Shown here: in pieces, positions 1 through 64,000 of the stretch
Layout of the letters: every line of letters starts with the position of its first letter
Position numbering within the stretch: position 1 is the stretch's first letter
Assembly (NCBI RefSeq): GCF_000255295.1
Contig: NC_017030.1
Coordinates: forward strand, 8,902,328-8,966,327
Reading direction: 5' to 3'
Source: Corallococcus coralloides DSM 2259
GTDB lineage: Bacteria > Myxococcota > Myxococcia > Myxococcales > Myxococcaceae
DNA: 64,000 bases
Notes under the pieces: model-generated
What the model saw: the letters and a program-made list of their open reading frames with translations, nothing else
Told to the model about the DNA's origin: nothing
Database searches by the model: none
Translations under genes and position numbers: made by a program

Positions 1-198
1 GAGGTCGCCCTCGGTGGGGAGGCTCTCCGTCGTCTCCACCACCTCGCGGTAGCCGCTGCCCTGGGGCTCCTTCTCATCCACCCTCGCCGCCGGCACGGAG
101 GTCGCGAAGGCCGCCGTTCCTCCGGGAATGCCCGGCAGGCCCGTCCAGAGCAGGGCCCCCAGGAGCACGGCGAAGGCCAGGGGCGCGCGGCTAGCCAC
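1..198 (-). CDS. secreted or membrane protein, N-terminal part (cut by window edge)
   Basis: Only the first 66 codons are visible. The frame opens with GTG at 198 and stays open to base 1. It begins with a signal-peptide-like stretch (Arg near the N-terminus, then a hydrophobic run of Ala/Leu/Val ending near an Ala-Thr-Ala-Ala motif), followed by a polar region rich in Glu and Thr. The start overlaps the stop of the MoxR gene by 8 bases, which indicates translational coupling. MoxR operons commonly continue with DUF58, VWA or BatA/BatD-like envelope proteins. Which of these this is cannot be told from 66 residues. Confidence 0.6.
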   Translation of the reverse strand, partial: MASRAPLAFAVLLGALLWTGLPGIPGGTAAFATSVPAARVDEKEPQGSGYREVVETTESLPTEGDL

Positions 199-1189
199 GG
201 GGCACCTCGGGCGTGGCCTTGAGCAGCTCGCGCACCACGTCCGGCGCGGACACCTTCTCCAGCGACGCCTCGTAGGCCAGCACCAGGCGGTGGTTGAGGG
301 CGGCGGGCGCGGCGGCCACCACGTCATCGAAGCCCACGTTGGGCCGGCCCTCGAGCAGCGCGCGCGCACGGCCCGCGGCGGCCAGGGCCAGCGCCGCGCG
401 AGGGCTCGCGCCGAAGCGCACGAAGCGGCGCACGGGCTCCGGAGCGGAGGGCTGGCGCGGATCGGACGCCTCCACCAGCCGGCCGATGAAGTCCGCCACC
501 GGGCCAGGCAGGTGCACGCGGTCCACGGCGGCGAACAGGCGCGACAGGCCCTCCGCGTCCAGCACCGGCTCCTGCGCGGGAGGCGCGCCGCGCACGCGCG
601 TGGTGAGCAGGGTGCGCAGCGTCCTGGCGCCCACGGGCGGCACGAGGATGCGGAAGAGGAAGCGGTCCAGCTGCGCTTCGGGCAGCGGGTACGTGCCTTC
701 GAGCTCGATGGGGTTCTGCGTGGCGAGCACGAAGAAGGGGTCGGGCAGGGGCCGCGTCTGGCCCAGCACCGTCACCGACCGCTCCTGCATGGCCTCCAGC
801 AGCGCGGACTGCGTCTTGGGGCTGGAGCGGTTGATTTCATCCGCGAGGACGAGGCTCGCGAAGAGGGGGCCTTCGCGGAAGACGAAGTCCCGGCGCGATT
901 CGCCCTCCAGCACGTAGGTGCCGGTGATGTCACCGGGCAGGAGGTCGGGGGTGAACTGGATGCGGCGGAAGGGCAGCGACAACAGCCGCGCCAGGGCCTT
1001 GCACAGCTCCGTCTTGCCCAGGCCGGGCAGGCCCTCCAGGAGCACGTGGCCCCGGGCGAGCACCGCCGTCACGACCTGCTCGACGACCGTCTCCTGGTCG
1101 AGCATCACCTGGTTGAGCCCGGCCTTGAGCCGGGACGCCACGTCCGCCGCGCCCTGCGCTTCGGCGGGACTCAGAAGCTCCGCTGCCAC
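191..1189 (-). CDS. MoxR family AAA+ ATPase
   Basis: A 332-residue MoxR-type AAA+ ATPase. These act as chaperone-like remodellers that work with VWA or DUF58 partner proteins. Walker A (GLPGLGKT) lies at about residues 53-60 and Walker B (LVLADE) at about 113-118. The family signature ATQNPIE...YPLPEAQLDRF follows, and a C-terminal lid domain is present. The GTG at 1189 is preferred because AGAAGGGGG sits just upstream. An in-frame start at 1219 would overlap the upstream gene and lacks that site. The gene is in the same minus-strand operon as the membrane protein at 1209-2792 and the truncated secreted protein at 1-198. Confidence 0.92.
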   Translation of the reverse strand: MAAELLSPAEAQGAADVASRLKAGLNQVMLDQETVVEQVVTAVLARGHVLLEGLPGLGKTELCKALARLLSLPFRRIQFTPDLLPGDITGTYVLEGESRRDFVFREGPLFASLVLADEINRSSPKTQSALLEAMQERSVTVLGQTRPLPDPFFVLATQNPIELEGTYPLPEAQLDRFLFRILVPPVGARTLRTLLTTRVRGAPPAQEPVLDAEGLSRLFAAVDRVHLPGPVADFIGRLVEASDPRQPSAPEPVRRFVRFGASPRAALALAAAGRARALLEGRPNVGFDDVVAAAPAALNHRLVLAYEASLEKVSAPDVVRELLKATPEVPRG

Positions 1190-1208
1190 GTCGTTTCCCC
1201 CTTCTGGA

Positions 1209-2792
1209 CTACGGACCACCGAAGTACCGCTTCACCAGGTCGCGGTTGCGAGGCAGCAGCGGACCGGAGGTCGGTCCCGCCGTCGCATCGCCCTTCGCGC
1301 CCGTGCCCTTCGCGCTGGACGGCCCCGCCTGCCCCGTCCGGGACTGCGGATCCGCCGCGCGAAGGCCCCACAACTCCTCCGCTTCGCCGCCGTTGCCTTC
1401 TGGCAGCGGCTGGAACGCGAGCCGGTTCGGATCCATCTCCGCCTCGCCGCCGAAGACGAGCGGTTGGCTCTCTCCGCCCCGGCTCACCCCCGCGCCTTCG
1501 CCCTTGCCCTGCCGCACGCCCCGGCTCGCGTGCTGACCTCCCTGCTCTCCCTCGCCGTCGCCCTCTTCCCCTTCGCCCTGCCCGTCCTGGCCTTGTCCCT
1601 TCTGGCCCTGGCCCTTCTGCCCCTGTCCGGATTGCTGCCGCCGGGTGGGACGCCGGGCCTGGGCGCCGCGGTTCCCTCGCGACGCGTTTTCCTCGCCGAA
1701 GCGCTGGGCCAGCGACTGCTGCCGCCGCTCCAGCGTGCGGCGCAGGTCGGAAATCTGATCCGGTGAACCGGAGGCCTGGGCACGAGCGGAAGCGCGGGCC
1801 TGGGCCTCACGGGATGAATCACCGGCCCCCTGCTGCTGCGAGCCCTGCTGATCACCGCTGTTCTGTCCGTCCGCACCCTGTCCCTGGGAGTTCCGCTCGG
1901 ATGCGGGAGCCTCCTGCTCACCGGCGGCGGAGTCCTCGGCGTTCCCGTTGGCGCGAGCCTCGAGCGCCATCAACGCCTGCTCCAGCGACTCGCGCTCCCG
2001 GGTGGCGGCCTCGGCACCACCAGCGGCGGCGAGCGCATCCTCCAATTCAGCGGCGGCCTCGGAGGCGCGGTTGAGCTCGGCGGCGGCCTCGGAGGCGCGT
2101 TCAGCGAGCCGCTGCTCCAGGGCATCCGCGGCTTCCCAATCCGAGGAGTCGAAGCGGCCCTGCGCGACTTCTTCCGACAGCCGGCGCAGCTCCTCCTCGA
2201 CATCCGGGCCCAGGGGCTCCTCGCGAGCCAGGGCTTCGGCCTGCGCCTGCACTGCGGCGACCTGGGTCGCGGCGGCGGCGTTGATGTTCGAGGTGCGTAG
2301 GGCCGGCAGCGGAACGAGGAACCCCACGGCGAGGAACACGAGCGCGCCAAGAAGTGCGCCCACGGGCCGGCGCCAGGGAACCTCCGGAAGCTTCACCTGC
2401 TGGGCGAACTGGTTGAGGCTCAGCTCCCACTCCCCGACAGGGCGCTCCAGCCGCGTGAGCAACAGGCCGCCAGCGTTCGCGGACCGGTCCGCGAGCACCG
2501 CCGCGTACTCCAGCGACACGCCGCGCGAACGGGCACGAACGAACCACCACGCCAGCCCCGCGATGACGAGCGGAGGCACGGCCCAGACAGCCAGGTCGAC
2601 CAGCAACAGCCGGGACAGCACACAAGCGGTGACCAGGGCCCAGAGCGGAGCGATGCCAGCGCCGCTCCAAGCGACCACGTTGAGCCGCCGCTGCACGCGC
2701 CGGATGGGCGCGAGCACGAGAGACTGGAAGCGGCGTTCGTCACTGGCGGCCATGCGTGGAAGCCAGTGTCGGACACCCGGCCCACCGTTCAC
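1209..2792 (-). CDS. DUF4175-like membrane protein with long low-complexity tail
   Basis: About 527 residues. Two adjacent hydrophobic segments lie near residues 40-85 and a third near 145-165. A long Ala/Glu-rich, probably coiled-coil stretch follows. Next comes a Gln/Gly/Lys-rich low-complexity region with near-repeated GQGQKG units (about bases 1540-1630). The C-terminus is conserved-looking. This architecture resembles DUF4175-type proteins found upstream of MoxR/DUF58 genes in proteobacteria; that is an inference from layout. A second possible start is the ATG at 2753. It is the first visible gene of the minus-strand MoxR operon, with a 19-base gap to the MoxR start. Function unknown. 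Confidence 0.72.
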   Translation of the reverse strand: MNGGPGVRHWLPRMAASDERRFQSLVLAPIRRVQRRLNVVAWSGAGIAPLWALVTACVLSRLLLVDLAVWAVPPLVIAGLAWWFVRARSRGVSLEYAAVLADRSANAGGLLLTRLERPVGEWELSLNQFAQQVKLPEVPWRRPVGALLGALVFLAVGFLVPLPALRTSNINAAAATQVAAVQAQAEALAREEPLGPDVEEELRRLSEEVAQGRFDSSDWEAADALEQRLAERASEAAAELNRASEAAAELEDALAAAGGAEAATRERESLEQALMALEARANGNAEDSAAGEQEAPASERNSQGQGADGQNSGDQQGSQQQGAGDSSREAQARASARAQASGSPDQISDLRRTLERRQQSLAQRFGEENASRGNRGAQARRPTRRQQSGQGQKGQGQKGQGQDGQGEGEEGDGEGEQGGQHASRGVRQGKGEGAGVSRGGESQPLVFGGEAEMDPNRLAFQPLPEGNGGEAEELWGLRAADPQSRTGQAGPSSAKGTGAKGDATAGPTSGPLLPRNRDLVKRYFGGP

Positions 2793-2928
2793 AAGCGACG
2801 CCCGGGAACGGTCGAATCCCGCCGTGGCCGGTCGGGAGGACGAGGCGGGCAGCCTCTTGCGTCATGAGAAACCGTGGCCGGTTCCTCTGTGCTAGAGGGA
2901 CGGAAGCCTGCCTCTGCCGGAGCCTTCC

Positions 2929-4029
2929 ATGCTGACGTCCCTGCGGATCCAGAACTTCCGCGCCCTTCGAAAGCTCTCTGTCGAGGGACTGACCCGCGTC
3001 AGCCTGCTGGTGGGAGCCAACAACACCGGTAAGACGTCCATTTTGGAGGCGGCGGAATTGGTGCTCGCCGGGGGTGGCCCCTCGGTTCTTGCTCGCAGTC
3101 CTATTCGGCGTGAGGAAACCGAAGTCCGTGACGAGATAGTCGACTTGAACGATCGCGTGACCGTCTCTCACCTTTTCTTCGGGCACACCCTCGCTCACGA
3201 CGCGCACTTCCAAATCAACGCAGCAGTTCCCGAAGCGCGATACTTCCGTGGAAGGATCGAAACGCTCATCACGAATGACCCAGCTATAGCGGCAGCGGAT
3301 GTCATCGACCTCCAGCCCCCCCCTTCTCCTGAAGGTCCCTTAAGCCTTGTCCTCGAAAGTGATCAATTCGAACCAACGGCTTTCAGATTGATGGAGCAAG
3401 GGGTCAAATGGGGAGGCTTGGCGGGTCGCGCTATTCGAGGCAAGAAGGACCGTCCAGAGACCAAGCCTGTTAGCTTCATCGAGACGACGGCTCCGGGAAT
3501 CCCGCAGCTTAGCAATCTATGGGACGGCGTCGTCCTGACACCGGAAGAAGACCGAGTCGTCGATGTCCTGCGAATCATTGAGCCAGGACTCGATCGAATC
3601 GCAGCGCTTGCGGGGAGAAACACTTCCCCGTCCGCGAGCATCTTCGTCAAGCTGAAGGATTCGGATCAGCGCATTCCGCTTGGGAGCATGGGCGAGGGCA
3701 TCAAACGCCTCATGTCCCTGAGCTTGAGCCTGGTAAAGGCAGCGGGCGGCTATCTTCTCGTCGACGAAATCGACACAGGCCTCCATCACTCCGTGATGGT
3801 GAAGATGTGGCGGCTGGTCACTGAAGCGGCGAAGCGGCTGAACGTCCAGGTCCTTGCAACGACGCACAGCCTGGATTGCGTTCGTGCCCTCGCCGCGCTC
3901 TACGAGGAACAGCAGGACCTCCGGAACGTCATCTCCGTCCATCGCATCGAGCGGAACGCGGAGCACAACGTCCCCTACTCGGCGGACGAACTCCTCGCCG
4001 CCTCACGGCACGAGATGGAGATCCGGTGA
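2929..4029 (+). CDS. OLD/PARIS-type AAA ATPase (AAA_15/AAA_21), putative defence ATPase
   Basis: A 366-residue SMC/ABC-like ATPase of the type found in overcoming-lysogeny-defect (OLD) and PARIS AriA proteins. The N-terminus (SLRIQNFRAL) leads to Walker A GANNTGKTS at residues 29-37. A signature-like GSMGEGIKRL lies near 251, Walker B LLVDEIDTG near 276-284, and an H-loop ATTHS at 310-314. There is no TOPRIM domain in this chain; it is supplied by the next gene, whose GTG overlaps this stop by four bases. GC at silent positions is clearly lower than in neighbours between about 3060 and 3700, which suggests horizontal acquisition. Role in phage defence is inferred. Confidence 0.85.
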   Translation: MLTSLRIQNFRALRKLSVEGLTRVSLLVGANNTGKTSILEAAELVLAGGGPSVLARSPIRREETEVRDEIVDLNDRVTVSHLFFGHTLAHDAHFQINAAVPEARYFRGRIETLITNDPAIAAADVIDLQPPPSPEGPLSLVLESDQFEPTAFRLMEQGVKWGGLAGRAIRGKKDRPETKPVSFIETTAPGIPQLSNLWDGVVLTPEEDRVVDVLRIIEPGLDRIAALAGRNTSPSASIFVKLKDSDQRIPLGSMGEGIKRLMSLSLSLVKAAGGYLLVDEIDTGLHHSVMVKMWRLVTEAAKRLNVQVLATTHSLDCVRALAALYEEQQDLRNVISVHRIERNAEHNVPYSADELLAASRHEMEIR

Positions 4030-4673
4030 GTGCGCCGTCTCCTAAAAGCCCCTATCGCCTGATGGTCGAAGGACCGGACGACAAACACACCCTCGTCCAC
4101 CTCCTGAAGCGTCACGGCTACGACTGGGAGGATTCGAAGCTCACATGCCCCTATATCGAAGACGTAGGCGGCGTGGAGAAGCTCCTCGACAGGACGCTCC
4201 TCTCGACCGCACTCAAGACCTATGACCGGCTTGCGCTGGTCTTCGACGCGGATCTGCCTCCGTACAACCGCTGGCACCAATTCAAGACCTGCCTCGAACA
4301 GCTCAACATCGTGGTCCCGGATGTGCCTGAGCCCGGAGGAACCCTCCTCTCCGGCCTTCGTCCCAACTCCCGCCTGGGAATCTGGGTCATGCCAGACAAT
4401 TCCCAACCCGGCCGCATCGAGGAGTTCATCGAGAAGCTCGTCCCGGCCGGGGACACCCTCTGGCCCCACGCCCGGACGACCACCACGGACGCACTGACCC
4501 AAGGCGCTCCGCTACGCCCGCAGGACCACGTGAAGGGCGCCCTCCACGCATGGCTCGCATGGCAACTGGACCCCGGCATCCCCTTCGGCGTCGCCCTCGC
4601 CAGCAAAGTACTGGGCCACGACTCGCCCGAAGCTCAACGTTTCGTAGCCTGGTTCCACCGCTGCTTCTCCTGA
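4026..4673 (+). CDS. DUF3226/DUF4435-like TOPRIM partner of the ATPase
   Basis: 215 residues, starting at the GTG that overlaps the upstream TGA (GTGA). Acidic residues sit where a TOPRIM fold places them: E15 in MVEGPDDK, then D74 and D76 in LVFDAD, then a further acidic stretch near residue 124. These would bind metal in an OLD or PARIS AriB-like effector. DUF3226 is my best family match and DUF4435 is the alternative. The overlap with the ATPase implies coupled translation and a complex. No other gene belongs to this plus-strand unit. An upstream in-frame extension to 3876 is only overlap inside the ATPase and is rejected. Confidence 0.78.
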   Translation: MSAPSPKSPYRLMVEGPDDKHTLVHLLKRHGYDWEDSKLTCPYIEDVGGVEKLLDRTLLSTALKTYDRLALVFDADLPPYNRWHQFKTCLEQLNIVVPDVPEPGGTLLSGLRPNSRLGIWVMPDNSQPGRIEEFIEKLVPAGDTLWPHARTTTTDALTQGAPLRPQDHVKGALHAWLAWQLDPGIPFGVALASKVLGHDSPEAQRFVAWFHRCFS

Positions 4674-4716
4674 ACCCGTGCGACCCCAGGAGGCGGCGGT
4701 TAGTGTGCCGCCCCCT

Positions 4717-5712
4717 ATGAACTTCCGATTCCTTGGTCGCAGCGGTCTGAAGGTCAGCGAGATTTCTTTCGGCAACTGGCTCACCCACGGCTCCCAGGTG
4801 GAGGAGGACGCCGCGGTCGCGTGCGTGAAGGCCGCGCTCGACACGGGCATCACCACCTTCGACACCGCTGACGTCTACGCCGGCACCAAGGCGGAGGCCG
4901 TGCTCGGCCGCGCCCTCAAGGGCCAGCGCCGTGAAGGCTACGAGCTGTTCACCAAGGTCTACTGGCCCACCGGCCCCGGCCAGAACGACCGCGGCCTGTC
5001 GCGCAAGCACATCATCGAGTCCATCCACGGCTCCCTGCGCCGTCTCCAGACGGACTACGTGGACCTCTACCAGGCCCACCGCTTCGACGCGGAGACGCCC
5101 CTGGAGGAGACCATGCTCGCGTTCGCGGACATCGTCCGCCAGGGCAAGGCCCTCTACATCGGCGTCTCCGAATGGACCGCCGAGCAGATCTCCGCCGGCG
5201 CGAAGCTCGCCCGCGAGCTGCGCGTGCCCTTCATCTCCAACCAGCCCCAGTACTCCATGCTCTGGCGGGTCATCGAGTCCAAGGTCATCCCCACCTCCGA
5301 CGCTGAAGGCCTGGGGCAGATCGTCTGGTCCCCGATGGCCAAGGGCGTGCTCAGCGGCAAGTACCTCCCCGGCAAGCCCCCGCCCGCGGACACCCGCGCC
5401 GCCAACCAGCAGGGCGCGTCGTTCATGACCAACTTCATGACGGACGACGTGCTCACCCGCGTCCAGCAACTCAAGCCGCTGGCCCAGGAGGCCGGCCTGT
5501 CGATGGCGCAGCTCTCCATCGCCTGGGTGCTCCAGAACAAGAGCGTCTCCTCCGCCATCATCGGCGCCACCAGGCCGGAGCAGGTGCTCGACAACGTGAA
5601 GGCCACCGGCGTGAAGCTCGACGCGGAGCTCCTGCGCCGCATCGACTCCATCCTCGGCCCCGTCGTGGAGCGCGACCCCGCGCAGACCACCAGCCCCAGC
5701 CGCAGGCCCTGA
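4717..5712 (+). CDS. aldo/keto reductase, Kv-beta-like (AKR6-type)
   Basis: A 331-residue NADPH-dependent oxidoreductase with a TIM-barrel fold that reduces aldehydes or ketones. The catalytic tetrad is visible: D49 and Y54 in FDTADVY, K80 in FTKVYWP, and H121 in YQAHR. The N-terminus (NFRFLGRSGLKVSEISFG) and the NQPQYSMLWR region match voltage-gated potassium channel beta-subunit-like AKRs. The ATG at 4717 is chosen because the protein then begins at the conserved strand; the frame is open upstream but nothing conserved lies there. Base composition returns to the GC-rich norm, so it is probably not part of the preceding module. Confidence 0.9.
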   Translation: MNFRFLGRSGLKVSEISFGNWLTHGSQVEEDAAVACVKAALDTGITTFDTADVYAGTKAEAVLGRALKGQRREGYELFTKVYWPTGPGQNDRGLSRKHIIESIHGSLRRLQTDYVDLYQAHRFDAETPLEETMLAFADIVRQGKALYIGVSEWTAEQISAGAKLARELRVPFISNQPQYSMLWRVIESKVIPTSDAEGLGQIVWSPMAKGVLSGKYLPGKPPPADTRAANQQGASFMTNFMTDDVLTRVQQLKPLAQEAGLSMAQLSIAWVLQNKSVSSAIIGATRPEQVLDNVKATGVKLDAELLRRIDSILGPVVERDPAQTTSPSRRP

Positions 5713-5930
5713 AAGTCGATGGCCGCTCACCCTGCGGGGCAGGCGCTCCAACGCCCGTCCCGCCCGGTGCCCGGGATATGACATCCGCGCCCTGGTTTCG
5801 CCGAGCCCGTCCAATGGCACGCGACAGCAGGGTGAACTCCACCCCGTTCCATTTGACTTTTGAGTCGGGGGGAACAAGAGACTGCGCCGCGCGTTAGAGC
5901 GGTCCCACTCTTGAACCGGGCATCTTCCAC

Positions 5931-6623
5931 ATGACGTCCTTCTTCCTCCTGGCCCAGGCGGCCCACCCCGAACTCGGATGGTTGAGCAGCAAGCTGCTCG
6001 GGGTGACGTTGGGCAGCGCCGAGTGGGTGCTCTGGCTGCTCGTGTCGCTGTCCATCCTCTCCATCGCGGTGATGCTGGAGCGCGCCGTCTACTTCTCGCG
6101 CCACCGGCTGGCCAACTCGGAGGCCCTGGCGGTGCGCCTGGCGCGCGGCGAGTTCGACACCGTGGCCGGTGAGGTGAAGAACCAGAAGGGCATGGAGGCC
6201 GCCGTCATCCGCGAGGCCCTCGCCTCCGCGCCCCAGGGCCCCGACACCGTGGAGCAGGTCATTGCGTCCACCGTCGCCCGCGAGCGCCCCCAGTACGAGC
6301 GCGGCCTGTCCATCCTGGGCACGCTGGGCAACAACGCCCCCTTCATCGGTCTGTTCGGCACGGTGCTCGGCATCATCAAGGCCTTCAACGACCTGGGCGC
6401 CATGAATGCCAAGGGCGGCGCCATGCAGCAGACGGTGATGGCCGGCATCTCGGAGGCGCTCGTCGCCACCGCCGTGGGCCTCGCCGTCGCCATCCCCGCC
6501 GTGGTCGCCTTCAACATCTTCAACCGCCAGCTCAAGACGCTCACCAGCCGCACCACCGCCCTGGGCCACGCGCTCGTGGGCGCCATGAAGGCGCGCAAGC
6601 CGGGCGCCGCGGGAGGCAACTAG
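5931..6623 (+). CDS. exbB: MotA/TolQ/ExbB proton channel family protein
   Basis: A 230-residue inner-membrane proton-channel subunit that energises TonB or TolA together with ExbD. Hydrophobic segments lie near residues 28-52, 128-155 and 170-195. The middle block LSILGTLGNNAPFIGLFGTVLGI and the AGISEALVATAVGLAVAIPAV segment are the family hallmarks. It is the first gene of an exbB-exbD-tonB operon with gaps of 3 and 17 bases. The 218-base gap upstream holds a TTGACT at 5853-5858 but no good -10 box at normal spacing. The assignment to ExbB rather than TolQ rests on the adjacent tonB. Confidence 0.93.
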   Translation: MTSFFLLAQAAHPELGWLSSKLLGVTLGSAEWVLWLLVSLSILSIAVMLERAVYFSRHRLANSEALAVRLARGEFDTVAGEVKNQKGMEAAVIREALASAPQGPDTVEQVIASTVARERPQYERGLSILGTLGNNAPFIGLFGTVLGIIKAFNDLGAMNAKGGAMQQTVMAGISEALVATAVGLAVAIPAVVAFNIFNRQLKTLTSRTTALGHALVGAMKARKPGAAGGN

Positions 6624-6626
6624 CCC

Positions 6627-7064
6627 ATGGCCGGCGGCGCGAACGACAGCGACGAGGAAATCTCAGGCATCAACGTCACCCCGCTGGTGGACGTGGTGCT
6701 GGTGCTGCTCATCATCTTCATGGTGACGGCCAACTTCATCGTCCGCGAGACGGTGGAGGTGGACCTGCCCCGCGCCGCCAACGGCGGTGAGACGGTGCAG
6801 GGCCTGGTGAACGTCGTCCTCGACAAGGAGGGCAAGCTCTACTTCGACGGCGCGGAGGTGACGGAAGCGGACCTGTCCCGCCGCGTGACGGAAGCGGTGG
6901 CCAAGGACAAGGACACGCGCGCCATCATCAGCGCGGACCAGACGCTCGCCTACGGCCGCGTGATGCGCCTCATCGACGTGGTGAAGGGCCAGGGCATCGC
7001 GAAGTTCGCCCTCAACATCGAGAAGGACGCCGCCCCCTCCCGGGCCGCGCCCGCCACGCCCTGA
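6627..7064 (+). CDS. exbD: ExbD/TolR family biopolymer transport protein
   Basis: 145 residues with a short cytoplasmic N-terminus, one transmembrane helix (about residues 20-40) and a periplasmic domain. The helix contains the conserved proton-relay aspartate in NVTPLVDVVLVLLIIFMV. It pairs with the upstream ExbB to drive the TonB encoded immediately downstream. The periplasmic part ends in a short Ala/Pro-rich tail. Start at ATG 6627, three bases after the exbB stop. Confidence 0.93.
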   Translation: MAGGANDSDEEISGINVTPLVDVVLVLLIIFMVTANFIVRETVEVDLPRAANGGETVQGLVNVVLDKEGKLYFDGAEVTEADLSRRVTEAVAKDKDTRAIISADQTLAYGRVMRLIDVVKGQGIAKFALNIEKDAAPSRAAPATP

Positions 7065-7081
7065 CACGAGGCTGAGCGACG

Positions 7082-7882
7082 ATGAGCCAGGCGGTCCTCG
7101 ACCCTTCTTCCCTGCCCCAGCGCGACCGCTCCACGCGGTTTTTGCTGGTGTTCGTCCTCGTGTCGCTCGCGCTGCACGGGGTGGGCTTCGGGCTTCTCTC
7201 CACCCTGGAGGGCCGCAAGCTCCCGGCCAGCCAGAAGCCGGTGGAGATGGTCATGGTGGAGGTGCAGAAGCCGCCGCCCCCGCCGCCTCCGGAGGAGAAG
7301 CCGGAGGAGCCCAAGCCGCCGCCTCCGCCGCCCCCGAAGGTGAAGGTGAAGCCGCCGCCCATCAAGGTCGCGGAGGCCCCCAAGCCCCCGCCCCCGACGG
7401 ACGCCCCGCCGCCGCCCAACGACACGCCGCCGCCGGAGCCGTCCGCCAAGCCGCCGCCGTTGGTGGTGGGCATGACCATGTCGTCCACCACCAGCGCGGG
7501 CTCCTTCGCCGCGCCCGTGGGCAACACCGCCTACGGCAAGGCCAACGGCCCCGCGAAGGCGCCCCAGGACGTGAAGGGCTACTCGGCGCCGAAGTACGTG
7601 CCCGTGTACCAGGTGGACTCGGAGCCTTCCGTCGCGTCCGAGGTGAAGATTCCCTACCCGGACGAGGCGCGCCGCGCGGGCATCGAGGGCACCGTCACGC
7701 TGTCCATCGCCATCGACGCGGAGGGCAAGGTGAGCAACGTGAAGGTCATCTCCGGGCCCGGCTACGGCCTGAACGAGGCCGCGCGCGACGCCATCCGCCG
7801 CTTCCGCTTCAAGCCCGCCATCAAGGGCGGTGAGCCGGTGGCCACGGAGATGAAGTACTCGTACACCTTCCTGCTGGACTGA
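7082..7882 (+). CDS. tonB: energy transducer TonB
   Basis: 266 residues. A cytoplasmic stub and one membrane anchor (about 20-42) precede a long Pro/Lys/Glu-rich periplasmic spacer (about 58-125). The C-terminal TonB domain (about 185-266) carries the family blocks PYPDEARRAGIEGTV and ARDAIRRFRFKPA. It would transmit proton-motive force from ExbBD to outer-membrane TonB-dependent receptors. No receptor gene lies in this window, so the substrate cannot be inferred. The operon ends here in a GC-rich hairpin shared with the convergent marR gene. Confidence 0.93.
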   Translation: MSQAVLDPSSLPQRDRSTRFLLVFVLVSLALHGVGFGLLSTLEGRKLPASQKPVEMVMVEVQKPPPPPPPEEKPEEPKPPPPPPPKVKVKPPPIKVAEAPKPPPPTDAPPPPNDTPPPEPSAKPPPLVVGMTMSSTTSAGSFAAPVGNTAYGKANGPAKAPQDVKGYSAPKYVPVYQVDSEPSVASEVKIPYPDEARRAGIEGTVTLSIAIDAEGKVSNVKVISGPGYGLNEAARDAIRRFRFKPAIKGGEPVATEMKYSYTFLLD

Positions 7883-7889
7883 CCGTGGC

Positions 7890-7914
7890 GCCCCGGCGCC
7901 TTCCGGCCCGGGGC
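7890..7914. terminator. hairpin between convergent tonB and marR
   Basis: Arms GCCCCGG (7890-7896) and CCGGGGC (7908-7914) form a 7-bp perfect stem with an 11-base loop, between two converging stop codons. There is no T-tract, so it is at best a weak bidirectional terminator. Confidence 0.4.
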
Positions 7915-7924
7915 AGCCCGTCGC

Positions 7925-8413
7925 CTACTGCGTCTTGAGCGCGCGGCGCATGATGTCGCGCAGCGCCGCCAGGTCCTCGTCCGGCATCGCGGCGATGAGG
8001 GGCGGCGGCGCGCTCAGCCGCGCCATCAGCCGGCCGCGCAGCTCCGCGCCGGCCTCCGTCAGCACCAGCATCTTCACGCGGCGGTCCTGCTCGCTGCTCT
8101 TGCGCTCCACCAGCCCGCGCGCCTCCAGCCGGTCCACCAGCCCCGTCACGTTGGACGCATCACACGACAGGTAGTGGGCGAGCGTGCTCATCGCGAGCGC
8201 TCCCTCGCCCAGCTGCCTCAACACGTGCGCCTGCACGGGAGACAGGTCGAACTCCGCCGCCAGGGCGGGGAAGTTGCGCATGTGCGTGTGCAGCAGCTCG
8301 AAGAGGAGCGTCCACGCCTGCTCCGACAACCCACTCCCGCCTTCCGACAGGTCGGTGGTGGTCGCCGGCTGGCGCATCACCTGCTCGCTAGGACCGTCGC
8401 TGAAGCCATTCAT
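7925..8413 (-). CDS. MarR family transcriptional regulator
   Basis: A 162-residue winged-helix repressor of the MarR family. The recognition region (STLAHYLSCDASNVTGLVDRLEARGLVER) and the wing (SSEQDRRVKMLVLTEAG) are clear. It has an N-terminal extension of about 25 residues before the first helix. It is divergent from the tolC-like gene at 8616, and an 18-base near-perfect palindrome starts three bases upstream of its ATG. The layout suggests it represses itself and the efflux outer-membrane gene in response to a small-molecule ligand. Confidence 0.93.
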   Translation of the reverse strand: MNGFSDGPSEQVMRQPATTTDLSEGGSGLSEQAWTLLFELLHTHMRNFPALAAEFDLSPVQAHVLRQLGEGALAMSTLAHYLSCDASNVTGLVDRLEARGLVERKSSEQDRRVKMLVLTEAGAELRGRLMARLSAPPPLIAAMPDEDLAALRDIMRRALKTQ

Positions 8414-8415
8414 AG

Positions 8416-8433
8416 TGAATTTACGTTAATTCA
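8416..8433. promoter_or_regulatory. palindromic operator, probably for the adjacent MarR protein
   Basis: TGAATTTACGTTAATTCA reads the same on both strands except for one base pair (8422/8427). It sits directly upstream of the marR start in an AT-rich patch unlike the surrounding GC-rich DNA. Size and symmetry fit MarR dimer sites. That this protein binds it is an inference. Confidence 0.7.
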
Positions 8434-8451
8434 TCGGACACACATAAACAA

Positions 8452-8481
8452 TTGACATCATCAATCATTGACCGGTACTAC
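8452..8481 (+). promoter_or_regulatory. possible sigma-70-type promoter for the tolC-like gene
   Basis: A perfect TTGACA (8452-8457) is followed after 18 bases by TACTAC (8476-8481), in the AT-rich marR-tolC intergenic region and pointing towards tolC. The TTGAC word recurs at 8468-8472. The -10 match is only moderate. Confidence 0.45.
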
Positions 8482-8615
8482 ATTCCGCATATTCCAACAT
8501 CCGACAGTGCGGATTACTTCAACGCCGCGCCAAGGTCGGGTAGAGGACGCAACGCAGTCGTCCATCGGACGGATCCGCCTCGCGCTCCCGCGGGTCGGTG
8601 AGGAGGTCGAGCGGT

Positions 8616-9998
8616 ATGAGTACCCTTCTGGCGCTGTCCCTGTCGGCCACCCTGGCCGCGGCGCCCGTACTGACGCTGGATGAGGCACTGGAGTCCGCCC
8701 GCCAGCAGAACCTCGATTTGAAGGTCGCCCAGGAGCGCTTCGAGCAGGCATCGCTCGCGACGCGCAAGGCCTGGTCGGGATACCTGCCCACCATCACCGC
8801 CGGGGCGTCCATCACGCGCAACAACGTGGCGGCCATCATCCCCGCGGGCCCCATCGCCCCGGTGGACATCACCATCCAGCCGCTCATCCAGCAGGGCGCG
8901 CAGATCGAGGCGCGGCAGGCCATCATCGCGCCGCAGCTGTGGGCGGGCATCGCGGCCTCCTACAAGTCCGTGCAGCTGGCGGAGCTGAACACGCAGACGG
9001 CGCGCCGGCAGGTGCTCTTCGGCGTGGCGCAGGCGTACTACGGCGCCGCGGCGCAGCAGGAAGCCCTGCGCGCCCAGGAGCGGCTGCTGGAGCTGAACCA
9101 GGCGCGTGAGAAGGACACCCAGGCCCGGTTCGACGCGGGCACGGTGACGCGCGTGGCGCTCCTGCGCGCCCAGCTGGACCGCTCTCGCGCGGAGCAGGAC
9201 CTGGTGCGCGCGAAGAACGCGCTCGCGGGCCTGAAGCTGGCGCTGGGCACGCTCATCCAGCGCGAGCCGGACTTCGACCTGGCCCCGCCGCCGGAGCCGA
9301 CGGTGCCCGCGCAGGCGTCGCCGGACGACCTGGTCAACCAGGCCATCCAGGAGCGCTCGGACGTGCAGGCCGCGGAAGTGGGCCTGAAGCTCAGCCGCAT
9401 CAACAAGACGGGCGTCATCCTCAGCTACCTGCCCACGCTGGGCGTGACGGGCGCCTACCGCATCGCGAACGCGGCGGGCTTCACCGGCCAGAACGAGACC
9501 TGGGCCATCACCTTCGGCGCCAGCTGGACGCTGTTCGACGGCGGCCTGCGTGAGGCGAACCTCTCCGAGGCGTCGTCGCGCGTGCGCGAGGCCACCGTCA
9601 CCCAGGCGCTCGCCCAGGCCCGCGTGAAGGAAGAGGTGCGCCGCTCCAAGCTGGACCTGGAGAACGCGCTGGCCAACCGCTCCAAGGCCGAGGAGGCGCT
9701 GGAGCTGGCGCGCGAGTCCAACCGCCTGACGGACGTGAGCTTCAAGGCGGGCGTCGCCACCTACCTGGAGGTCGCGGACGCCAACACCGCGCTCACCAAC
9801 GCGGAAGTGGGCTTCGTGTCCGAGCGTCTCCAGGCGTCGCTCGCCGCGCTGCGCCTGCTCAACTCGCTGGGCTCCTTCGAGTCCGGTTCGGTGAAGAAGG
9901 ACGCGGCCGCCCTGGGTGCGCAGCCCGGCGGAGGAGCGCCGCAGTCGCAGCCGGCCCAGGAGCAGCCGGCGCCGCAGCAGCCCGCGCCCCAGCAGTAG
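8616..9998 (+). CDS. TolC family outer-membrane efflux protein
   Basis: 460 residues with a signal peptide (about 1-20), then two repeated coiled-coil/beta halves typical of TolC-type channel proteins. The block LTLDEALESARQQNLDLKVA is the usual start of the first OEP domain, and a second begins near the middle. The tail is Gln/Pro/Ala-rich. Start: AGGAGG at 8601-8606 lies nine bases before the ATG at 8616, so the GTG at 8598 that contains it is rejected. No inner-membrane or periplasmic pump subunits follow. It may serve pumps encoded elsewhere, under control of the divergent MarR protein. Confidence 0.92.
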   Translation: MSTLLALSLSATLAAAPVLTLDEALESARQQNLDLKVAQERFEQASLATRKAWSGYLPTITAGASITRNNVAAIIPAGPIAPVDITIQPLIQQGAQIEARQAIIAPQLWAGIAASYKSVQLAELNTQTARRQVLFGVAQAYYGAAAQQEALRAQERLLELNQAREKDTQARFDAGTVTRVALLRAQLDRSRAEQDLVRAKNALAGLKLALGTLIQREPDFDLAPPPEPTVPAQASPDDLVNQAIQERSDVQAAEVGLKLSRINKTGVILSYLPTLGVTGAYRIANAAGFTGQNETWAITFGASWTLFDGGLREANLSEASSRVREATVTQALAQARVKEEVRRSKLDLENALANRSKAEEALELARESNRLTDVSFKAGVATYLEVADANTALTNAEVGFVSERLQASLAALRLLNSLGSFESGSVKKDAAALGAQPGGGAPQSQPAQEQPAPQQPAPQQ

Positions 9999-10018
9999 GC
10001 GCGGTGTGACGTGGAATT

Positions 10019-10044
10019 CCCGGCGCCCGTCTCAGGGCGCCGGG
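10019..10044 (+). terminator. strong hairpin after the tolC-like gene
   Basis: A perfect 10-bp stem, CCCGGCGCCC (10019-10028) with GGGCGCCGGG (10035-10044), and a six-base loop 21 bases past the stop. The downstream tract is TCCCCT, so termination would rely on the very stable stem. Confidence 0.55.
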
Positions 10045-10142
10045 TCCCCTGCCCTCCCGGGCGGGAAGCAGGTGCTTCGTTGTGGGGGTTCGTCACCGGC
10101 CCCACCCTCCTCTTTAGGACCCGTTTCCACGAGGAGGGAACC

Positions 10143-10352
10143 ATGGCGGATGCATCCTGGGGCAACTGCAAGAACTGTCGGTTCTTCGCGGGCAACAGCG
10201 ACGAGCCGAGCGACGACGCGACGCAGAGCTGCAACCAGCCAGAGCTCAAGCAGTTCGCGCTCGTGGTCTCCGGCAACAGCGGCTGCAACGCCTACGAGGC
10301 GCGCACCGGCGAGATGATGCCTGGCTACGAAGAGCCCGCGCCCATGCACTGA
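10143..10352 (+). CDS. small four-cysteine protein (HiPIP-like cysteine pattern)
   Basis: 69 residues, with a clear ribosome site (GAGGAGGGAACC) before ATG 10143. Cysteines fall at 9, 12, 30 and 48, giving CKNCRFF...C...C near a GCNAYEAR motif. The order CxxC, aromatic residues, C, then GxC-x-A-Y recalls high-potential iron-sulfur proteins, although the spacings are longer. No signal peptide is seen. It may bind an Fe-S cluster or zinc; function unknown. It is convergent with the Rieske oxygenase gene and separated from tolC by a strong hairpin, so it is probably transcribed alone. Confidence 0.75.
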   Translation: MADASWGNCKNCRFFAGNSDEPSDDATQSCNQPELKQFALVVSGNSGCNAYEARTGEMMPGYEEPAPMH

Positions 10353-10405
10353 GGCCCGGCTCACGTGCCCCACCGGTCCTCGTGATGCGACGGAGCGCCT
10401 GCCGC

Positions 10406-11455
10406 TCAGGTGCCCGTGGCGTCGCGGACCTGGGGCAGCGCCGGCCCAGGCTCGTGCGCCTCGTGCGCGTAGTAGATGCGCTCCATGAGCTTGCGCTGGT
10501 GCACGAGCGGCTTGTCGTACTTGTCCAGCCGCATGCCCTTGTGGCTGTAGGGCGTGTCCGCCACGGTGGGGATGAAGCGCGCGTCGTCGCGCACCTCCCA
10601 CCAGGTGAGGCCCAGCGCGGCCTTCGCCGCCGCCGGTAGCAGGGGCCTCAGCGCGGGCACCGTCGTGCGCAGGAAGGAGAACACATGCAGGCGCGTGGTG
10701 CGCGCCGTCTCCGGCACGAAGAAGATGTGCGCCTGCGTGATGAAGGGACGCGGCGCTCCCGAGGGCTGGATCCAGCTGACGGTGTAGACGCTGCGCACCG
10801 GGTCGAAGCGCGTCACCCAGTCATTGCGGAAGAGGTCCCCCTTGCCCACCGCGAGCAGGCGCATGATGGGCGCGGGCCGCTGCGGGGCGCGGTAGTGCAC
10901 CTCCGTGTGGTCCTCGTGGTTGTGCGCCTCGAACTGCACCTCGCCCGCCTGCGCGCCGCTCCACCCCAGCCGGGTGTGGACGAAGGGCGTGTGCTCGTCC
11001 TCGCTGAAGTTGTCGAGCGCCACGTGCAGCGGCGCCTGGAACAGCGTGGAGAACGTCCCGCCGAAGACGTAGTCCCCGCCGGAGAGCTCCGGCATCGCGG
11101 ACTCGGGCGTGTCCGCGTGCGCGAGCCAGAGGTAGCCGTGGCGCTCCACCACCTGGAAGCTCTTCGCCTCGCAGTGGCGCAGCTCCGGCTGGCTGGGGTT
11201 GGTGCCGTGGCCTCGCGCGTCGAAGCGCCAGCCATGGTACGGGCACTGGAGCTGCCCCTCCTTCGTCACGATGCCCTTCGACAGCGGCGCGAAGCGGTGC
11301 GGACATGCGTCCGACAGCGCCGCGGCCTTCCCGGCGGCATCCCGGAAGAGCGCGTAGGCGTGGCCCGCCAGCTCCACGCGGACGGGCTGGCGGCGGAGCT
11401 GGCGGGAGGGGAGCACCGGATGGAAATGCCTGACGACGTCGGGGGTAGGCTCCAT
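10406..11455 (-). CDS. Rieske (2Fe-2S) aromatic-ring-type oxygenase
   Basis: 349 residues. The Rieske cluster ligands are C51 and H53 (CPHRF) and C71 and H74 (CPYHGW). The mononuclear iron site is in DNFSEDEHTPFVH (H155 and H160, with a downstream acid as third ligand). This is the oxygenase component of a ring-hydroxylating or O-demethylating monooxygenase, of the vanillate demethylase/PaO type. No reductase gene is adjacent. The ATG at 11455 is chosen because the Rieske domain starts right after it; the frame upstream reads through the divergent gene. Substrate unknown. Confidence 0.88.
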   Translation of the reverse strand: MEPTPDVVRHFHPVLPSRQLRRQPVRVELAGHAYALFRDAAGKAAALSDACPHRFAPLSKGIVTKEGQLQCPYHGWRFDARGHGTNPSQPELRHCEAKSFQVVERHGYLWLAHADTPESAMPELSGGDYVFGGTFSTLFQAPLHVALDNFSEDEHTPFVHTRLGWSGAQAGEVQFEAHNHEDHTEVHYRAPQRPAPIMRLLAVGKGDLFRNDWVTRFDPVRSVYTVSWIQPSGAPRPFITQAHIFFVPETARTTRLHVFSFLRTTVPALRPLLPAAAKAALGLTWWEVRDDARFIPTVADTPYSHKGMRLDKYDKPLVHQRKLMERIYYAHEAHEPGPALPQVRDATGT

Positions 11456-11517
11456 GGCACGCGCAGTATAGCGGTCTGTCGCTGCGGCCCCAGGTGGGTG
11501 GCATAGACTGCCCGGCC

Positions 11518-12414
11518 GTGAATGCTCCCGCCCCTCCCCGCCGCCGCATGCATTGGTTCGCTGTGGGAACCATGGCCGTGCTGGTGGCGCTCGCCGCGGG
11601 AGCGTGGCTGTATGTGCGCGGCGCACTGCCGGCGCCGGTGCCCCCGGCGGCCGGGCCCTTCGGCTACACGGACTACGCGCAGGCGCTGAACCATGTGCGC
11701 CCCAGCGGGGACCTGGACTTCAAGGGCCTTCAGCGCGACCGCGCGGCGCTGGAGCGCTTCGTCGCGTCGCTCGCGGCGGTGTCGCCACACCGGACGCCGG
11801 AGCTCTTCCCGTCGCCCGAGGACGGGCTGGCGTACTGGATCAACGCGTACAACGCGCTGGTGCTCCTGCAGCTCGTGGAGCGCTACCCGGAGGGCGTGGC
11901 GTCAGACTGGTTCGGCCGCTTCTACTGGGGCCGCACGTGGCCCGTGGGCGGCGAGCGGCTGACGCTGTATGCCCTGGAGCAGCGCATCCTCCTGGGCGAG
12001 TACGCCGACCCGCGCGTGCACTTCGCCCTCTTCCGGGGGACGCGCGGCGGGCCCCGGCTGGACGGCGCGCCCTATCAGCCGGAGTTCCTGGACGCCCAGC
12101 TCAACGACGCCAGCCGCCGGTATGTCGGGGACGCGCGCAACGTGAAGCTGGAGGACAAGACCGTGCGCCTGGCGCACCTGTTCGAGGAGCGGAAGCAGGA
12201 CTTCCTCGCCGCGCTGCCGGAGGGCCGGGGCGGCAACGTGCTCCAGTTCGTCTGGGCCTTCCTGCCGGACACCTGCGAGGAGCGCCCGGGTTGCGACACG
12301 CGCGGCGACCTGGACCGCGCCTGCGGTCCCGACCTGGACAGGTGCCGCATCGCCTTCGTCCCCGAGGACACTTCGCTGCCCGACGCCGCGAGCACCGCCG
12401 AGCAGCGGCGCTGA
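11518..12414 (+). CDS. DUF547 domain protein, membrane-anchored
   Basis: 298 residues if started at GTG 11518; GTG 11494 and ATG 11566 are alternatives and none has a good ribosome site. One N-terminal membrane helix (about residues 12-32) precedes the DUF547 domain. Its core blocks are AYWINAYNALVLLQLVERYP and HFALFRGTRGGPRL. The domain is structurally related to papain/transglutaminase-like folds, but its biochemical role is not established. The C-terminal part has several cysteines (CEERPGC, C, C), which would suit an exported location. Divergent from the Rieske oxygenase gene. Confidence 0.82.
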   Translation: MNAPAPPRRRMHWFAVGTMAVLVALAAGAWLYVRGALPAPVPPAAGPFGYTDYAQALNHVRPSGDLDFKGLQRDRAALERFVASLAAVSPHRTPELFPSPEDGLAYWINAYNALVLLQLVERYPEGVASDWFGRFYWGRTWPVGGERLTLYALEQRILLGEYADPRVHFALFRGTRGGPRLDGAPYQPEFLDAQLNDASRRYVGDARNVKLEDKTVRLAHLFEERKQDFLAALPEGRGGNVLQFVWAFLPDTCEERPGCDTRGDLDRACGPDLDRCRIAFVPEDTSLPDAASTAEQRR

Positions 12415-12475
12415 CAGGGCCCCTTCTCGGCTAGCGTTCCTCCGTCGCGGACGAACACGCGGGAGGCACCGGAAC

Positions 12476-13534
12476 ATGACGATGGGAGCGGTGTGGCTGG
12501 CGACGTGGCTGGCCCTGGGGAGCGCGGACATGAAGTGGGAGCCGCAGGCGAGCGGCACGACGGTGCGGCTGCGCGGCGTGAGCGCGGTGGACGGCCGCGT
12601 CGCGTGGGCCAGCGGCGACAAGGGCACCGTCGTGCGCACCACGGATGGCGGCAAGACGTGGACGCGGGCTCCCGTGCCTGACGCGGAGGGCTTGGACTTC
12701 CGCGACGTGGATGCCTTCAGCGACCGCACCGCCTACGTGCTGTCCATTGGCGCGGGTGACAAGTCGCGCATCTACAAGACGACGGACGGCGGTGCGCACT
12801 GGACGCTCCAGTTCACCAACACCATGCCCGGGGCCTTCTTCAACGGCATGGCCTTCTGGGACGAACAGCACGGCATCGCGTTCAGCGACCCGGTGGACCG
12901 GCACTTCGTCGTCATCACCACGGAGGACGGCGGCGCGACGTGGAAGCCCGTGCCGCAAGGGGCACTGCCGGCCGCGCTCGAGGGTGAAGCGGGCTTCGCG
13001 GCCAGCGGCACGAGCATCGCGGTGTACGGCAAGTCCCATGTCTGGTTCGGACTGGGGGGCTCCATCGCGCGCGTGCTGCACTCGGCGGACGGGGGCAAGA
13101 CCTGGGGCATCGCGCCCACGCCGCTGGCCACGGGGGAAGGCGCGGGCGTGTTCTCGCTCTACTTCTGGAGCCCCATGGCGGGCGTTGCCGTAGGCGGCAA
13201 CTACAAGCAGCCGGAGGTGGCCACCGGCAACGCGGCGCTCACGCTGGACGCGGGCAAGCGCAAGTGGACCGTGCCGGAGAAGGCGCCTGGGGGTTACCGC
13301 TCCTGCGTGGCCCCGCTCACGCGCGAGCGCAAGATGTGGCTCGTCGCGGTGGGGCCCACGGGTTCGGACGTGTCGAAGGACGCGGGCAGGACGTGGGAGC
13401 CGCTGGACCCCACCGGCTTCCACGCCGTGTCCACGCCGCCTCGCGCGCGGGACACGGCCTGGGCCGTGGGTGAAGAGGGGCGCATCGCGAAGCTCGTCTT
13501 CGCGAGCGCGGCGCCAGCGCCGAAGCAGCCGTAG
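12476..13534 (+). CDS. secreted BNR/Ycf48-like beta-propeller protein
   Basis: 352 residues with a short signal peptide (about 1-17). Repeated Asp-box/BNR motifs appear as TTDGGKTW, TTDGGAHW, TEDGGATW and SADGGKTW, with a final degenerate one (SKDAGRTW). This gives a sialidase-like or photosystem assembly factor Ycf48-like propeller. In non-photosynthetic bacteria such proteins are exported and usually lack sialidase residues; I see no catalytic set. It is 61 bases downstream of the DUF547 gene on the same strand, so co-transcription is possible. Confidence 0.85.
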   Translation: MTMGAVWLATWLALGSADMKWEPQASGTTVRLRGVSAVDGRVAWASGDKGTVVRTTDGGKTWTRAPVPDAEGLDFRDVDAFSDRTAYVLSIGAGDKSRIYKTTDGGAHWTLQFTNTMPGAFFNGMAFWDEQHGIAFSDPVDRHFVVITTEDGGATWKPVPQGALPAALEGEAGFAASGTSIAVYGKSHVWFGLGGSIARVLHSADGGKTWGIAPTPLATGEGAGVFSLYFWSPMAGVAVGGNYKQPEVATGNAALTLDAGKRKWTVPEKAPGGYRSCVAPLTRERKMWLVAVGPTGSDVSKDAGRTWEPLDPTGFHAVSTPPRARDTAWAVGEEGRIAKLVFASAAPAPKQP

Positions 13535-13621
13535 CGCTCCGGCGTCCTTCCCACCGCGGAACAGCCATGCGTGGCGCGAGCCGCATCGCATGGCAGCGGC
13601 CTTCGCGCCGCGAGCACTGCA

Positions 13622-13648
13622 TGGCGCGGGGGAGCATGCCCCGCGCCA
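13622..13648 (-). terminator. hairpin after the ROK kinase gene
   Basis: A perfect 10-bp stem, TGGCGCGGGG (13622-13631) with CCCCGCGCCA (13639-13648), and a seven-base loop, just past the ROK stop on the minus strand. It also lies between two convergent genes. No T-tract. Confidence 0.55.
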
Positions 13649-13654
13649 GGACCC

Positions 13655-14587
13655 TCACTTCACCAGCAGCGCCGCGCCGATGATGCCGCTGTCATCGCCC
13701 AGCTCCGCGTCGGCGATGAGCAGGCCCTCGCGCGACACGCGGGACGCCCACTGCTGCACGCCGTCCAGCACCAGCCGCTTGATGCCCGGGCAGTGCGTCA
13801 GCACGCCGCCGCCCAGCACCAGGCGCGACGGGTTGAGCACCGTCACGTAGTTGGCCACCGCGACCGCCAGGAAGTGCGCCGCGCGAGCGTGGATCTCCTT
13901 GGCCTTCGCGTCACCCGCCTCCGCCGCCGTCTCCAGCGTCACCGGGGTGATGGTGTACGGGTCATCTTGGGTCAGCTGCTCCAGCACGCGCGAGCCGCCG
14001 GACGCCAGCAGCTCCTTCGTCTGCGCGATGAGGTTGTGGCCGCCCGCGTACGCCTCCAGGCAGCCGTGCTCACCGCAGCCGCACAGCCGGCCGCCGGGCA
14101 CCACCTTGATGTGGCCCAGCTCGCCCGCCACGCCGCCGCCGCCCTGCACCAGCCGCCCGTCCGCGATGATGGCGCTGCCCACGCCGGAGCCCACGAACAC
14201 CACCAGGATGTCATGGGCCCCGCGACCCGCGCCCGCGTGCAGCTCGCCCCACGCCGCCGCGGACAGGTCGTTCACCACCTTCACGTCGAAGCCCAGCCGC
14301 TTCGTCAACATCGCGGCCAGGGGCACGTCACGCCAGCCCAGGTTGGGCGCCACGGAGATGACGCCCGTGTCCTTGTGGATCTGCCCCGCCGCGCCCACGC
14401 CGCAGCCGTCCACCTTCACGCCGGACGACTTCACCGCCTCTTCCGCCGCCTGGGCGATGGTCTCCACCACGCCCTGCGGCTTGCGGTCCTGCACCGCGAC
14501 CTTGGCGCTCGCGAGGATTTCACCCTTCCCATCCACCACCGCGGCCCGGGCGAACGTCCCGCCCAGGTCGATTCCCAGCGTCGGCAT
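13655..14587 (-). CDS. ROK family sugar kinase (glucokinase-like)
   Basis: 310 residues. An ATP-binding DLGGTFAR motif lies at about residues 7-14. The catalytic aspartate is D107 (VVNDLSAAAWGE), with a glycine-rich VGSGVGSAII block. The ROK zinc site is present: H159 (GELGHI) plus C169, C171 and C176 in CGCGEHGC. The glucose-binding ELGH and EAYAGG motifs suggest glucokinase or another hexokinase. It is 54 bases downstream of the phosphomannomutase/phosphoglucomutase gene, so both probably feed hexose-phosphate pools for polysaccharide synthesis. Confidence 0.92.
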   Translation of the reverse strand: MPTLGIDLGGTFARAAVVDGKGEILASAKVAVQDRKPQGVVETIAQAAEEAVKSSGVKVDGCGVGAAGQIHKDTGVISVAPNLGWRDVPLAAMLTKRLGFDVKVVNDLSAAAWGELHAGAGRGAHDILVVFVGSGVGSAIIADGRLVQGGGGVAGELGHIKVVPGGRLCGCGEHGCLEAYAGGHNLIAQTKELLASGGSRVLEQLTQDDPYTITPVTLETAAEAGDAKAKEIHARAAHFLAVAVANYVTVLNPSRLVLGGGVLTHCPGIKRLVLDGVQQWASRVSREGLLIADAELGDDSGIIGAALLVK

Positions 14588-14641
14588 GTCCAGCTCCCTC
14601 CCTTACGTGCGTGCGTGTGCTTCGCGTGGAGCGTCAGCGGC

Positions 14642-16012
14642 TCAGGCGCCGACTTCCTTCTGCGCCTGGGCGACCGTCTTCTCGATGAGCGCCTGGATCT
14701 CCTTCACGCGGGCCTCCGTGCTGGCCTCGTAGCGCAGCACCAGGATGGGCTGCGTGTTCGACGCGCGGATGAGCCCCCAGCCGTCCGGGAACGTCACGCG
14801 CACGCCGTCCACGTCCACCACCTTGTGGCCCGCGTCGCGCAGGATTTCCGTGGCGCGCTTCACCATGGCGAACTTCTTCTCCTCCGTCGTGTCGAAGCGC
14901 AGCTCGGGGCTGGCGAAGGTCTTCGGCACGTCGGAGAGCAGCTGCGACATGGACTGCTTCTCCTGCGTCAGAATCTCCAGCAGGCGCGCGGACGCGTACA
15001 CCGCGTCGTCGAAGCCGAAGTAGCGGTGCTTGAAGAAGATGTGGCCGCTCATCTCTCCGGCCAGCTCCGCGTGCTCCTCCTTCATCTTCGACTTGATGAG
15101 GGAGTGGCCCGCCTTCCACATGATGGGCCTGCCGCCGTGCTTCGCGATGTCGTCGTACATCGTGTAGCTGCACTTCACCTCGCCGATGATGGCCGCGCCC
15201 GGGGCCTCCTTCAGCACGTAGCGGCTGAAGAGCACCATCAGCTGATCCCCCCAGAGCACGTTGCCCTGGTCGTCGATGACGCCGATGCGGTCGCTGTCGC
15301 CGTCGTACGCGATGCCCACCTCCGCCTTGACCTCCTTCACCTTCTTGATGAGGTCCTGGAGGTTCTCCACCACCGTGGGGTCCGGGTGGTGGTTGGGGAA
15401 GTCCGCGTCCATCTCGCAGAACAGGGGCACCACGTCGAAGCCCATGCTCTCGAACAGGGGCACCGCGATGGCGCCGCCCGTGCCGTTGCCCGCGTCGATG
15501 ACGATCTTCATCCCCTTGCGGCCCACCTTCACCGTCTGGCGGATGAAGTGGTTGTAGGGCGTGATGATGTCGTAGGGCGTGACCTTGCCGGGCTTGTCGG
15601 AGGTCGCGAAGTCCTTCGCCTCGATGAGGCGGCGCAGCTCCTTGATTTCGGGGCCGTGGAAGGTCGTCTTGCCGGCGCCAATCTTGAAGCCGTTGAACTC
15701 CTTCGGGTTGTGGCTGCCGGTGATCATCGCCAGGCCGTCCACGGGCAGCGTGTTCGCCGCGAAGTAGGTCAGCGGCGTCGGCACCACGCCCACGTCGTAG
15801 ACGTCCAGGCCGGTGGCGGTGAGGCCCTTCGCGAGCGCGTCGCGGAAGCGCGTGGAGGACTCGCGGCAGTCGCGGCCCACCACGATGGAGGTGCCGCCCT
15901 TGCGGCGGATCATGGTGCCCAGGCCCAGGCCCAGGAGCTCCACCACCTCGATGGTGAGGTCCTTGTCCACCAGACCTCGGATGTCGTACTCGCGGAAGAT
16001 GTGCGCGTTCAT
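14642..16012 (-). CDS. phosphomannomutase/phosphoglucomutase
   Basis: 456 residues of the alpha-D-phosphohexomutase family, which interconverts hexose 1- and 6-phosphates. The phosphoserine is S100 in MITGSHNPKEFNG. The metal loop is D237-G-D239-S-D241-R. A sugar-binding GEMSGH and the C-terminal phosphate loop RASNTQPILVLRYE are present. The ATG at 16012 begins the conserved HIFREYDIRG; an open frame back to 16069 adds nothing conserved. Together with the ManC gene at 18784 and the ROK kinase at 13655 it covers steps from hexose to GDP-mannose. Confidence 0.94.
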   Translation of the reverse strand: MNAHIFREYDIRGLVDKDLTIEVVELLGLGLGTMIRRKGGTSIVVGRDCRESSTRFRDALAKGLTATGLDVYDVGVVPTPLTYFAANTLPVDGLAMITGSHNPKEFNGFKIGAGKTTFHGPEIKELRRLIEAKDFATSDKPGKVTPYDIITPYNHFIRQTVKVGRKGMKIVIDAGNGTGGAIAVPLFESMGFDVVPLFCEMDADFPNHHPDPTVVENLQDLIKKVKEVKAEVGIAYDGDSDRIGVIDDQGNVLWGDQLMVLFSRYVLKEAPGAAIIGEVKCSYTMYDDIAKHGGRPIMWKAGHSLIKSKMKEEHAELAGEMSGHIFFKHRYFGFDDAVYASARLLEILTQEKQSMSQLLSDVPKTFASPELRFDTTEEKKFAMVKRATEILRDAGHKVVDVDGVRVTFPDGWGLIRASNTQPILVLRYEASTEARVKEIQALIEKTVAQAQKEVGA

Positions 16013-16181
16013 GGCAGTGTCCCCACCCTCGACAGGAACCGGGAGGGCGTAACGGAAGGCGTCGGACACTACACGAGCGGGCCCGGGGGCTGCACACGCC
16101 CGAACGAGCCCGGCTGACTGTTGAACGCCCGCCCCTCCAGGGAGGGCGGAACCTACCCCTGGCAGGGGCTGATGGCCCCCA

Positions 16182-18569
16182 TCAGGCCATGGCCCCGGGG
16201 GCCTGGGCCCCGGCGCCGGCCCCGGAGCCCACAGGCACCCGCCGCAGCAGTGACTGGTAGTGCTTCAGCCAGGACGTGTTCAGCGGGTCCAGTTTGAGGG
16301 CCTCCGCGTAGCGCTCCAGCGCGGCCGGGACGGCCCGTTGGACCTCCAACGCATGACCCTGGGTGAAGAGGGCGCGGGCCTTCTTCTCCACCTCCGGCCG
16401 GGCGGCCAGGAAGGCGCTGCGCAGGGCCTCCATGGTGGGCTCCGGGACGCCCGCGGCCACGCAACGGGCCAATCCGCCCAGGTTGCCTCGGGTGGCGTCG
16501 TAGCCCACTCGGGAAAGCGGATCGCCGAGCATCCGCTGCGCGGCCAGCACGCGCACGCGCAGGGCGTCCAGGGCCTGACGCTGGCCGGTGGGCAGCGGGC
16601 GGTTCTGGAACGCGGCCAGGCGGCGCTGGGCGGCCTGGGCGCGGCGGTGGATGTCGCCGAAGTCGGCGTCGTGCTTCGCGCCCAGCAGCGTGTAGGGGTC
16701 CCGGGCAACGGCCTCCGCGCGGGACAGCATGCGGGCAAGCTCCGCGTCGGGCGCGGGCTCCGCGTCCTCCATGAGGGCGCGGGAGAGCAGCCGGCCCAGC
16801 GCGGGGAACTCGTCGGAGAAGTGGACGAAGACGCCCGCGGGCACGTTCCAGGTGCGCGCCTCGTCGAAGGTGACGTGGCGGACGACGTCGCAGGCGCCCA
16901 GGGCCGTCTCGCCCCGGAAGGACACCTCCACCGTCAGCCGCGCGGCGAGCGGGGGCAGTGAGCCCTGGCACTCGGCGAAGAGGCCCTCGGGGGCGACGTC
17001 GCTCACGGAGACGGGCTGGAGGACTTCGCCCGGCGTGAGGCCCAGGCGCACGCGCAGGTCCGCGGGCGCGTCCGTGCGGGGCGCGGAGGCCTCCAGCGGC
17101 GGCACGGGGTTCACCAGCGGAATGGGCGCGGCCTCATGGACGACGTCCACCAGCGGAATGGGCGGAGGCGACGGAATGGACGCGGGCTCCAGCGAGGGCG
17201 CCAGCGTCATGAACGGGATGGCCGCGGCGCCCAGCGTGGACGTGGGGTTCACCGCGGCCTGCGCCGTGACGTCCAGGGGCGAGGCTGGATCCACCAGCAG
17301 GATGGGCGCGCCGGCCTGGAGGGAGTTCGGCTCGATGATGCCGAGCTTCATCGTCTTGGCCGGCGCGTGGGACACGGCCTGCGGCTCCGGCTCGGCATCC
17401 CCCAGCAGCGCCACGGCGGAAGCCCAGAACGCGGCGACCTCCGCGCGCATGGCCCCCTCACCGGAGCGGGCGTTGGACGGCGCGCCATCCGCCGCGCGCA
17501 GCGCCGCGTCCTCCATGGACGTCGCGGCCATGCCCCACTCGGGCACGTCCTCCACGATGTCGAAGTCGTCCGCCGCGTCGTGCTGCTCGGCGCTCCCCTC
17601 CGCCGTGGCGACCCCCTCCACGTCGGCCACATCCTCGGGAGCATCCGCGGACGCGTTGCGCACCGGCGCCTTCAGACCCAGCGCCTCCGCGAGCGCGACG
17701 CGGAAGGCCCACGCGCTGTCGAACCGCTCCTCCGGCTTCGCGGCCAGCGCGCGCATCAGCACGGTGGACAGCGCGGGCGGCACGCTCGCGTTGAGGGCGT
17801 GCGGCGGGAACAGCGTCACGCCCGCGGAGCGCCCCAGCCCGAACGGCAGCCGGCCCGTCACCAGCAGGTAGCCCGCCACGCCCATCGCATGCACATCCGC
17901 GCGAGGGCTCCGGTTCATCCCCACGCACTGCTCGGGCGCCATGAACGTGGGCGAGCCCACCGTCACACCCTGCGCGCGCTCCTCCTGCGACAGCGCCGCC
18001 TCCCGCACCGCGCCCGCGCCGAAGTCGCGCACCCGCACGCGCCGCTCGCCCTTCGCGTCGCGCGTGACGAACATCGAATCCAGCGTGAGGTCCCCGTGCA
18101 CCAGCCCCCGCGCGTGCGCCGCCTCCAGCCCCGCGAGCGCCTGATCCAACACCTCGCCCACCTCGACCGGCGACAGCGGCAGGGGCAGCGCGCTCAGCGA
18201 CTCGCCCTCCGGCGCCTCCTGCAGCACGCAGGGCAGTCCTTGCGGACCGGGGCGCACGTCCAGCACGCGCGCCACGTGGCGGTGCACGACGTTGCGCTGC
18301 GCCAGCGCCTCCGCGATGAACCGGGCACGCACGGCGGGACGGGCCGCCAGGTGCGCGTGCAGCACCTTCACGGAGAAGCGGTGCCCGGTGGGCACGTACT
18401 CCGCCAGGTACACCGACGCCACCGCCCCCACCTCCAGCCGGCGCTTCAGGAGCAGCGGCCCGTGCCGCTGGCCCTCCAGCGAATCCCCCGGCACCGGAGG
18501 CCGGGCAGCGACGGAGCACGCCTCCCCATCCCGGTGTTCGCCCACGCAGCGCTTGCAGCCCATCGCCAT
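16182..18569 (-). CDS. Ser/Thr kinase-like protein fused to PilZ-like and J-like/TPR regions
   Basis: 795 residues from ATG 18569 (ATG 18563 fits the AGGCGGGG site equally well). A CKRC pair at 5-8 precedes a protein-kinase fold. The lysine is K68 and DFG is at 182-184. The catalytic loop reads HGDLTLDS (158-165): the aspartate is kept, but the usual Lys and Asn are Thr and Ser and the P-loop is poor, so activity is doubtful. A long Ala/Pro linker leads to a PilZ-like domain (about 535-640), then a J-domain-like DPYTLLGA segment and a TPR-like tail. Probably a myxobacterial signalling scaffold. Confidence 0.8.
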   Translation of the reverse strand: MAMGCKRCVGEHRDGEACSVAARPPVPGDSLEGQRHGPLLLKRRLEVGAVASVYLAEYVPTGHRFSVKVLHAHLAARPAVRARFIAEALAQRNVVHRHVARVLDVRPGPQGLPCVLQEAPEGESLSALPLPLSPVEVGEVLDQALAGLEAAHARGLVHGDLTLDSMFVTRDAKGERRVRVRDFGAGAVREAALSQEERAQGVTVGSPTFMAPEQCVGMNRSPRADVHAMGVAGYLLVTGRLPFGLGRSAGVTLFPPHALNASVPPALSTVLMRALAAKPEERFDSAWAFRVALAEALGLKAPVRNASADAPEDVADVEGVATAEGSAEQHDAADDFDIVEDVPEWGMAATSMEDAALRAADGAPSNARSGEGAMRAEVAAFWASAVALLGDAEPEPQAVSHAPAKTMKLGIIEPNSLQAGAPILLVDPASPLDVTAQAAVNPTSTLGAAAIPFMTLAPSLEPASIPSPPPIPLVDVVHEAAPIPLVNPVPPLEASAPRTDAPADLRVRLGLTPGEVLQPVSVSDVAPEGLFAECQGSLPPLAARLTVEVSFRGETALGACDVVRHVTFDEARTWNVPAGVFVHFSDEFPALGRLLSRALMEDAEPAPDAELARMLSRAEAVARDPYTLLGAKHDADFGDIHRRAQAAQRRLAAFQNRPLPTGQRQALDALRVRVLAAQRMLGDPLSRVGYDATRGNLGGLARCVAAGVPEPTMEALRSAFLAARPEVEKKARALFTQGHALEVQRAVPAALERYAEALKLDPLNTSWLKHYQSLLRRVPVGSGAGAGAQAPGAMA

Positions 18570-18761
18570 CCCCGCCTGTCGCCCCGGAAATGGGGCGGAC
18601 CCGGGATGGACTTGCAACCCGCGCGCCTCGTGCCCGGGGCCCGCTTTCGTCCGGACCGCGACACTCCAACACCCGCGAGTGCCAGCAAACCCCGCAAAAC
18701 GAACCAGGGCCCCCTGTAGAAACGACAGGGAGCCCCGGGAAGAAATGTGTGGGGTGAAACA

Positions 18762-18779
18762 GGAGGCGAAGTCGCCTCC
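18762..18779 (-). terminator. hairpin after manC
   Basis: A perfect 8-bp inverted repeat (GGAGGCGA / TCGCCTCC) with a two-base centre, five bases beyond the manC stop on the minus strand and followed by TGTTTC. Fits a short intrinsic terminator separating manC from the kinase-like gene. Confidence 0.55.
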
Positions 18780-18783
18780 AGGC

Positions 18784-19845
18784 CTACAGCAGCTTGGTGC
18801 GCTTCTTGGCCTTGAGGGCCTCGACGACCTTGCGGACGTCCTGGCTCTTGTCCTTGGGGACCACGAGCACGGCGTCACCGGAGTCCACCACCACCACGTC
18901 GTGCATGCCCACGACGGACAGCGTGCGCTTGTCGGACAGCACCACGCAGTTGGTGCAGTCCACCAGCACCGCGTCGCCGGAGACGACGTTGCCCTGCGCG
19001 TCCGCGGGGCGCACTTCGGGGATGGCGGCGAAGGAGCCCACGTCGGACCAGCCGAAGTCGCCGTCCAGCACCGCGATGTTCTCCGCCTTCTCCATCACGC
19101 CGTAGTCGATGGAGATGGAGGGCAGCTTGGGGAACACGCGCTTGAGCACGGCCGGGAAGGTGCGCTTGCCGGCGGCCTTCTGGAGCGCGTCCAGGCCCTT
19201 CTGCATCTCCGGCATGTGCTTCTGGAAGGCCTCCAGCATCACGTCCGCGCGGAAGACGAAGATGCCGCCGTTCCACAGGTAGTCGCCGCCGGCCACGTAC
19301 TCCTGCGCCGTCTTGAGGTCGGGCTTCTCCTTGAACGCCTTCACGCGGCGGCCGCCGCCGTCCAGCGCGTCACCGACCTGGATGTAGCCGTAGCCCGTCT
19401 CCGGGCGCGCGGGCTTGATGCCCAGCGTGACGATGTGGCCGCCTTCCGCGATGCGGGCTGCCTCCGCGAGCGTGCGCTGGAAGCCCTTCACGTCCCCCAC
19501 GTGGTGATCCGACGGCAGCACCGCGAGCACGCCCTTGGGGTCGCGCGCGGCCACCTGGAGCGCGGCGAGCGCGATGGCGGGCGCGGTGTTGCGCGCCACG
19601 GGCTCCACCAGGAGGTTGCCCTTGGGCAGCCCCTTCACCAGCTTCGCGGCCGTCTTCGCGTGCACGGGACCGCACACGATGAAGGTGTTCTTCACCGGGG
19701 CCAGGCCCTTGAGGCGCTGAGCGGTGTCGGTGAGCAGCGGCTGCTTGGAGGCCAGCGGGAGGAACTGCTTCGGACGGGCCTGGCGGGACAGCGGCCAGAA
19801 GCGGGTGCCGGAGCCTCCGGCCATGATGACGGGGTAGAGGGCCAT
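18784..19845 (-). CDS. manC: mannose-1-phosphate guanylyltransferase
   Basis: 353 residues, single-domain nucleotidyltransferase making GDP-mannose from mannose-1-phosphate and GTP. The N-terminal signature MAGGSGTRFWPLSRQARPKQFLPL is intact, followed by the GIKPARPETGYGYI block and an FVFRAD motif. There is no fused isomerase domain. AGGAG precedes the ATG at 19845. GDP-mannose would feed exo- or lipopolysaccharide synthesis, consistent with the nearby phosphohexomutase and the SGNH/MBOAT pair at 20.5-24.7 kb. Confidence 0.93.
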   Translation of the reverse strand: MALYPVIMAGGSGTRFWPLSRQARPKQFLPLASKQPLLTDTAQRLKGLAPVKNTFIVCGPVHAKTAAKLVKGLPKGNLLVEPVARNTAPAIALAALQVAARDPKGVLAVLPSDHHVGDVKGFQRTLAEAARIAEGGHIVTLGIKPARPETGYGYIQVGDALDGGGRRVKAFKEKPDLKTAQEYVAGGDYLWNGGIFVFRADVMLEAFQKHMPEMQKGLDALQKAAGKRTFPAVLKRVFPKLPSISIDYGVMEKAENIAVLDGDFGWSDVGSFAAIPEVRPADAQGNVVSGDAVLVDCTNCVVLSDKRTLSVVGMHDVVVVDSGDAVLVVPKDKSQDVRKVVEALKAKKRTKLL

Positions 19846-19947
19846 ATGCGGGTGCGAGCTCCTAGGGGCACGCCGGCCCATGGCCTGGCGCGCACGGCGG
19901 CGCACCATAGCGCGTCGCGCCAGCGTGGGAAGGGGGCTGCTCGCCGC

Positions 19948-20382
19948 TCAGGCTGGCAGGACCGCGATGGCCTCCACCTCGAAGAGCATCGCGTCCAGTG
20001 CCAGCCGGGGGACGGGAATCAGCGTGCAGGTCGGCTTCATGCCGCCGTTCCAGGCCGCGTCCAGCTCGGGGCCGATGATGCGCAGCTTCTCCTCCGTGTG
20101 GTCCACCACCAGCATCGTGAGCCTGGCGACGTCACCGACGCCCGCTCCCACGGACTCGAGGGCCGTCCGAACGTTCTTGAACGCCTGCCTCACCTGGAGG
20201 CGGAAGTCGGGCTCGAGCGCGCCCGTCTCGCGCTCTCCCCCCTGCCCCGCCAGGAAGACCAGCCGGGAGCCGGGCGCGACCTGCGCCACGTGTGAGAAGC
20301 CATAGGGCGCCGGGTCGAACAACCCCTTCGGATTCGTCAGCACCACGGTCGGCGTCTTCGAGGAGTCTGAGCTCTGTCCCAT
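19948..20382 (-). CDS. RidA/YjgF family protein lacking the catalytic arginine
   Basis: A 144-residue protein of the RidA (YjgF/YER057c/UK114) family, which forms trimers; canonical members hydrolyse reactive enamines. Visible blocks: PYGFSHVAQVAPGSRLVFLAGQ, QVRQAFKNVRTALESVGAG and FEVEAIAVLPA. Where canonical RidA has the Arg of the ARSxVEV motif, this protein reads KPTCTLIPVP, so imine deaminase activity is unlikely. It may belong to the Rid subfamilies of unknown role. Divergent from the SGNH gene. Confidence 0.85.
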   Translation of the reverse strand: MGQSSDSSKTPTVVLTNPKGLFDPAPYGFSHVAQVAPGSRLVFLAGQGGERETGALEPDFRLQVRQAFKNVRTALESVGAGVGDVARLTMLVVDHTEEKLRIIGPELDAAWNGGMKPTCTLIPVPRLALDAMLFEVEAIAVLPA

Positions 20383-20510
20383 GCTTCAGCGTCTCCCATC
20401 CGGCCCGATGATGTGAAGGGGGCCCGGCCGCCTGCCCCCCGAGGGATGGGGCGCGACAATGTGGGCAGAGTTTTGACCCGCCCCCGAAAAGCCAGTCTCA
20501 TGCCCCGGCG

Positions 20511-23258
20511 TTGAGCCTCAAACCCACATCCACCGGATGGACGCTGGCCTTCACCGTGCTGCTGGCGGTGGGGTTGTCCCTGGCGCCATTGCCGGAGAAG
20601 TACCGCCCCCTCCCCAGCCTTCGTCAGGAAGGTCCGCTCGGGCCCAAGCTGGCGGCGATCGCGCTGCCCGCGTCCCTGCGCGGCGTGAAGGCCCCGCGCC
20701 CTCCCTCGGACACGATGGTCCCGGACGCTCCGCCCGCCGCGGTCGCGGATGCGGACACGGCCGCCAACGACACGGATCCGCAGGCGGGCCCGCAGGTGGG
20801 GGAAGCCCCCGCCGTGCCCGGCATCGGCCTGGAGGAGCTGAGCGCCCCCACGCTGGCGACCGCGCGGGAGCTGGAGGCGCTGCGCGAGCGGATGGGCGCG
20901 AAGCACGTGGACATCGAGCTCAACTGCCGCAAGGCGCGCGCGGACGGGACGTGTGAAGAGGACGGCCTGGCGCCGTTCATGAAGGCGCTGGGAGATTTGC
21001 GCGCGGACACGCGGCGCACGCCGGTGCGGGTGGTGCATCTGGGCGATTCGCTGATCGCCTCCGACTACGTCACGGACGTGGTGCGCGACCGGCTCCAGGA
21101 GCGCTTTGGTTCGGGCGGTCCGGGCTTCCTCTACATCCACCGGCTGGCGAGCGCCGGCCGCGCCACGCGCGCGGGCACCGCGAGCACGGACGGATGGAAG
21201 ATGGAGCGGCTGGTGGACACGCACTGGCCCAAGGACCGCGTGGGCTGGACGGGCGTGGCCTTCTCCACGAACGGCCCCGCGCAGTCCACGCGCTACTCCG
21301 TGGAGGGCGCGCGCGAGGCGGAGTTGTTCTTCCTGGCCCAGCCCGCGAACGGCTCCGTGCAGGTGGCGGTGGACGGAAAGAACACGCAGCGCATCCAGAC
21401 GCGCGCGTTCGGTTCCAAGGCGGAAGCGGCCTTCGCCCGGCTCAAGCTTCCCGAGGGCGCCAAGACGCTGACGCTCACCGCGAGCGGCAAGACGGAGCTG
21501 CACGGCGTCTCCGTGGAGTCGGGCACGCCGGGCGTCGTCTACGACACGGTGGGCCTGCTGGGCGGCATGGCGGAGGTGTACCTGCGCGCGCAGCCCCAGG
21601 CGTTCCGCGCGCAGCTCAAGCACCGCAAGCCGTCGCTGGTGGTGTTGATGGTGGGCGGCAACGAGGCGTTCTTCCTCTCGCGCGACCGCACCACGCTGGA
21701 CGAGGTCCGCTCGCAGATGAAGGAGCTGGTGTCGCGCGTGCGCACGGCGGTGCCGGACGCGGCGTGCCTCGTCATGTCGCCCATCGACGCGGGCGTGCGC
21801 ACGCTGAGCGGCGAGGTGATCACCCGCCGGCACTCGGCGGAGGTGGCGGAGGTGTTCCGAGAGGAGGCGCGCGCGGGAGGCTGCGCCTTCTACGACACGC
21901 TGGCGGCGATGGGCGGCGAGGGCTCCGCGCTCAAGTGGCTGGAGTCCGGCCTGATGCTGGAGGACCTGGTGCACCCGCGCGTGCGCGGCTCCAACCTGCT
22001 GGGCCACCTGTTCGACCTGGCGTTGCAGCGGACCTTCGCGCGCACGCATCCGCCGCGCGTGCCGGGCACGGACAGGACCGGCCTGCGGGACGCGACCCCG
22101 GCGCTGCGCCGCACGTTCGAGTCCCTGGCCCGCCGGGAGTCCGGCGCGAAGCTGCGCGTGGGCATCGCGCAGCTGGGCGCGTCGCACACGGCGGCGCACT
22201 ACTTCTCCGACAAGGTCCGCGACGCGCTGACGAAGCGCTTCGGTGACGCGGGCCGGGGCTTCATCGCTGCGGGCAAGCCGTCCTCCCGGCTGGAGGCGGC
22301 GCGCGTGACGCGCACACTGGACGGCGCGTGGACGGTGGAGGACGCGAAGAGCACGCCTGGAGGCGTCTCCGGAACCCTCTGGGGTCTCACCGGCATCCGC
22401 GCGGTGGGCGCGCCGGGCGCGAGCCTGGGCATCTCCTTCTGCGAAGGCTGCGCGGAGGACAAGAACCGCCAGGGCCGGCTGGACCTGTACGCGCTGGACG
22501 CGCCGGGGGCCGCGGCGCCTGAAATCACGGTGGATGGAGAAGAGATTCCGCCGGAAGCCCCGCCGCCGGAGCCACTGACGCAGCCGACGGTGCGCATCCG
22601 TTCGTTCCCGGTGACGGGCGTGGCGCACTCGGTCCAGGTGAAGGTGCCGGAGGGTGGCGGGAGCGCGACGGTGCTGGGCGCGTCGTTGGAGTACGACGTG
22701 CCGGGGCTGGTGTACGACGCGCTGGGGTTGCCCGGCGCCACGGCCTTCACGGCGCGGGACATGGATGCGCCGGCGATGGACGCGCAGCTGTCCGCGCGCC
22801 GTCCGGACCTGCTGGTGTTCTGGTACGGCACCAACGAGGCGGAGCTGCCGGGGCTGGACGCGGACGGGCTGCGCCAGGACTACGCGGCGTTGATTTCACG
22901 CATGCGTAAGGCGACGAACGCGGAGTGCCTGGTCATCGGGCCCACGGACCGGCTCCAGCAGGACGCGAACGGCCGGTGGGACGAGGCGCCGTCGCTGGCG
23001 AAGGTGTTGAACACGCTGCCGCAGGTGGCGAAGGACGCGGGCTGCGCGTACTGGTCCGCGCGCGCGGCGATGGGTGGTGAGCGTTCCATGCAGCGCTGGC
23101 AGCGCCAGCCGGAGCCGCTGGGCCACGCGGACGGGGTGCACCTGACGCCGCAGGGCTACGCGGTGCTGGCGAACGCGTTCGTGAAGGACCTGATGGCGGC
23201 GTACGAGTCCACGAAGAAGGGCGGCGAGCCGACGGCCTCCGCCGCGGGAGCGCCCTGA
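20511..23258 (+). CDS. tandem SGNH (GDSL-like) protein, probable polysaccharide O-acyl transfer partner
   Basis: 915 residues with an N-terminal membrane anchor (about 10-27) and two SGNH domains. Domain 1 has GDS at about 178-180, a GGNEAFF block III and a DLVHPR histidine near 488. Domain 2 has GASH with the serine near 557, YGTNEAE, and a DGVHLTPQGY histidine near 875. Each half therefore keeps Ser, Asn and His. The start is TTG at 20511; the ATG at 20500 runs into a stop at once. The MBOAT gene follows after three bases. This mirrors AlgI/AlgJ/AlgX-type periplasmic acetyl transfer. Confidence 0.85.
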   Translation: MSLKPTSTGWTLAFTVLLAVGLSLAPLPEKYRPLPSLRQEGPLGPKLAAIALPASLRGVKAPRPPSDTMVPDAPPAAVADADTAANDTDPQAGPQVGEAPAVPGIGLEELSAPTLATARELEALRERMGAKHVDIELNCRKARADGTCEEDGLAPFMKALGDLRADTRRTPVRVVHLGDSLIASDYVTDVVRDRLQERFGSGGPGFLYIHRLASAGRATRAGTASTDGWKMERLVDTHWPKDRVGWTGVAFSTNGPAQSTRYSVEGAREAELFFLAQPANGSVQVAVDGKNTQRIQTRAFGSKAEAAFARLKLPEGAKTLTLTASGKTELHGVSVESGTPGVVYDTVGLLGGMAEVYLRAQPQAFRAQLKHRKPSLVVLMVGGNEAFFLSRDRTTLDEVRSQMKELVSRVRTAVPDAACLVMSPIDAGVRTLSGEVITRRHSAEVAEVFREEARAGGCAFYDTLAAMGGEGSALKWLESGLMLEDLVHPRVRGSNLLGHLFDLALQRTFARTHPPRVPGTDRTGLRDATPALRRTFESLARRESGAKLRVGIAQLGASHTAAHYFSDKVRDALTKRFGDAGRGFIAAGKPSSRLEAARVTRTLDGAWTVEDAKSTPGGVSGTLWGLTGIRAVGAPGASLGISFCEGCAEDKNRQGRLDLYALDAPGAAAPEITVDGEEIPPEAPPPEPLTQPTVRIRSFPVTGVAHSVQVKVPEGGGSATVLGASLEYDVPGLVYDALGLPGATAFTARDMDAPAMDAQLSARRPDLLVFWYGTNEAELPGLDADGLRQDYAALISRMRKATNAECLVIGPTDRLQQDANGRWDEAPSLAKVLNTLPQVAKDAGCAYWSARAAMGGERSMQRWQRQPEPLGHADGVHLTPQGYAVLANAFVKDLMAAYESTKKGGEPTASAAGAP

Positions 23259-23261
23259 GCC

Positions 23262-24734
23262 GTGCTGTCCCACAGCCTCCAGTACGTCGTCTTCGTCATC
23301 GCGGTGTTCGCGCTCTACTGGGCGGTGCACCGGCATTACTGGCCGCGGATGCTGTTGCTGCTGGCGGCCAGCCTGCTGGTCTACGTGTCGTTCCTCGGGG
23401 TGCCGCTGATCGCGTTCGTGGGCGGGATGCCGCCGGGCGAGCTGGTCGTGAAGCTGGTGCCGCTGTTCATCTTCCTGGCCGGCGTGACGGTGGATCACCT
23501 GCTGGTGAAGGGGATGGGGGCCACGGAGCGGCCGGGGCTGCGCAAGGCGCTGGTGGTGCTGTCCATCGTCTCCAACCTGGGGCTGCTGGCGGGCTTCAAG
23601 TACCTGGAGCTGTTGCGCAGGACGGTGTCGTCGCTCTTGGGGCCCTGGGGCGTGGAGGTGCGGCCGGAGCCATTCCATCTCCTGTTGCCGGTGGGCCTGT
23701 CGTTCTTCGTGTTCCAGGCCATCAGCTACACGGTGGACGTGTACCGGGGGAAGGCGAGCTCCGAGCACTCGTTCGTGGAGCACCTGCTCTACATGCTGTT
23801 CTTCCCGCGCGTGTTGAGCGGGCCGATTGTCCGCGCGTCGGAGCTGATGGCGCACTTCCGGGAAGTGCCCACGCTGTCGTCGGATGATGGGAACAAGGCG
23901 CTGTTCCGCATTGCCGTAGGGCTGGTGAAGAAGCTGGTCATCGCGGACGTGCTGGGCAGCGGCATCGTGGATCCGGTGTTCGGCAGTCCGCACGCGTACT
24001 CGTCGGCGGAGTGCGCGGTGGCGGCGGTCGCGTACACGTTGGAGCTGTACTACGACTTCTCGGGGTACTCGGACATCGCGATTGGGGTGGCGTCGCTGTT
24101 CGGCTTCAAGTTCCCGGAGAACTTCGCGCGGCCGTATCTGGCGAAGAACCTGTTCGAGTTCTGGAACCGCTGGCACATGAGCCTGTCGTCATGGCTGCGG
24201 GACTACCTGTACATCCCGCTGGGCGGCAACCGGCGGTCGAAGCCGCGGGTGTGCTTCAACCTGATGATGGTGATGGTGCTGGGAGGCCTGTGGCACGGGG
24301 CGGACTGGCGCTTCGCGGTCTGGGGCGCGGTGCACGGCGTGGCGTTGTGCGGGGTGCGGTGCTGGTGGTGGTTCAAGGGCAAGCAGCAGGAGCCGGGCCC
24401 GGCGCGCGTGGCCATTGGGATGTTGGCCACGTTCACGCTGGTGGTGTTGACGCGCGTGGTGTTCCGGGCGCCGGACATGGCGCACGCGGGTGAGTTCTAC
24501 GCACGGATGCTGGCGGGAATCCCAGGCCTGGCGAACGTGGGCCCGCTGGTGTGGAGCATGCTGGCCATCGCGGTCCTCGCGCACACGCTGCCGATGAAGC
24601 TCTACGACACCGCGGCGCTCGTGTTCCTCAAGATGCCCGCGCCCGCGAGAGCGGTGGTGCTGGTGCTCCTGGGCCTGGGCATCCGCCAGCTGTCCACGCT
24701 GGAGACCCGGCCGTACGTGTACCTGCAGTTCTGA
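23262..24734 (+). CDS. MBOAT family O-acyltransferase (AlgI-like)
   Basis: 490 residues with about ten membrane segments. Family hallmarks are FFPRVLSGPIVRASE, YYDFSGYSDIAIG, the FEFWNRWHMSLSSWLRDYLYIPLGG block, and the catalytic histidine in GGLWHGADW. It moves acyl groups from the cytoplasm across the inner membrane for transfer onto a polysaccharide by the SGNH partner encoded just upstream. The start is GTG at 23262. Which polymer is modified is not shown; nearby GDP-mannose genes hint at a mannose-containing glycan. Confidence 0.92.
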   Translation: MLSHSLQYVVFVIAVFALYWAVHRHYWPRMLLLLAASLLVYVSFLGVPLIAFVGGMPPGELVVKLVPLFIFLAGVTVDHLLVKGMGATERPGLRKALVVLSIVSNLGLLAGFKYLELLRRTVSSLLGPWGVEVRPEPFHLLLPVGLSFFVFQAISYTVDVYRGKASSEHSFVEHLLYMLFFPRVLSGPIVRASELMAHFREVPTLSSDDGNKALFRIAVGLVKKLVIADVLGSGIVDPVFGSPHAYSSAECAVAAVAYTLELYYDFSGYSDIAIGVASLFGFKFPENFARPYLAKNLFEFWNRWHMSLSSWLRDYLYIPLGGNRRSKPRVCFNLMMVMVLGGLWHGADWRFAVWGAVHGVALCGVRCWWWFKGKQQEPGPARVAIGMLATFTLVVLTRVVFRAPDMAHAGEFYARMLAGIPGLANVGPLVWSMLAIAVLAHTLPMKLYDTAALVFLKMPAPARAVVLVLLGLGIRQLSTLETRPYVYLQF

Positions 24735-24749
24735 GTACGCTGGCGCCGG

Positions 24750-25532
24750 ATGGGTTCCTTCCGGCGACAGCTCCTCTGGATTGGCATCGCGGGCCTGGGC
24801 ATCGCGTGCGCGTCGTCCGGTGCTCGGCGGTTCTATCTGGCGTCGGAAATTCGGAAGCGGGATGGCATTGAGGGGCTGAGCATCGCGCCCGGCCCCTGGC
24901 CGGAGGTTCCTGCTGTGCTGACGCGCACTTCGCTCGTTCCCGACGATCTAGTGATTCCCACGCTCCAGGCCTTGCTGGAGCTTCCCGGCGCGGTGGACGC
25001 ATGTGACGCGAACACCGGGCGACCACGCCCGGAAGCGTCCGAATACTGCGTGGCCATCTACCGGACTCCCACGGACTGGCGTGTGTCATGGCCCATCAAG
25101 AACACGGTGAAGCCGGGCGGCTCCTGCATGCCTCCGTTCGGTGGTGTCGAGGATGCGGATCTTGGCGGGGATCTTCCTGTGTTCGGCTATGCGCACAATC
25201 ACCCGTGCGCTTCTGACCTCAGCAATCAAGACCTACGCACCTGGCCCATGACGAAGTCGGAGGGCGCATGGGTCGTGGTCGCCTATGGCACAACGCCAGA
25301 TGGACGGCTCGCACGTGACAAACAGGGCCAGGTGATTCCCGCCTGGGGTTGGCTTGCCACGGGACACCGTGCGTCGCCCCGGTTCTACAAGTGGAACCAA
25401 GCGGGTGAAGTCTTCCGGTGGGATGTCAGTAGGAAGCAGTGGAAGTTCCAAGCACGCTGCGAACCGAGCCCATCCAGCATGCTCAGGCCTGAAGGTGTTC
25501 CTCCCAAGTGCTCCGCGGCACTCCACCCCTAA
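24750..25532 (+). CDS. lipoprotein with JAMM/DUF4329-like metallopeptidase motif
   Basis: 260 residues with a lipoprotein signal (hydrophobic run ending IACASS). The core FGYAHNHPCASDLSNQD gives H149-x-H151 followed by S158 and D161. This resembles the JAMM/MPN+ zinc motif (HxH...SxxD) but has one residue fewer between the second His and Asp. Upstream glutamates could provide the fourth ligand. Several cysteines are present. It starts 15 bases after the MBOAT stop, but its base composition is lower in GC, so it probably belongs with the next two genes. Target unknown; bacterial JAMM proteins often occur in conflict systems. Confidence 0.68.
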   Translation: MGSFRRQLLWIGIAGLGIACASSGARRFYLASEIRKRDGIEGLSIAPGPWPEVPAVLTRTSLVPDDLVIPTLQALLELPGAVDACDANTGRPRPEASEYCVAIYRTPTDWRVSWPIKNTVKPGGSCMPPFGGVEDADLGGDLPVFGYAHNHPCASDLSNQDLRTWPMTKSEGAWVVVAYGTTPDGRLARDKQGQVIPAWGWLATGHRASPRFYKWNQAGEVFRWDVSRKQWKFQARCEPSPSSMLRPEGVPPKCSAALHP

Positions 25533-25558
25533 TGGCCCATGGGCTATCCAGGTACAAC

Positions 25559-26035
25559 ATGTTGAAGGCTCCGTACTCCATGTTGATTGCATCGTTGCTG
25601 CTGGAGACAGGACTCCTTGGGACGCCTCTCTGCAACAGACGGCCGGATCCAAGTCCGGCGACGGCGCAAGCGCAGGAGGCACCTCCAGACTCGGGAACAT
25701 CCGCGACCGGCTCTGAAGCAACGATCCCCTGGCCCAAGCAAGACCTGATGCCACTCGCCACCCTGGAAGGGCCTGCCATCCAGGCCGCGCATGCAGCCCT
25801 GGAAGAAGCGCTGAAGCGATTTCCGAAGGAGTCAGCGGGTCAGTGCGCCTTTTCCGCCCAGGCACTGGAAGTCGTCATTGGTCAGGAGGCTGGCTGGTAC
25901 TTCGCTCGCGTCAACCGCCGCGTGGACAGGTGCCCTGGATTCGGTCCCGGTGTCACGGGACTCGAAACGGACTGGTTCGAGCTGTACGCAATCTCTCCAG
26001 ATGGAGACATCACGCGATACCCCTACCAGCCTTGA
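25559..26035 (+). CDS. secreted protein, paralogue A of a convergent pair
   Basis: 158 residues from ATG 25559, with a hydrophobic leader (about 1-22) and a low-complexity Pro/Ala/Ser linker before a compact domain (about 55-158). The domain contains LATLEGPAIQAAHAALEEAL, FPKE, a pair of cysteines, VVIGQEAGWYFARVN and WFELYAISPDGDITRYP. The same blocks occur in the convergent gene at 26045-26476, so the two are duplicates. I do not recognise the family. Co-directional with the JAMM-like lipoprotein and 27 bases after it. Confidence 0.65.
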   Translation: MLKAPYSMLIASLLLETGLLGTPLCNRRPDPSPATAQAQEAPPDSGTSATGSEATIPWPKQDLMPLATLEGPAIQAAHAALEEALKRFPKESAGQCAFSAQALEVVIGQEAGWYFARVNRRVDRCPGFGPGVTGLETDWFELYAISPDGDITRYPYQP

Positions 26036-26044
26036 TTCGCACAT

Positions 26045-26476
26045 TCAGGGCATGGCGGGGTACCGCGCCAACACCTTTCCCTCGGGTGAGACGGCGTACA
26101 GTTCGAACACGTCGAACCCGAGCACGGTGCCGGGTGCCCATCCGCACTTGTCGGGCCGTGGGTTGATGCGGACGAAGTAAGTCCCTCGCTCTTCACCCAC
26201 GATGACCTCCATCCCCTTCGCCGAATAGGTGCAGCTCTTGGCGTACTCCTTGGGGTACCGGGAGAGGACCCGCTGCAACGCGGCGTGCGCTGCAAGGACC
26301 GCGGGTCCGTCCAGGGTCGCCAGGGGCTGAAGGTCTGCGGGCCACTGGATGCCTTCCGCGATGTTTGGCGGGCGGGCGGTTCCTCCGTCCTTGACGGCAA
26401 CGTCTGTCCGCGAGCCCTCCACGCCTCCGTCCTGAAGGAGCGAGACGCAGAGGAGCACGTGATGCGGCTTCAGCAT
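26045..26476 (-). CDS. secreted protein, paralogue B of a convergent pair
   Basis: 143 residues. GGAGG five bases upstream fixes the ATG at 26476. It shares with the gene at 25559 the blocks LATLDGPAVLAAHAALQRVL, YPKE, two cysteines at matching places, VIVGEERGTYFVRIN and FELYAVSPEGKVLARYP. The hydrophobic leader is short. The two genes face each other with only nine bases between stops, an inverted duplication. The conserved charged and aromatic residues suggest a small globular domain of unknown function. Confidence 0.68.
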   Translation of the reverse strand: MLKPHHVLLCVSLLQDGGVEGSRTDVAVKDGGTARPPNIAEGIQWPADLQPLATLDGPAVLAAHAALQRVLSRYPKEYAKSCTYSAKGMEVIVGEERGTYFVRINPRPDKCGWAPGTVLGFDVFELYAVSPEGKVLARYPAMP

Positions 26477-26534
26477 TGGAACCTCCACCGCGCCTCGGCG
26501 AGACGCGCTGTCCCGCCGAGCCTATCCCACCGCT

Positions 26535-27959
26535 TCAGTTCACCTGGAGGGTGAACAGGGTCACCCGGTTGTCGGTGGTCAGCCCCACGCGGTACCGCCA
26601 CGTCGCGGCGCCGAACTGCACCAGGTACGTGTAGATGCGGTCGTCGCCTTTCGTCTCACGCTTCGCCAGCACCAGCGGCCCCGCCGGCCCCAGCTGCTGC
26701 AGGATGGACTGGAAGAGCGGACCCGCCTCCGCCACGTACCAGTCCGGAACGTAGGCGAACATCGACGCCTCCCAGGCGCCCTGCCGCGTCTTCTCCAACA
26801 GCTCCGTGAGAAATGCCGTGACCTGCGGCTCCGTGTCCGGAATGGGCGCCAGGGGCGGCACCGCGAGCGCCGGATTCACGATGGCCGCGATGCCCTCGAC
26901 GAACAGCGTCGGGTTCGACTTGTCCATGTTCGCCAGCACCACGATGGACAGCTCGTCCCCCAGGAAGCGGGCATAGGCCGTCCGGAATCCCTGCCACGCT
27001 CCCGTGTGCTGGTGCAGCGGCTGGCCGTTGCGCTCCAGCACCTCCCACCCGAAGCCGTACGGCCAGGGGGCGCCACTGTTCAGCTTCGCCGGTGACAACA
27101 TCTCCTTCCAGCTGCCTCGCGACAGGACCGCCCGCTTCTCCACCGCCTCATCCCAGGCCAGCATGTCCTTCAGCGAGAAGTAGAGCGAACCGTCCCCCGT
27201 CGTGTTCAACGACGGCGACACCCAGCTCTGGTTCTTCACCACGCCCCCCACCAGCTGGTAGCCCGCAGCGCGGTTCGGGATGACCTCCGCCTCGCTGATG
27301 CCTCGCGCCGTCTTCATGCCCGCGGGCTTGAAGACCTGGCGCCCCAGGACCTCCTGATACGTCATGCCCGCCACGCGGTTCACCAGGATGCCCAGCAGCA
27401 CGTAGCCAGAGTTGCTGTAGTTCCATCGCAGCCCCGCCGGGAACTCCAGCGGCAGCTGGTAGATGAACTCCGCGAACTCCTGCTCCGAGTAGTCCTTGCG
27501 CTCGTCGAGCAGCCCCTCCAGGTCCTTGATGCCAGACGTGTGCGTCAGCAGGTGGCGCACCGTGATGGGCCTCCACGTCGCGGGCGCATCCGGGAAGTAC
27601 TTCGTCACGCTGTCGGACAACGACACGCGCCCCGCCTCCACCTGGAGCATCAGCGCTGTCGCCGTGAACATCTTCCCCACCGAACCTGACTGGAAGAGCG
27701 TGTCCGTCCCCACCGGGACCTGATGCTCCAGGTTCGCGAAGCCATACCCCTTCGCCAGCACCACCCGGCCGTGGCTCACCACCCCCACGGCGAGCCCCGT
27801 CACACCCAACCGCTTCTGCTCCGCGCGCACGAACGTGTCGATGCGCTCGCGGAGTGACTCGCGCCCTCGGAGCGAGTCCTGAGCCTGGACGGGACGGGCC
27901 ACGAGCAGGCCCATCAAGAAGACGACAGCCAACGCGAGCGGCATCAGGGAATGGCGCAT
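26535..27959 (-). CDS. secreted serine hydrolase, class C beta-lactamase/DD-peptidase fold
   Basis: 474 residues with a signal peptide (about 1-26, ending VQAQ). The penicillin-recognising motifs are SVGK (nucleophile Ser and Lys, near residue 93), YSN (near 182) and HTG near the C-terminal part of the hydrolase domain (HQHTGAWQG). A C-terminal lipocalin-like extension follows. Such proteins are esterases, peptidases or beta-lactamases; substrate cannot be told. Divergent from the sensor kinase gene. Confidence 0.9.
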   Translation of the reverse strand: MRHSLMPLALAVVFLMGLLVARPVQAQDSLRGRESLRERIDTFVRAEQKRLGVTGLAVGVVSHGRVVLAKGYGFANLEHQVPVGTDTLFQSGSVGKMFTATALMLQVEAGRVSLSDSVTKYFPDAPATWRPITVRHLLTHTSGIKDLEGLLDERKDYSEQEFAEFIYQLPLEFPAGLRWNYSNSGYVLLGILVNRVAGMTYQEVLGRQVFKPAGMKTARGISEAEVIPNRAAGYQLVGGVVKNQSWVSPSLNTTGDGSLYFSLKDMLAWDEAVEKRAVLSRGSWKEMLSPAKLNSGAPWPYGFGWEVLERNGQPLHQHTGAWQGFRTAYARFLGDELSIVVLANMDKSNPTLFVEGIAAIVNPALAVPPLAPIPDTEPQVTAFLTELLEKTRQGAWEASMFAYVPDWYVAEAGPLFQSILQQLGPAGPLVLAKRETKGDDRIYTYLVQFGAATWRYRVGLTTDNRVTLFTLQVN

Positions 27960-28061
27960 GGGGATTTCCTACATCCGGCCCTTCATGAGCCGGTCGTGGC
28001 ATCTCTTCAGGAGTCCCCAACCGCGCGAATGATGCACGCCCCGCGATATGAACAGCTCGCC

Positions 28062-29278
28062 ATGCGCCGTGCACCGCCAATGGGCCCTCCCCCGCCTCCG
28101 TTCCGCTTCCGCCGGCGACTGCTGGCGGTGATGCTGCTCGCGGGCCTCATCCCGCTGGCGTTGCTGGGTGTTCTCGCACAGGGCGTCCTGGAGCGTGTGC
28201 TCTCCATCTCCATCGCGCCCGTGGAGGCCGTACTCGACAACGTCTCCGAGGAGCTGACCCGCCGCGGGCTGCCTCCGGATGCGCTCGACGAGGCCCGGCT
28301 GAACCTGGCGCAGGCGGAGCTGGCTCGGCGGGCCCTGGTGCGCCGCGTGCCCGTGTTCATCGCCGGAGTGGGCGCTATCGCCGCCGTCGTGCTGGCCGTG
28401 TCCGCCGTGCTCCTGGGCCGCGTCCTCACGCGCCCCATGGCCACGCTCCTGGACGGCATGCGGGCCTACTCGCGCGGCGACCTGTCCGTCCGCCTCCCCG
28501 TCCCCGAGCCCGCTCGCGACGAGCTCCAGTTCCTCCTGGGCCAGTTCAACCGCATGGGCCAGGAGCTGCTGGATCAGCGCGAGCACCTCAAGGCCGCCCA
28601 GCAGATCGCCGCGTGGCAGGACGTGGCCCGGGCGCTCGCCCACGAGCTGAAGAACCCCCTGACCGCAATGAGGCTGTCGCTCGCGCGTCTGTCCCCGCAG
28701 GATGCCGGCACCCTGCCAGACCCGACGCGCCTCGCCGAAGCGGTGGCGCTCCTCCAGGAGGAGGTGGACCTGCTCATGCGCATGACCCAGAGCTTCTCCA
28801 CCTTCGCGCGCCTGCCCGCCCCCCGCTTCCAGGACGTCGCGCTGCGTCCGCTGCTCGCGGAGGTGTGCGCGCTGTACGAGGGCACTTCGCCGGTCCCCGT
28901 GGTGCTGGACCCCGGCGAGGAGGTGTCGCTGCGCGCGGACCCGGATGGACTGCGCCGCCTCTTCGGCAACCTGGTGAAGAACGCCACCGAGGCCTCTCCA
29001 CCGGACGCCCCACCCGTCCACGTCGCGTTACACGAAGCAGCGGACGGCCGCGTACACGTCACCGTGAGCGACGGAGGCAGCGGCGTCCCGAGCGTGCTGG
29101 AGGGCCCTGTCCTCACCCGAGGACTGTTCAGCACCAAGCCCGGCGGCAGCGGGCTGGGCCTGCCCATCGCGCAGAAGATCGCCCACGAGCACGGCGGCAC
29201 CTTGAGATTGGAGCCGGGCCCCCAGGGGGGAACCCGGGCCCAGGTGGTGCTGCCTTCCGACGCCTCCCAGGTGACCGC

Positions 29279-29282
<4 letters not shown>
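28062..29282 (+). CDS. sensor histidine kinase, NtrY-like
   Basis: 406 residues from ATG 28062 (starts at 28032 and 28080 are possible; none has a good ribosome site). Two membrane helices (about 20-42 and 98-122) enclose a short periplasmic loop. A HAMP domain follows, then the HisKA box with phospho-acceptor His in ALAHELKNPL. The HATPase domain has N (LVKNATEAS), G1 (VSDGGSGV) and G2 (GGSGLGLPIA) boxes. It overlaps the sigma-54 activator downstream by four bases (ATGA). It is shorter than classical NtrY and lacks a PAS domain. Confidence 0.9.
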
Positions 29283-30634
<1,352 letters not shown>

Positions 30635-30641
30635 CCCGCGC

Positions 30642-30690
30642 GATGTCACGGCCACAACCGCCCGATACATCCGGATGTGTCCATGACATC
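30642..30690. promoter_or_regulatory. nested palindromes upstream of the Omp85 gene
   Basis: A perfect 12-base palindrome ACATCCGGATGT (30667-30678) extends as GATACATCCGGATGTGTC with one imperfect pair. It is flanked by outer arms GATGTCA (30642-30648) and TGACATC (30684-30690). It lies between the response-regulator stop and the Omp85 start. It could be an operator for the adjacent regulator or an RNA hairpin; no T-tract follows, so a terminator is less likely. Confidence 0.5.
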
Positions 30691-30753
30691 CGCCCGTCTG
30701 CTCGCCCTCCGTCGTTCCGGGCACTTGCCGCGAGGCCCCGCCTGGAACGGAGC

Positions 30754-33120
30754 ATGCTCCTGCCGCCATCCATGAACCGTCTCGCATTGGCGCTCTGCTT
30801 CGTCTCGCTCACGGCCCTGGGCCAACCCTCACCGGATGCCGGTCCCCCCGACGCCTCCGTGGCCAGCTCCCCGTCCACCGCACCCCCGGAAGGCGAAGCC
30901 ACCTCGGAGGACTGGAGCTACCCGACGTGCCCGGAGGGCTTCAGCGAGGATGATGGCGACCTCTCGGACTCCACGGTGCTCGGGGCCATGCAGGTCGAGG
31001 TCGACGGCCAGGGGCTGACGCCCACGGGCCTGGAGTTTCGCGGGCTCCACCGGCTCACGGATCCGCAGGTCCGCAAGCTCGTGGGTGCGCCTCCCGCGGA
31101 GGACACGCGTCCCCTGACGGCCACGCAAGTGCAGTCCCTGCTGCATCGCCTGGCACGCACCGGCCTCTTCGCTCGCGTGGAGCCCCGCGTTCGCGTCAGT
31201 GACCAGGGGCCGGCCCTGCTCGAAGTGACGTTGCAGGAGAACCCCACGCTCACGTCGGTGGAGTTCGAAGGCCTTCAGGACCTCCGGCCCGACGAGCTGT
31301 GGGACGCCCTGGTCGAGTTCTCCCCCCCTGCCCCTGACACGGACGATGCGGAGGACGAGGTCACCACGCTGCGCGTCCACAAGCGCCACGGGACCCTGCG
31401 GGTCGTCAGCCCCTGCCCCGCGCCGCGTCCGCCGCGACCGTGGCTGGCGCGAAGGGAAGCCGGAGCGTTCCGCCCCGGCATCATGCGGGGAGGCGTGGAC
31501 GCCGCGCTCAACCGGGTCCTCCAGGCACTCCGCGAGGACGACGGCTACCTGCTCGCGACGGTGTCCGCCACGCTGTCTCCCGAGGGCCGGCTGGTCGTGA
31601 CGGTGGACGAAGGCCAGCTGGAGTCCGTGGAGGTGCGCGGCGTGGACGACGCGATGGCCACGCGCGTGCGGGAAGCCCTGGGCCTGGAGCCCGGCGATGT
31701 CTTCCTCCGGAGTGATGCGCGCCGTGCCATGGAGCGCATGGAGTCGCGGCTGCCCTTCCTGCGAGCGGTGGACAGCGAGGACCTCCAGGACGAACGCACG
31801 AGCGTGCGCATCGTCGAGGAGCGCGAGGCCGAAGGCACGCGGCACTACGTCACGAGGGAGGAGCCCCGCCGCAAGTCGCGGCGCCACGAGCGTGTGGAGT
31901 TCGAGCTGGGTTGGGGCTCGATGTTCGACGGAGACGGCGACACCGGGAGCGACGGCCTCACGCTGGAGGGCAAGCGGCTCATCGTGCACGTGCGCCCGCG
32001 TCCTCCGGACCTGGACGTGGACCTCTTGCCCGTGCACACGCAGGTGACGGGCTTCGCTCCGGGGCTCAAGGCGAGCCTGCGCCTCTTCGACTCGCGGGAC
32101 CGAGTGCACACGACGCTGGAGGGAGCCTTCTTCATCCCCCTGCGGCTGGGCGGGCAGCGCATCCCGGACGATCCGGAAGGCACGCGCCAGCAGCGCCACG
32201 TCAACCTGCTGGGCGGAGCCAAGGTGCAGCTGCCCGCGCTGGGCATCGAAGAGCTCGGCGCGCAGGTGCATGACTTCATCGACACGCTGGACCGCTGGCG
32301 GCTGGGGGACTTCGACTCGTACTTCTATTCGTTCCTCATCAACCGGCCGGACCGGGACTACTTCCGCCGTCAGGGCTTCACGGCCTTCGCCACCTGGCGC
32401 TGGGCGGAGTCGTGGCTCGCGGGCGTGGAGGTGCGCGGTGACACGATGAGCACGCTCCAGTCCTTCACGCCGCCGCTCAGCCTCTTCCGGAACGACGACC
32501 CGCCGTTCCCGAACGCGCCGGTGAACGAGGGGCGCTTCCGCTCTGCGGTGGTGCGGCTGGAGTACAGCGGCGCCGCGGAGCGAGGCACGCGCGTGGGCTC
32601 CCTCTTCCGCACGCCGGAGACGGCCCTCTTCGAGCGCCACAAGAACTGGAAGCTCGAGCCCGCGCTGCGCGGCTTCGTGACACTGGAGGTGGGTGAAGGC
32701 CCGGGCGCGGGCGGCGCGGATGAGCGCTTCTGGAAGCTGGTGGGCGACGTCGCCATGGACGTGCCCATGAACTGGCACACGGGCCTGAGCCTGCGCCTGC
32801 GGGCCGCGACGGGCCACAACCTGCCGCTCCAGAAGCAGGAGGCGCTGGGCGGCTGGACCGCGCTGCGAGGCTACGGCTTCAAGGAGTTCCGCGGAGGCGA
32901 CAGCTCGGTGCTCGCGAGCGCCGAGTACCGCTGGCACGGCCTGGGCATCTTCGCGGACCTGGGTTCGGTGCATGCCGCGAACGCGTGGTCGGGCGCGCAG
33001 CTGGGCCTGGGCGGCAGCTTCCACTTCAGTGACTCCGTGCGCTTCGAAGCCGCATGGCGCATCGACGAAGATGCCCAGCTCACGCCCGAAGCGCGCCTGC
33101 TGTTCAACCGGACCTTCTGA
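30754..33120 (+). CDS. Omp85/BamA-TamA-like outer-membrane protein with POTRA domains
   Basis: 788 residues from ATG 30754, which matches the start of a signal peptide (MNRLALALCFVSLTALG follows six residues in). POTRA-like modules occupy about 65-370, with repeated FxGLxxL/LxPDEL patterns. The C-terminal half is a 16-strand-type barrel containing the LRGYGFKEFRGG motif of the Omp85/TpsB superfamily and a terminal Phe. It would insert or translocate a substrate at the outer membrane. It follows the two-component genes and precedes a small secreted protein. The 140-codon extension upstream of 30754 overlaps the regulator and is rejected. Confidence 0.88.
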   Translation: MLLPPSMNRLALALCFVSLTALGQPSPDAGPPDASVASSPSTAPPEGEATSEDWSYPTCPEGFSEDDGDLSDSTVLGAMQVEVDGQGLTPTGLEFRGLHRLTDPQVRKLVGAPPAEDTRPLTATQVQSLLHRLARTGLFARVEPRVRVSDQGPALLEVTLQENPTLTSVEFEGLQDLRPDELWDALVEFSPPAPDTDDAEDEVTTLRVHKRHGTLRVVSPCPAPRPPRPWLARREAGAFRPGIMRGGVDAALNRVLQALREDDGYLLATVSATLSPEGRLVVTVDEGQLESVEVRGVDDAMATRVREALGLEPGDVFLRSDARRAMERMESRLPFLRAVDSEDLQDERTSVRIVEEREAEGTRHYVTREEPRRKSRRHERVEFELGWGSMFDGDGDTGSDGLTLEGKRLIVHVRPRPPDLDVDLLPVHTQVTGFAPGLKASLRLFDSRDRVHTTLEGAFFIPLRLGGQRIPDDPEGTRQQRHVNLLGGAKVQLPALGIEELGAQVHDFIDTLDRWRLGDFDSYFYSFLINRPDRDYFRRQGFTAFATWRWAESWLAGVEVRGDTMSTLQSFTPPLSLFRNDDPPFPNAPVNEGRFRSAVVRLEYSGAAERGTRVGSLFRTPETALFERHKNWKLEPALRGFVTLEVGEGPGAGGADERFWKLVGDVAMDVPMNWHTGLSLRLRAATGHNLPLQKQEALGGWTALRGYGFKEFRGGDSSVLASAEYRWHGLGIFADLGSVHAANAWSGAQLGLGGSFHFSDSVRFEAAWRIDEDAQLTPEARLLFNRTF

Positions 33121-33123
33121 GAC

Positions 33124-33717
33124 ATGGGAAGGCACGCCACACAGAGCAGGCATGGCACGGCGCTCGTCGTCGCGGCCAGCCTGCTCGCGTCCGGAGCCCA
33201 CGCGGAAGAGGCATCCGCCGCCTGCACCGCGACGCTCTCCGGCAAGCGCGTGATGGTCCGGCCGGAGGCGCGCGCCTTCATCTCCCCGGAGCTGGACCGG
33301 CTGGTGCGGCTGGGGCTCGCGGGGAAGCTGGAGGTGGAGCTGACGCTCTGGCGGCGCCGCGCCTTCTGGTTCGACGCGCACCTGGACAGCGCACGAGTCA
33401 CCCAGGTGCTCGCGTTCACCCGCGACGGCTACCGGCTGGACGGACGCGAGCTGACGGGAGGCGTGGGCACGCTGGAGCTGGAGCGGGTGGCCTGGACGCT
33501 GGACGCGAAGCCCGAAGCGGGAGAGCACTTCGTCGTGCAGGTGGAGGTGCGGCTCCAGGTCGTGACAGCCACGAGCCTGGGCCGCATGGCGCGCTGGCTC
33601 ACCCAGGGTGAGGCCTCATCCTCCGGCACACCCGTCCTGGGAAGCCTGCTGCGCTCCGTGGCGGAAGACCTCGCGAGACAGGCCACCGGTCGCTGCGACG
33701 TGAGCCGCCAGCCCTGA
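33124..33717 (+). CDS. small secreted protein, DUF4390-like
   Basis: 197 residues with a signal peptide (cleavage near ASGAHA, residue 27). The remainder alternates beta strands with short helices: SGKRVMVRPEA, LELERVAWTLDAKP, FVVQVEVRLQVV. DUF4390 proteins in other proteobacteria are of this length and lie beside ntrYX genes, which matches the context here; the family call is inferred mostly from that. It starts three bases after the Omp85 stop, so co-transcription is almost certain. It may be a periplasmic partner of the barrel protein. Confidence 0.72.
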   Translation: MGRHATQSRHGTALVVAASLLASGAHAEEASAACTATLSGKRVMVRPEARAFISPELDRLVRLGLAGKLEVELTLWRRRAFWFDAHLDSARVTQVLAFTRDGYRLDGRELTGGVGTLELERVAWTLDAKPEAGEHFVVQVEVRLQVVTATSLGRMARWLTQGEASSSGTPVLGSLLRSVAEDLARQATGRCDVSRQP

Positions 33718-33839
33718 GTCAGAACGCCGCCGTTTCCGGGGCAGCGCTCTTGCAGTACCGTCATCCATGGAGCCGTGCGCTCACGGAGCAAAGAGAAGCG
33801 TCCGTTTCAAATGCTCCGTGCGGACGGCGACCTCTTGCC

Positions 33840-35020
33840 ATGACCTTGCGTACGAAAAACCGGCGCCTCCCGCGCACGCCCCCAAAGCCCACGAAAAAGG
33901 CTCCGGGGAAAACACCTGTCTCTCTCATCCCCACGCCCTCGGGTTACGCGGCATGGCTCGCCGACGTGAAAGCGCGCATTCACGCAGCACAACAACGTGC
34001 GGCGCTGGCAGTGAACCGCGAGCTCCTCGCGCTCTACTGGCGGATTGGTCGCGACATCCTCGTGCGGCAGCGGCGAGCGGGGTGGGGCACAGGGATCGTG
34101 GAGCGCGTCTCCGCGGATTTGCGCACCGCCTTCCCTGAGATGAAGGGGTTCTCCCGTGCAAATCTGATGTACATGCGAGCCTTCGCGGAGGCCTGGCCGG
34201 ACGAGGCTGTAATCGTCCAACAGCCTGTTGGACAATTGCCCTGGGGGCACAACCTCGTACTGCTCACCAAACTCAAGACGACAAAAGCACGCCTTGCATA
34301 CGCGGCACGTGCCGTCGAGCACGGTTGGTCACGTGCTGTACTCACACTGCACATCGAACAACGCACGTTTGAGCGCGAAGGCAAGGCCGTCACCAATTTC
34401 GCGGAACGGCTTCCCGAACCCAAATCGGACCTGGCGCGCGAGAGCCTGAAGGATCCGTACCATTTCGACTTCCTCACGATTGGCGCCGATGCGAATGAAC
34501 GCGAGATTGAGGATGCCCTCGTCACGCACATCTCGCGATTCCTGATCGAGCTCGGCGCGGGCTTCGCGTATGTCGGTCGCCAAGTCCATCTCGAGGTCGA
34601 TGGCCGGGACTTCTATCTCGACCTGCTCTTCTATCACCTGCGACTCCGCTGCTACGTCGTCGTCGAGCTCAAGGCAGGCGAGTTCGAACCCGAGCACACT
34701 GGCAGCTCAACTTCTATTTGAGCGCCGTCGACGCGAAGATGCGCGGTGAGCACGATGGACCCAGCATTGGACTCCTTCTCTGCAAGACCAAGAGCCGCGT
34801 CATCGCCGAGTACGCCTTGCGCGACACGAACAAGCCGATGGGCGTGGCCGAATACCAGCTCGTGCAGGCCCTGCCGGTACGCCTCGAAAGCAGCCTCCCG
34901 AGCATCGAACAACTCGAGTCCGAATTTGGAGAGTCACCCAGACCCGGGATCCGTCATGAAGTGCGTGATGAATCTCCGAGAGGGAAGCAACCACGCCATT
35001 CGAAGGGGCGGCAGTCCTGA
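33840..35020 (+). pseudogene. frameshifted DUF1016/YhcG PDDEXK nuclease
   Basis: The first reading frame (33840-34721) has the DUF1016 N-terminal region (SGYAAWLADVKARIHAAQ, LYWRIGRDI, FSRANLMYMRAFAEAWP) and the nuclease core YLDLLFYHLRLRCYVVVELKAGEF, with Asp and ExK. It then shifts at 34703. Reading CAG at 34703-34705 in the +2 frame restores the expected QLNFYLSAVDAKMRGEHDGPSIGLLLC and continues to the stop at 35020. One C is missing (GGCAG for GGCCAG). Either a real inactivating mutation or a sequencing error. Lower GC than neighbours. DUF1016 proteins are often linked to mobile or restriction loci. Confidence 0.82.
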
Positions 35021-35063
35021 GCCCACGCGCCGTGCCAGTCTCATGGAGGCTTGAGACTCCGTA

Positions 35064-36011
35064 TCAGCCCCGCCGCGCCACCAGCGCCACCAGCGCGATG
35101 CGCTCCACACCCGCGTACGGAGCCTTCTCCAGCTCCTCGCCGAACACGTCGGGATCCAGTTCCTCATAGCGAACCTCCGCGAGCGGCGCTCCACGCCACA
35201 CCGGCTCCAGCGCCGTTCGCAGCAGGTCCTCGCCGTCCACCACCGGCGCCCCTGTGTAGAGCACCAGCGTGCCGCCCGGCTCCAGGCGCTCCACGCCTTC
35301 ACGCACGATGCGCACCGACAGCTCCGTGCCATGCGTGCCGCCGCCATCCCGGTACGTGCGCTTGCCCGTGTCCGCCAGGTACGGCGGATTCGCCATGATC
35401 AGGTCGAACCGGCCGGACACGTCCCGCAGCAGGTCCGAGTGCACCGGCTGCACCCCGTGCGCACCGTTCAGCCTCGCGTTCACCCGCGAGTACTCCAGCG
35501 CCAACGGGTTCAGGTCCGCGAGCACCACCGCCGCGCTCCGCCCCGCCACCGACAGGCCACCGGCTCCAGAGCCACACCCCAGGTCCACCACGCGCCGGAA
35601 GCTGCCCGGCACGCGCTGGAGCAACGCGCAGAACCGGTAGGTGTCCGGCCCGAAGAACACCGCGTCCTGCTCCGACGTGGGCCACGCGGAATGGACATAC
35701 AGGCCCGCTCCCAGACTGGAGAACCGCACCCGGCTCCGGTGCGTCCCGTCCTTGCAGTCCGCCAGCGCGCCCGCCTCCTCCAGCAGCGCCACCATCCGAG
35801 GCTCCAGCACGCCCGGCCCGAAGGGACGGCTCCACCCGAACACGTCCCGGACTGAAAGGGCCTGCTTCGCCCCCGGCCGCGCGTTCACCCGCCGGTGCGT
35901 CTCCGGAGTCACCGTCGTGAAGGCGTACCCCCTGGCGCGCAGGACCTCGCCCAGCGCCACCAGCGCGGCCTCCCTCACCTCCATGGCCCCGGACCCATTG
36001 CCACCGTCCAC
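35064..36011 (-). CDS. class I SAM-dependent methyltransferase (HemK/PrmC-like NPPY motif)
   Basis: 315 residues from GTG 36011 (AAGGGAG four bases upstream); ATG 35984 is the alternative. The SAM motif I is VVDLGCGSGAGGLSVA, acidic loop ADLNPLALEYSRVNA, and the amino-group motif NPPY in LIMANPPYLAD. NPPY is typical of enzymes methylating amide or ring nitrogens of proteins, DNA or RNA. The N-terminal 110 residues do not look like the PrmC helical domain. It is the last gene of the uppP-nudix-methyltransferase run. Confidence 0.87.
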   Translation of the reverse strand: MDGGNGSGAMEVREAALVALGEVLRARGYAFTTVTPETHRRVNARPGAKQALSVRDVFGWSRPFGPGVLEPRMVALLEEAGALADCKDGTHRSRVRFSSLGAGLYVHSAWPTSEQDAVFFGPDTYRFCALLQRVPGSFRRVVDLGCGSGAGGLSVAGRSAAVVLADLNPLALEYSRVNARLNGAHGVQPVHSDLLRDVSGRFDLIMANPPYLADTGKRTYRDGGGTHGTELSVRIVREGVERLEPGGTLVLYTGAPVVDGEDLLRTALEPVWRGAPLAEVRYEELDPDVFGEELEKAPYAGVERIALVALVARRG

Positions 36012-36111
36012 GTCGCTCCCTTTCGAAGGGTGTCCCCTCAACGTGGGACCGGCCCTCCAGGGCGACAAGGCGCCTTCCGCCACGGCCGCCCGCCAGCACG
36101 GGGCTGGGGGC

Positions 36112-36735
36112 TCAGCGGTCAGCAGGCAAGGGAGCGTCCAGCAGGCCCTGGATGCCCGGCACGTCCACCACGAACTGCAGGAAGTTGCGCAGGATGCGCC
36201 CCGTGGCGCCCCAGATGACGTGCTCACCGTGCGTGTAGAAGTGCACGTCGTGCTCAATCCCCTCCCACATGTGCCGCTCCACCCGGAGGATGGCGGGGTC
36301 CAGCAGGCGCACCAGCGGCACCTCCAGCACCAGGTCCACCTCCACCGGATTGGGCACGTACTTCCCGTCCCCCGGGATGACGCCCACGTAGGGACGGATG
36401 CGGTACGCGGATGTGGTGGGCGTCTCGTCCAGCAGGCCCAGCACGCGCACGTGGGCACGCGCGATGCCCAGTTCCTCCTCCGTCTCGCGCAGCGCCGTCT
36501 CCAGCGGCGTGACGTCCCGCGCCTCCTGGCCTCCACCCGGGAACGCGTACTGCCCCGCGTGCGTGCGCAGGGTGGCGGGCCTCCGGGTGAAGACGATGTG
36601 GGGCACGCCATCCCGCTCGAAGAGGGGCACCAGCACCGCGGCCTCTCGCAGCGCTCGTCCCTTCCACTCGAAGGTCCGCGCCGGCCTCGCCGTCAGCCGC
36701 GTCTCCAGCGCATCGAACAGGGCCTGCACGCGCAC
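36112..36735 (-). CDS. NUDIX hydrolase, CoA pyrophosphatase-like
   Basis: 207 residues from GTG 36735, which has AAGGGGGAGG just upstream. The NUDIX box is [25 protein letters not shown] (about residues 67-91) with the metal-binding REtEEE core. The flanking [20 protein letters not shown] and QYAFPGGG segments match the NudL/CoA-diphosphatase branch, which cleaves CoA to phosphopantetheine and 3',5'-ADP. The gene starts 14 bases after the uppP stop. Confidence 0.9.
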
Positions 36736-36749
36736 GACCTCCCCCTTCC

Positions 36750-37643
36750 TCAGTCCGTGATCTGCTTCTCCACCGGCGGCTTCGTCGGCGCCTCCGGCGT
36801 CGCCAGGTTCTCCACGCCGGACATCGGCTTGAGGATGTTCGCCTGCAACAGCCCCAGCAGCAGCACGCCCAGCGCGATGCGGTACACCACGAACACCAGG
36901 GTGGTGCGCCGCTTCAGGAAGCTCAACAGCCACGCGATGGCCGCCATGCCCGACAGGAAGGCCACCAGCGTCCCCACCACCAGGGCCACCGTCGACGGGC
37001 GCTGCGTGGCCTCCAGGAGGTGCTTCAATTCGAAGATGCCCGCCAGCGTCGTCGCCGGAATGGACAAGAGGAACGAGTAGCGCGCCGCGTCCTCGCGCTT
37101 GAGCCCCAGCGACAGGCCGCCCGTGAGCGTCGTGCCGGACCGGGACGAGCCCGGCACCAGCGCCAGCGCCTGCCACAGGCCGATGAGGATGCCGTCCTTC
37201 CACGTCATGTCCGCCAGGGTGCGCTGGTGCGACGCGCGCTTCTCCACGACGAACAGCACGATGGCCAGCACGATGAGGCTGCCCGCGATGACGTAGAGCG
37301 AACGGAACTGCGTCTCGATGAGCTTCTTGAACGCCAGCCCGCAGATGCCGATGGGCAGCGTGCCCACGCCCACGAACCACGCGAGCCGCGCCTCCAGCGT
37401 GCCGAACGGGTCCCGCTTCACCAGCCCCACGACGAACGCCTTCACCAGCGCGACGATGTCCTTGCGGAAGTAGATGAGCACCGCGGCCACCGTGCCCAGT
37501 TGGATGATGGCCGAGTACGCCGCACCCGGATCCGGCCAGCCGAACAGCTCCGGCGCGATGCGCAGGTGCGCGGTGGAGCTGATGGGCAGGAACTCCGTGA
37601 GACCCTGGACCAGACCCAGGACGATGGCTTCGAGCAGGCTCAT
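36750..37643 (-). CDS. uppP: undecaprenyl-diphosphatase
   Basis: 297 residues, polytopic (about eight helices). It recycles undecaprenyl diphosphate to the monophosphate carrier for peptidoglycan and polysaccharide synthesis. Signatures: [18 protein letters not shown] at about 10-27 with the (E/Q)xxxE-type motif, and the PGSSRSGTT loop near 165-173. The C-terminus has a polar tail ending PPVEKQITD. Start ATG 37643. It is first in the minus-strand run uppP-NUDIX-methyltransferase. Confidence 0.95.
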
Positions 37644-37769
37644 AGGGGACGTGGCCGCCAGGGATATGCCCTGCCCCCCTGCCCCGCAAGCGCGAAGGTT
37701 CCCCACACCGGGGCCCAGGTCCGCCACTCGACCGTCCGGGCTGGGAACCCGGGTAGGCTCCACCCCGCC

Positions 37770-38243
37770 ATGCCCCCCGTCCCCCTGTGCCCCTGCTCCT
37801 CCGGCCAGCGCTACAAGCAGTGCTGCGCCCCCTTCCACAAAGGCGAGGCGGAGGCGCCTGACGCGGAGCGCCTCATGCGCAGCCGCTACAGCGCCTTCGC
37901 CCAGCGTGAAGCGGTCTACCTGTGGAAGACGCTCCACCCCGACCACCCGATGAGGGCCCGTCCGGAAGCGGACGTCGTGCGCGAGCTGCGCGCCTTCGCC
38001 CAGGCCCACCAGTACCCGGGGCTGGTGGTCCTGGGCCACCAGCCTCCGGACACGACGGGGCTTTCCCGCGTCCTCTTCTTCGCCAGGGTGTTCGAGAAGG
38101 GAAAGGACCAGTCCTTCGTGGAGCGCTCGGACTTCCGCCACGACGGCACCGGCTGGCGCTACCTGGACGGCGTCCTCAAGCTGCCGCGCGAGCTGAAGGT
38201 CCCCCCGGAGTCCCTCACGCTCGAAACCTTCCCCGCGGACTGA
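37770..38243 (+). CDS. YchJ family (UPF0225) SEC-C motif protein
   Basis: 157 residues. The N-terminal SEC-C zinc motif is [13 protein letters not shown] (about residues 7-19). The YchJ core follows ([25 protein letters not shown] and [22 protein letters not shown]). Biochemical role not established; SEC-C motifs bind zinc and often contact other proteins. It is divergent from uppP, and the 126-base gap carries no box I can call. Confidence 0.92.
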
Positions 38244-38250
38244 ACGCACG

Positions 38251-38283
38251 GCCGCGAAAATCCCCCGTCAGGATTTTCGCGGC
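38251..38283. terminator. 13-bp perfect hairpin after ychJ
   Basis: GCCGCGAAAATCC (38251-38263) pairs perfectly with GGATTTTCGCGGC (38271-38283) around a seven-base loop, eight bases past the ychJ stop. The inner AAAATCC/GGATTTT pair places T residues on both strands, so it may terminate in either direction. It is the longest perfect hairpin noted in the window. Confidence 0.65.
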
Positions 38284-38350
38284 ACTCGCGTCCCTGGAGG
38301 TGCTGCCCGGCCGGAGAGGCCCTACACGCTCTGGTAATGCTCCACCACAA

Positions 38351-38382
38351 TGGGGCACGCGGTTCGAATCCGCTCCTGGCTT
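38351..38382 (+). other. tRNA T-arm-like remnant
   Basis: GCGGTTCGAATCCGC (38359-38373) has the invariant T-loop word GGTTCGAATCC closed by a 4-bp stem, followed by an acceptor-like TCCTGGCT. No matching 5' acceptor strand, convincing D-arm or CCA end is found within 80 bases upstream or just after. It is therefore either a decayed tRNA 3' end, such as an old integration scar, or chance. Confidence 0.3.
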
Positions 38383-38437
38383 CATCAGCCACGACACCCT
38401 GGCTTCTCCACTCGGGCAGCACCTTTTTCTCCTCACG

Positions 38438-38845
38438 TCACCCTCGGGACCGCGCGTCCCTGTCGAGTGACGAGAGGTCCCGGTCATCACCGTCGCCGCC
38501 CGGTGCGCCATCCGCGCCCAGTGACACGATGGCCGGCACGCCCCTGTCCAGCGTGTACACGTAGTCATTGCCCCACGGGTCGCGCGGCAGCTCCGGGAGG
38601 ATGTTCTCCTCCACCAGCACGCGCAGCCCGGAGGTGGTGTCCGGCAGCCGGCCCTTCTTCATCGCGTACAGCTGGAGGCCCTGCCCCAGCGAACCGAAGT
38701 CCAGCCCCACGCGCTGCTGCTTCGCCTGGCCGAACTGACCCATCACCGACACGCCCACCGCGGCGGCGATGAGGCCCAGGATGGTGATGACGACCATGAT
38801 TTCAATCAGCGTCATGCCGCGCCGACGTCGCTGCTTCTTGTCCAT
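38438..38845 (-). CDS. GspG-like type II secretion major pseudopilin
   Basis: 135 residues. A prepilin peptidase site (RRRG / MTLIEIMVVITILGLIAAA) has the Gly at -1 and Glu at +5, followed by the hydrophobic helix. The C-terminal region has the GspG calcium-loop hallmarks LPRDPWGNDYVY and SLGADGAPGGDGDDRDL. No other T2SS genes are nearby, so this is an orphan major pseudopilin or part of a split locus. The 18 bases around its start codon are identical to those of the next gene upstream. Confidence 0.9.
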   Translation of the reverse strand: MDKKQRRRRGMTLIEIMVVITILGLIAAAVGVSVMGQFGQAKQQRVGLDFGSLGQGLQLYAMKKGRLPDTTSGLRVLVEENILPELPRDPWGNDYVYTLDRGVPAIVSLGADGAPGGDGDDRDLSSLDRDARSRG

Positions 38846-38860
38846 GTCTGTCTTTCTGGC
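38843..38860. repeat. leader repeat, copy 1 (start of GspG-like gene)
   Basis: CATGTCTGTCTTTCTGGC, covering the start codon and ribosome-binding region of the pseudopilin gene (minus strand), is repeated exactly at 39352-39369. Confidence 0.8.
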
Positions 38861-38952
38861 ACGCTGACCGGCATGGGCCGCTGTCAGCGTGTCCCTCACG
38901 GAAGGCCCCTCTGCCTTCCGGGATGACTGCCATTGCAACCCGTGGGCCCGCT

Positions 38953-39354
38953 TCACTCCGTCAGGAGGACGCGAGAGGACAGGTCCGCGTCCGGGCCTTC
39001 GCCGTCCGGGATGCCATCACGTCCATAGGACAAGATGACCGGCGTGCCCGCCTCCACGCGGTACACATAGTCATGGCCCCAGGGATCCACGGGGAGCCGC
39101 TCCAGGAGGTGTTCCTCCTCGAGCACGGAGAGCCCCGCCGAGGACGGCAGCACGTGTCCCGTGCGCTCCGCGTACCGCGTCAACGCCATCAGGATGTACC
39201 GCATGTCCTGGGCCGTCATCCGCCGCCGCTCCCCTCGCTCCAGGGTCAGCACGTACAGCGCCATCGCGGCGTAGCCGAGGAGGACCAGCACCACGAAGGT
39301 CACCCACACGCCATGGGCCCTGAGCCAGGGACGAAGGCCATTTCGAAAGGTCAT
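38953..39354 (-). CDS. GspG-derived membrane protein without prepilin cleavage site
   Basis: 133 residues. The C-terminal half matches the adjacent GspG-like protein (LPVDPWGHDYVYRVEAGTPVILSYGRDGIPDGEGPDADLSS). The N-terminus is instead a short basic region and a plain transmembrane helix (TFVVLVLLGYAAMALYVL) with no G/FxxxE prepilin motif. It cannot be processed and assembled as a pseudopilin in the usual way. It is probably a duplicate of its neighbour that now acts as a membrane-anchored relative. ATG 39354 is in the same leader context as the neighbour. Confidence 0.82.
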   Translation of the reverse strand: MTFRNGLRPWLRAHGVWVTFVVLVLLGYAAMALYVLTLERGERRRMTAQDMRYILMALTRYAERTGHVLPSSAGLSVLEEEHLLERLPVDPWGHDYVYRVEAGTPVILSYGRDGIPDGEGPDADLSSRVLLTE

Positions 39355-39369
39355 GTCTGTCTTTCTGGC
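39352..39369. repeat. leader repeat, copy 2 (start of GspG-derived gene)
   Basis: Identical to 38843-38860, again covering the start codon and ribosome-binding region. Supports tandem duplication of the pseudopilin gene, or selection for a shared translation signal. Confidence 0.8.
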
Positions 39370-39510
39370 GCGAGCGTCATGTGCGACGCGCCACCGTGTC
39401 GTGTCAGCGCGCACAACCGGGCGCGCCAAGGAGGCACGCGGCCTCACGGCACCACCCCTGTGCAATCGCCGCACCCACCCCGCCCCCTTGCGCCCTGGAC
39501 TCGCCCTGGC

Positions 39511-40761
39511 TCACGTCGTCAGGTGCGGCAGGGGACGCAGGTGGTAGCGGGCCTCGAACGCGTTGAAGAGGTCCAGGTACTGCTCCAGGTAGCGCGTGAG
39601 CAGGAAGCGGCGGCGCACCGTCTCGTGCGCGTGGTGCCCCAGCTGGTGACGCAGCTTCGGGTTCCGGAGCACCTGCACGATGCGCTGGGCGCACTGGTCC
39701 ACCGAGTCCACCAGGAAGCCGTTGTGCCCGTCCTCGAGCTGATGACGGATGCCGCCCACGTTCCCTCCAATGACGGGCGTGCCCTTCCACATCGCCTCCG
39801 CCACCGTGAGCCCGAAGCCTTCACGCAGTGACTTCTGCACCACCACCGCCGCGCGGCGCTGGAGCGCGTTCACCAGCGACGTGTCCTCGCGGCTGAGGAC
39901 GATGAGCCGCTCGTCCTTGTGCCGCATCACCTGCTCGTAGACCTTCTGCCCCTCCGGGTCGTCCGACGCCATGTTGCCCAGCAGCACCAGCGTGCACGGC
40001 GTCTCCTGGCGAGCGAGCCGCCACGCGGCCACCACGCCCTCCGGGTCCTTCCAACGGTCGAAGCGCGACACCTGCACCACCAGCGGCAGGTCCGTGGGGA
40101 TGCGGTGGTGCTGGAGCCGCTCTTCAATCTCCGACTCGTTCATCTCCCGGTTCTTGATGGAGAACGGATCGATGGCCGGCATGAAGAACACCTGCGGGAT
40201 GGACAGCTCGCGCGCGTACTCCGGGATGCTCAACACCGTCGCGTCGTACTGCTCCACGAACGGCTTGAGGTACGCCCACAGCGACGGCTCCGGATTCGAC
40301 AGGTCCACGTGGCAGCGCCAGATCCACGGCCCGCGCTTGCGGCTGTGCCGCACGATGGGCAACGGCTGCGGGTCGTGGATGACGACCCGGTCGTGGTCCA
40401 ACCGGTTGCGGACCGCGTTCTCGAAGACGACCTCTTCGTAGATGGTCGCCTTCATCGACGTCAGGTGGATGTCCGCGCCCTGCAGCGCGTTGTGCATCTT
40501 CTTCGTGATGTTGAAGAAGTCCGGCGGCCCCTGGATGGCCCGCCACTCGGTGGCCATGCCCACGCTGTTCATCAGCAGCGTCAGCGGCGACAGCATCTCC
40601 GCCACCCCACCGCCGTAGTACGTGGAGTTGACGTGCGCGACCCGCAGGTCCTGCAGCGGGCGCGCCTTCTCCAGGATGCGCTCCACCACCTCCGCACCCA
40701 CGTAGCGCTCGTAGTGCTCGACCTGGACGAGGGGGTAGGGGTCTCCGGAATTCGTCGCCAT
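39511..40761 (-). CDS. trehalose synthase-type glycosyltransferase (TreT-like, GT4)
   Basis: 416 residues, retaining GT-B fold. N-terminal domain: VAHVNSTYYGGGVAEMLSPL. C-terminal domain: VVQVSRFDRWKDPEGV and the GT4 donor motif KSLREGFGLTVAEAMWKGTPVIGG with an E-x7-E pair. This matches trehalose glycosyl-transferring synthases, which join NDP-glucose and glucose. The full range of acceptors in such homologues is not certain. The nearest upstream gene is the formyltransferase (71-base gap, same strand). Trehalose would fit stress or spore protection in a myxobacterium. Confidence 0.88.
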   Translation of the reverse strand: MATNSGDPYPLVQVEHYERYVGAEVVERILEKARPLQDLRVAHVNSTYYGGGVAEMLSPLTLLMNSVGMATEWRAIQGPPDFFNITKKMHNALQGADIHLTSMKATIYEEVVFENAVRNRLDHDRVVIHDPQPLPIVRHSRKRGPWIWRCHVDLSNPEPSLWAYLKPFVEQYDATVLSIPEYARELSIPQVFFMPAIDPFSIKNREMNESEIEERLQHHRIPTDLPLVVQVSRFDRWKDPEGVVAAWRLARQETPCTLVLLGNMASDDPEGQKVYEQVMRHKDERLIVLSREDTSLVNALQRRAAVVVQKSLREGFGLTVAEAMWKGTPVIGGNVGGIRHQLEDGHNGFLVDSVDQCAQRIVQVLRNPKLRHQLGHHAHETVRRRFLLTRYLEQYLDLFNAFEARYHLRPLPHLTT

Positions 40762-40832
40762 ACCCTTGTCTGTGTCCGCCCGTCGGCAGGTGCCACCCGC
40801 GCACCCCCATCCGCCCGCCCGGCTGGCCCCGC

Positions 40833-41750
40833 TCAGGCCACCTCCGGCGCGTGCGACACCACCCAGAGCGGCGTGTCTCCACACTGCACCAACAGCTCGT
40901 CCCCCTGCCGGGCCAGCAGCGTGCCCGGCTGCGCGTGAGGGTCCTCGCCCCGCCATGCCCGCGTGCGCTGGACCCGGACCCAATGGCCCTGGAGCAGGGC
41001 CCGCGCATCGCCCCTTCCCTCACGCCACCCGGCGAAGCGGCACGCGCGCACCTTCAAGTGCACGGAGCGCGCGCTGTCGCACCAGTCGATGTCCCGGTAC
41101 GCCGGCTCGAAGAAGGGCGCCAGGGTCGCGTCCGCGTCCACCTGCCGCTCGCCCACGTCCCCCCGCGCCACGCGCTCCACCACCCCGGGCAGCAGCCGGC
41201 GCGACGCGAGCATCAGCAGCTCGAAGATCACCTCCTCCGTGTCCTCGTCCTTCACCGGGAACATCCCCTGCGCCAGCACGGGCCCGGTGTCGAAGCTCGC
41301 GTCCATGCGGTGGAAGGTGAGCCCCAACTCGCGAGCGTCCTCGCGCAGCGCCCACCCCAGAGGACAGGGCCCCCGGTACCGGGGCAGGAGGGACGGGTGC
41401 ACGTTCACCGCCCCCAGCCGGGGCAGCGCCAGCGCCTCCGGCGGCAGCCGCCACGGGAAGAAGAAGCACAGGAGGAGGTCCGGCTTCAGGCCCGCCAGCC
41501 GGGGCGTCAGGTGCGCCCGCTCGCTCACCAGCAGCACGTCCACCGACGGTGGCGCGGCCTCGAAGAGTCGCCCCAGCTCCGCCCACCCCTCCATGTCCAG
41601 CGGGCGCAGGCCCCGGACGCCCGCCGGCACCACCATCGCCACCACGTCATGCCCCTGGGCCCTCAGCGCCAGGGTGAAGTCGTGCGCCACCGCGGGGGCG
41701 ACGGTGAGCAGCACGATGCGCCAGCCAGACGTGGCACCCGGAGTCGGCAT
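40833..41750 (-). CDS. formyltransferase family protein (Fmt-like fold)
   Basis: 305 residues. The 10-formyl-tetrahydrofolate binding and catalytic set is intact: NVHPSLLPRYRG with Asn and His, and the Asp in SFDTGPVLAQ. An OB-like C-terminal domain follows. It is divergent from canonical methionyl-tRNA formyltransferase in the N-terminal region (no FAGT-type start). It more likely formylates an amino-sugar or another amine, or is a second Fmt paralogue. The acceptor cannot be told from context, although sugar genes lie nearby. Confidence 0.82.
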   Translation of the reverse strand: MPTPGATSGWRIVLLTVAPAVAHDFTLALRAQGHDVVAMVVPAGVRGLRPLDMEGWAELGRLFEAAPPSVDVLLVSERAHLTPRLAGLKPDLLLCFFFPWRLPPEALALPRLGAVNVHPSLLPRYRGPCPLGWALREDARELGLTFHRMDASFDTGPVLAQGMFPVKDEDTEEVIFELLMLASRRLLPGVVERVARGDVGERQVDADATLAPFFEPAYRDIDWCDSARSVHLKVRACRFAGWREGRGDARALLQGHWVRVQRTRAWRGEDPHAQPGTLLARQGDELLVQCGDTPLWVVSHAPEVA

Positions 41751-41810
41751 GGCCGTGTCCTAACAATTCACCCACCGTGTGCGCCCGGCCAACGCACACG
41801 CCATGCCCGG

Positions 41811-41851
41811 AAAGGAAAACGCGCTCGCCCCCGGGGAGGGGACGAGCGCGT
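41811..41851 (-). terminator. intrinsic terminator of metK
   Basis: On the minus strand ACGCGCTCG pairs with CGAGCGCGT (41843-41851 and 41819-41827) around a GC-rich inner stem, followed directly by GTTTTCCTTT. It begins 28 bases beyond the metK stop. A stable hairpin with a T-rich tail is a good rho-independent terminator. Confidence 0.8.
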
Positions 41852-41878
41852 GGGCTCAACCGGAGTGCTTCCGGTGCG

Positions 41879-43069
41879 TCAGACCGCCTTCAGGCGGGGC
41901 GTGCGCGCCTTGGGCGCGGGGGCGGCGACGGCCTCACGCAGCGCGTCCTTCTTGTCCGTGCGCTCCCAGGTGAACTCCTTCTCCGCGCGGCCGAAGTGAC
42001 CGTAGGCGGCGGTCTTCTGGTAGATGGGCCGCAGCAGGTCCAAGTGCTCCGTGATTTCGCGCGGGCGCAGGCCGAACACCTGGCGCACGGCGCGGGCAAT
42101 CTGCTCTTCCGGCACGGTGGACGTCCCGAAGGTCTCCACCATCACGCTGACAGGCTCCGCCACGCCGATGGCGTAGGACACCTGCACCTCGCAACGGCTG
42201 GCCAGGCCCGCCGCCACGACGTTCTTCGCGATGTAGCGGCCCATGTACGCGGCCGAGCGGTCCACCTTGGACGGGTCCTTGCCGCTGAACGCACCGCCAC
42301 CGTGACGGCCCATGCCGCCGTAGGTGTCGACGATGATCTTGCGGCCCGTGAGGCCCGAGTCGCCCATGGGGCCGCCGATGACGAAGCGGCCCGTGGGGTT
42401 GATGAAGAACTTGGTCTTGTTGTCGATGAGCTTCTTCGGCAGGACCTTCAGGATGACGTCCTCGCGGATGGCCTCCTGGATCTTCTTGTTGGAGACGTCA
42501 TCCGAGTGCTGCGTGGACAGCACCACCGCGTCGATGCGCAGCGGCTTGCCGTCCTTGTACTCCACCGTGACCTGGCTCTTGCCGTCCGGGCGGATCCACG
42601 GGTGGTTCTTGCGGCGCACCTCCGCCAGGCGGCGGGTGAGCTGGTGCGCGTAGTGGATGGGCGCGGGCATCAGCTCCGGCGTCTCGTCGCACGCGAAGCC
42701 GAACATCATGCCCTGGTCGCCGGCGCCCTGGTCCTTCTTGTTGTCCACGCCCCGGGCGATGTCCTGGCTCTGGCCCTCGATGGCCACCATGACGCCGCAG
42801 GTGTTGCCGTCGTAGCCCATGGCGCTGTCGGTGTAGCCGATGCGCGTGATGGTCGAACGGACGATCTTCGGGATGTCCACGTAGGTGTTCGTCGTCACCT
42901 CACCCGCGACGATGGCGAGGCCCGTCTTCACGAGCGTCTCCACGGCGACGCGCGCCTGCGGATCCTTGGCGATGATGGCATCGAGCACACCGTCGGAGAT
43001 CTGGTCGGCGATCTTGTCCGGGTGGCCCTCGGTGACGGATTCAGACGTGAACAGGAAGTCGGTAGGCAT
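41879..43069 (-). CDS. metK: S-adenosylmethionine synthetase
   Basis: 396 residues, making SAM from ATP and methionine. Hallmarks: [26 protein letters not shown] at the N-terminus, [10 protein letters not shown], the ATP loop [18 protein letters not shown], and the DLRPIY-like end region. Length is normal. The 230-base divergent region upstream (43070-43303) contains a small hairpin near 43171 but no riboswitch I can match to SAM-I, SAM-II or SAM-IV. A strong terminator follows. Confidence 0.97.
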
Positions 43070-43303
43070 GTCTTCTCGGCTTCGCGCTTATTCAGTGACG
43101 CAGCGCAGGGGGTCGGACACTAAACGTGCGGTCCCAGCAGAGTCAAACCTGTCGCTACGGGGGTTTATTCGGCGCGAAGCGCCCTGCGGGCAGGCGGACC
43201 CGACGCCGCGGGTGTGCCTGCCCGCCGGATGAATTTCATGGTTCGCGCGGCGTTCTCCTGGGCTACAGGACCCGCGCCCTTCTTCTGGAGGTCACCGACC
43301 CAT

Positions 43304-43900
43304 ATGAACGCCATCGCCCGCCTTCGCACCCTTCCCTTCCTGGTTGCCCTCACCTTCGCCGTGCCCGCGCTCGCCGCGCCCAAGGCTTCCGAAGCCATCA
43401 CCAAGCCGGTGAAGACCGTGGTGCAGTCCGTGCGCTACGAGAAGGACCTCAAGGCCCTGGAGAACCTGGGCAGCGACCAGCAGGGACTCTTCCTGCTGGG
43501 GGACGAGTGGACCAAGGCCACGGACGCCCAGCGCAAGGAGTTCACCCAGCTCTTCCAGAGCCTGTTCGCGAAGATCGCCTTCCCCAAGGTGCGCGAGAAC
43601 TTCAAGAACCTGGACTCCATCACCTACGACGAGCCGCAGGTGACGGGCGACAAGGCGCTCGTGGGCTCCACCATCTTCATCAACCACCCGCTGAAGAAGC
43701 AGGAGATGAAGCTCAAGTACGCCGTGGAGAAGGTGGGCAGCGGCTGGAAGGTCGTGGACGTGTCCGTGCTGGGCGACTCCATGCTCACCGGCATCCGCGA
43801 TGATCAGGTCCGCCCCCTCTTCAAGGAGGGCGGCTGGGACGGGCTGCTCGGCGCCATGCGCGCGAAGAACAACGAGCTGGGTTCGGTGAAGCTGAAGTAA
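43304..43900 (+). CDS. MlaC/Ttg2D-like periplasmic phospholipid-binding protein
   Basis: 198 residues with a signal peptide (cleaved near VPALAA, residue 24). The MlaC/Tol-Tol Ttg2 fold is visible: TDAQRKEFTQLFQSLFAKIAF, then the beta-rich WKVVDVSVLGDSMLTGIRDDQVRPLF ending. These proteins ferry phospholipids between membranes or act beside RND-type lipid exporters. GGAGGT lies 12 bases before ATG 43304. The following MMPL exporter and lipoprotein genes on the same strand support an envelope lipid role. Confidence 0.88.
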   Translation: MNAIARLRTLPFLVALTFAVPALAAPKASEAITKPVKTVVQSVRYEKDLKALENLGSDQQGLFLLGDEWTKATDAQRKEFTQLFQSLFAKIAFPKVRENFKNLDSITYDEPQVTGDKALVGSTIFINHPLKKQEMKLKYAVEKVGSGWKVVDVSVLGDSMLTGIRDDQVRPLFKEGGWDGLLGAMRAKNNELGSVKLK

Positions 43901-44018
43901 TCCAGTCAGTCGCCACCTGGGCAGCCAGGCAAACCGGCCCCCGCCGTCCCCCCGGGTTTCAGGGGAGGCGCGGGCCGGGTAGGCTGAGGCGTTCCTCCTC
44001 CCCCGGAGCGCCTGGCGA

Positions 44019-46187
44019 ATGACTGTTTCGACCCCCGCCCCGCGGCTATTGCTCCGGGGTGCGCCGTCCGACCGCGAGATGGACGCGTTCTGCGTCCAGT
44101 ACGCGCCCCGGGCCCCCGGCCACCCCGCGGTCCGGGACCTGCTCCGGCTCCTGTCGGAGGTCCCCGAGGACGGCCTGGAGCCGCGCCTGGAGTGGGTGGA
44201 GCGGTGGATCCACTGGATGCGCGAGCGCATCCCCGCCCACGGCCTCACGGAGGGGGACGACTCCGCGCTGTCCCCCGCCAACTCCCGGCTGTCCCTGCTG
44301 GTGCGCGTGCTGGAGGGCGAGAGCGCCCTGCGCGTGTCCGTCACCCGGCTGGTGGCGGGGGTGTGCGCGGGCAGCCGGGGCCTGAAGCTCTTCGCCCAGG
44401 TGGGCCTGAGCGCGGGCAACGGCTTCTTCTCCGAACTGACGGACCGCTTCGTGCGCGGCGTGCTGCCCGCGCCGCCGGAGCCAGGCAAGCTGTCGGAGCT
44501 GCTCCTGCGCCTGTTCCCGGTGCCGGAGGACGCGGAGTGGCTGGGCGCCCTGTCCCCCATGCTGCTGGCGCGGCTGACGGCGCTGGTGGGCGAGCCGCCC
44601 CCACCGGAGCCCACCCCATCCGCGCGTGTGCGCGGGGACCTGATGGACGCGCTGCTGCTGTTGGGCGTGCAGGTGGCGGGGCTGGGGCTGGCGGAGGACG
44701 TGCGCGACCGCACGCCGGAGATGTCCTTCCGCGCGTCACCCTTCCTGCGGCTGCGGCTGGTGTGCGACGCGGTGCTGGCGCGCGACGGGGCCCAGGAGGC
44801 GCTGGCGGACCTGGTCCGCGGGGTGGAGGACTGCCGCGGCGTGGTGCGCACCGTCACCCGGCACCTGGAGGACTCCGGCGTCAGCGTGGACCTGGTGTAC
44901 CGGCTGGAGCGCATCCAGCGCGGCCTGGACCGGATGGAGGCCATCGCGCGGGTGCTGGGCGCGCCCCGAGGCGAGCCCCGCTGGCGCGAGGCGCTGGCCC
45001 TCCTGTCGGACCTGCTGGAGTACGCGCACGCGGACCGCTCCGTGCGCGCGCTGGTGCGCCGCAACTCGCGGCTGATGGCGCGAAAAATCATCGAGCGCAC
45101 CGGCAACACGGGTGAGCACTACATCACCTCCACGACGGCCGAGTTCCACCACATGGTGCACTCGGCGTCGGGCGGAGGCCTCGTCGCCGCGGTCGCCGTC
45201 GCGCTGAAGTTCCTCCTCACCGGCCTGTCGCTGGCCCCCTTCTTCGCGGGCCTCTTCGTCGCGCTCAACTACGCGGGCGGCTTCGTGATGATGCAGCTCC
45301 TGGGCTTCACGCTGGCCACGAAGCAGCCATCCATGACGGCCTCCACGCTGGCGGCCGCGGTGGGCGAGGACGCGGGCCCGGACGGAGGCAGCCGGCGCAT
45401 GGAGCGCCTGGCGGCGCTGGTGCCGCGCATCACCCGCTCACAGCTCGCGGCCATCCTGGGCAACCTGGGCTGCGTCCTGCCCGTCGCGGTGGCGCTGGCG
45501 CTGGGCTTCCAGCTCCTCAAGGGCCACGCGTACCTGACCGAGCAGCAGGCGCGGCACGTGGTGGAGACGCTGCACCCATGGAAGAGCGCGACGCTCTTCT
45601 ACGCCGCCCTGACCGGCGTGATGCTCTGGGTGTCCAGCGTGGCCGCCGGCTGGTTCGAGAACTTCATCGTCTACCGCCGCCTGCCGGAGGCGCTCGCCCA
45701 CCACCGCGTGCTGCGCGGGCTCTTCGGCGTGACGGGCGCGCGCAGGGTGGCGGACGCGCTGATGCACCACGCGGCGGGCGTGGGTGGCGGCGTCACCCTG
45801 GGCGTGCTGCTGGCGGTGATGCCGGGCGTGGGCGGCTTCTTCGGCGTCCCGCTGGACGTGCGGCACGTCACCTTCTCCTTCGGCGCGCTGGCCTTCGCCG
45901 GGTGCGCGCTGGGCCCCTCCGCCGTGCTGGAGCCGGGCTTCCTGGCGGCCGCCGCGGGGGTGCTCGTCGTGGGCGTCGTCAACTTCGGCGTGTCCTTCGC
46001 GCTGGCCCTGGGCGTGGCCCTGCGCGCCCGCGATGTCCCGCTGCGCGACGGCGCGCGCTTCCTTGGCGCGGTGTTCCTGCGCTTCCTGCGAAACCCGCTC
46101 CCCTTCCTCCTCCCACCCCGCGACGAGCCCGTCCCGGGTGGGACGCAGGCGCAGGTCGTCCCCCTGGCCGGGCCTCCGGGGACCTGA
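44019..46187 (+). CDS. PF10136 membrane protein (annotated elsewhere as site-specific recombinase)
   Basis: 722 residues. The N-terminal 330 residues are helical and soluble. The C-terminal half has seven or eight membrane segments. The junction contains LMARKIIERTGNTGEHYI and LATKQPSMTASTLA, hallmarks of PF10136. The family carries a historical recombinase label, but the membrane topology and absence of recombinase motifs make DNA recombination unlikely. It sits between a MlaC-like protein and an MMPL exporter, so an envelope function is more plausible. Confidence 0.82.
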   Translation: MTVSTPAPRLLLRGAPSDREMDAFCVQYAPRAPGHPAVRDLLRLLSEVPEDGLEPRLEWVERWIHWMRERIPAHGLTEGDDSALSPANSRLSLLVRVLEGESALRVSVTRLVAGVCAGSRGLKLFAQVGLSAGNGFFSELTDRFVRGVLPAPPEPGKLSELLLRLFPVPEDAEWLGALSPMLLARLTALVGEPPPPEPTPSARVRGDLMDALLLLGVQVAGLGLAEDVRDRTPEMSFRASPFLRLRLVCDAVLARDGAQEALADLVRGVEDCRGVVRTVTRHLEDSGVSVDLVYRLERIQRGLDRMEAIARVLGAPRGEPRWREALALLSDLLEYAHADRSVRALVRRNSRLMARKIIERTGNTGEHYITSTTAEFHHMVHSASGGGLVAAVAVALKFLLTGLSLAPFFAGLFVALNYAGGFVMMQLLGFTLATKQPSMTASTLAAAVGEDAGPDGGSRRMERLAALVPRITRSQLAAILGNLGCVLPVAVALALGFQLLKGHAYLTEQQARHVVETLHPWKSATLFYAALTGVMLWVSSVAAGWFENFIVYRRLPEALAHHRVLRGLFGVTGARRVADALMHHAAGVGGGVTLGVLLAVMPGVGGFFGVPLDVRHVTFSFGALAFAGCALGPSAVLEPGFLAAAAGVLVVGVVNFGVSFALALGVALRARDVPLRDGARFLGAVFLRFLRNPLPFLLPPRDEPVPGGTQAQVVPLAGPPGT

Positions 46188-46304
46188 AGCGCCGAGGAGT
46201 TATTCCCGCGGGGTGAGAGGCCCTGTCTCGCGCGGAGGAAGGGCGGACAGGCATCCCGGGCTTTGCTTCCGGGCGGGAACGTTCGGCGATAGGGTCCCGC
46301 GCCC

Positions 46305-48956
46305 ATGAGCGGCAATCCTTCTTCCCATCCCCCGCCCCGCCTCGCGCTGGCCTATGCAGAGATGCTGGTCCGGCGCCCCGGCACCGTGATGCTCGTGCTG
46401 CTGTTGCTGCTCGGCATCTCGGTGTGGGGCACGTCGAAGCTGACCATCAATTCGAACCAGCTGGACCTCATCTCCCAGGACCTCCAGGAGGTGAAGGACG
46501 TCAAGCGGGTCATCGACATGGTGGGCGGCAGCGGCTTCTTCATGGTCGCGCTGCGCGGTGATGACGAGGCCACGATCAAGAAGGTCGCGGACGACCTGGC
46601 CGTGATGGTGGGCAACGACAAGGAGCACGCGCGCTCCGTCACCTACAAGATCCCCGTCGAGTTCGTGCAGAACAACATGGTGCTGTTCGTGAAGACGGAG
46701 GACCTGGCCGAGGGCAAGCGCCGCATCATGGCGTTCCTCAAGGATCAGATCCGCCGCGCGAACCCCTTCTACATTGAAATCAAGAAGACGGAGCCGGTGA
46801 AGCTGGACCTGCAGGACCTGGTCGACAAGTACTCCAGCGTTGGCAACAAGAGCATCGCGGACGACTACTACATCTCCCCGGACCGCAAGATGGTGATGCT
46901 CCTCATCAAGCCGATGTGGGACACCAACCAGATTGGCCAGACGAAGCAGTACGTGGACAAGCTGCGCGTGGACCTGGAGCAGTACTCCAAGAGCAACGCC
47001 GCGGGCGTGCAGCTGGTGGAGGACTACTACAAGATGGGCGACAAGAAGACGGTCGCCTACGGCTTCACGGGTTCCTACAAGACGGCGGTGGACGACTCGT
47101 ACGCCATCGAGGAGTCGCTCCAGCCGGTCACCATCATCGCGCTCGTCGCCATCTTCGCCATCACCATCGCGTTCTTCCGCAAGTGGGCGCCCACGCTCAT
47201 CGTGGTGAGCGGCACGGTGGCGGGCACGCTGTACACGCTGGGCTTCACCTACGCGACGCTGGGTGAGCTCAACATGATCACCTCCATCCTGGGCGGCATC
47301 CTGATGGGGTTCGGCATCGACTACGGCATCCACTTCATCTTCCGCACGCGCCTGGAGCTGGGCGCGGGCAAGCCCTACGACGTGGCCATCCGCGACGCGG
47401 TCATCAACGCGGGCCGCCCGGCGCTGGTGTCCGCGGTGGTGGTGGCCGGTTCGTTCTACGTGCTGATGGTGAGCGAGTTCAAAGGCTTCTCCCAGTTCGG
47501 CTTCCTGGCCGGCACGGGCACGCTGATGCTGGGCTTCACGCTGTTCTCCTGGTGCCCGGCGATGCTGGCGCTGGCCGGGCGGCGCAACCCGGAGCTGCCG
47601 CAGAAGCTCATTGGCGTGATGAAGCCGCCGCCCACGAACAACGCGTCCGGCAAGGAGCTGCGCATCCCGCGCCCCGGCCTGGTGCTGGCGGTGGGCTGCG
47701 TGATCGTGGCGGTGGTGTGCGGCGCGGCCATCCCGTGGAAGAGCGGCGAGCCCCCGGCGGACGCGGGCTTCTTCGCGCGGCTGCCGTACGGCGTTCGCTT
47801 CAACTACAACACCCGCGCGCTGATGCCGGCGAACCAGCCGTCCGTGGTGCTGCAGGATGAAATCAACGCGCGCTTCAAGATCGCCAGCGACCCGCTCGCC
47901 ATCTACACCAAGGACCTGGCGGAGACGGAGGCCCTCTACAAGGAGCTGACGGCGGACCCCAAGAAGCGCCCCGCCATCTCCCAGGTGATGAGCCTCTTCA
48001 CGTTCGTGCCGCCGGAGGGCATCTCCCAGGCGAACGCGAAGATCCTGGAGGAGTGGCAGGAGGAGCTGAAGGAGATCGACGTGAAGGCGCTGCCGCCGGA
48101 GACGCAGGAGAAGGCGGCCCTGTTCTTCAAGATGCTGGAGGCGCGCCCCTTCGACGTGCACAACGTGCCGGAAATCTACGCCTCGCAGTTCCGCCACCTG
48201 CCCACCACGAGCCCGGAGAACCACGGCTACCTCACGTTCATCTACCCGAGCGTGGACCTGTGGGACGGCAAGCAGATGCTCCAGTTCGCGGACCAGACCC
48301 GCTCCATCAAGGGCATGGTGACGCCGGGCAAGTTCACGCAAGGCGGCCCCACGGGCGCGCCGGTGGAGAAGGAGTTCCGCGCCGCGGGCGCCACGCAGCT
48401 GTACGCGTCGCTGGCGCGCATGGTGCTCAAGGACGCGAAGCTCACGGTCATCCTCACCGCGCTGTGGATCCTGGTGATGCACTTCGCGGACTTCCGCAAC
48501 GCGAAGCTGGCGCTGGCGTCCGTGATTCCGCTGACGGTGGGCCTGGCGATGATGATGGGCTTCATGGCGCTGTTCGACCTGCGCCTGAACTTCATGAACA
48601 TCATCATCCTGCCCATCCTGCTGGGCTTCGGCGTGAGCCACGGCCTGTACCTGCTGCACCGCTTCCTGGAGGGCACGTCCCCGCTGGTGGCGCTGCGCAG
48701 CGTGGGCGCGGCGGTGGTGTCCTCCACGCTGACGGCGGTGGCGGGCTTCGCGGCCCTGCTGGTGGCCGGCCACAACGGCCTGCGCTCCATGGGCATCGTC
48801 GCCTGCATCGGCCTCATCACCACGCTGCTGGTGTCCTTCACGGTGCTGGCGGCGGTGATGCAGCTCATGCACGACAAGCGGCAGAAGGACGCGGGACGTT
48901 CGTCGGAGGGCGGTTCCGCCTCGGGCGGTGACACGTCCTCCACACGCGCCGCCTGA
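46305..48956 (+). CDS. MMPL/HpnN-type RND lipid transporter
   Basis: 883 residues, two similar halves. Each half has one helix, a large periplasmic domain and five clustered helices. Proton-path motifs GGILMGFGIDYGIHFIFR (half 1) and LPILLGFGVSHGLYLLHRF (half 2) are where SSD/MMPL proteins carry them; half 2 has Ser-His in place of Asp-Tyr. This type exports hydrophobic molecules such as hopanoids or other lipids to the outer membrane. Neighbouring MlaC-like and lipoprotein genes fit. Confidence 0.9.
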   Translation: MSGNPSSHPPPRLALAYAEMLVRRPGTVMLVLLLLLGISVWGTSKLTINSNQLDLISQDLQEVKDVKRVIDMVGGSGFFMVALRGDDEATIKKVADDLAVMVGNDKEHARSVTYKIPVEFVQNNMVLFVKTEDLAEGKRRIMAFLKDQIRRANPFYIEIKKTEPVKLDLQDLVDKYSSVGNKSIADDYYISPDRKMVMLLIKPMWDTNQIGQTKQYVDKLRVDLEQYSKSNAAGVQLVEDYYKMGDKKTVAYGFTGSYKTAVDDSYAIEESLQPVTIIALVAIFAITIAFFRKWAPTLIVVSGTVAGTLYTLGFTYATLGELNMITSILGGILMGFGIDYGIHFIFRTRLELGAGKPYDVAIRDAVINAGRPALVSAVVVAGSFYVLMVSEFKGFSQFGFLAGTGTLMLGFTLFSWCPAMLALAGRRNPELPQKLIGVMKPPPTNNASGKELRIPRPGLVLAVGCVIVAVVCGAAIPWKSGEPPADAGFFARLPYGVRFNYNTRALMPANQPSVVLQDEINARFKIASDPLAIYTKDLAETEALYKELTADPKKRPAISQVMSLFTFVPPEGISQANAKILEEWQEELKEIDVKALPPETQEKAALFFKMLEARPFDVHNVPEIYASQFRHLPTTSPENHGYLTFIYPSVDLWDGKQMLQFADQTRSIKGMVTPGKFTQGGPTGAPVEKEFRAAGATQLYASLARMVLKDAKLTVILTALWILVMHFADFRNAKLALASVIPLTVGLAMMMGFMALFDLRLNFMNIIILPILLGFGVSHGLYLLHRFLEGTSPLVALRSVGAAVVSSTLTAVAGFAALLVAGHNGLRSMGIVACIGLITTLLVSFTVLAAVMQLMHDKRQKDAGRSSEGGSASGGDTSSTRAA

Positions 48957-48995
48957 CAGCGCGGAGGAAGCGCTTAATATCCGCGCCGGACCTTT

Positions 48996-49040
48996 CGGCC
49001 CCGCCTTCCCCCAAGGGAAGCGCGGGGCCGTTCTTTCTTC
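48996..49040 (+). terminator. intrinsic terminator between MMPL and lipoprotein genes
   Basis: CGGCCCCGCCTTCCC, a four-base loop, then GGGAAG-C-GCGGGGCCG (one bulged base) and TTCTTTCTTC. Stable stem plus T-rich tail, ending 15 bases before the lipoprotein start. Because the lipoprotein is so close, it may act as an attenuator. Confidence 0.8.
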
Positions 49041-49054
49041 GGGAGCTTCAAGCC

Positions 49055-49657
49055 ATGGGGACGTTCAAGCGGGTGGGAGCGGTGCTGGGTCTGATGGTGC
49101 TCACGGGTTGCGCGACGGTGAAGAGCCAGCGGCTGCGTCCCGACTACGCGACGGTGGACCGGCTGCAGGTGAAGCGGCTGGCGGTGGTGACGCAGCCCTT
49201 CCCGCAGGGCCAGCAGTACATCGGCGACCTGTGGAGCCTCATCGCCCGGCAGTGGCTCAACCAGAACCGGGACTACCTGGTGAAGGTCAACACGTCCCTC
49301 CCGGAGCGCCCCACGGACCCCACCTTCAAGGACCAGTGCGTGGAGGGCATCGAGGGCGTGCTCTGGCTGGACCCGGCGGCGAAGCGCGTGGGTGACGGCG
49401 CGGAGGTGGCGGTGCGGGCGCAGCTCATCCGCTGCCGCGACGGCGAGGAGGTCTGGGCCGCGGAGGCCGGCGGCAGCTGGGACTCCGAGGACAAGAAGTA
49501 CGTGGAGCGCAAGGAGCAGTACGTGACGGAGCTGGGCCAGGAGGTAGAGCCCTACGTGGTGCCGTCCTACAAGCTGCTGGTGGCCACCCTGGACACGCTG
49601 CCCAATCCCGAACTGAACGAGGAGGACAAGGTCGAGAAGATCGACCTGGGCGAATAG
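49055..49657 (+). CDS. lipoprotein of the MXAN_6521/LA_1396-like type
   Basis: 200 residues with a lipobox (MVLTGCATV; Cys at about residue 19) and a globular domain containing VKRLAVVTQPFPQ and LWLDPAAKRVGDGAEVAVRAQLIRC. The C-terminus is acidic. I associate it with the small lipoprotein family named from Myxococcus and Leptospira members; this is from memory and is not tested. Likely a periplasmic or outer-membrane accessory of the MMPL exporter encoded upstream. Confidence 0.75.
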   Translation: MGTFKRVGAVLGLMVLTGCATVKSQRLRPDYATVDRLQVKRLAVVTQPFPQGQQYIGDLWSLIARQWLNQNRDYLVKVNTSLPERPTDPTFKDQCVEGIEGVLWLDPAAKRVGDGAEVAVRAQLIRCRDGEEVWAAEAGGSWDSEDKKYVERKEQYVTELGQEVEPYVVPSYKLLVATLDTLPNPELNEEDKVEKIDLGE

Positions 49658-49667
49658 CGTCGTCCAG

Positions 49668-50207
49668 GTGGAACCTCACGTCGTCATCGGGCGGTTGGTG
49701 CTGGCCACGCTGCTGGGCGGCGCGCTGGGCGTGGAGCGCGAGGCGCGCAACCAGGCCGCGGGCCTGCGCACGCACACGCTGGTGTCGCTGGGGGCGTGCT
49801 GCTTCACGCTCTCCAGCGTGTACACGGAGGAGCTGCTCCGGATGGGGGCGAACCCCAGCGGCACGCAGACGGACATCAGCCGCATCGCCAGCCAGGTTGT
49901 CGTGGGCATCGGCTTCCTGGGCGCGGGCGTCATCCTGCGCCACGGGGAAGCGGTGAGAGGGCTCACCACGGCGGCGAACCTCTGGTTGACGGCCTCGGTG
50001 GGCCTGGCCTGCGGGCTGGGCCTCTACCTGGCGGCCGCTGTCACCGTGGCCCTGGCTCTCCTGTCGCTGGTGGTGCTGCGCCCCGTCTCCCGGATACTGT
50101 CGCCCGAGGAAGGACGGCACGGCGGGCGACACAGCAAGCCGCCAGAAGGCAGAAACAGCGAGGACGGGCCCCCCACCGGTGAAGATGAGGAGTCCCGTCC
50201 GAGGTAG
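49668..50207 (+). CDS. MgtC/SapB family membrane protein
   Basis: 179 residues from GTG 49668, with five hydrophobic segments. Motifs LLGGALGVEREARNQAAGLRTHTLVSLGA and VGIGFLGAGVILRHGEAVRGLTTAANLWLTASVGLACG are the MgtC signature. The C-terminal cytoplasmic tail is short and polar, so this is the SapB-type without an ACT domain. Family members affect magnesium or membrane potential homeostasis and inhibit F-type ATP synthase in some pathogens. It lies 10 bases after the lipoprotein gene. Confidence 0.9.
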   Translation: MEPHVVIGRLVLATLLGGALGVEREARNQAAGLRTHTLVSLGACCFTLSSVYTEELLRMGANPSGTQTDISRIASQVVVGIGFLGAGVILRHGEAVRGLTTAANLWLTASVGLACGLGLYLAAAVTVALALLSLVVLRPVSRILSPEEGRHGGRHSKPPEGRNSEDGPPTGEDEESRPR

Positions 50208-50234
50208 AGGGCGGCGCGTGCGCGCGGACGCCCG

Positions 50235-50567
50235 CTACTCCATGGGCACCAGCGCGCCCGTGAGGTCGTGCGTGTAGGCCACCGGCCGGTGCGGCGCGTG
50301 CTCCAGGTCGTGGCGCGAGTCATCATCCAGGTCCAGCGCGCCCTCGGCCAGCATGGCGCCCGGGAGGCTCGCCAGGTCCCGGCGCAGGTAGACGTCATCC
50401 CCGTCCAGATCCGCGACGTCGGAGAAGCGCACGGGGTATTCCCGCTCGAAGATGCGCCCCTTGCCGATGGTGAAGCCGCGTGGGTCCACCGCGACGATGC
50501 CGCCGAGCGCTTCGCCGTCCCGGTCCCGCACCGTCATGCCCCGCTGAATGTCCGTTGGCTTGAACAC
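50235..50567 (-). CDS. PRC-barrel-like/DUF2171-type small protein
   Basis: 110 residues from GTG 50567, with GGAGG seven bases upstream. The N-terminal half reads IQRGMTVRDRDGEALGGIVAV...FTIGKGRIFEREYPVRFSDVADLDGDDVYLRRDL, the beta-barrel pattern of PRC or DUF2171 proteins. The rest is acidic and His-rich. Exact role unknown; PRC barrels occur in ribosome maturation and photosynthetic or stress proteins. It follows ptsI by 94 bases on the same strand. Confidence 0.72.
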   Translation of the reverse strand: MFKPTDIQRGMTVRDRDGEALGGIVAVDPRGFTIGKGRIFEREYPVRFSDVADLDGDDVYLRRDLASLPGAMLAEGALDLDDDSRHDLEHAPHRPVAYTHDLTGALVPME

Positions 50568-50661
50568 GCTGCTGCCTCCTGCATTCGTGTCCGGCGAACG
50601 TGCGCACTCCGTCTGGAATCGGCGACCCCCTCCCCTCGCATTCATGCGAAGGGAGCAGGGC

Positions 50662-52470
50662 CTACACGGACTCAGGTTCAGGATCATGCGCCGGCAACAG
50701 CAGCGAGCCTTCCTGGCCACCGAAGCGCCGGTCCATCTCCGTGCGCACGAAGCGCTCGATCTCCTCGGCGGTCGTCAGCTCCATGGCGCCCTGGAGCATC
50801 TCCATCGCCTCGCTCCGGCTCACCCGGCGCATCAGCCGCTTCACCACCGGAATCTGCCCGGACGTCATGGACAGCTCGTCGAAGCCCAGCGCCAGGAGCA
50901 CCAGGGTGAAGAGCGGGTCGCCCGCCATCTCACCGCACATGGACACGGGGATGTTGGCGGCCTTCGCCGCGTCCACGATGCCCTGGAGCATGCGCAGCAC
51001 CGACAGGTGCAGCGGCCGGTAGAGGTACGCGACCTCTCGGTTCTGGCGGTCGATGGCCAGCGAGTACTGGATGAGGTCGTTCGTCCCGATGGAGAAGAAG
51101 TCCGCTTCCTGCGCCAGCCGGTCCGCGATGGTCGCCGCGCTGGGCGTCTCCACCATGATGCCCACCGGGAAGCGCTTGCCCACCGGCACTCCCGCTCTCC
51201 CCAGCGCCGTGCGGCACGCCTCCAGCTCGCTGCGCGCCTCGCGCAATTCACTCACGCCGCAGATGAGCGGGAACATCAGCCGCAGGTTGCCGTGCACGCT
51301 CGCGCGCAGGAGGGCCCGCAGCTGGACGCGGAACAGCTCCCGGTTGGACAGGCAGTAGCGGATGGCCCTCAGGCCCATGGCCGGGTTGGGTTCCTTCTCG
51401 TGCTTCGTCTTGCCCGGCACCTTGTCGCCGCCCAGGTCCAGCGTGCGGATGGTGACGGGACGCCCGCCCATGGCCTCCAGCACCTGCTTGTAGGCGCGGT
51501 AGTGCTCCTCTTCCGTGGGCGCCGTCTTGCGGTCCAGGAACATGAACTCCGTGCGGTACAGGCCAATGCCCTCCGCGCCGTGAGCCAGGAGCGAGGGGAT
51601 CTCCTCCAGGAACTCCATGTTGCCGTTGAGCCGGATGCGGAAGCCGTCCGTGCTCACCGCGGGCTGGTCCTTCGTGGCCAGCGCCAGCTGCTCGCTCTCC
51701 AGGTAGCGGCGCTGCTCCTCCCGGAACAGCGCGAGCTGGTCCTCCGTGGGGTTCACCAGCACCACGCCGCGCGTGCCATCCATGGCGACGAGGTCGCCCG
51801 GAGAAATCTGCTCGCTCGCGCGCCCCGCGCCCACCACCGCGGGCGTCTCCCGAGCGCGGGCGACGATGGCGGTGTGGCTCGTTTGTCCCCCCAGGTCGGT
51901 GACGAAGCCCGCCACGCGTCCGCTGCGAGCCATCATCGCAGCGTCCGCGGGCGGCAGGTCATGCGCGACGACAATGGCCTCCGCGGGCACCTCCACGTCC
52001 TCGTCCACCACCTGGCCCATCAGGTTGCGGATGATGCGGTCGGCCACGTAGTCCACGTCCGAGCGGCGCTCGCGGAAGTACTCGTCCGGGATGTTGTCGA
52101 AGAGGTGTTTGATCTTCCGGGCCGTGCGCCGCACCGCCCATTCCGCGTTGATGCGGTCCTCCACGATGAGGCGGTTGACCTCGTCCACGAGCATGGGGTC
52201 GTGGAGCATCAGCCGGTGCGCTTCCAGGATGAGGGCGTGGTCGCTGCCCTCCGTGCGCGTGATCTGATCCTTGAGCTCCGCGAGCTGGCGGTCGGACAGG
52301 TCGATGGCTGTCTTCATCCGCATCCGCTCGGGTTCCACCTCCGCGTCCGCCAGGCGCAGCTTGGGCGTGCGGATGCGCTTCCTGTCCAGGATGAAGGCAT
52401 GGCCCACCGCCACGCCCGGAGAGGCGCCGATGCCCGTCAACCTGAGTGTAGGGGTGGCCTGGCTGCTCAC
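50662..52470 (-). CDS. ptsI: PTS enzyme I (PEP-protein phosphotransferase)
   Basis: 602 residues. The N-terminal domain has the phospho-His in GGQTSHTAIVAR (near residue 195). The C-terminal PEP-binding barrel has EGIGLYRTEFMFL, RTLDLGGDK, GIMVETPSA and the active-site Cys in SMCGEMAGD (near residue 510). No GAF or other regulatory domain is attached, so this is classical EI rather than EI-Ntr. Last enzyme of the mannose-type PTS operon, 43 bases after HPr. Confidence 0.96.
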   Translation of the reverse strand: MSSQATPTLRLTGIGASPGVAVGHAFILDRKRIRTPKLRLADAEVEPERMRMKTAIDLSDRQLAELKDQITRTEGSDHALILEAHRLMLHDPMLVDEVNRLIVEDRINAEWAVRRTARKIKHLFDNIPDEYFRERRSDVDYVADRIIRNLMGQVVDEDVEVPAEAIVVAHDLPPADAAMMARSGRVAGFVTDLGGQTSHTAIVARARETPAVVGAGRASEQISPGDLVAMDGTRGVVLVNPTEDQLALFREEQRRYLESEQLALATKDQPAVSTDGFRIRLNGNMEFLEEIPSLLAHGAEGIGLYRTEFMFLDRKTAPTEEEHYRAYKQVLEAMGGRPVTIRTLDLGGDKVPGKTKHEKEPNPAMGLRAIRYCLSNRELFRVQLRALLRASVHGNLRLMFPLICGVSELREARSELEACRTALGRAGVPVGKRFPVGIMVETPSAATIADRLAQEADFFSIGTNDLIQYSLAIDRQNREVAYLYRPLHLSVLRMLQGIVDAAKAANIPVSMCGEMAGDPLFTLVLLALGFDELSMTSGQIPVVKRLMRRVSRSEAMEMLQGAMELTTAEEIERFVRTEMDRRFGGQEGSLLLPAHDPEPESV

Positions 52471-52513
52471 GGTTCTCCTGACCTCATGGGGAGTCTAACT
52501 CCCCTTTCAACGC

Positions 52514-52792
52514 TTACTGCGCTTCGCCAAACCGGTCCTCGATGAGCTTTTTCAATTCGGACAGGCAGGCCTCGGCGTCCTCGCCCTTGCAGGTGAGCTT
52601 CACCTTCGTGCCCTGGGCCGCCGCGAGCATCAGCACGCCCATGATGGACTTGGCGTTGGCGCGCTGCCCGGAGGCCTGGATAGAGACCTCGCTCTTGAAG
52701 CGGTTGGCGACCTTGACCATCTGCGCCGCGGCCCGGGCGTGCAGCCCCAGCGCGTTGATGATCTCGAAGGTTCCCTCGGCTTCACTGGCCAT
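52514..52792 (-). CDS. ptsH: HPr phosphocarrier protein
   Basis: 92 residues. Active His in ALGLHARAAAQMV (about residue 18) and the regulatory Ser in AKSIMGVLML (about residue 49). The Ser site would suit an HPr kinase. Neighbouring PTS genes and the downstream rapZ homologue suggest that such a kinase gene may lie just outside the window. Confidence 0.96.
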   Translation of the reverse strand: MASEAEGTFEIINALGLHARAAAQMVKVANRFKSEVSIQASGQRANAKSIMGVLMLAAAQGTKVKLTCKGEDAEACLSELKKLIEDRFGEAQ

Positions 52793-52825
52793 CGTGCGAC
52801 TCCCGCTTCACTCGACTGTTCGTAC

Positions 52826-53626
52826 TCACAGAAAGGCGCCCGCCGCGCAGGCCAATCCCGCCGCGACGTAGAGGACCACGTAGGTGGGGACGCGCCGGTT
52901 GACGAGCACGTACGCCAATACGCCCACCGCCAGGCACCCCACCGCCAGGAACGGCGCCCAGGTCCCGCCCGCCGTCGCCCCGAAGCTCACCGCCAGCCAC
53001 GCGGCCAGGCCGCCGGCGCTCGCCGCCGCCACGCCCCTCAACCGGGCGCCCTTGGCGGGCAGGTTCACCCGCGCCACGGCCTCCACCAACCGGTCTCCCA
53101 GACTCAGGCCCAGCCAGTACAGCCGGATGCGCAGCAGCAGGTGAACCAGGTTGTACAGCACCAGGAAGAGCGCCACCGCCCAGACGCCCAACAGCGGCAC
53201 CATGGCCGCGCACAGCCCGCCCACCGCGGGCTTGAGCGACAGCCAGAAGAACCCGTCCCCCAGCGCCGCGAGCGGCCCCATCAGCGCCGCCTTGAAGCCC
53301 ACCACGCGGTCCGGCGTCTCCTCCCCCCGGGCAATCTTCTGCTCGTGGTTCACCACGCCGCCCACGATGGCCGCCGCCACGTACGGGTGCGTGTTGAAGA
53401 AGACCAGGTGCCGGCGCACCGCCGCCTCGCGCTGGGGGCCCGGCGGGTATAGCCGCTCCAGCGCGGGGTAGACGGCGTACGCGAGCCCCAGGTTCTGCAT
53501 GCCCTTGGGGTTCCATGACGCCTGGAGGAAGAGCGAGCGGAAGAAGACGCGAAGCACCGTGCCCCGCGACAGCCGCACGGGCGGCGTGAAGGCAGGCGCG
53601 GAAGGCGCGGGCGTTGGCGTCGTCAT
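52826..53626 (-). CDS. mannose-family PTS component IID
   Basis: 266 residues, inner-membrane IID subunit of the mannose/fructose/sorbose family. Recognised by SLFLQASWNPKGMQNLGLAYAVYPAL, VNHEQKIARGEE, and GPLAALGDGFFWLSLKPAVGG. Hydrophobic C-terminal half. ATG 53626 overlaps the IIC stop by four bases (ATGA). It forms the transport channel with IIC. Confidence 0.92.
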   Translation of the reverse strand: MTTPTPAPSAPAFTPPVRLSRGTVLRVFFRSLFLQASWNPKGMQNLGLAYAVYPALERLYPPGPQREAAVRRHLVFFNTHPYVAAAIVGGVVNHEQKIARGEETPDRVVGFKAALMGPLAALGDGFFWLSLKPAVGGLCAAMVPLLGVWAVALFLVLYNLVHLLLRIRLYWLGLSLGDRLVEAVARVNLPAKGARLRGVAAASAGGLAAWLAVSFGATAGGTWAPFLAVGCLAVGVLAYVLVNRRVPTYVVLYVAAGLACAAGAFL

Positions 53627-54342
53627 GGCCGCTGCTCCTGCAGCTGCACCAGCACCACCGCCGTGGTGACGGCCGCCGCGGCCAGGCCCGCGTACAGGGG
53701 CGCGCGCTTTGCGTGGCTGGACTGCGCGGCGATGGCCGCCGCCACGGACGCCATGGCCGGGTAGGCCCACGCCAGGCCCCGCACCATCCCGTGCGGCAGC
53801 GCCACCATCAGCGGCTCCAGGAAGTAGCCGGCCAGCGCGCACGCGCCGGTGATGGCGCCGTAGGACAGGAAGTGCGGCCACATGCCCCACAGGTTCTGCC
53901 GCATGGCGCGGTTGAGGTTGCCTGCTTCCGCGGACGCCAGCGCCACGCGCGCGAGCCGGGCGGAGTAGCCCTCCAGGAGCCGGTCCAGCCGGCGCCCCAC
54001 CCGCCCCAGCCCGATGAAGAGCAGCACGGCCAGCGACCAGATGGCCGGCGTGGAGCCCGCGCCCGTGGCGGCGGTGAGGGTGGCGGCGGCGGCGGCGGTG
54101 CCGGTGGCCGCGAGCGTGTCGTTCTCCGGAAGGGAGGCGCCCAGGTTGGCGGTGCCCAGGTAGAACAGCTCCAGCAGCATGCCGACGGACAGGCCTCCGC
54201 CCACGTCGCCCAAGAGGGCGCCCATGAACGTGGCGGCCACCAGGGGCCGGGACAGCATGGCCTGGAGGAACGCCTTGCGCTCCACGGCCACCAGCCCCCC
54301 CCAGAGACACGCGAGCGCCACCTGGGTCCAGCCGACGTTCAC
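53623..54342 (-). CDS. mannose-family PTS component IIC
   Basis: 239 residues with seven or eight hydrophobic segments, starting at GTG 54342. Family marks are FMGALLGDVGGGLSVGMLLELFYLGTANLGASLPENDT near residues 38-75. It pairs with the IID subunit, whose start it overlaps. Substrate cannot be deduced, as no sugar-specific kinase or hydrolase gene lies in the operon. Confidence 0.92.
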   Translation of the reverse strand: MNVGWTQVALACLWGGLVAVERKAFLQAMLSRPLVAATFMGALLGDVGGGLSVGMLLELFYLGTANLGASLPENDTLAATGTAAAAATLTAATGAGSTPAIWSLAVLLFIGLGRVGRRLDRLLEGYSARLARVALASAEAGNLNRAMRQNLWGMWPHFLSYGAITGACALAGYFLEPLMVALPHGMVRGLAWAYPAMASVAAAIAAQSSHAKRAPLYAGLAAAAVTTAVVLVQLQEQRP

Positions 54343-54346
54343 CGGC

Positions 54347-54832
54347 TCACCCGGCCTTCGACCAGCGCTCGGTCAAATCCGGCAGGTCCACGGACTTCTC
54401 CGCGGGCACGGCGCGCGCCTCCACGCGCACGCCCTGCGCGGACAGCTGCTGGAGGGCCTGCAGTTCCCCTTCCGCCAGGAAGACGGACGGCGACACCTGC
54501 CTCCTTCCGGTGCCGAAGTGCACGTTGCCCAGGTTGAGCTGGTCCATGGCCAGCCCGGCCTGGAAGGCGAACGGCACGGAGGCGACATCCCTCAGGAGCA
54601 CCAGCGTGCGCACGCCGTCCTTGGACAGGGCGGCGAAGTCCACCTGGGCGAGGGGGAGGATCTGCACCTCGATGGCGCTCTGCACGGCGAGCGCCATGGC
54701 GGCACGGATGAGGGGACTGGAGGCCGCCTCATCGTCCGCCACCACCACTCGGGACACCTTGAGGTGGGGAAGCCAGGCTTCGACGACCTGACCATGGATG
54801 AGGCGGTTGTCGACGCGGACCAGGGTGATCAC
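54347..54832 (-). CDS. mannose-family PTS component IIB
   Basis: 161 residues. The phospho-acceptor is the His in VDNRLIHGQVVEAW (near residue 14). The rest has the IIB-Man alpha/beta pattern (VVVADDEAASSPLIRAAM, LNLGNVHFGTG). Accepts phosphate from IIA and passes it to the sugar during uptake through IIC/IID. The stop is four bases from the IIC start. Confidence 0.94.
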   Translation of the reverse strand: MITLVRVDNRLIHGQVVEAWLPHLKVSRVVVADDEAASSPLIRAAMALAVQSAIEVQILPLAQVDFAALSKDGVRTLVLLRDVASVPFAFQAGLAMDQLNLGNVHFGTGRRQVSPSVFLAEGELQALQQLSAQGVRVEARAVPAEKSVDLPDLTERWSKAG

Positions 54833-54865
54833 GGCAGTCTCGAATCGCCGACCCGTGCGGGTCCG

Positions 54866-55288
54866 TCAAGTTCGCGGCTGCTGCTGGGCCTCGCGAAGCA
54901 GGGCGGATGCACAGGTGATGTTGCGCTGGCCGTACGACGCCAGCTGGTTGGCCATGTCCGACAGGGCCATCTGCTCCGAACGGAGCGAGTTGGCCTTCAG
55001 CAGCATGGGCAGATTGACGCCGGCCAGGACTTCCAGATTCATCCGCTGACACATCATCAGCGATTCCTTACAGGGGGTACCTCCGAAGAGGTCGGCCATG
55101 ATGATGACGCCGTCCCCTTCATCCACGGCCTTCACGGCCTGCTTCATCTTGGCGCGGAGGTCCTCGACGGGAGCCCCCGGCTCGATGTTGCAAGTGGCCA
55201 CGGCGGGCAGCTTGCCCACGATCTGTTCAGCGGTAGAGACAAGCTCATCCGCGAGACGCCCGTGCGATGCGATGACGAGGCCGACCAT
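54866..55288 (-). CDS. mannose-family PTS component IIA
   Basis: 140 residues. The active His is in GLVIASHGRLADEL (near residue 9), and the LFGGTPCKES motif is typical of IIA-Man. It receives phosphate from HPr. It is the first gene of the PTS operon IIA-IIB-IIC-IID-HPr-EI; the weak ribosome site is CAGGGGTGATCA before the ATG. A regulatory role beyond transport is possible, as PTS proteins often signal in delta-proteobacteria. Confidence 0.94.
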   Translation of the reverse strand: MVGLVIASHGRLADELVSTAEQIVGKLPAVATCNIEPGAPVEDLRAKMKQAVKAVDEGDGVIIMADLFGGTPCKESLMMCQRMNLEVLAGVNLPMLLKANSLRSEQMALSDMANQLASYGQRNITCASALLREAQQQPRT

Positions 55289-55708
55289 TGATCACCCCTG
55301 AGCCACTTCCCGGGAGAGTTTGCGTCCTTACGCCCATCAACGACCGGACGCAACTCCGGCGAAGTTTTCCGCCTGCACCTGGGAACCGCTGCCCCAACAA
55401 CTTCGCTTCGAAGGTAAGGCGACTGCGCCCACCATGCCTGGAATTTCAGGTCCGGGGAAGGGACACGGTGTCGTCTGCCGGACGGGGAGCCGGGCGCGGT
55501 CTCCCCACGCTCTAGGAGATGCGCGGTGTGGCCCCACGGTGCGTGCCCCGCGGGGCGAGTCCGGCGCCCCCGCTCGGTGGGTAGGAAGGCGACCGTGCCA
55601 TCGCAGGGGAGCGGCTGTATCACCTGGGAAACCCGGGAGGGCCCGCGAGGTCCAACGGTACTCGGGGCGTTCCGGATTCTTGGGACCTGTCGCATCGGGT
55701 GCGGTGTC
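55289..55708. other. 420-base intergenic region upstream of the PTS operon
   Basis: No convincing gene: the open frames here lack ribosome sites and have Arg/Pro/Gly-rich shadow translations. It should contain the PTS operon promoter and the end of the NAD-kinase-like transcript. I find no clear -35/-10 pair, no -24/-12 sigma-54 box and no strong hairpin. The sequence is less GC-extreme between about 55320 and 55450. Confidence 0.5.
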
Positions 55709-56629
55709 TCAGTGGACGACCAGGCGGGCCCGCTGCTCGGCGGGGCGGATGCGGGCGGTGGCGCCGGCGCCGAAGGTGAGGAAGTCCTCCTCCATGCCGT
55801 CGCTGAAGATGACGCCGCCCTGGGGCATGCGGGACTCGAGCACCAGTTCCGCCTGGGCGGTGACGAAGCCGCCGACGATGTCCGCGCCGGAGTGACGGCT
55901 GACGAAGGGCTCGCGCACGACGAAGGCGAGCCGCGCGTCCTCCCAGCCGAGCGTCCAGGGCTTCCCCGGCGTGCCGCCCGTACAGCGGGTGAGCCCCTGC
56001 GCGAGCGCGAACACGGATGACAGCCACCCGCTGGAGCCCGCGCCCGTGGACACGAGCACGCCGCTGGAGGACTGGGACTCCTCCTTGCCGCCGTAGCGGA
56101 CCTGGTAGCGGGCGGACACGTGCGTGCGCGCGCCGATGAACAGGTCGTTGAAGGCGAGCAGCCGCTGGCCGTCCTGGAGCCGCGCCTCCGCCAGCTGCAC
56201 CTGGCGCATCCGCGCGCGGCCCTCCAGGGTCTTGAGCACGGCGCCCCGGGCGTCGCGCGGGAGGAAGGGCAGGAGCACGCCGTCGAAGCGCTCCGGGTCC
56301 GGGTTGACGCCCACGAGCGGCTGGCTGCCCACGTACTTGGCCACGTTGGCGACGAGCCCGTCCTGCCCCACCGCCACCACCACCTCCTTGCCGGTGAAGA
56401 GGAAGGTGGGCACGAGCGAGCGGTCCACCTGCTGCACCGGCAGCCCCACGTCCAGCTGCGAGCGAAGGCCGTCCACCGCGCGGCGGTAGGCGTCGTCCTC
56501 CGCCTCGAACCCGTGGAAGTCCTGGCCGTTGTGCTCCACGTAGAACTTCGCCTGCTTCTTCGTGTTGAAGCGGACCACCAGGTCCGCCAGCCGCGTCTTG
56601 CGCGTGACGAGGACGACCTTCTCGAACAT
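55709..56629 (-). CDS. NAD kinase-like protein with altered GGDGT motif
   Basis: 306 residues, all-beta C-terminal NAD kinase/diacylglycerol-kinase fold. The nucleotide loop is VVAVGQDGLVANVAKY, where canonical NAD kinases have GGDGT; here the second Gly is Gln and Thr is Leu. The later VSTGAGSSGW and FIGARTHVSARY segments match the family. Activity as NAD kinase is uncertain; it may phosphorylate another nucleotide or sugar, or bind one. Co-transcribed after the SPFH gene (23-base gap). Confidence 0.78.
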   Translation of the reverse strand: MFEKVVLVTRKTRLADLVVRFNTKKQAKFYVEHNGQDFHGFEAEDDAYRRAVDGLRSQLDVGLPVQQVDRSLVPTFLFTGKEVVVAVGQDGLVANVAKYVGSQPLVGVNPDPERFDGVLLPFLPRDARGAVLKTLEGRARMRQVQLAEARLQDGQRLLAFNDLFIGARTHVSARYQVRYGGKEESQSSSGVLVSTGAGSSGWLSSVFALAQGLTRCTGGTPGKPWTLGWEDARLAFVVREPFVSRHSGADIVGGFVTAQAELVLESRMPQGGVIFSDGMEEDFLTFGAGATARIRPAEQRARLVVH

Positions 56630-56652
56630 GGCGAGCCTCCTTCGCTAAGCCT

Positions 56653-57684
56653 TCAGCGGTCGAAGTGCTGGACGTCCGCGCGGCCGGGCTTGTTCGGCTT
56701 GGGACCCGAGCGGGGTCCCGGGTTCGGGCCCGCGTCCGGGGGCAGCAGCGAGCGCAGCAGGTCCGGCGACACGTTGAGCTCGCCGATGCGCTGCGCGTTC
56801 TCACCCATCTCGCGGAAGGCCAGGGCGATGTGGAGCGCGGGGTCTCCGCCGTTGGCGGACGTGGCCAGGAGCGTCTTCCAATCCACGTTCTTCACCGGCT
56901 CCAGCGTCTTCTCCAGGGTGTACGCGCGCGCGTCCGCGGACTGGCGCTCGTTCTGGACCCAGCGCTCCATGAGGGCGGCGCGCTGCTCCTCCACCGCGAT
57001 GTCCGCGGCCATCTTCGCCTCGCGAATCTGGCGCTGGCGCTCCTCCACCACCAGCTCCGTGGCCAGCTCGCTCTCCTTGATGCGGCGCTCCTGCTCCACG
57101 GCCGCGTTGCGCCGGGCGTAGATGGCTTCGTCCGCTTCCCGCTGGAGCCCTTCGCGCGCGGCGGCTTCCAGGGCTCGCGCCATCTCCGGCGTGGGCTGGA
57201 TGGAGAGCACGGAGAAGGCCATCACGTGCACGCCCAGCGCCTTCACGGACTCCGCCTCCGCCAGCGCCGCCAGCACCCGGGCCTCCAGCATGTCGGACTG
57301 CACCAGCACCTCGCGCAGGCTCAGGGACTGCACCACCGCGCGGGCGCGCACCTGCGCGGCCTGCACCAGCCGGTCCGACAGCTTCTCCGGGTCGTCGGAG
57401 CGGTGACGCCCCGCCGGGGTGATGGAGTAGTCCAGCAGCCCCGCCAGCCTCCGCGCGTCCTCCACCCGGTATGTCAGCTGCCCCTGGATCGTCACCGGCT
57501 GGAAGTCGCGGGTGACCTCATTGAAGGCGAACGGGACGTCCGCGCTGGACAGGGGCACCGCCACCAGCGTCGTCGCCGGCTTCCAATAGAGGAACGACAG
57601 GCCCGCGCCCTCCCGGACCACCTCGCCGTCCCGGTACTGCATCACGTACGTGGTCGGCGTCGACTTCATGTACCCGATGAACAT
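56653..57684 (-). CDS. SPFH/Band 7 domain protein
   Basis: 343 residues, cytoplasmic-looking SPFH protein without a clear N-terminal membrane helix. Core: FAFNEVTRDFQPVTIQGQLTYRV, then QSLSLREVLVQSDMLEARVLAALAEAESVKALGVHVMAFSVLSIQPTPEMARALEAAAREGLQREADEAIYARRNAAVEQERRIKESELATELVV, a long coiled coil. C-terminus Pro-rich. AGGGGG precedes ATG 57684. It has a sigma-70-type promoter whose -10 box is held between two operator arms, so it is probably induced by release of a repressor. Confidence 0.85.
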   Translation of the reverse strand: MFIGYMKSTPTTYVMQYRDGEVVREGAGLSFLYWKPATTLVAVPLSSADVPFAFNEVTRDFQPVTIQGQLTYRVEDARRLAGLLDYSITPAGRHRSDDPEKLSDRLVQAAQVRARAVVQSLSLREVLVQSDMLEARVLAALAEAESVKALGVHVMAFSVLSIQPTPEMARALEAAAREGLQREADEAIYARRNAAVEQERRIKESELATELVVEERQRQIREAKMAADIAVEEQRAALMERWVQNERQSADARAYTLEKTLEPVKNVDWKTLLATSANGGDPALHIALAFREMGENAQRIGELNVSPDLLRSLLPPDAGPNPGPRSGPKPNKPGRADVQHFDR

Positions 57685-57726
57685 CCGCGCATCCCCCTCA
57701 CCTGCTGCGTTTTGTTTGTGTGATTT

Positions 57727-57762
57727 CGACACCATCTTAGTGTCGTTCGTACACATTCGCAA
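57727..57762 (-). promoter_or_regulatory. SPFH gene promoter with operator arms around the -10 box
   Basis: On the minus strand TTGCGA (57757-57762), 17 bases, then TAAGAT (57734-57739) form a -35/-10 pair. The arms CGACAC (57727-57732) and GTGTCG (57740-57745) are a perfect inverted repeat that brackets the -10 box. A dimeric repressor bound here would block RNA polymerase. The regulator is unknown. Confidence 0.65.
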
Positions 57763-57840
57763 CAGAACGTGCGGGAAAGCGGTGTAGGTGGCGTGGATGC
57801 CGGTGGACGGGCTGGGCCCGGGCGTCCTTGAATCGGGGGC

Positions 57841-59256
57841 ATGACGCGCAAGCTCGGGGAGCAGTTGATCCTGGATGGAGTGCTGACGCCGGAGGTGCTG
57901 TCCCGAGCGCTCGCGCGGCAGAAGGAGACGGGGCTGAAGCTGGGCGAGTGCCTGGTGCGGCTGGGCGTGGACGAGACGCCGGTGTTGCGGCTGTTGGCGC
58001 AGGAGCTGAAGACGCGCTTCGTGTCCACGGAGAAGCTGGCGCAGGCGAAGGTGGATGCGGCGCTGTTGGAGCGGGTGCCGGTGCGGCTGGCGGAGGGCTT
58101 CGACTTCATGCCGCTGCGGCTGGTGCAGGACGCGCTGTACGTGGCCATCTCCGAGCCGCAGCGGCAGCGGGCGCTGGAGGAGATCGGGAAGACGGTGGGC
58201 GTGGCGCAGGTGCTGCCGTTCGTGGCGGTGCGCAGGTCCATCCGCGCGGCCATCCGCAAGCACTACTACGCGGACGCGCACGCCTTCGAGCACCCGCCGG
58301 AGGACCTGGCGTGTCCGCACTGTGGTGCGTCGTGCAAGCCGGGGGACTTCCAGTGCGCGCGCTGTGAGCTGCTGCTCGTGAGGAGCGTGGAGGAGCTGCC
58401 GCCCCGGGACAACGTGTCGCTGGTGCGCGCGCTGCTCACGAGGCCGGAGCAGACGGGCGCGCGCGGCGTGCCCCGCCCGCCGCAGCAGGAGGCGACGCGG
58501 GTGGTGTCGTTCCAGGCGCAGGCCCAGCCGAAAGCGAAGGGGCTGCCGGTGCGGCCGGTCATCGTCGCGGGGCTGGACCTGGTGAACCGGCCGCTGAGCC
58601 CGTTCGAGGCGTACGTGCTGTCGTTCGTGGACGGGCGCACGGCGCTGGCGGACATGGCGATGATCACCCAGGTGACGGAGCTGGAGCTGCGCGCGGTGTT
58701 CGAGTCGCTGTCGGAGCGAGGCGTGACGAAGCTGGTGGGCACGCTGGCGTCGGCGGAGGTGGCTTTCACGGGAGATGGTGTGCCCGCGTTCTCGCGCGAG
58801 CCGAAGACCGTGCCACCAGCTCCGGCCGTGAAGGTGGCGGCGGCTCCCGCGGCCCGTGCCCAGGCTCCGCGGCAGGCGCCGATGCCTTCGGTGTCACTGG
58901 CCGCCGCGCTGACGGCGAAGCCTCCTTCCGTGGCGCCGGCTCCGGTGGCCCGGAAGGAGGACGCGCAGGAGGAGGTGCTCCAGCGCGTCGTGCGGCTGGA
59001 GCAGGCGGGGAAATTGGCGGAGGCGCTGGACCTGCTGGAGCGCAGCATCGGGCTCTTGCCGAAGCCCGCGCCGCTCTACAACCGCATGGGGATGATCCTC
59101 CTGAACCACCAGCGCGATTACGAACGCGCCAGTGCGTTCTTCCAGAAGGCGTCGGACCTGGAGCCGGAGAACAGCGTCTACACGATGAACCTGTACTCCG
59201 TGCTGGCGCTCACGGCTGAAGCCACGAACGCGGGGCAGAAGAAGCCCCGACGCTGA
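57841..59256 (+). CDS. MshEN/GspE N-terminal-like, zinc-ribbon and TPR protein
   Basis: 471 residues. Residues 1-150 resemble the GspE/MshE N-terminal domain (LGEQLILDGVLTPEVLSRALARQ, LVRLGVDETPVLRLLAQEL, PLRLVQDALYVAISEP), a c-di-GMP-binding fold in some relatives. A zinc ribbon follows (CPHCGASCKPGDFQCARC, near 158-175), then an Ala/Pro linker and C-terminal TPR repeats (about 375-460). No ATPase domain is present. This looks like a signalling or assembly adaptor, possibly c-di-GMP responsive. The methyltransferase gene follows after 10 bases. Confidence 0.82.
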   Translation: MTRKLGEQLILDGVLTPEVLSRALARQKETGLKLGECLVRLGVDETPVLRLLAQELKTRFVSTEKLAQAKVDAALLERVPVRLAEGFDFMPLRLVQDALYVAISEPQRQRALEEIGKTVGVAQVLPFVAVRRSIRAAIRKHYYADAHAFEHPPEDLACPHCGASCKPGDFQCARCELLLVRSVEELPPRDNVSLVRALLTRPEQTGARGVPRPPQQEATRVVSFQAQAQPKAKGLPVRPVIVAGLDLVNRPLSPFEAYVLSFVDGRTALADMAMITQVTELELRAVFESLSERGVTKLVGTLASAEVAFTGDGVPAFSREPKTVPPAPAVKVAAAPAARAQAPRQAPMPSVSLAAALTAKPPSVAPAPVARKEDAQEEVLQRVVRLEQAGKLAEALDLLERSIGLLPKPAPLYNRMGMILLNHQRDYERASAFFQKASDLEPENSVYTMNLYSVLALTAEATNAGQKKPRR

Positions 59257-59266
59257 AGAGGTGCAC

Positions 59267-60091
59267 ATGCCCTCCCCTTCCGAGTCGTACCTGCTGGACT
59301 TCCATGCGCGCCTCGCGGGCGTGACTTCGCGGTGGTTCGGGCACGCGCCCGTGCAGCGGGATGGGGAGACGGCGCCTTCGACCTATGCGCTGCTGGAGGC
59401 GGTCGTGCCTCACGATGCGCGGCCCCTGGCGGTGCTCGACCTCGCATGTGGGGATGGGTACCTGCTCGAGCTGCTTGCACGGAGGAAGCAGCCCGGGTTG
59501 TCGCTGCTGGGGCTCGACATGAGCGAGCACGAGCTTGCTGCGGCACGGGGGCGGTTGAACGGCGCTGCGACCCTGTTCCAGGGACGCGCGCAGTCGCTTC
59601 CGTTCGGGGATGCCAGTGTCGATGTCGTGTTGAGCCACCTGGCGCTCATGTTGATGGACGACGTGGAGGCCGTGCTCGCGGAACTGCGGCGCGTGCTGAA
59701 GCCGGGCGGACGGGTGTCCATCGTCGTCGGTGGCGACCTGGTGCCGGGCAACGCGCTGGAGGTGTTCGCTGGACTCATGAAGAGCGCGGCGACGGTTGCT
59801 CCCACGCGGCTGGGCGATCCGAAGGTCCGATCCAGTGATGGGTTGCGAGAACTCTTCGCCGAGGGCTTCGTGGACGTCACGGTGCGGTCCCTCTCCGTGC
59901 AGGGGGATGGGCCCCCGCAAGAGGTCTGGGAGTCGCTGCTCACGACGTATGACGCGGACCGCTTGCCTCCGGCGGCACAGGCTTCGATCAAGGCCGCTTT
60001 CCTCCAGGCCGTGGAGCCGCTGCGGCGCTCGGATGGCAGCGTCCCGTTGCAGTGGGGCATGCGGCAGCTGACAGCGTTCCGGATGCCCTGA
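59267..60091 (+). CDS. class I SAM-dependent methyltransferase (UbiE-like)
   Basis: 274 residues from ATG 59267 (GAAGAGG upstream). Motif I is VLDLACGDGYLLELLA, motif II GLDMSEHELAAA, and motif III-like LPFGDASVDVVLSHLALMLMDDVEAVLAELRRVLKPGGRV. A small-molecule methyltransferase of the Methyltransf_11/25 group. Substrate unknown. Follows the MshEN-TPR gene by 10 bases, so probably co-transcribed. Confidence 0.87.
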   Translation: MPSPSESYLLDFHARLAGVTSRWFGHAPVQRDGETAPSTYALLEAVVPHDARPLAVLDLACGDGYLLELLARRKQPGLSLLGLDMSEHELAAARGRLNGAATLFQGRAQSLPFGDASVDVVLSHLALMLMDDVEAVLAELRRVLKPGGRVSIVVGGDLVPGNALEVFAGLMKSAATVAPTRLGDPKVRSSDGLRELFAEGFVDVTVRSLSVQGDGPPQEVWESLLTTYDADRLPPAAQASIKAAFLQAVEPLRRSDGSVPLQWGMRQLTAFRMP

Positions 60092-60111
60092 TCAGCGATA
60101 TGTCCGGGCGC

Positions 60112-60516
60112 TCACAGCCGCCGACAGACGAACCCCTGCTGAGTCGGAGTACAGGCCGTTGCTCCGAGCTCCTCGAAGACGAGCCGCAAATTCGGCGTCA
60201 GCGAGACCCCGAAGACCTCGATTTCGGACCACGGGGGGTCATGTGAGAACTCACCATGGTGCTCGTCCACAGTGTCGGCGATCCTGGCACACATCGCCTC
60301 GGGAGATTCTCCTTCGTGAGCGGCGAATGACGTGACGCCCACCGAGAGCGGATCAACTGCCGCATCCGCCAGGCCGCTCTTCCAGACTCCTTGGATGACC
60401 GGAGTGTTCTCGCGCGATTGAACGACCCATACGTGGAAGACGCGCGCCAGCTCCGCCACCCGGTCTCCGAAGCCCTGATCCACCACGATCCCCACTTTGT
60501 GCGGCGGCATTGGCAT
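60112..60516 (-). CDS. unknown small protein next to Imm21
   Basis: 134 residues from ATG 60516 (AGGGGA upstream). It starts KVGIVVDQGFGDRVAELARVFHVWVVQSREN. The middle reads DPLSVGVTSFAAHEGESPEAMCARIADTVDEHHGEF, and the end VFEELGATACTPTQQGFVCRRL with two cysteines. Size, acidic composition and place directly after the Imm21 gene (32-base gap) suit a second immunity-type gene, but I recognise no family. GC is lower than in the neighbouring genes. Confidence 0.65.
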   Translation of the reverse strand: MPMPPHKVGIVVDQGFGDRVAELARVFHVWVVQSRENTPVIQGVWKSGLADAAVDPLSVGVTSFAAHEGESPEAMCARIADTVDEHHGEFSHDPPWSEIEVFGVSLTPNLRLVFEELGATACTPTQQGFVCRRL

Positions 60517-60548
60517 GGTGCGGTCCCCTGTCGAAGGCAGCACTCCAG

Positions 60549-61040
60549 CTAGAAGCGATGAAGGAGCAAGGCGACCTGCTTCGCATCGTCCTGGATTTCG
60601 TAGGTACGGACGAGCCTCTGGCCCGCTGGGGGCTTGAACTCCAGCACCTCCGCCCTCCCTCCATCGTCGCCACTGTCGATGATGGCGTAGGGCTCATCCT
60701 TCACATCGAACATCAGTGACTCGACGGGCACGAGCCTGTCGACATCGGTTTCGAGCGCGACCTCGATCATGCACGCCTCATCGGGTGCGTACCTCCAACG
60801 AATGAGGCATGGGCCGTCTGGCCGGAAGAGCACTCCGGTGCGCATGGGCTCGTCGCCGAGCACCAGCACGTCGCCCCATGGACGAACCAGTGATTCCAGG
60901 CGGTCCTTGACGGCGCAGGCTTCGCGATAGTCGCCACTCCAGACTCCCTTCCAGGCAGTCCTCGCGGAGAGCGGAAGCATCAAGAGGGGGCCTCCCGCGG
61001 ATTCGATCCACCCTCCAAGGACATGGGTCGTTGCAGCCAT
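60549..61040 (-). CDS. Imm21 family immunity protein
   Basis: 163 residues from ATG 61040. The Imm21 pattern is clear: WIESAGGPLLMLPLSARTAW at residues 11-30, then SGDYREACAVKDRLESLV, and DVLVLGDEPMRTGVLFRP near 57-74. Imm21 genes are known from polymorphic toxin loci, where they neutralise a cognate effector. No toxin-sized gene is adjacent, so it looks like an orphan. Lower GC than its neighbours supports transfer. Confidence 0.82.
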   Translation of the reverse strand: MAATTHVLGGWIESAGGPLLMLPLSARTAWKGVWSGDYREACAVKDRLESLVRPWGDVLVLGDEPMRTGVLFRPDGPCLIRWRYAPDEACMIEVALETDVDRLVPVESLMFDVKDEPYAIIDSGDDGGRAEVLEFKPPAGQRLVRTYEIQDDAKQVALLLHRF

Positions 61041-61057
61041 GGATGCGGGACTCTCCG

Positions 61058-62212
61058 TCAGCTCGCACGCGCCCACGAGACGACGTGCAGCGTGTTGCCG
61101 TCATCCGTGGGCTTCGTCTCGTGGAGCGTCATCGAGAGGGCTCCCGTCGCCGCGTCGCGCGTGTGGTGCACGATGAGCGAGTGGACGGGCAGCCCCGGCA
61201 TGGCTTCCGTCAGCCACGCGTAGCCCTCCTCGGGGGTCTTCGCCTCCAGGACGCAGACCGTGGCGTGCCCCGTGAACGCTGCATTGCAGAGCATCTGCAT
61301 GTCCTCCAGCGTGCGCACCTCGTCCGCGAAGACGAGGTCCGGGTCCTGTCGCAGGAACGAACGCAGCGCCTGCGCCAGCGGCAGCTCTCCGCTCACCTTC
61401 ACCACACCGATGGCGCCGCCCGGCCCTCCCTTCGGCTCCTCCACCGCCGCCAGCGCGTGCACGTTGTCGGGCAGCGCATCCATCACCGCGCGCAGGGTCG
61501 TGCTGCGCCCCGTGTTGGATGCGCCCGTGAGCATCACCAACTGGCCGTTGAACAGCGACTTGTCCAGGCGGTTGAAGAGCCCCTTGAGAAACGCCGCGTG
61601 TTCAGCGGACAGCGGAAGGCGGGTGATGCTCGGGTACGCCTGGCGCGTCTCCCGGTCCCTCGCCAGCACCGTGGTCCAGAGGCCCAGTGCGTCATCGCGG
61701 AAGGACACGCGGAACTCGATGTCCGGGTCCGCCGCGCCCACCGGGAAGGACACGTGGCCCCGGTCCGGCATCACCGGATCCGCGCCCCGCTTCGCGTGCG
61801 CCGCCAGCGCCTTCCCCAGCGGCCGGTACAGCTCGTACGCCATGGGCTGACGCACTGGCACCCGCTCGGCGCCCAGCAATCCCACCGTGCCCGGCGTGTC
61901 CTTCTCGATGAAGAACAGCGTGATGCCCGCGTTGATCACCCGGCCGCCGGTCTCCGCTCGGGCTTCGTCACCGTCCGCGTCTTCGTCCTCGTCCGCGACG
62001 CTGTCCGAGTCATCCGCCGCCCAGACGGAGAACATCGCAGTGCCCGTCCGGCCCGCGACGTCGAAGAGGGCCGCCGCCAAGGTTTCCGGCGTCTTCGGCG
62101 AGGCCACGGCTCCGGACGGCGCCCGGCCCGCCTCCCCCAGCTTCTGGAGCAGGCTGGCGAACACGGCGTCCGGCGTGGCGGGGGCTTCGGACTTCGGGCT
62201 CGGCGTCGTCAT
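61058..62212 (-). CDS. degenerate PilT/GspE-type secretion ATPase
   Basis: 384 residues from ATG 62212 (ATG 62230 possible). The C-terminal part follows the PilT/GspE plan: MLTGASNTGRSTTLRAVMDAL (Walker A near residue 225-236), SFLRQDPDLVFADEVRTLEDMQMLCNAAFTGHATVCVL. Key changes: Walker A Lys is Arg (GRS), and the usual GExRD is ADEVRT. The N-terminal 200 residues are acidic and unusual. Probably a regulatory relative of type IV pilus motors rather than an active one. It is flanked by the Imm21 and Imm11 genes. Confidence 0.82.
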   Translation of the reverse strand: MTTPSPKSEAPATPDAVFASLLQKLGEAGRAPSGAVASPKTPETLAAALFDVAGRTGTAMFSVWAADDSDSVADEDEDADGDEARAETGGRVINAGITLFFIEKDTPGTVGLLGAERVPVRQPMAYELYRPLGKALAAHAKRGADPVMPDRGHVSFPVGAADPDIEFRVSFRDDALGLWTTVLARDRETRQAYPSITRLPLSAEHAAFLKGLFNRLDKSLFNGQLVMLTGASNTGRSTTLRAVMDALPDNVHALAAVEEPKGGPGGAIGVVKVSGELPLAQALRSFLRQDPDLVFADEVRTLEDMQMLCNAAFTGHATVCVLEAKTPEEGYAWLTEAMPGLPVHSLIVHHTRDAATGALSMTLHETKPTDDGNTLHVVSWARAS

Positions 62213-62380
62213 GGGCGCGGACCATGGCATGGCCCGTCGCAGCCCGGCCACGGGGGAAACGGCCCCCGGAAAGCCCCCTTCTCCTTGGAAACCGGTACGG
62301 CTGCCGGCCTGCCTTGAGAACAGGCGAGGAAGCCCCACAGAGGGGCTCCCCTCCAGCAGGCGCTTGGGTAACATCGCTTG

Positions 62381-63226
62381 ATGTTCAGGCGTCTCACCAA
62401 CGCGCTGCGACGGCTGTGGCTCCGCCCCTCCGAAAGCAGCCCCTCGGACCGGCAGCAGAGCCTGCCCGGCGGTACCGAACCCACCGTCGCTACGCCCCGG
62501 CGCTCGCGCGCGTCGGTCGCGGAGGAGGCCTCGTCTCCGGCCCGCACCAGCCGCCCGCGCCGCCCGGCCGTCCGCATCGTCGCGCACGGGGCCGCCCCGC
62601 ACGTCAGCAACCGCAAGACGTCCCGCCGCGCCAGCGCCACCACCCCGCGCTTCTACGACCTGCACGACGACTTCCGCGCCCCCAACCGCTGGGAACCCGG
62701 CGACCCGCTGGACCTGAAGGACAAGGAGGTGGGCGACGTGTGGATGTTCACCGCCGGGCGCCCCGTGGATCCGCCCGGCCCCCTCCACATCCCCAACGAG
62801 CTGAGGGCCGCCCCGCTGGACTTCAGCCTCGCTGGCGCCGGCCTCACCCCCGTGGTGCACCCGCGCGTCGCCGCCGTGTTCGCGCGCCTGGCGCCGGAGG
62901 ACGTGCAGCTCATCCCCGTGGACATCGAGGGACAGCGGGAGCCGTACTTCCTCGTCGTCGCCACGCGCCTCATCCGCTGCGTGGACGAAGCCGCCTGCCT
63001 GGAGGTCCTCCGCTACGGCCCCGGCGATGGCGTTCCCGCGCGCGTGGGCCAGTACCGCTCCGTGCGGGGCCTGCGAATCGACCCCGCCCAGGTGGGCCGC
63101 GCCCGCGTGTTCCGCCCCTGGGGCTGGCCCGTCACCCTCGTCGTCTCCGAGGTCGTGAAGGAGGCCCTGGAGAAGGAAGGCGTCACGGGCGCGCGCTTCA
63201 CGCCCGTGACGGACACCCGGCACTGA
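62381..63226 (+). CDS. Imm11 family immunity protein with Arg-rich N-terminal extension
   Basis: 281 residues. The C-terminal 150 residues carry the myxobacterial Imm11 (PF07791) pattern: VHPRVAAVFARLAPEDVQLIPVDIEGQREPYFLVVATRLIRCVDEAAC, GQYRSVRGLRIDPAQVGRARVFRPWGWPVTLVVSEVVKEALEKEGVTG. The first 90 residues are a Ser/Arg/Pro-rich extension that is not typical of the family. No AHH or other toxin gene is next to it. ATG 62381 follows a TTG at 62378; no good ribosome site. Divergent from the PilT-like gene. Confidence 0.82.
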   Translation: MFRRLTNALRRLWLRPSESSPSDRQQSLPGGTEPTVATPRRSRASVAEEASSPARTSRPRRPAVRIVAHGAAPHVSNRKTSRRASATTPRFYDLHDDFRAPNRWEPGDPLDLKDKEVGDVWMFTAGRPVDPPGPLHIPNELRAAPLDFSLAGAGLTPVVHPRVAAVFARLAPEDVQLIPVDIEGQREPYFLVVATRLIRCVDEAACLEVLRYGPGDGVPARVGQYRSVRGLRIDPAQVGRARVFRPWGWPVTLVVSEVVKEALEKEGVTGARFTPVTDTRH

Positions 63227-63245
63227 CAAGCTCCGGAGCCTTGGG

Positions 63246-64000
63246 CTACTCCTTCTCGATGTCCCGGTCCCACAGCTGCACGCGGCCGTAGTCCGCGGAC
63301 AGCCGGCGCACCATCTCCGCCGCCAGCGCCACCGAGCGGTGCTTGCCGCCCGTGCACCCCAGCGCCACCGTGAGGTACGCCTTGCCCTCCTTCTGGTAGC
63401 GGGGGAACAGGAACCGGCAGAGGTCCACGACCTTCTCGAGGAACGCTTGCGTCTCCTCGCGCTCCAGCACGTACCCGGACACCTTCGGGTTCTTGCCCGT
63501 GAGCCCCTTGAGCTCCGGCACGAAGTACGGGTTCGGCAGGAAGCGCACGTCGAATACCAAATCCGCCTGCGGCGGCACGCCGTACCGGTAGCCGAAGGAC
63601 ATGATGGACAGGCTGGGCCCCGTCGTGGGCTCCGGGCTGAAGCGCCCCTGCACCATGCGCTTCAGGTCGTGCACGTTCAGCGCCGACGAGTCGATGACCT
63701 GATCCGCCAGCTCCCGCAGGTCCTTCAGCGCCTCGCGCTCCCGGTGGATGCCCTCCGCCACCGTGCCCTCGGGGGCCAGCGGGTGGCGGCGGCGCGTCTC
63801 GCTGAAGCGGCGCATGAGGCTGTCGTCGCTGGCGTCCAGGAAGAGCACGTCCACCTGGTGGCCCGCGCGGCGCACCTCCGCGAGCACGCGGGGCGCGTCC
63901 TTGAGGAAGACGCCCTCGCGCGCGTCGATGACCAGCGCCATGCGCTCGATGTTGCCGCCTCCCGCCAGCTCCGTGAGCTTGGGCAGGAGGAGCACCGGCA
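63246..64000 (-). CDS. rapZ: RapZ family protein (N-terminus outside window)
   Basis: About 250 residues visible of a family length near 285. The P-loop at the N-terminus is cut off. Visible blocks: LALVIDAREG-type segment, VLFLDASDDSLMRRFSETRRRHPL (near the start of the visible part), SFGYRYGVPPQADLVFDVRFLPNPYFVPELKGLTGKN, and the C-terminal VALGCTGGKHRSVALAAEMV with the conserved GCTGGxHRS. RapZ members bind small RNAs or metabolites, and in many bacteria the gene is linked to PTS and HPr kinase genes, as may be the case here. Confidence 0.93.
   Translation of the reverse strand, partial: PVLLLPKLTELAGGGNIERMALVIDAREGVFLKDAPRVLAEVRRAGHQVDVLFLDASDDSLMRRFSETRRRHPLAPEGTVAEGIHREREALKDLRELADQVIDSSALNVHDLKRMVQGRFSPEPTTGPSLSIMSFGYRYGVPPQADLVFDVRFLPNPYFVPELKGLTGKNPKVSGYVLEREETQAFLEKVVDLCRFLFPRYQKEGKAYLTVALGCTGGKHRSVALAAEMVRRLSADYGRVQLWDRDIEKE

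Follow-up and report, generated by a model that had tools for sequence, protein, structure and literature searches.

Among described proteins, a close comparator for the protein analyzed here is Pkn1 (MXAN_1467) of Myxococcus xanthus, which according to the text of its description combines a Ser/Thr kinase with a PilZ domain predicted not to bind c-di-GMP, and whose deletion reduces sporulation (PMC8316039). The same species has the PilZ-DnaK chaperones CsdK1 and CsdK2, in which PilZ is fused to a chaperone domain (PMC10313047), and the tyrosine pseudokinase EcpK, a myxobacterial kinase relative presented in the article text as a proposed scaffold that acts without phosphorylation (PMC12004946). 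Families of bacterial Ser/Thr pseudokinases with kinase folds, eroded catalytic motifs, and attached domains have been described by O'Boyle et al., whose abstract also states that bacterial Ser/Thr pseudokinases have been little explored by experiment (PMC12599244).

The protein is encoded in a stretch of 64,000 nucleotides of the Corallococcus coralloides DSM 2259 genome (the window), which sits within one contig of 10,080,619 bases, and it resembles each of these systems in part. With Pkn1, as described in the text of PMC8316039, it shares a kinase and a PilZ domain without predicted c-di-GMP binding, and a paralog in the same genome, which we assign to group B, has the same two domains and adds a J-like and a TPR-type region; the difference lies in the catalytic loop, which group B conserves as HRDLKP[DE]N (30 of 30 genomes) and the window protein does not. 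CsdK1 and CsdK2 carry DnaK itself, according to the text of PMC10313047, whereas the window protein has a J-like domain lacking HPD together with a kinase fold, and EcpK is described as a BY-kinase relative with a Walker-type active site and not as a Hanks-type fold (PMC12004946). Unlike the families in the main text of PMC12599244, in which the terms "Myxo," "PilZ," "DnaJ," and "TPR" do not occur, the erosion seen here is partial and confined to a single group of orthologs. In the literature searched, which was the article text of mostly open-access papers, no account of the ortholog group or of a J-like part in Pkn1 was found. A search on Corallococcus and pseudokinase gave no match, one on PilZ and pseudokinase gave no paper on a bacterial PilZ by title among the matches listed, and the text retrieved with Pkn1, Myxococcus, and tetratricopeptide made no mention of PilZ or DnaJ.

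What is new is a lineage-specific loss of catalytic residues, which the alignments and trees below show by different routes in Corallococcus, in the genus coded g5, and in a Myxococcus subclade. The repeated residue loss in other lineages, the paralogs, and an N-terminal CX2CX3HX5C motif all go beyond the initial annotation of the locus.

Domain organization

The whole coding frame spans positions 16182..18569 of the window on the minus strand, as do all features of the protein given below, and translates into 795 residues with one terminal stop at the frame end. Orthologs were collected as one protein per genome: 30 genomes contributed their top-scoring match, and two further sets of 22 and 13 genomes each contributed the only match they had at E 1e-58. 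Because all 65 have a Met at the position matching Met3 (18563), this is the likelier start and 793 residues the likelier length. Close to the N terminus (18516..18557) lies a zinc-knuckle-like CX2CX3HX5C (C5, C8, H12, and C18), recognized by pattern only, in which the four residues are invariant across 14 aligned rows, and the string M-x-C-x-x-C-x-x-x-H is present in 65 of 65 orthologs; zinc binding by this motif is putative. The Hanks-type kinase domain (residues 36-298; 17676..18464) matches Pfam PF00069 (Pkinase) at 64.8 bits against a cut-off of 31.7, as well as StkP, PknA, and PknB. Behind it comes a linker (residues 300-490; 17100..17672) that is predicted with low confidence (pLDDT below 40) and evolves fast (dN/dS 0.58 in Corallococcus), and then a PilZ domain (residues 497-605; 16755..17081), a J-like domain (residues 618-697; 16479..16718), and a TPR-type helical region (residues 698-782; 16224..16478), the last identified by VIA structure comparison. 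The same architecture is found in all 65 orthologs.

The initial annotation had read kinase-like, PilZ-like, J-like, and TPR regions into this one protein, and structure and profile evidence bears it out. Structure prediction, which had been proposed as the check on these regions, gave both the PilZ and the J fold in an AlphaFold model of residues 490-795 built from eight sequences (mean pLDDT 77, pTM 0.53), and neither region departed from the expected fold. Foldseek against the PDB returned no match for this model at E 0.001 or better, and its best rows were PilZ domains (Alg44, 4rt1_B, E 2.0e-2, probability 1.00), with J and TPR proteins next. In VIA the model matched the J domain 6rzy_A with Z 9.1 (70 of 70 residues aligned, rmsd 2.4), the PilZ domain of MotI, 5vx6_B, with Z 9.0 (96 residues, rmsd 2.7), and TPR rows with Z near 8.7, and since such Z values barely exceed the range that the tool calls common, support for the folds was also sought in sequence.

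Pfam finds neither PilZ nor J in the window protein, PF00226 matches none of the three family members of this genome at E 0.01, and TPR_2, with 17.5 bits, stays below the 27 it requires, so the folds rest on orthologs, structure, and profile comparison. The Pfam PilZ model exceeds its cut-off of 22.5 in one ortholog (L127, 27.7 bits) and in one paralog (L002, 34.8 bits). When the J segment was compared by hhalign with a profile of genuine J domains, namely six from this genome found by pattern among 12 J loci retrieved, the orthologs alone gave a probability of 86.87 (E 4.2e-6) and the addition of paralogs raised it to 96.65 (E 4.7e-10), whereas the two control segments, TPR and PilZ, gave 0.54 and 0.12. 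Model and profiles thereby show PilZ, J-like, and TPR folds as predicted parts of the window protein.

The presence of a fold does not extend to its ligand residues, and two functional proposals of the initial annotation, c-di-GMP input through the PilZ-like region and chaperone contact through the J-like segment, find no support. In the columns of residues 480-523, upstream of the PilZ DxSxxG site, there is no RxxxR in the window protein nor in 64 of 67 rows, and one of the three rows that do contain it has it inside a linker repeat; the second motif, (D/N)xSxxG, reads DVAPEG. Because RxxxR is missing, c-di-GMP input to the window protein appears unlikely. In the J segment NRPLP takes the place of the HPD loop, and HPD is absent from all 67 rows (65 orthologs and two paralogs), which makes canonical stimulation of DnaK by the J-like part likewise unlikely.

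The family and its paralogs

The combination of domains had been thought unusual, which is not so in myxobacteria: a PilZ-J-TPR profile matches at least 112 of 179 Myxococcota genomes and at least 35 of 83 genera in a survey that scored up to 13 candidates per genome and in which copy numbers are lower bounds. The module was also matched in 33 of 35 genomes, comprising 31 family genomes outside the 65 and four already used, with orthologs and paralogs pooled. C. coralloides has three full copies, the window protein and two paralogs, each with the module behind a kinase, and the window protein has the order kinase fold, PilZ, J-like, TPR. Identity over the two halves is 42% and 35% to one paralog and 41% and 36% to the other.

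As a control, the paralogs were examined in a selection of 30 genomes; 21 of the 28 orthologs with residue loss described below come from these. Group B kinases read HRDLKPDN in 29 genomes and HRDLKPEN in one, group C kinases read HRDLKPAN in 27 of the 27 genomes where they were found, and DFG is kept in all 57. Their Gly-loop is GxGGMGx in 27 of 30 group B rows, the other three being gapped, and in 27 of 27 group C rows. In the group B paralog of C. coralloides the kinase is accompanied by a PilZ domain (34.8 bits), a J-like segment, and a region of TPR type that scores 26.6 bits with TPR_2 (cut-off 27). Group B is probably M. xanthus Pkn1 (MXAN_1467), because one member is 693 residues long from its Met, which we take to be the length of Pkn1, and because its position near 1.74 Mb fits the locus number.

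No high-scoring counterpart of the third paralog (L003, with HRDLKPAN, at 713795-715552 of the C. coralloides genome) turned up in G059, G062, and G077, three genomes of the Myxococcus group with sizes of 9.0-9.5 Mb, of which the first two carry shorter kinase frames, at 57% and 64% identity, that are possibly remnants. A relative in a Myxococcaceae metagenome-assembled genome (L081) is split over two frames, with the PilZ part apart from J-TPR, through either a frameshift or a draft error.

Catalytic residues of the kinase domain

The catalytic loop reads HGDLTLDS (residues 158-165; 18075..18098) in place of HRDLKxxN, a change pointed out in the initial annotation and seen again in translation and alignment, as is the retention of the VAIK Lys68 (18366..18368), Asp160, and DFG (residues 182-184; 18018..18026). 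In the phmmer alignment to StkP, Ser165 falls on the Asn of HRDLKxxN, and this Mg-binding residue is missing, replaced by Ser165, in 16 of 16 Corallococcus orthologs. The residues expected of an active kinase, K68 (VAIK Lys), E87 (αC Glu), D160 (HRD Asp), and D182 (DFG Asp), are all present. The Gly-rich loop, EVGAVASV (18411..18434), has lost the first and third Gly of GxGxxG, with E46 and A51 in all 16 Corallococcus sequences. Across the 65 orthologs the VAIK Lys column holds K in 62 and R in three. All 16 Corallococcus retain the strict triad of VAIK Lys, HRD Asp, and DFG Asp, and a triad Asp is missing in eight of the 65 orthologs. By the triad definition, then, the aligned residues make the Corallococcus protein not a pseudokinase, and the term we use for it is "predicted catalytically impaired"; since the triad is kept, some kinase activity may persist. 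The full-length structure prediction gave a mean pLDDT of 51.7 for the kinase domain, and the kinase model derived from it was set aside as unusable.

The other kinases of the genome give these changes very different weight. Among 63 own-genome kinases, a sample found by similarity to the window protein in which divergent kinases may be absent, the Asn of HRDxxxxN is kept in 62, the window protein being the sole exception, and the HRD Asp is also kept in 62. The Lys of HRDLK is missing in 29 of the 63, many of which read HRDVSPxN or HRDISPxN. Both outer Gly of the loop are missing in 15 of 61, including the window protein and mostly as xxGGMAx, and with all three Gly of GxGxxG in just 30 of 61 the loop is a weak criterion. 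As both kinds of change are common, neither counts as evidence of inactivity; loss of Lys162 (HRDLK to HxDLS/T) was rejected as an early inactivation step, and the broken Gly-loop was downgraded as strong support for it. Another own-genome kinase, L326 (6078700-6080300), aligns, by a weak match, with HRC for HRD and with Gln in the VAIK Lys column, and would be a second candidate pseudokinase if the weak-match alignment is correct.

Loss of catalytic residues across orthologs

Genera are given by code, with g1 taken to be Corallococcus and g19 taken to be Myxococcus/Pyxidicoccus. HGDLT[LM]DS occurs in 16 of 16 g1 rows, which with the architecture common to 65 orthologs makes the changed loop more than chance. 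Beyond this genus, a catalytic residue (HRD Asp160, Mg-binding Asn165, or DFG Asp182) has been lost in 28 of the 65 orthologs, Asn165 being gone in 26, Asp160 in eight, and Asp182 in six. All 16 Corallococcus are affected (Asn to Ser), as are both g5 sequences (Asp160 to Gly), the one g2 sequence (Asn to Gln), and nine of 27 in g19, where Asn is gone in all nine and both Asp residues are gone as well in six of these. HxDxKPxN is kept in 19 orthologs of g3, g6, g7, g8, and g20, and since the outgroup paralogs and these 19 orthologs of five other genera are canonical, the direction of change is loss.

Two trees were used, one of the C-terminal module (67 rows) and one of the two paralogs as a proxy for the species (27 genomes), and both single out Corallococcus, g5, and one Myxococcus subclade as the groups mainly affected. 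The paralog-based tree has two changes at Asn165, three at Asp160, and two at Asp182; a count of four Asp160 losses from the C-module tree was dropped in favor of this one. That the two GFG groups arose once is not rejected (p-AU 0.07). On the same paralog tree g5 and Corallococcus are sisters, yet they have lost different residues, and simple coding as lost or not lost requires a minimum of two changes. Counted by residue, three lineages are thus affected, with losses that differ in the residue or in their place on the tree, or two at minimum if the sisters share an unseen earlier loss.

Divergence and selection

Divergence of the kinase domain was expressed as the mean amino acid difference over residues 60-297 and set against that of paralogs B and C in the same genome pairs. 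In Corallococcus it is 0.092 versus 0.049 and 0.045 for B and C (45 pairs), about double the paralogs, and in the degenerate Myxococcus 0.206 versus 0.057 and 0.060 (36 pairs); the single g5 pair gives 0.055 versus 0.008 and 0.016. Where Asp and Asn are intact in Myxococcus, the value is 0.129 versus 0.136 for B (10 pairs), with 0.063 versus 0.074 and 0.053 in the sole pair that has C, and the canonical pair gives 0.363 versus 0.403 and 0.275. One pair with HGDVSADN (G054 and G070) keeps both Asp and Asn yet evolves fast (0.118 versus 0.049 and 0.045), and therefore speed and residue loss coincide imperfectly. The C-terminal module shows no excess in Corallococcus (0.086 versus 0.135 and 0.091) and is fast in the degenerate Myxococcus also (0.233 versus 0.139 and 0.108).

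Median pairwise dN/dS of the kinase domain is 0.26 in Corallococcus, 0.31 in degenerate Myxococcus, 0.23 in intact Myxococcus, and 0.27 and 0.34 in two canonical groups, values that cover 59 of 65 rows (L120, L121, L136, L141, L147, and L148 lie outside the five groups) and come from NG86, which is crude at 70% GC, with pairs of dS 0.05 or less dropped and the remaining pairs non-independent. PilZ is less constrained in intact Myxococcus, at 0.60, than in Corallococcus, at 0.24. On these estimates the kinase domain is relaxed and not abandoned, with purifying selection persisting.

Proposed function and alternatives

The explanation that we favor, at a probability of roughly 0.58, is that the window protein is a soluble member of the kinase-PilZ-J-TPR family, of what we infer to be the Pkn1 type, that now acts mainly as a protein-binding scaffold. 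This retains part of the initial annotation, which had proposed an unusual signaling scaffold: the domain regions and the altered loop are confirmed and agree with a scaffold role, but its c-di-GMP input, chaperone contact, and rarity do not stand. Because Ser165 stands in for the Mg2+-holding Asn, the Corallococcus kinase domain would no longer phosphorylate efficiently, and with Lys68, Glu87, Asp160, and DFG kept, nucleotide binding and a shape switch may persist. The PilZ domain would no longer sense c-di-GMP, the J-like part would no longer drive DnaK, and together with the TPR region they could form a C-terminal docking module, for which the active paralogs or their substrates are candidate partners. 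More tentatively, the protein might be a hub of retired domains, in which kinase, PilZ, and J have each lost active or ligand residues with their folds kept, and in which several Myxococcaceae lineages separately gave up the kinase, since the function conserved is that of a scaffold, possibly for a still-active Pkn1 paralog. If that were true, the family would offer naturally replicated instances of a pseudokinase arising. In either case one orthologous group displays stages, from canonical loops through loss of Asn in Corallococcus to loss of both Asp in the Myxococcus subclade, and the intact paralogs from the same cells provide an internal control. It thereby becomes testable at what point and for what reason a kinase can dispense with catalysis, as does a non-catalytic role of the Pkn1 type in myxobacteria.

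A less probable alternative is that the enzyme is still an active, if atypical, kinase acting on substrates docked on the TPR region, in which Mn2+ or another residue perhaps makes up for Ser165 and a relaxed Gly-loop so that both are tolerated. The presence of Lys68, Glu87, Asp160, and DFG in 16 of 16 Corallococcus, the dN/dS of 0.26 indicating purifying selection on the domain, and the 14 other own-genome kinases that lack both outer Gly and keep the HRD Asp and Asn are all consistent with activity, but the window protein is the sole one without Asn among the 63 own-genome kinases examined, its kinase domain diverges about twice as much as the paralogs, and Asp residues have been lost in other lineages of the same ortholog group. 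It seems improbable that the protein is a pseudokinase which heterodimerizes with an active paralog, such as the Pkn1-group kinase, and switches it allosterically, by analogy with some eukaryotic pseudokinases; 30 of 30 genomes examined do contain a paralog that shares the architecture and has HRDLKP[DE]N intact, but the two genes lie far apart in the C. coralloides genome.

More improbable still is a role as regulator of GDP-mannose supply or polysaccharide synthesis, which the gene order suggests. Reading names off the translations by eye, the order is manC-like (18784..19845, minus strand), the kinase gene, manB-like (14642..16012, minus strand), and ROK-like, with the manC-like gene preceding the kinase gene, in the same orientation, in 25 of 27 loci and the manB-like gene following it in 21 of 27. 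However, the kinase gene is located elsewhere in two of the 27 loci, and the wider block of MBOAT-like, SGNH-like, manC, manB, and ROK-like genes is syntenic too, so that the neighborhood is weak evidence of a common role. The gap that separates the kinase gene from the manC-like gene has a lone terminator-like hairpin with a T-rich tail (18704-18738), this one site comparing with 2.1 expected in shuffles, and no promoter-like site was found; an operon with manC and manB was accordingly left as a weak candidate. The SGNH-like and MBOAT-like pair, also named by eye (20511-24734), adjoins the manC-like gene in most of the 27 loci.
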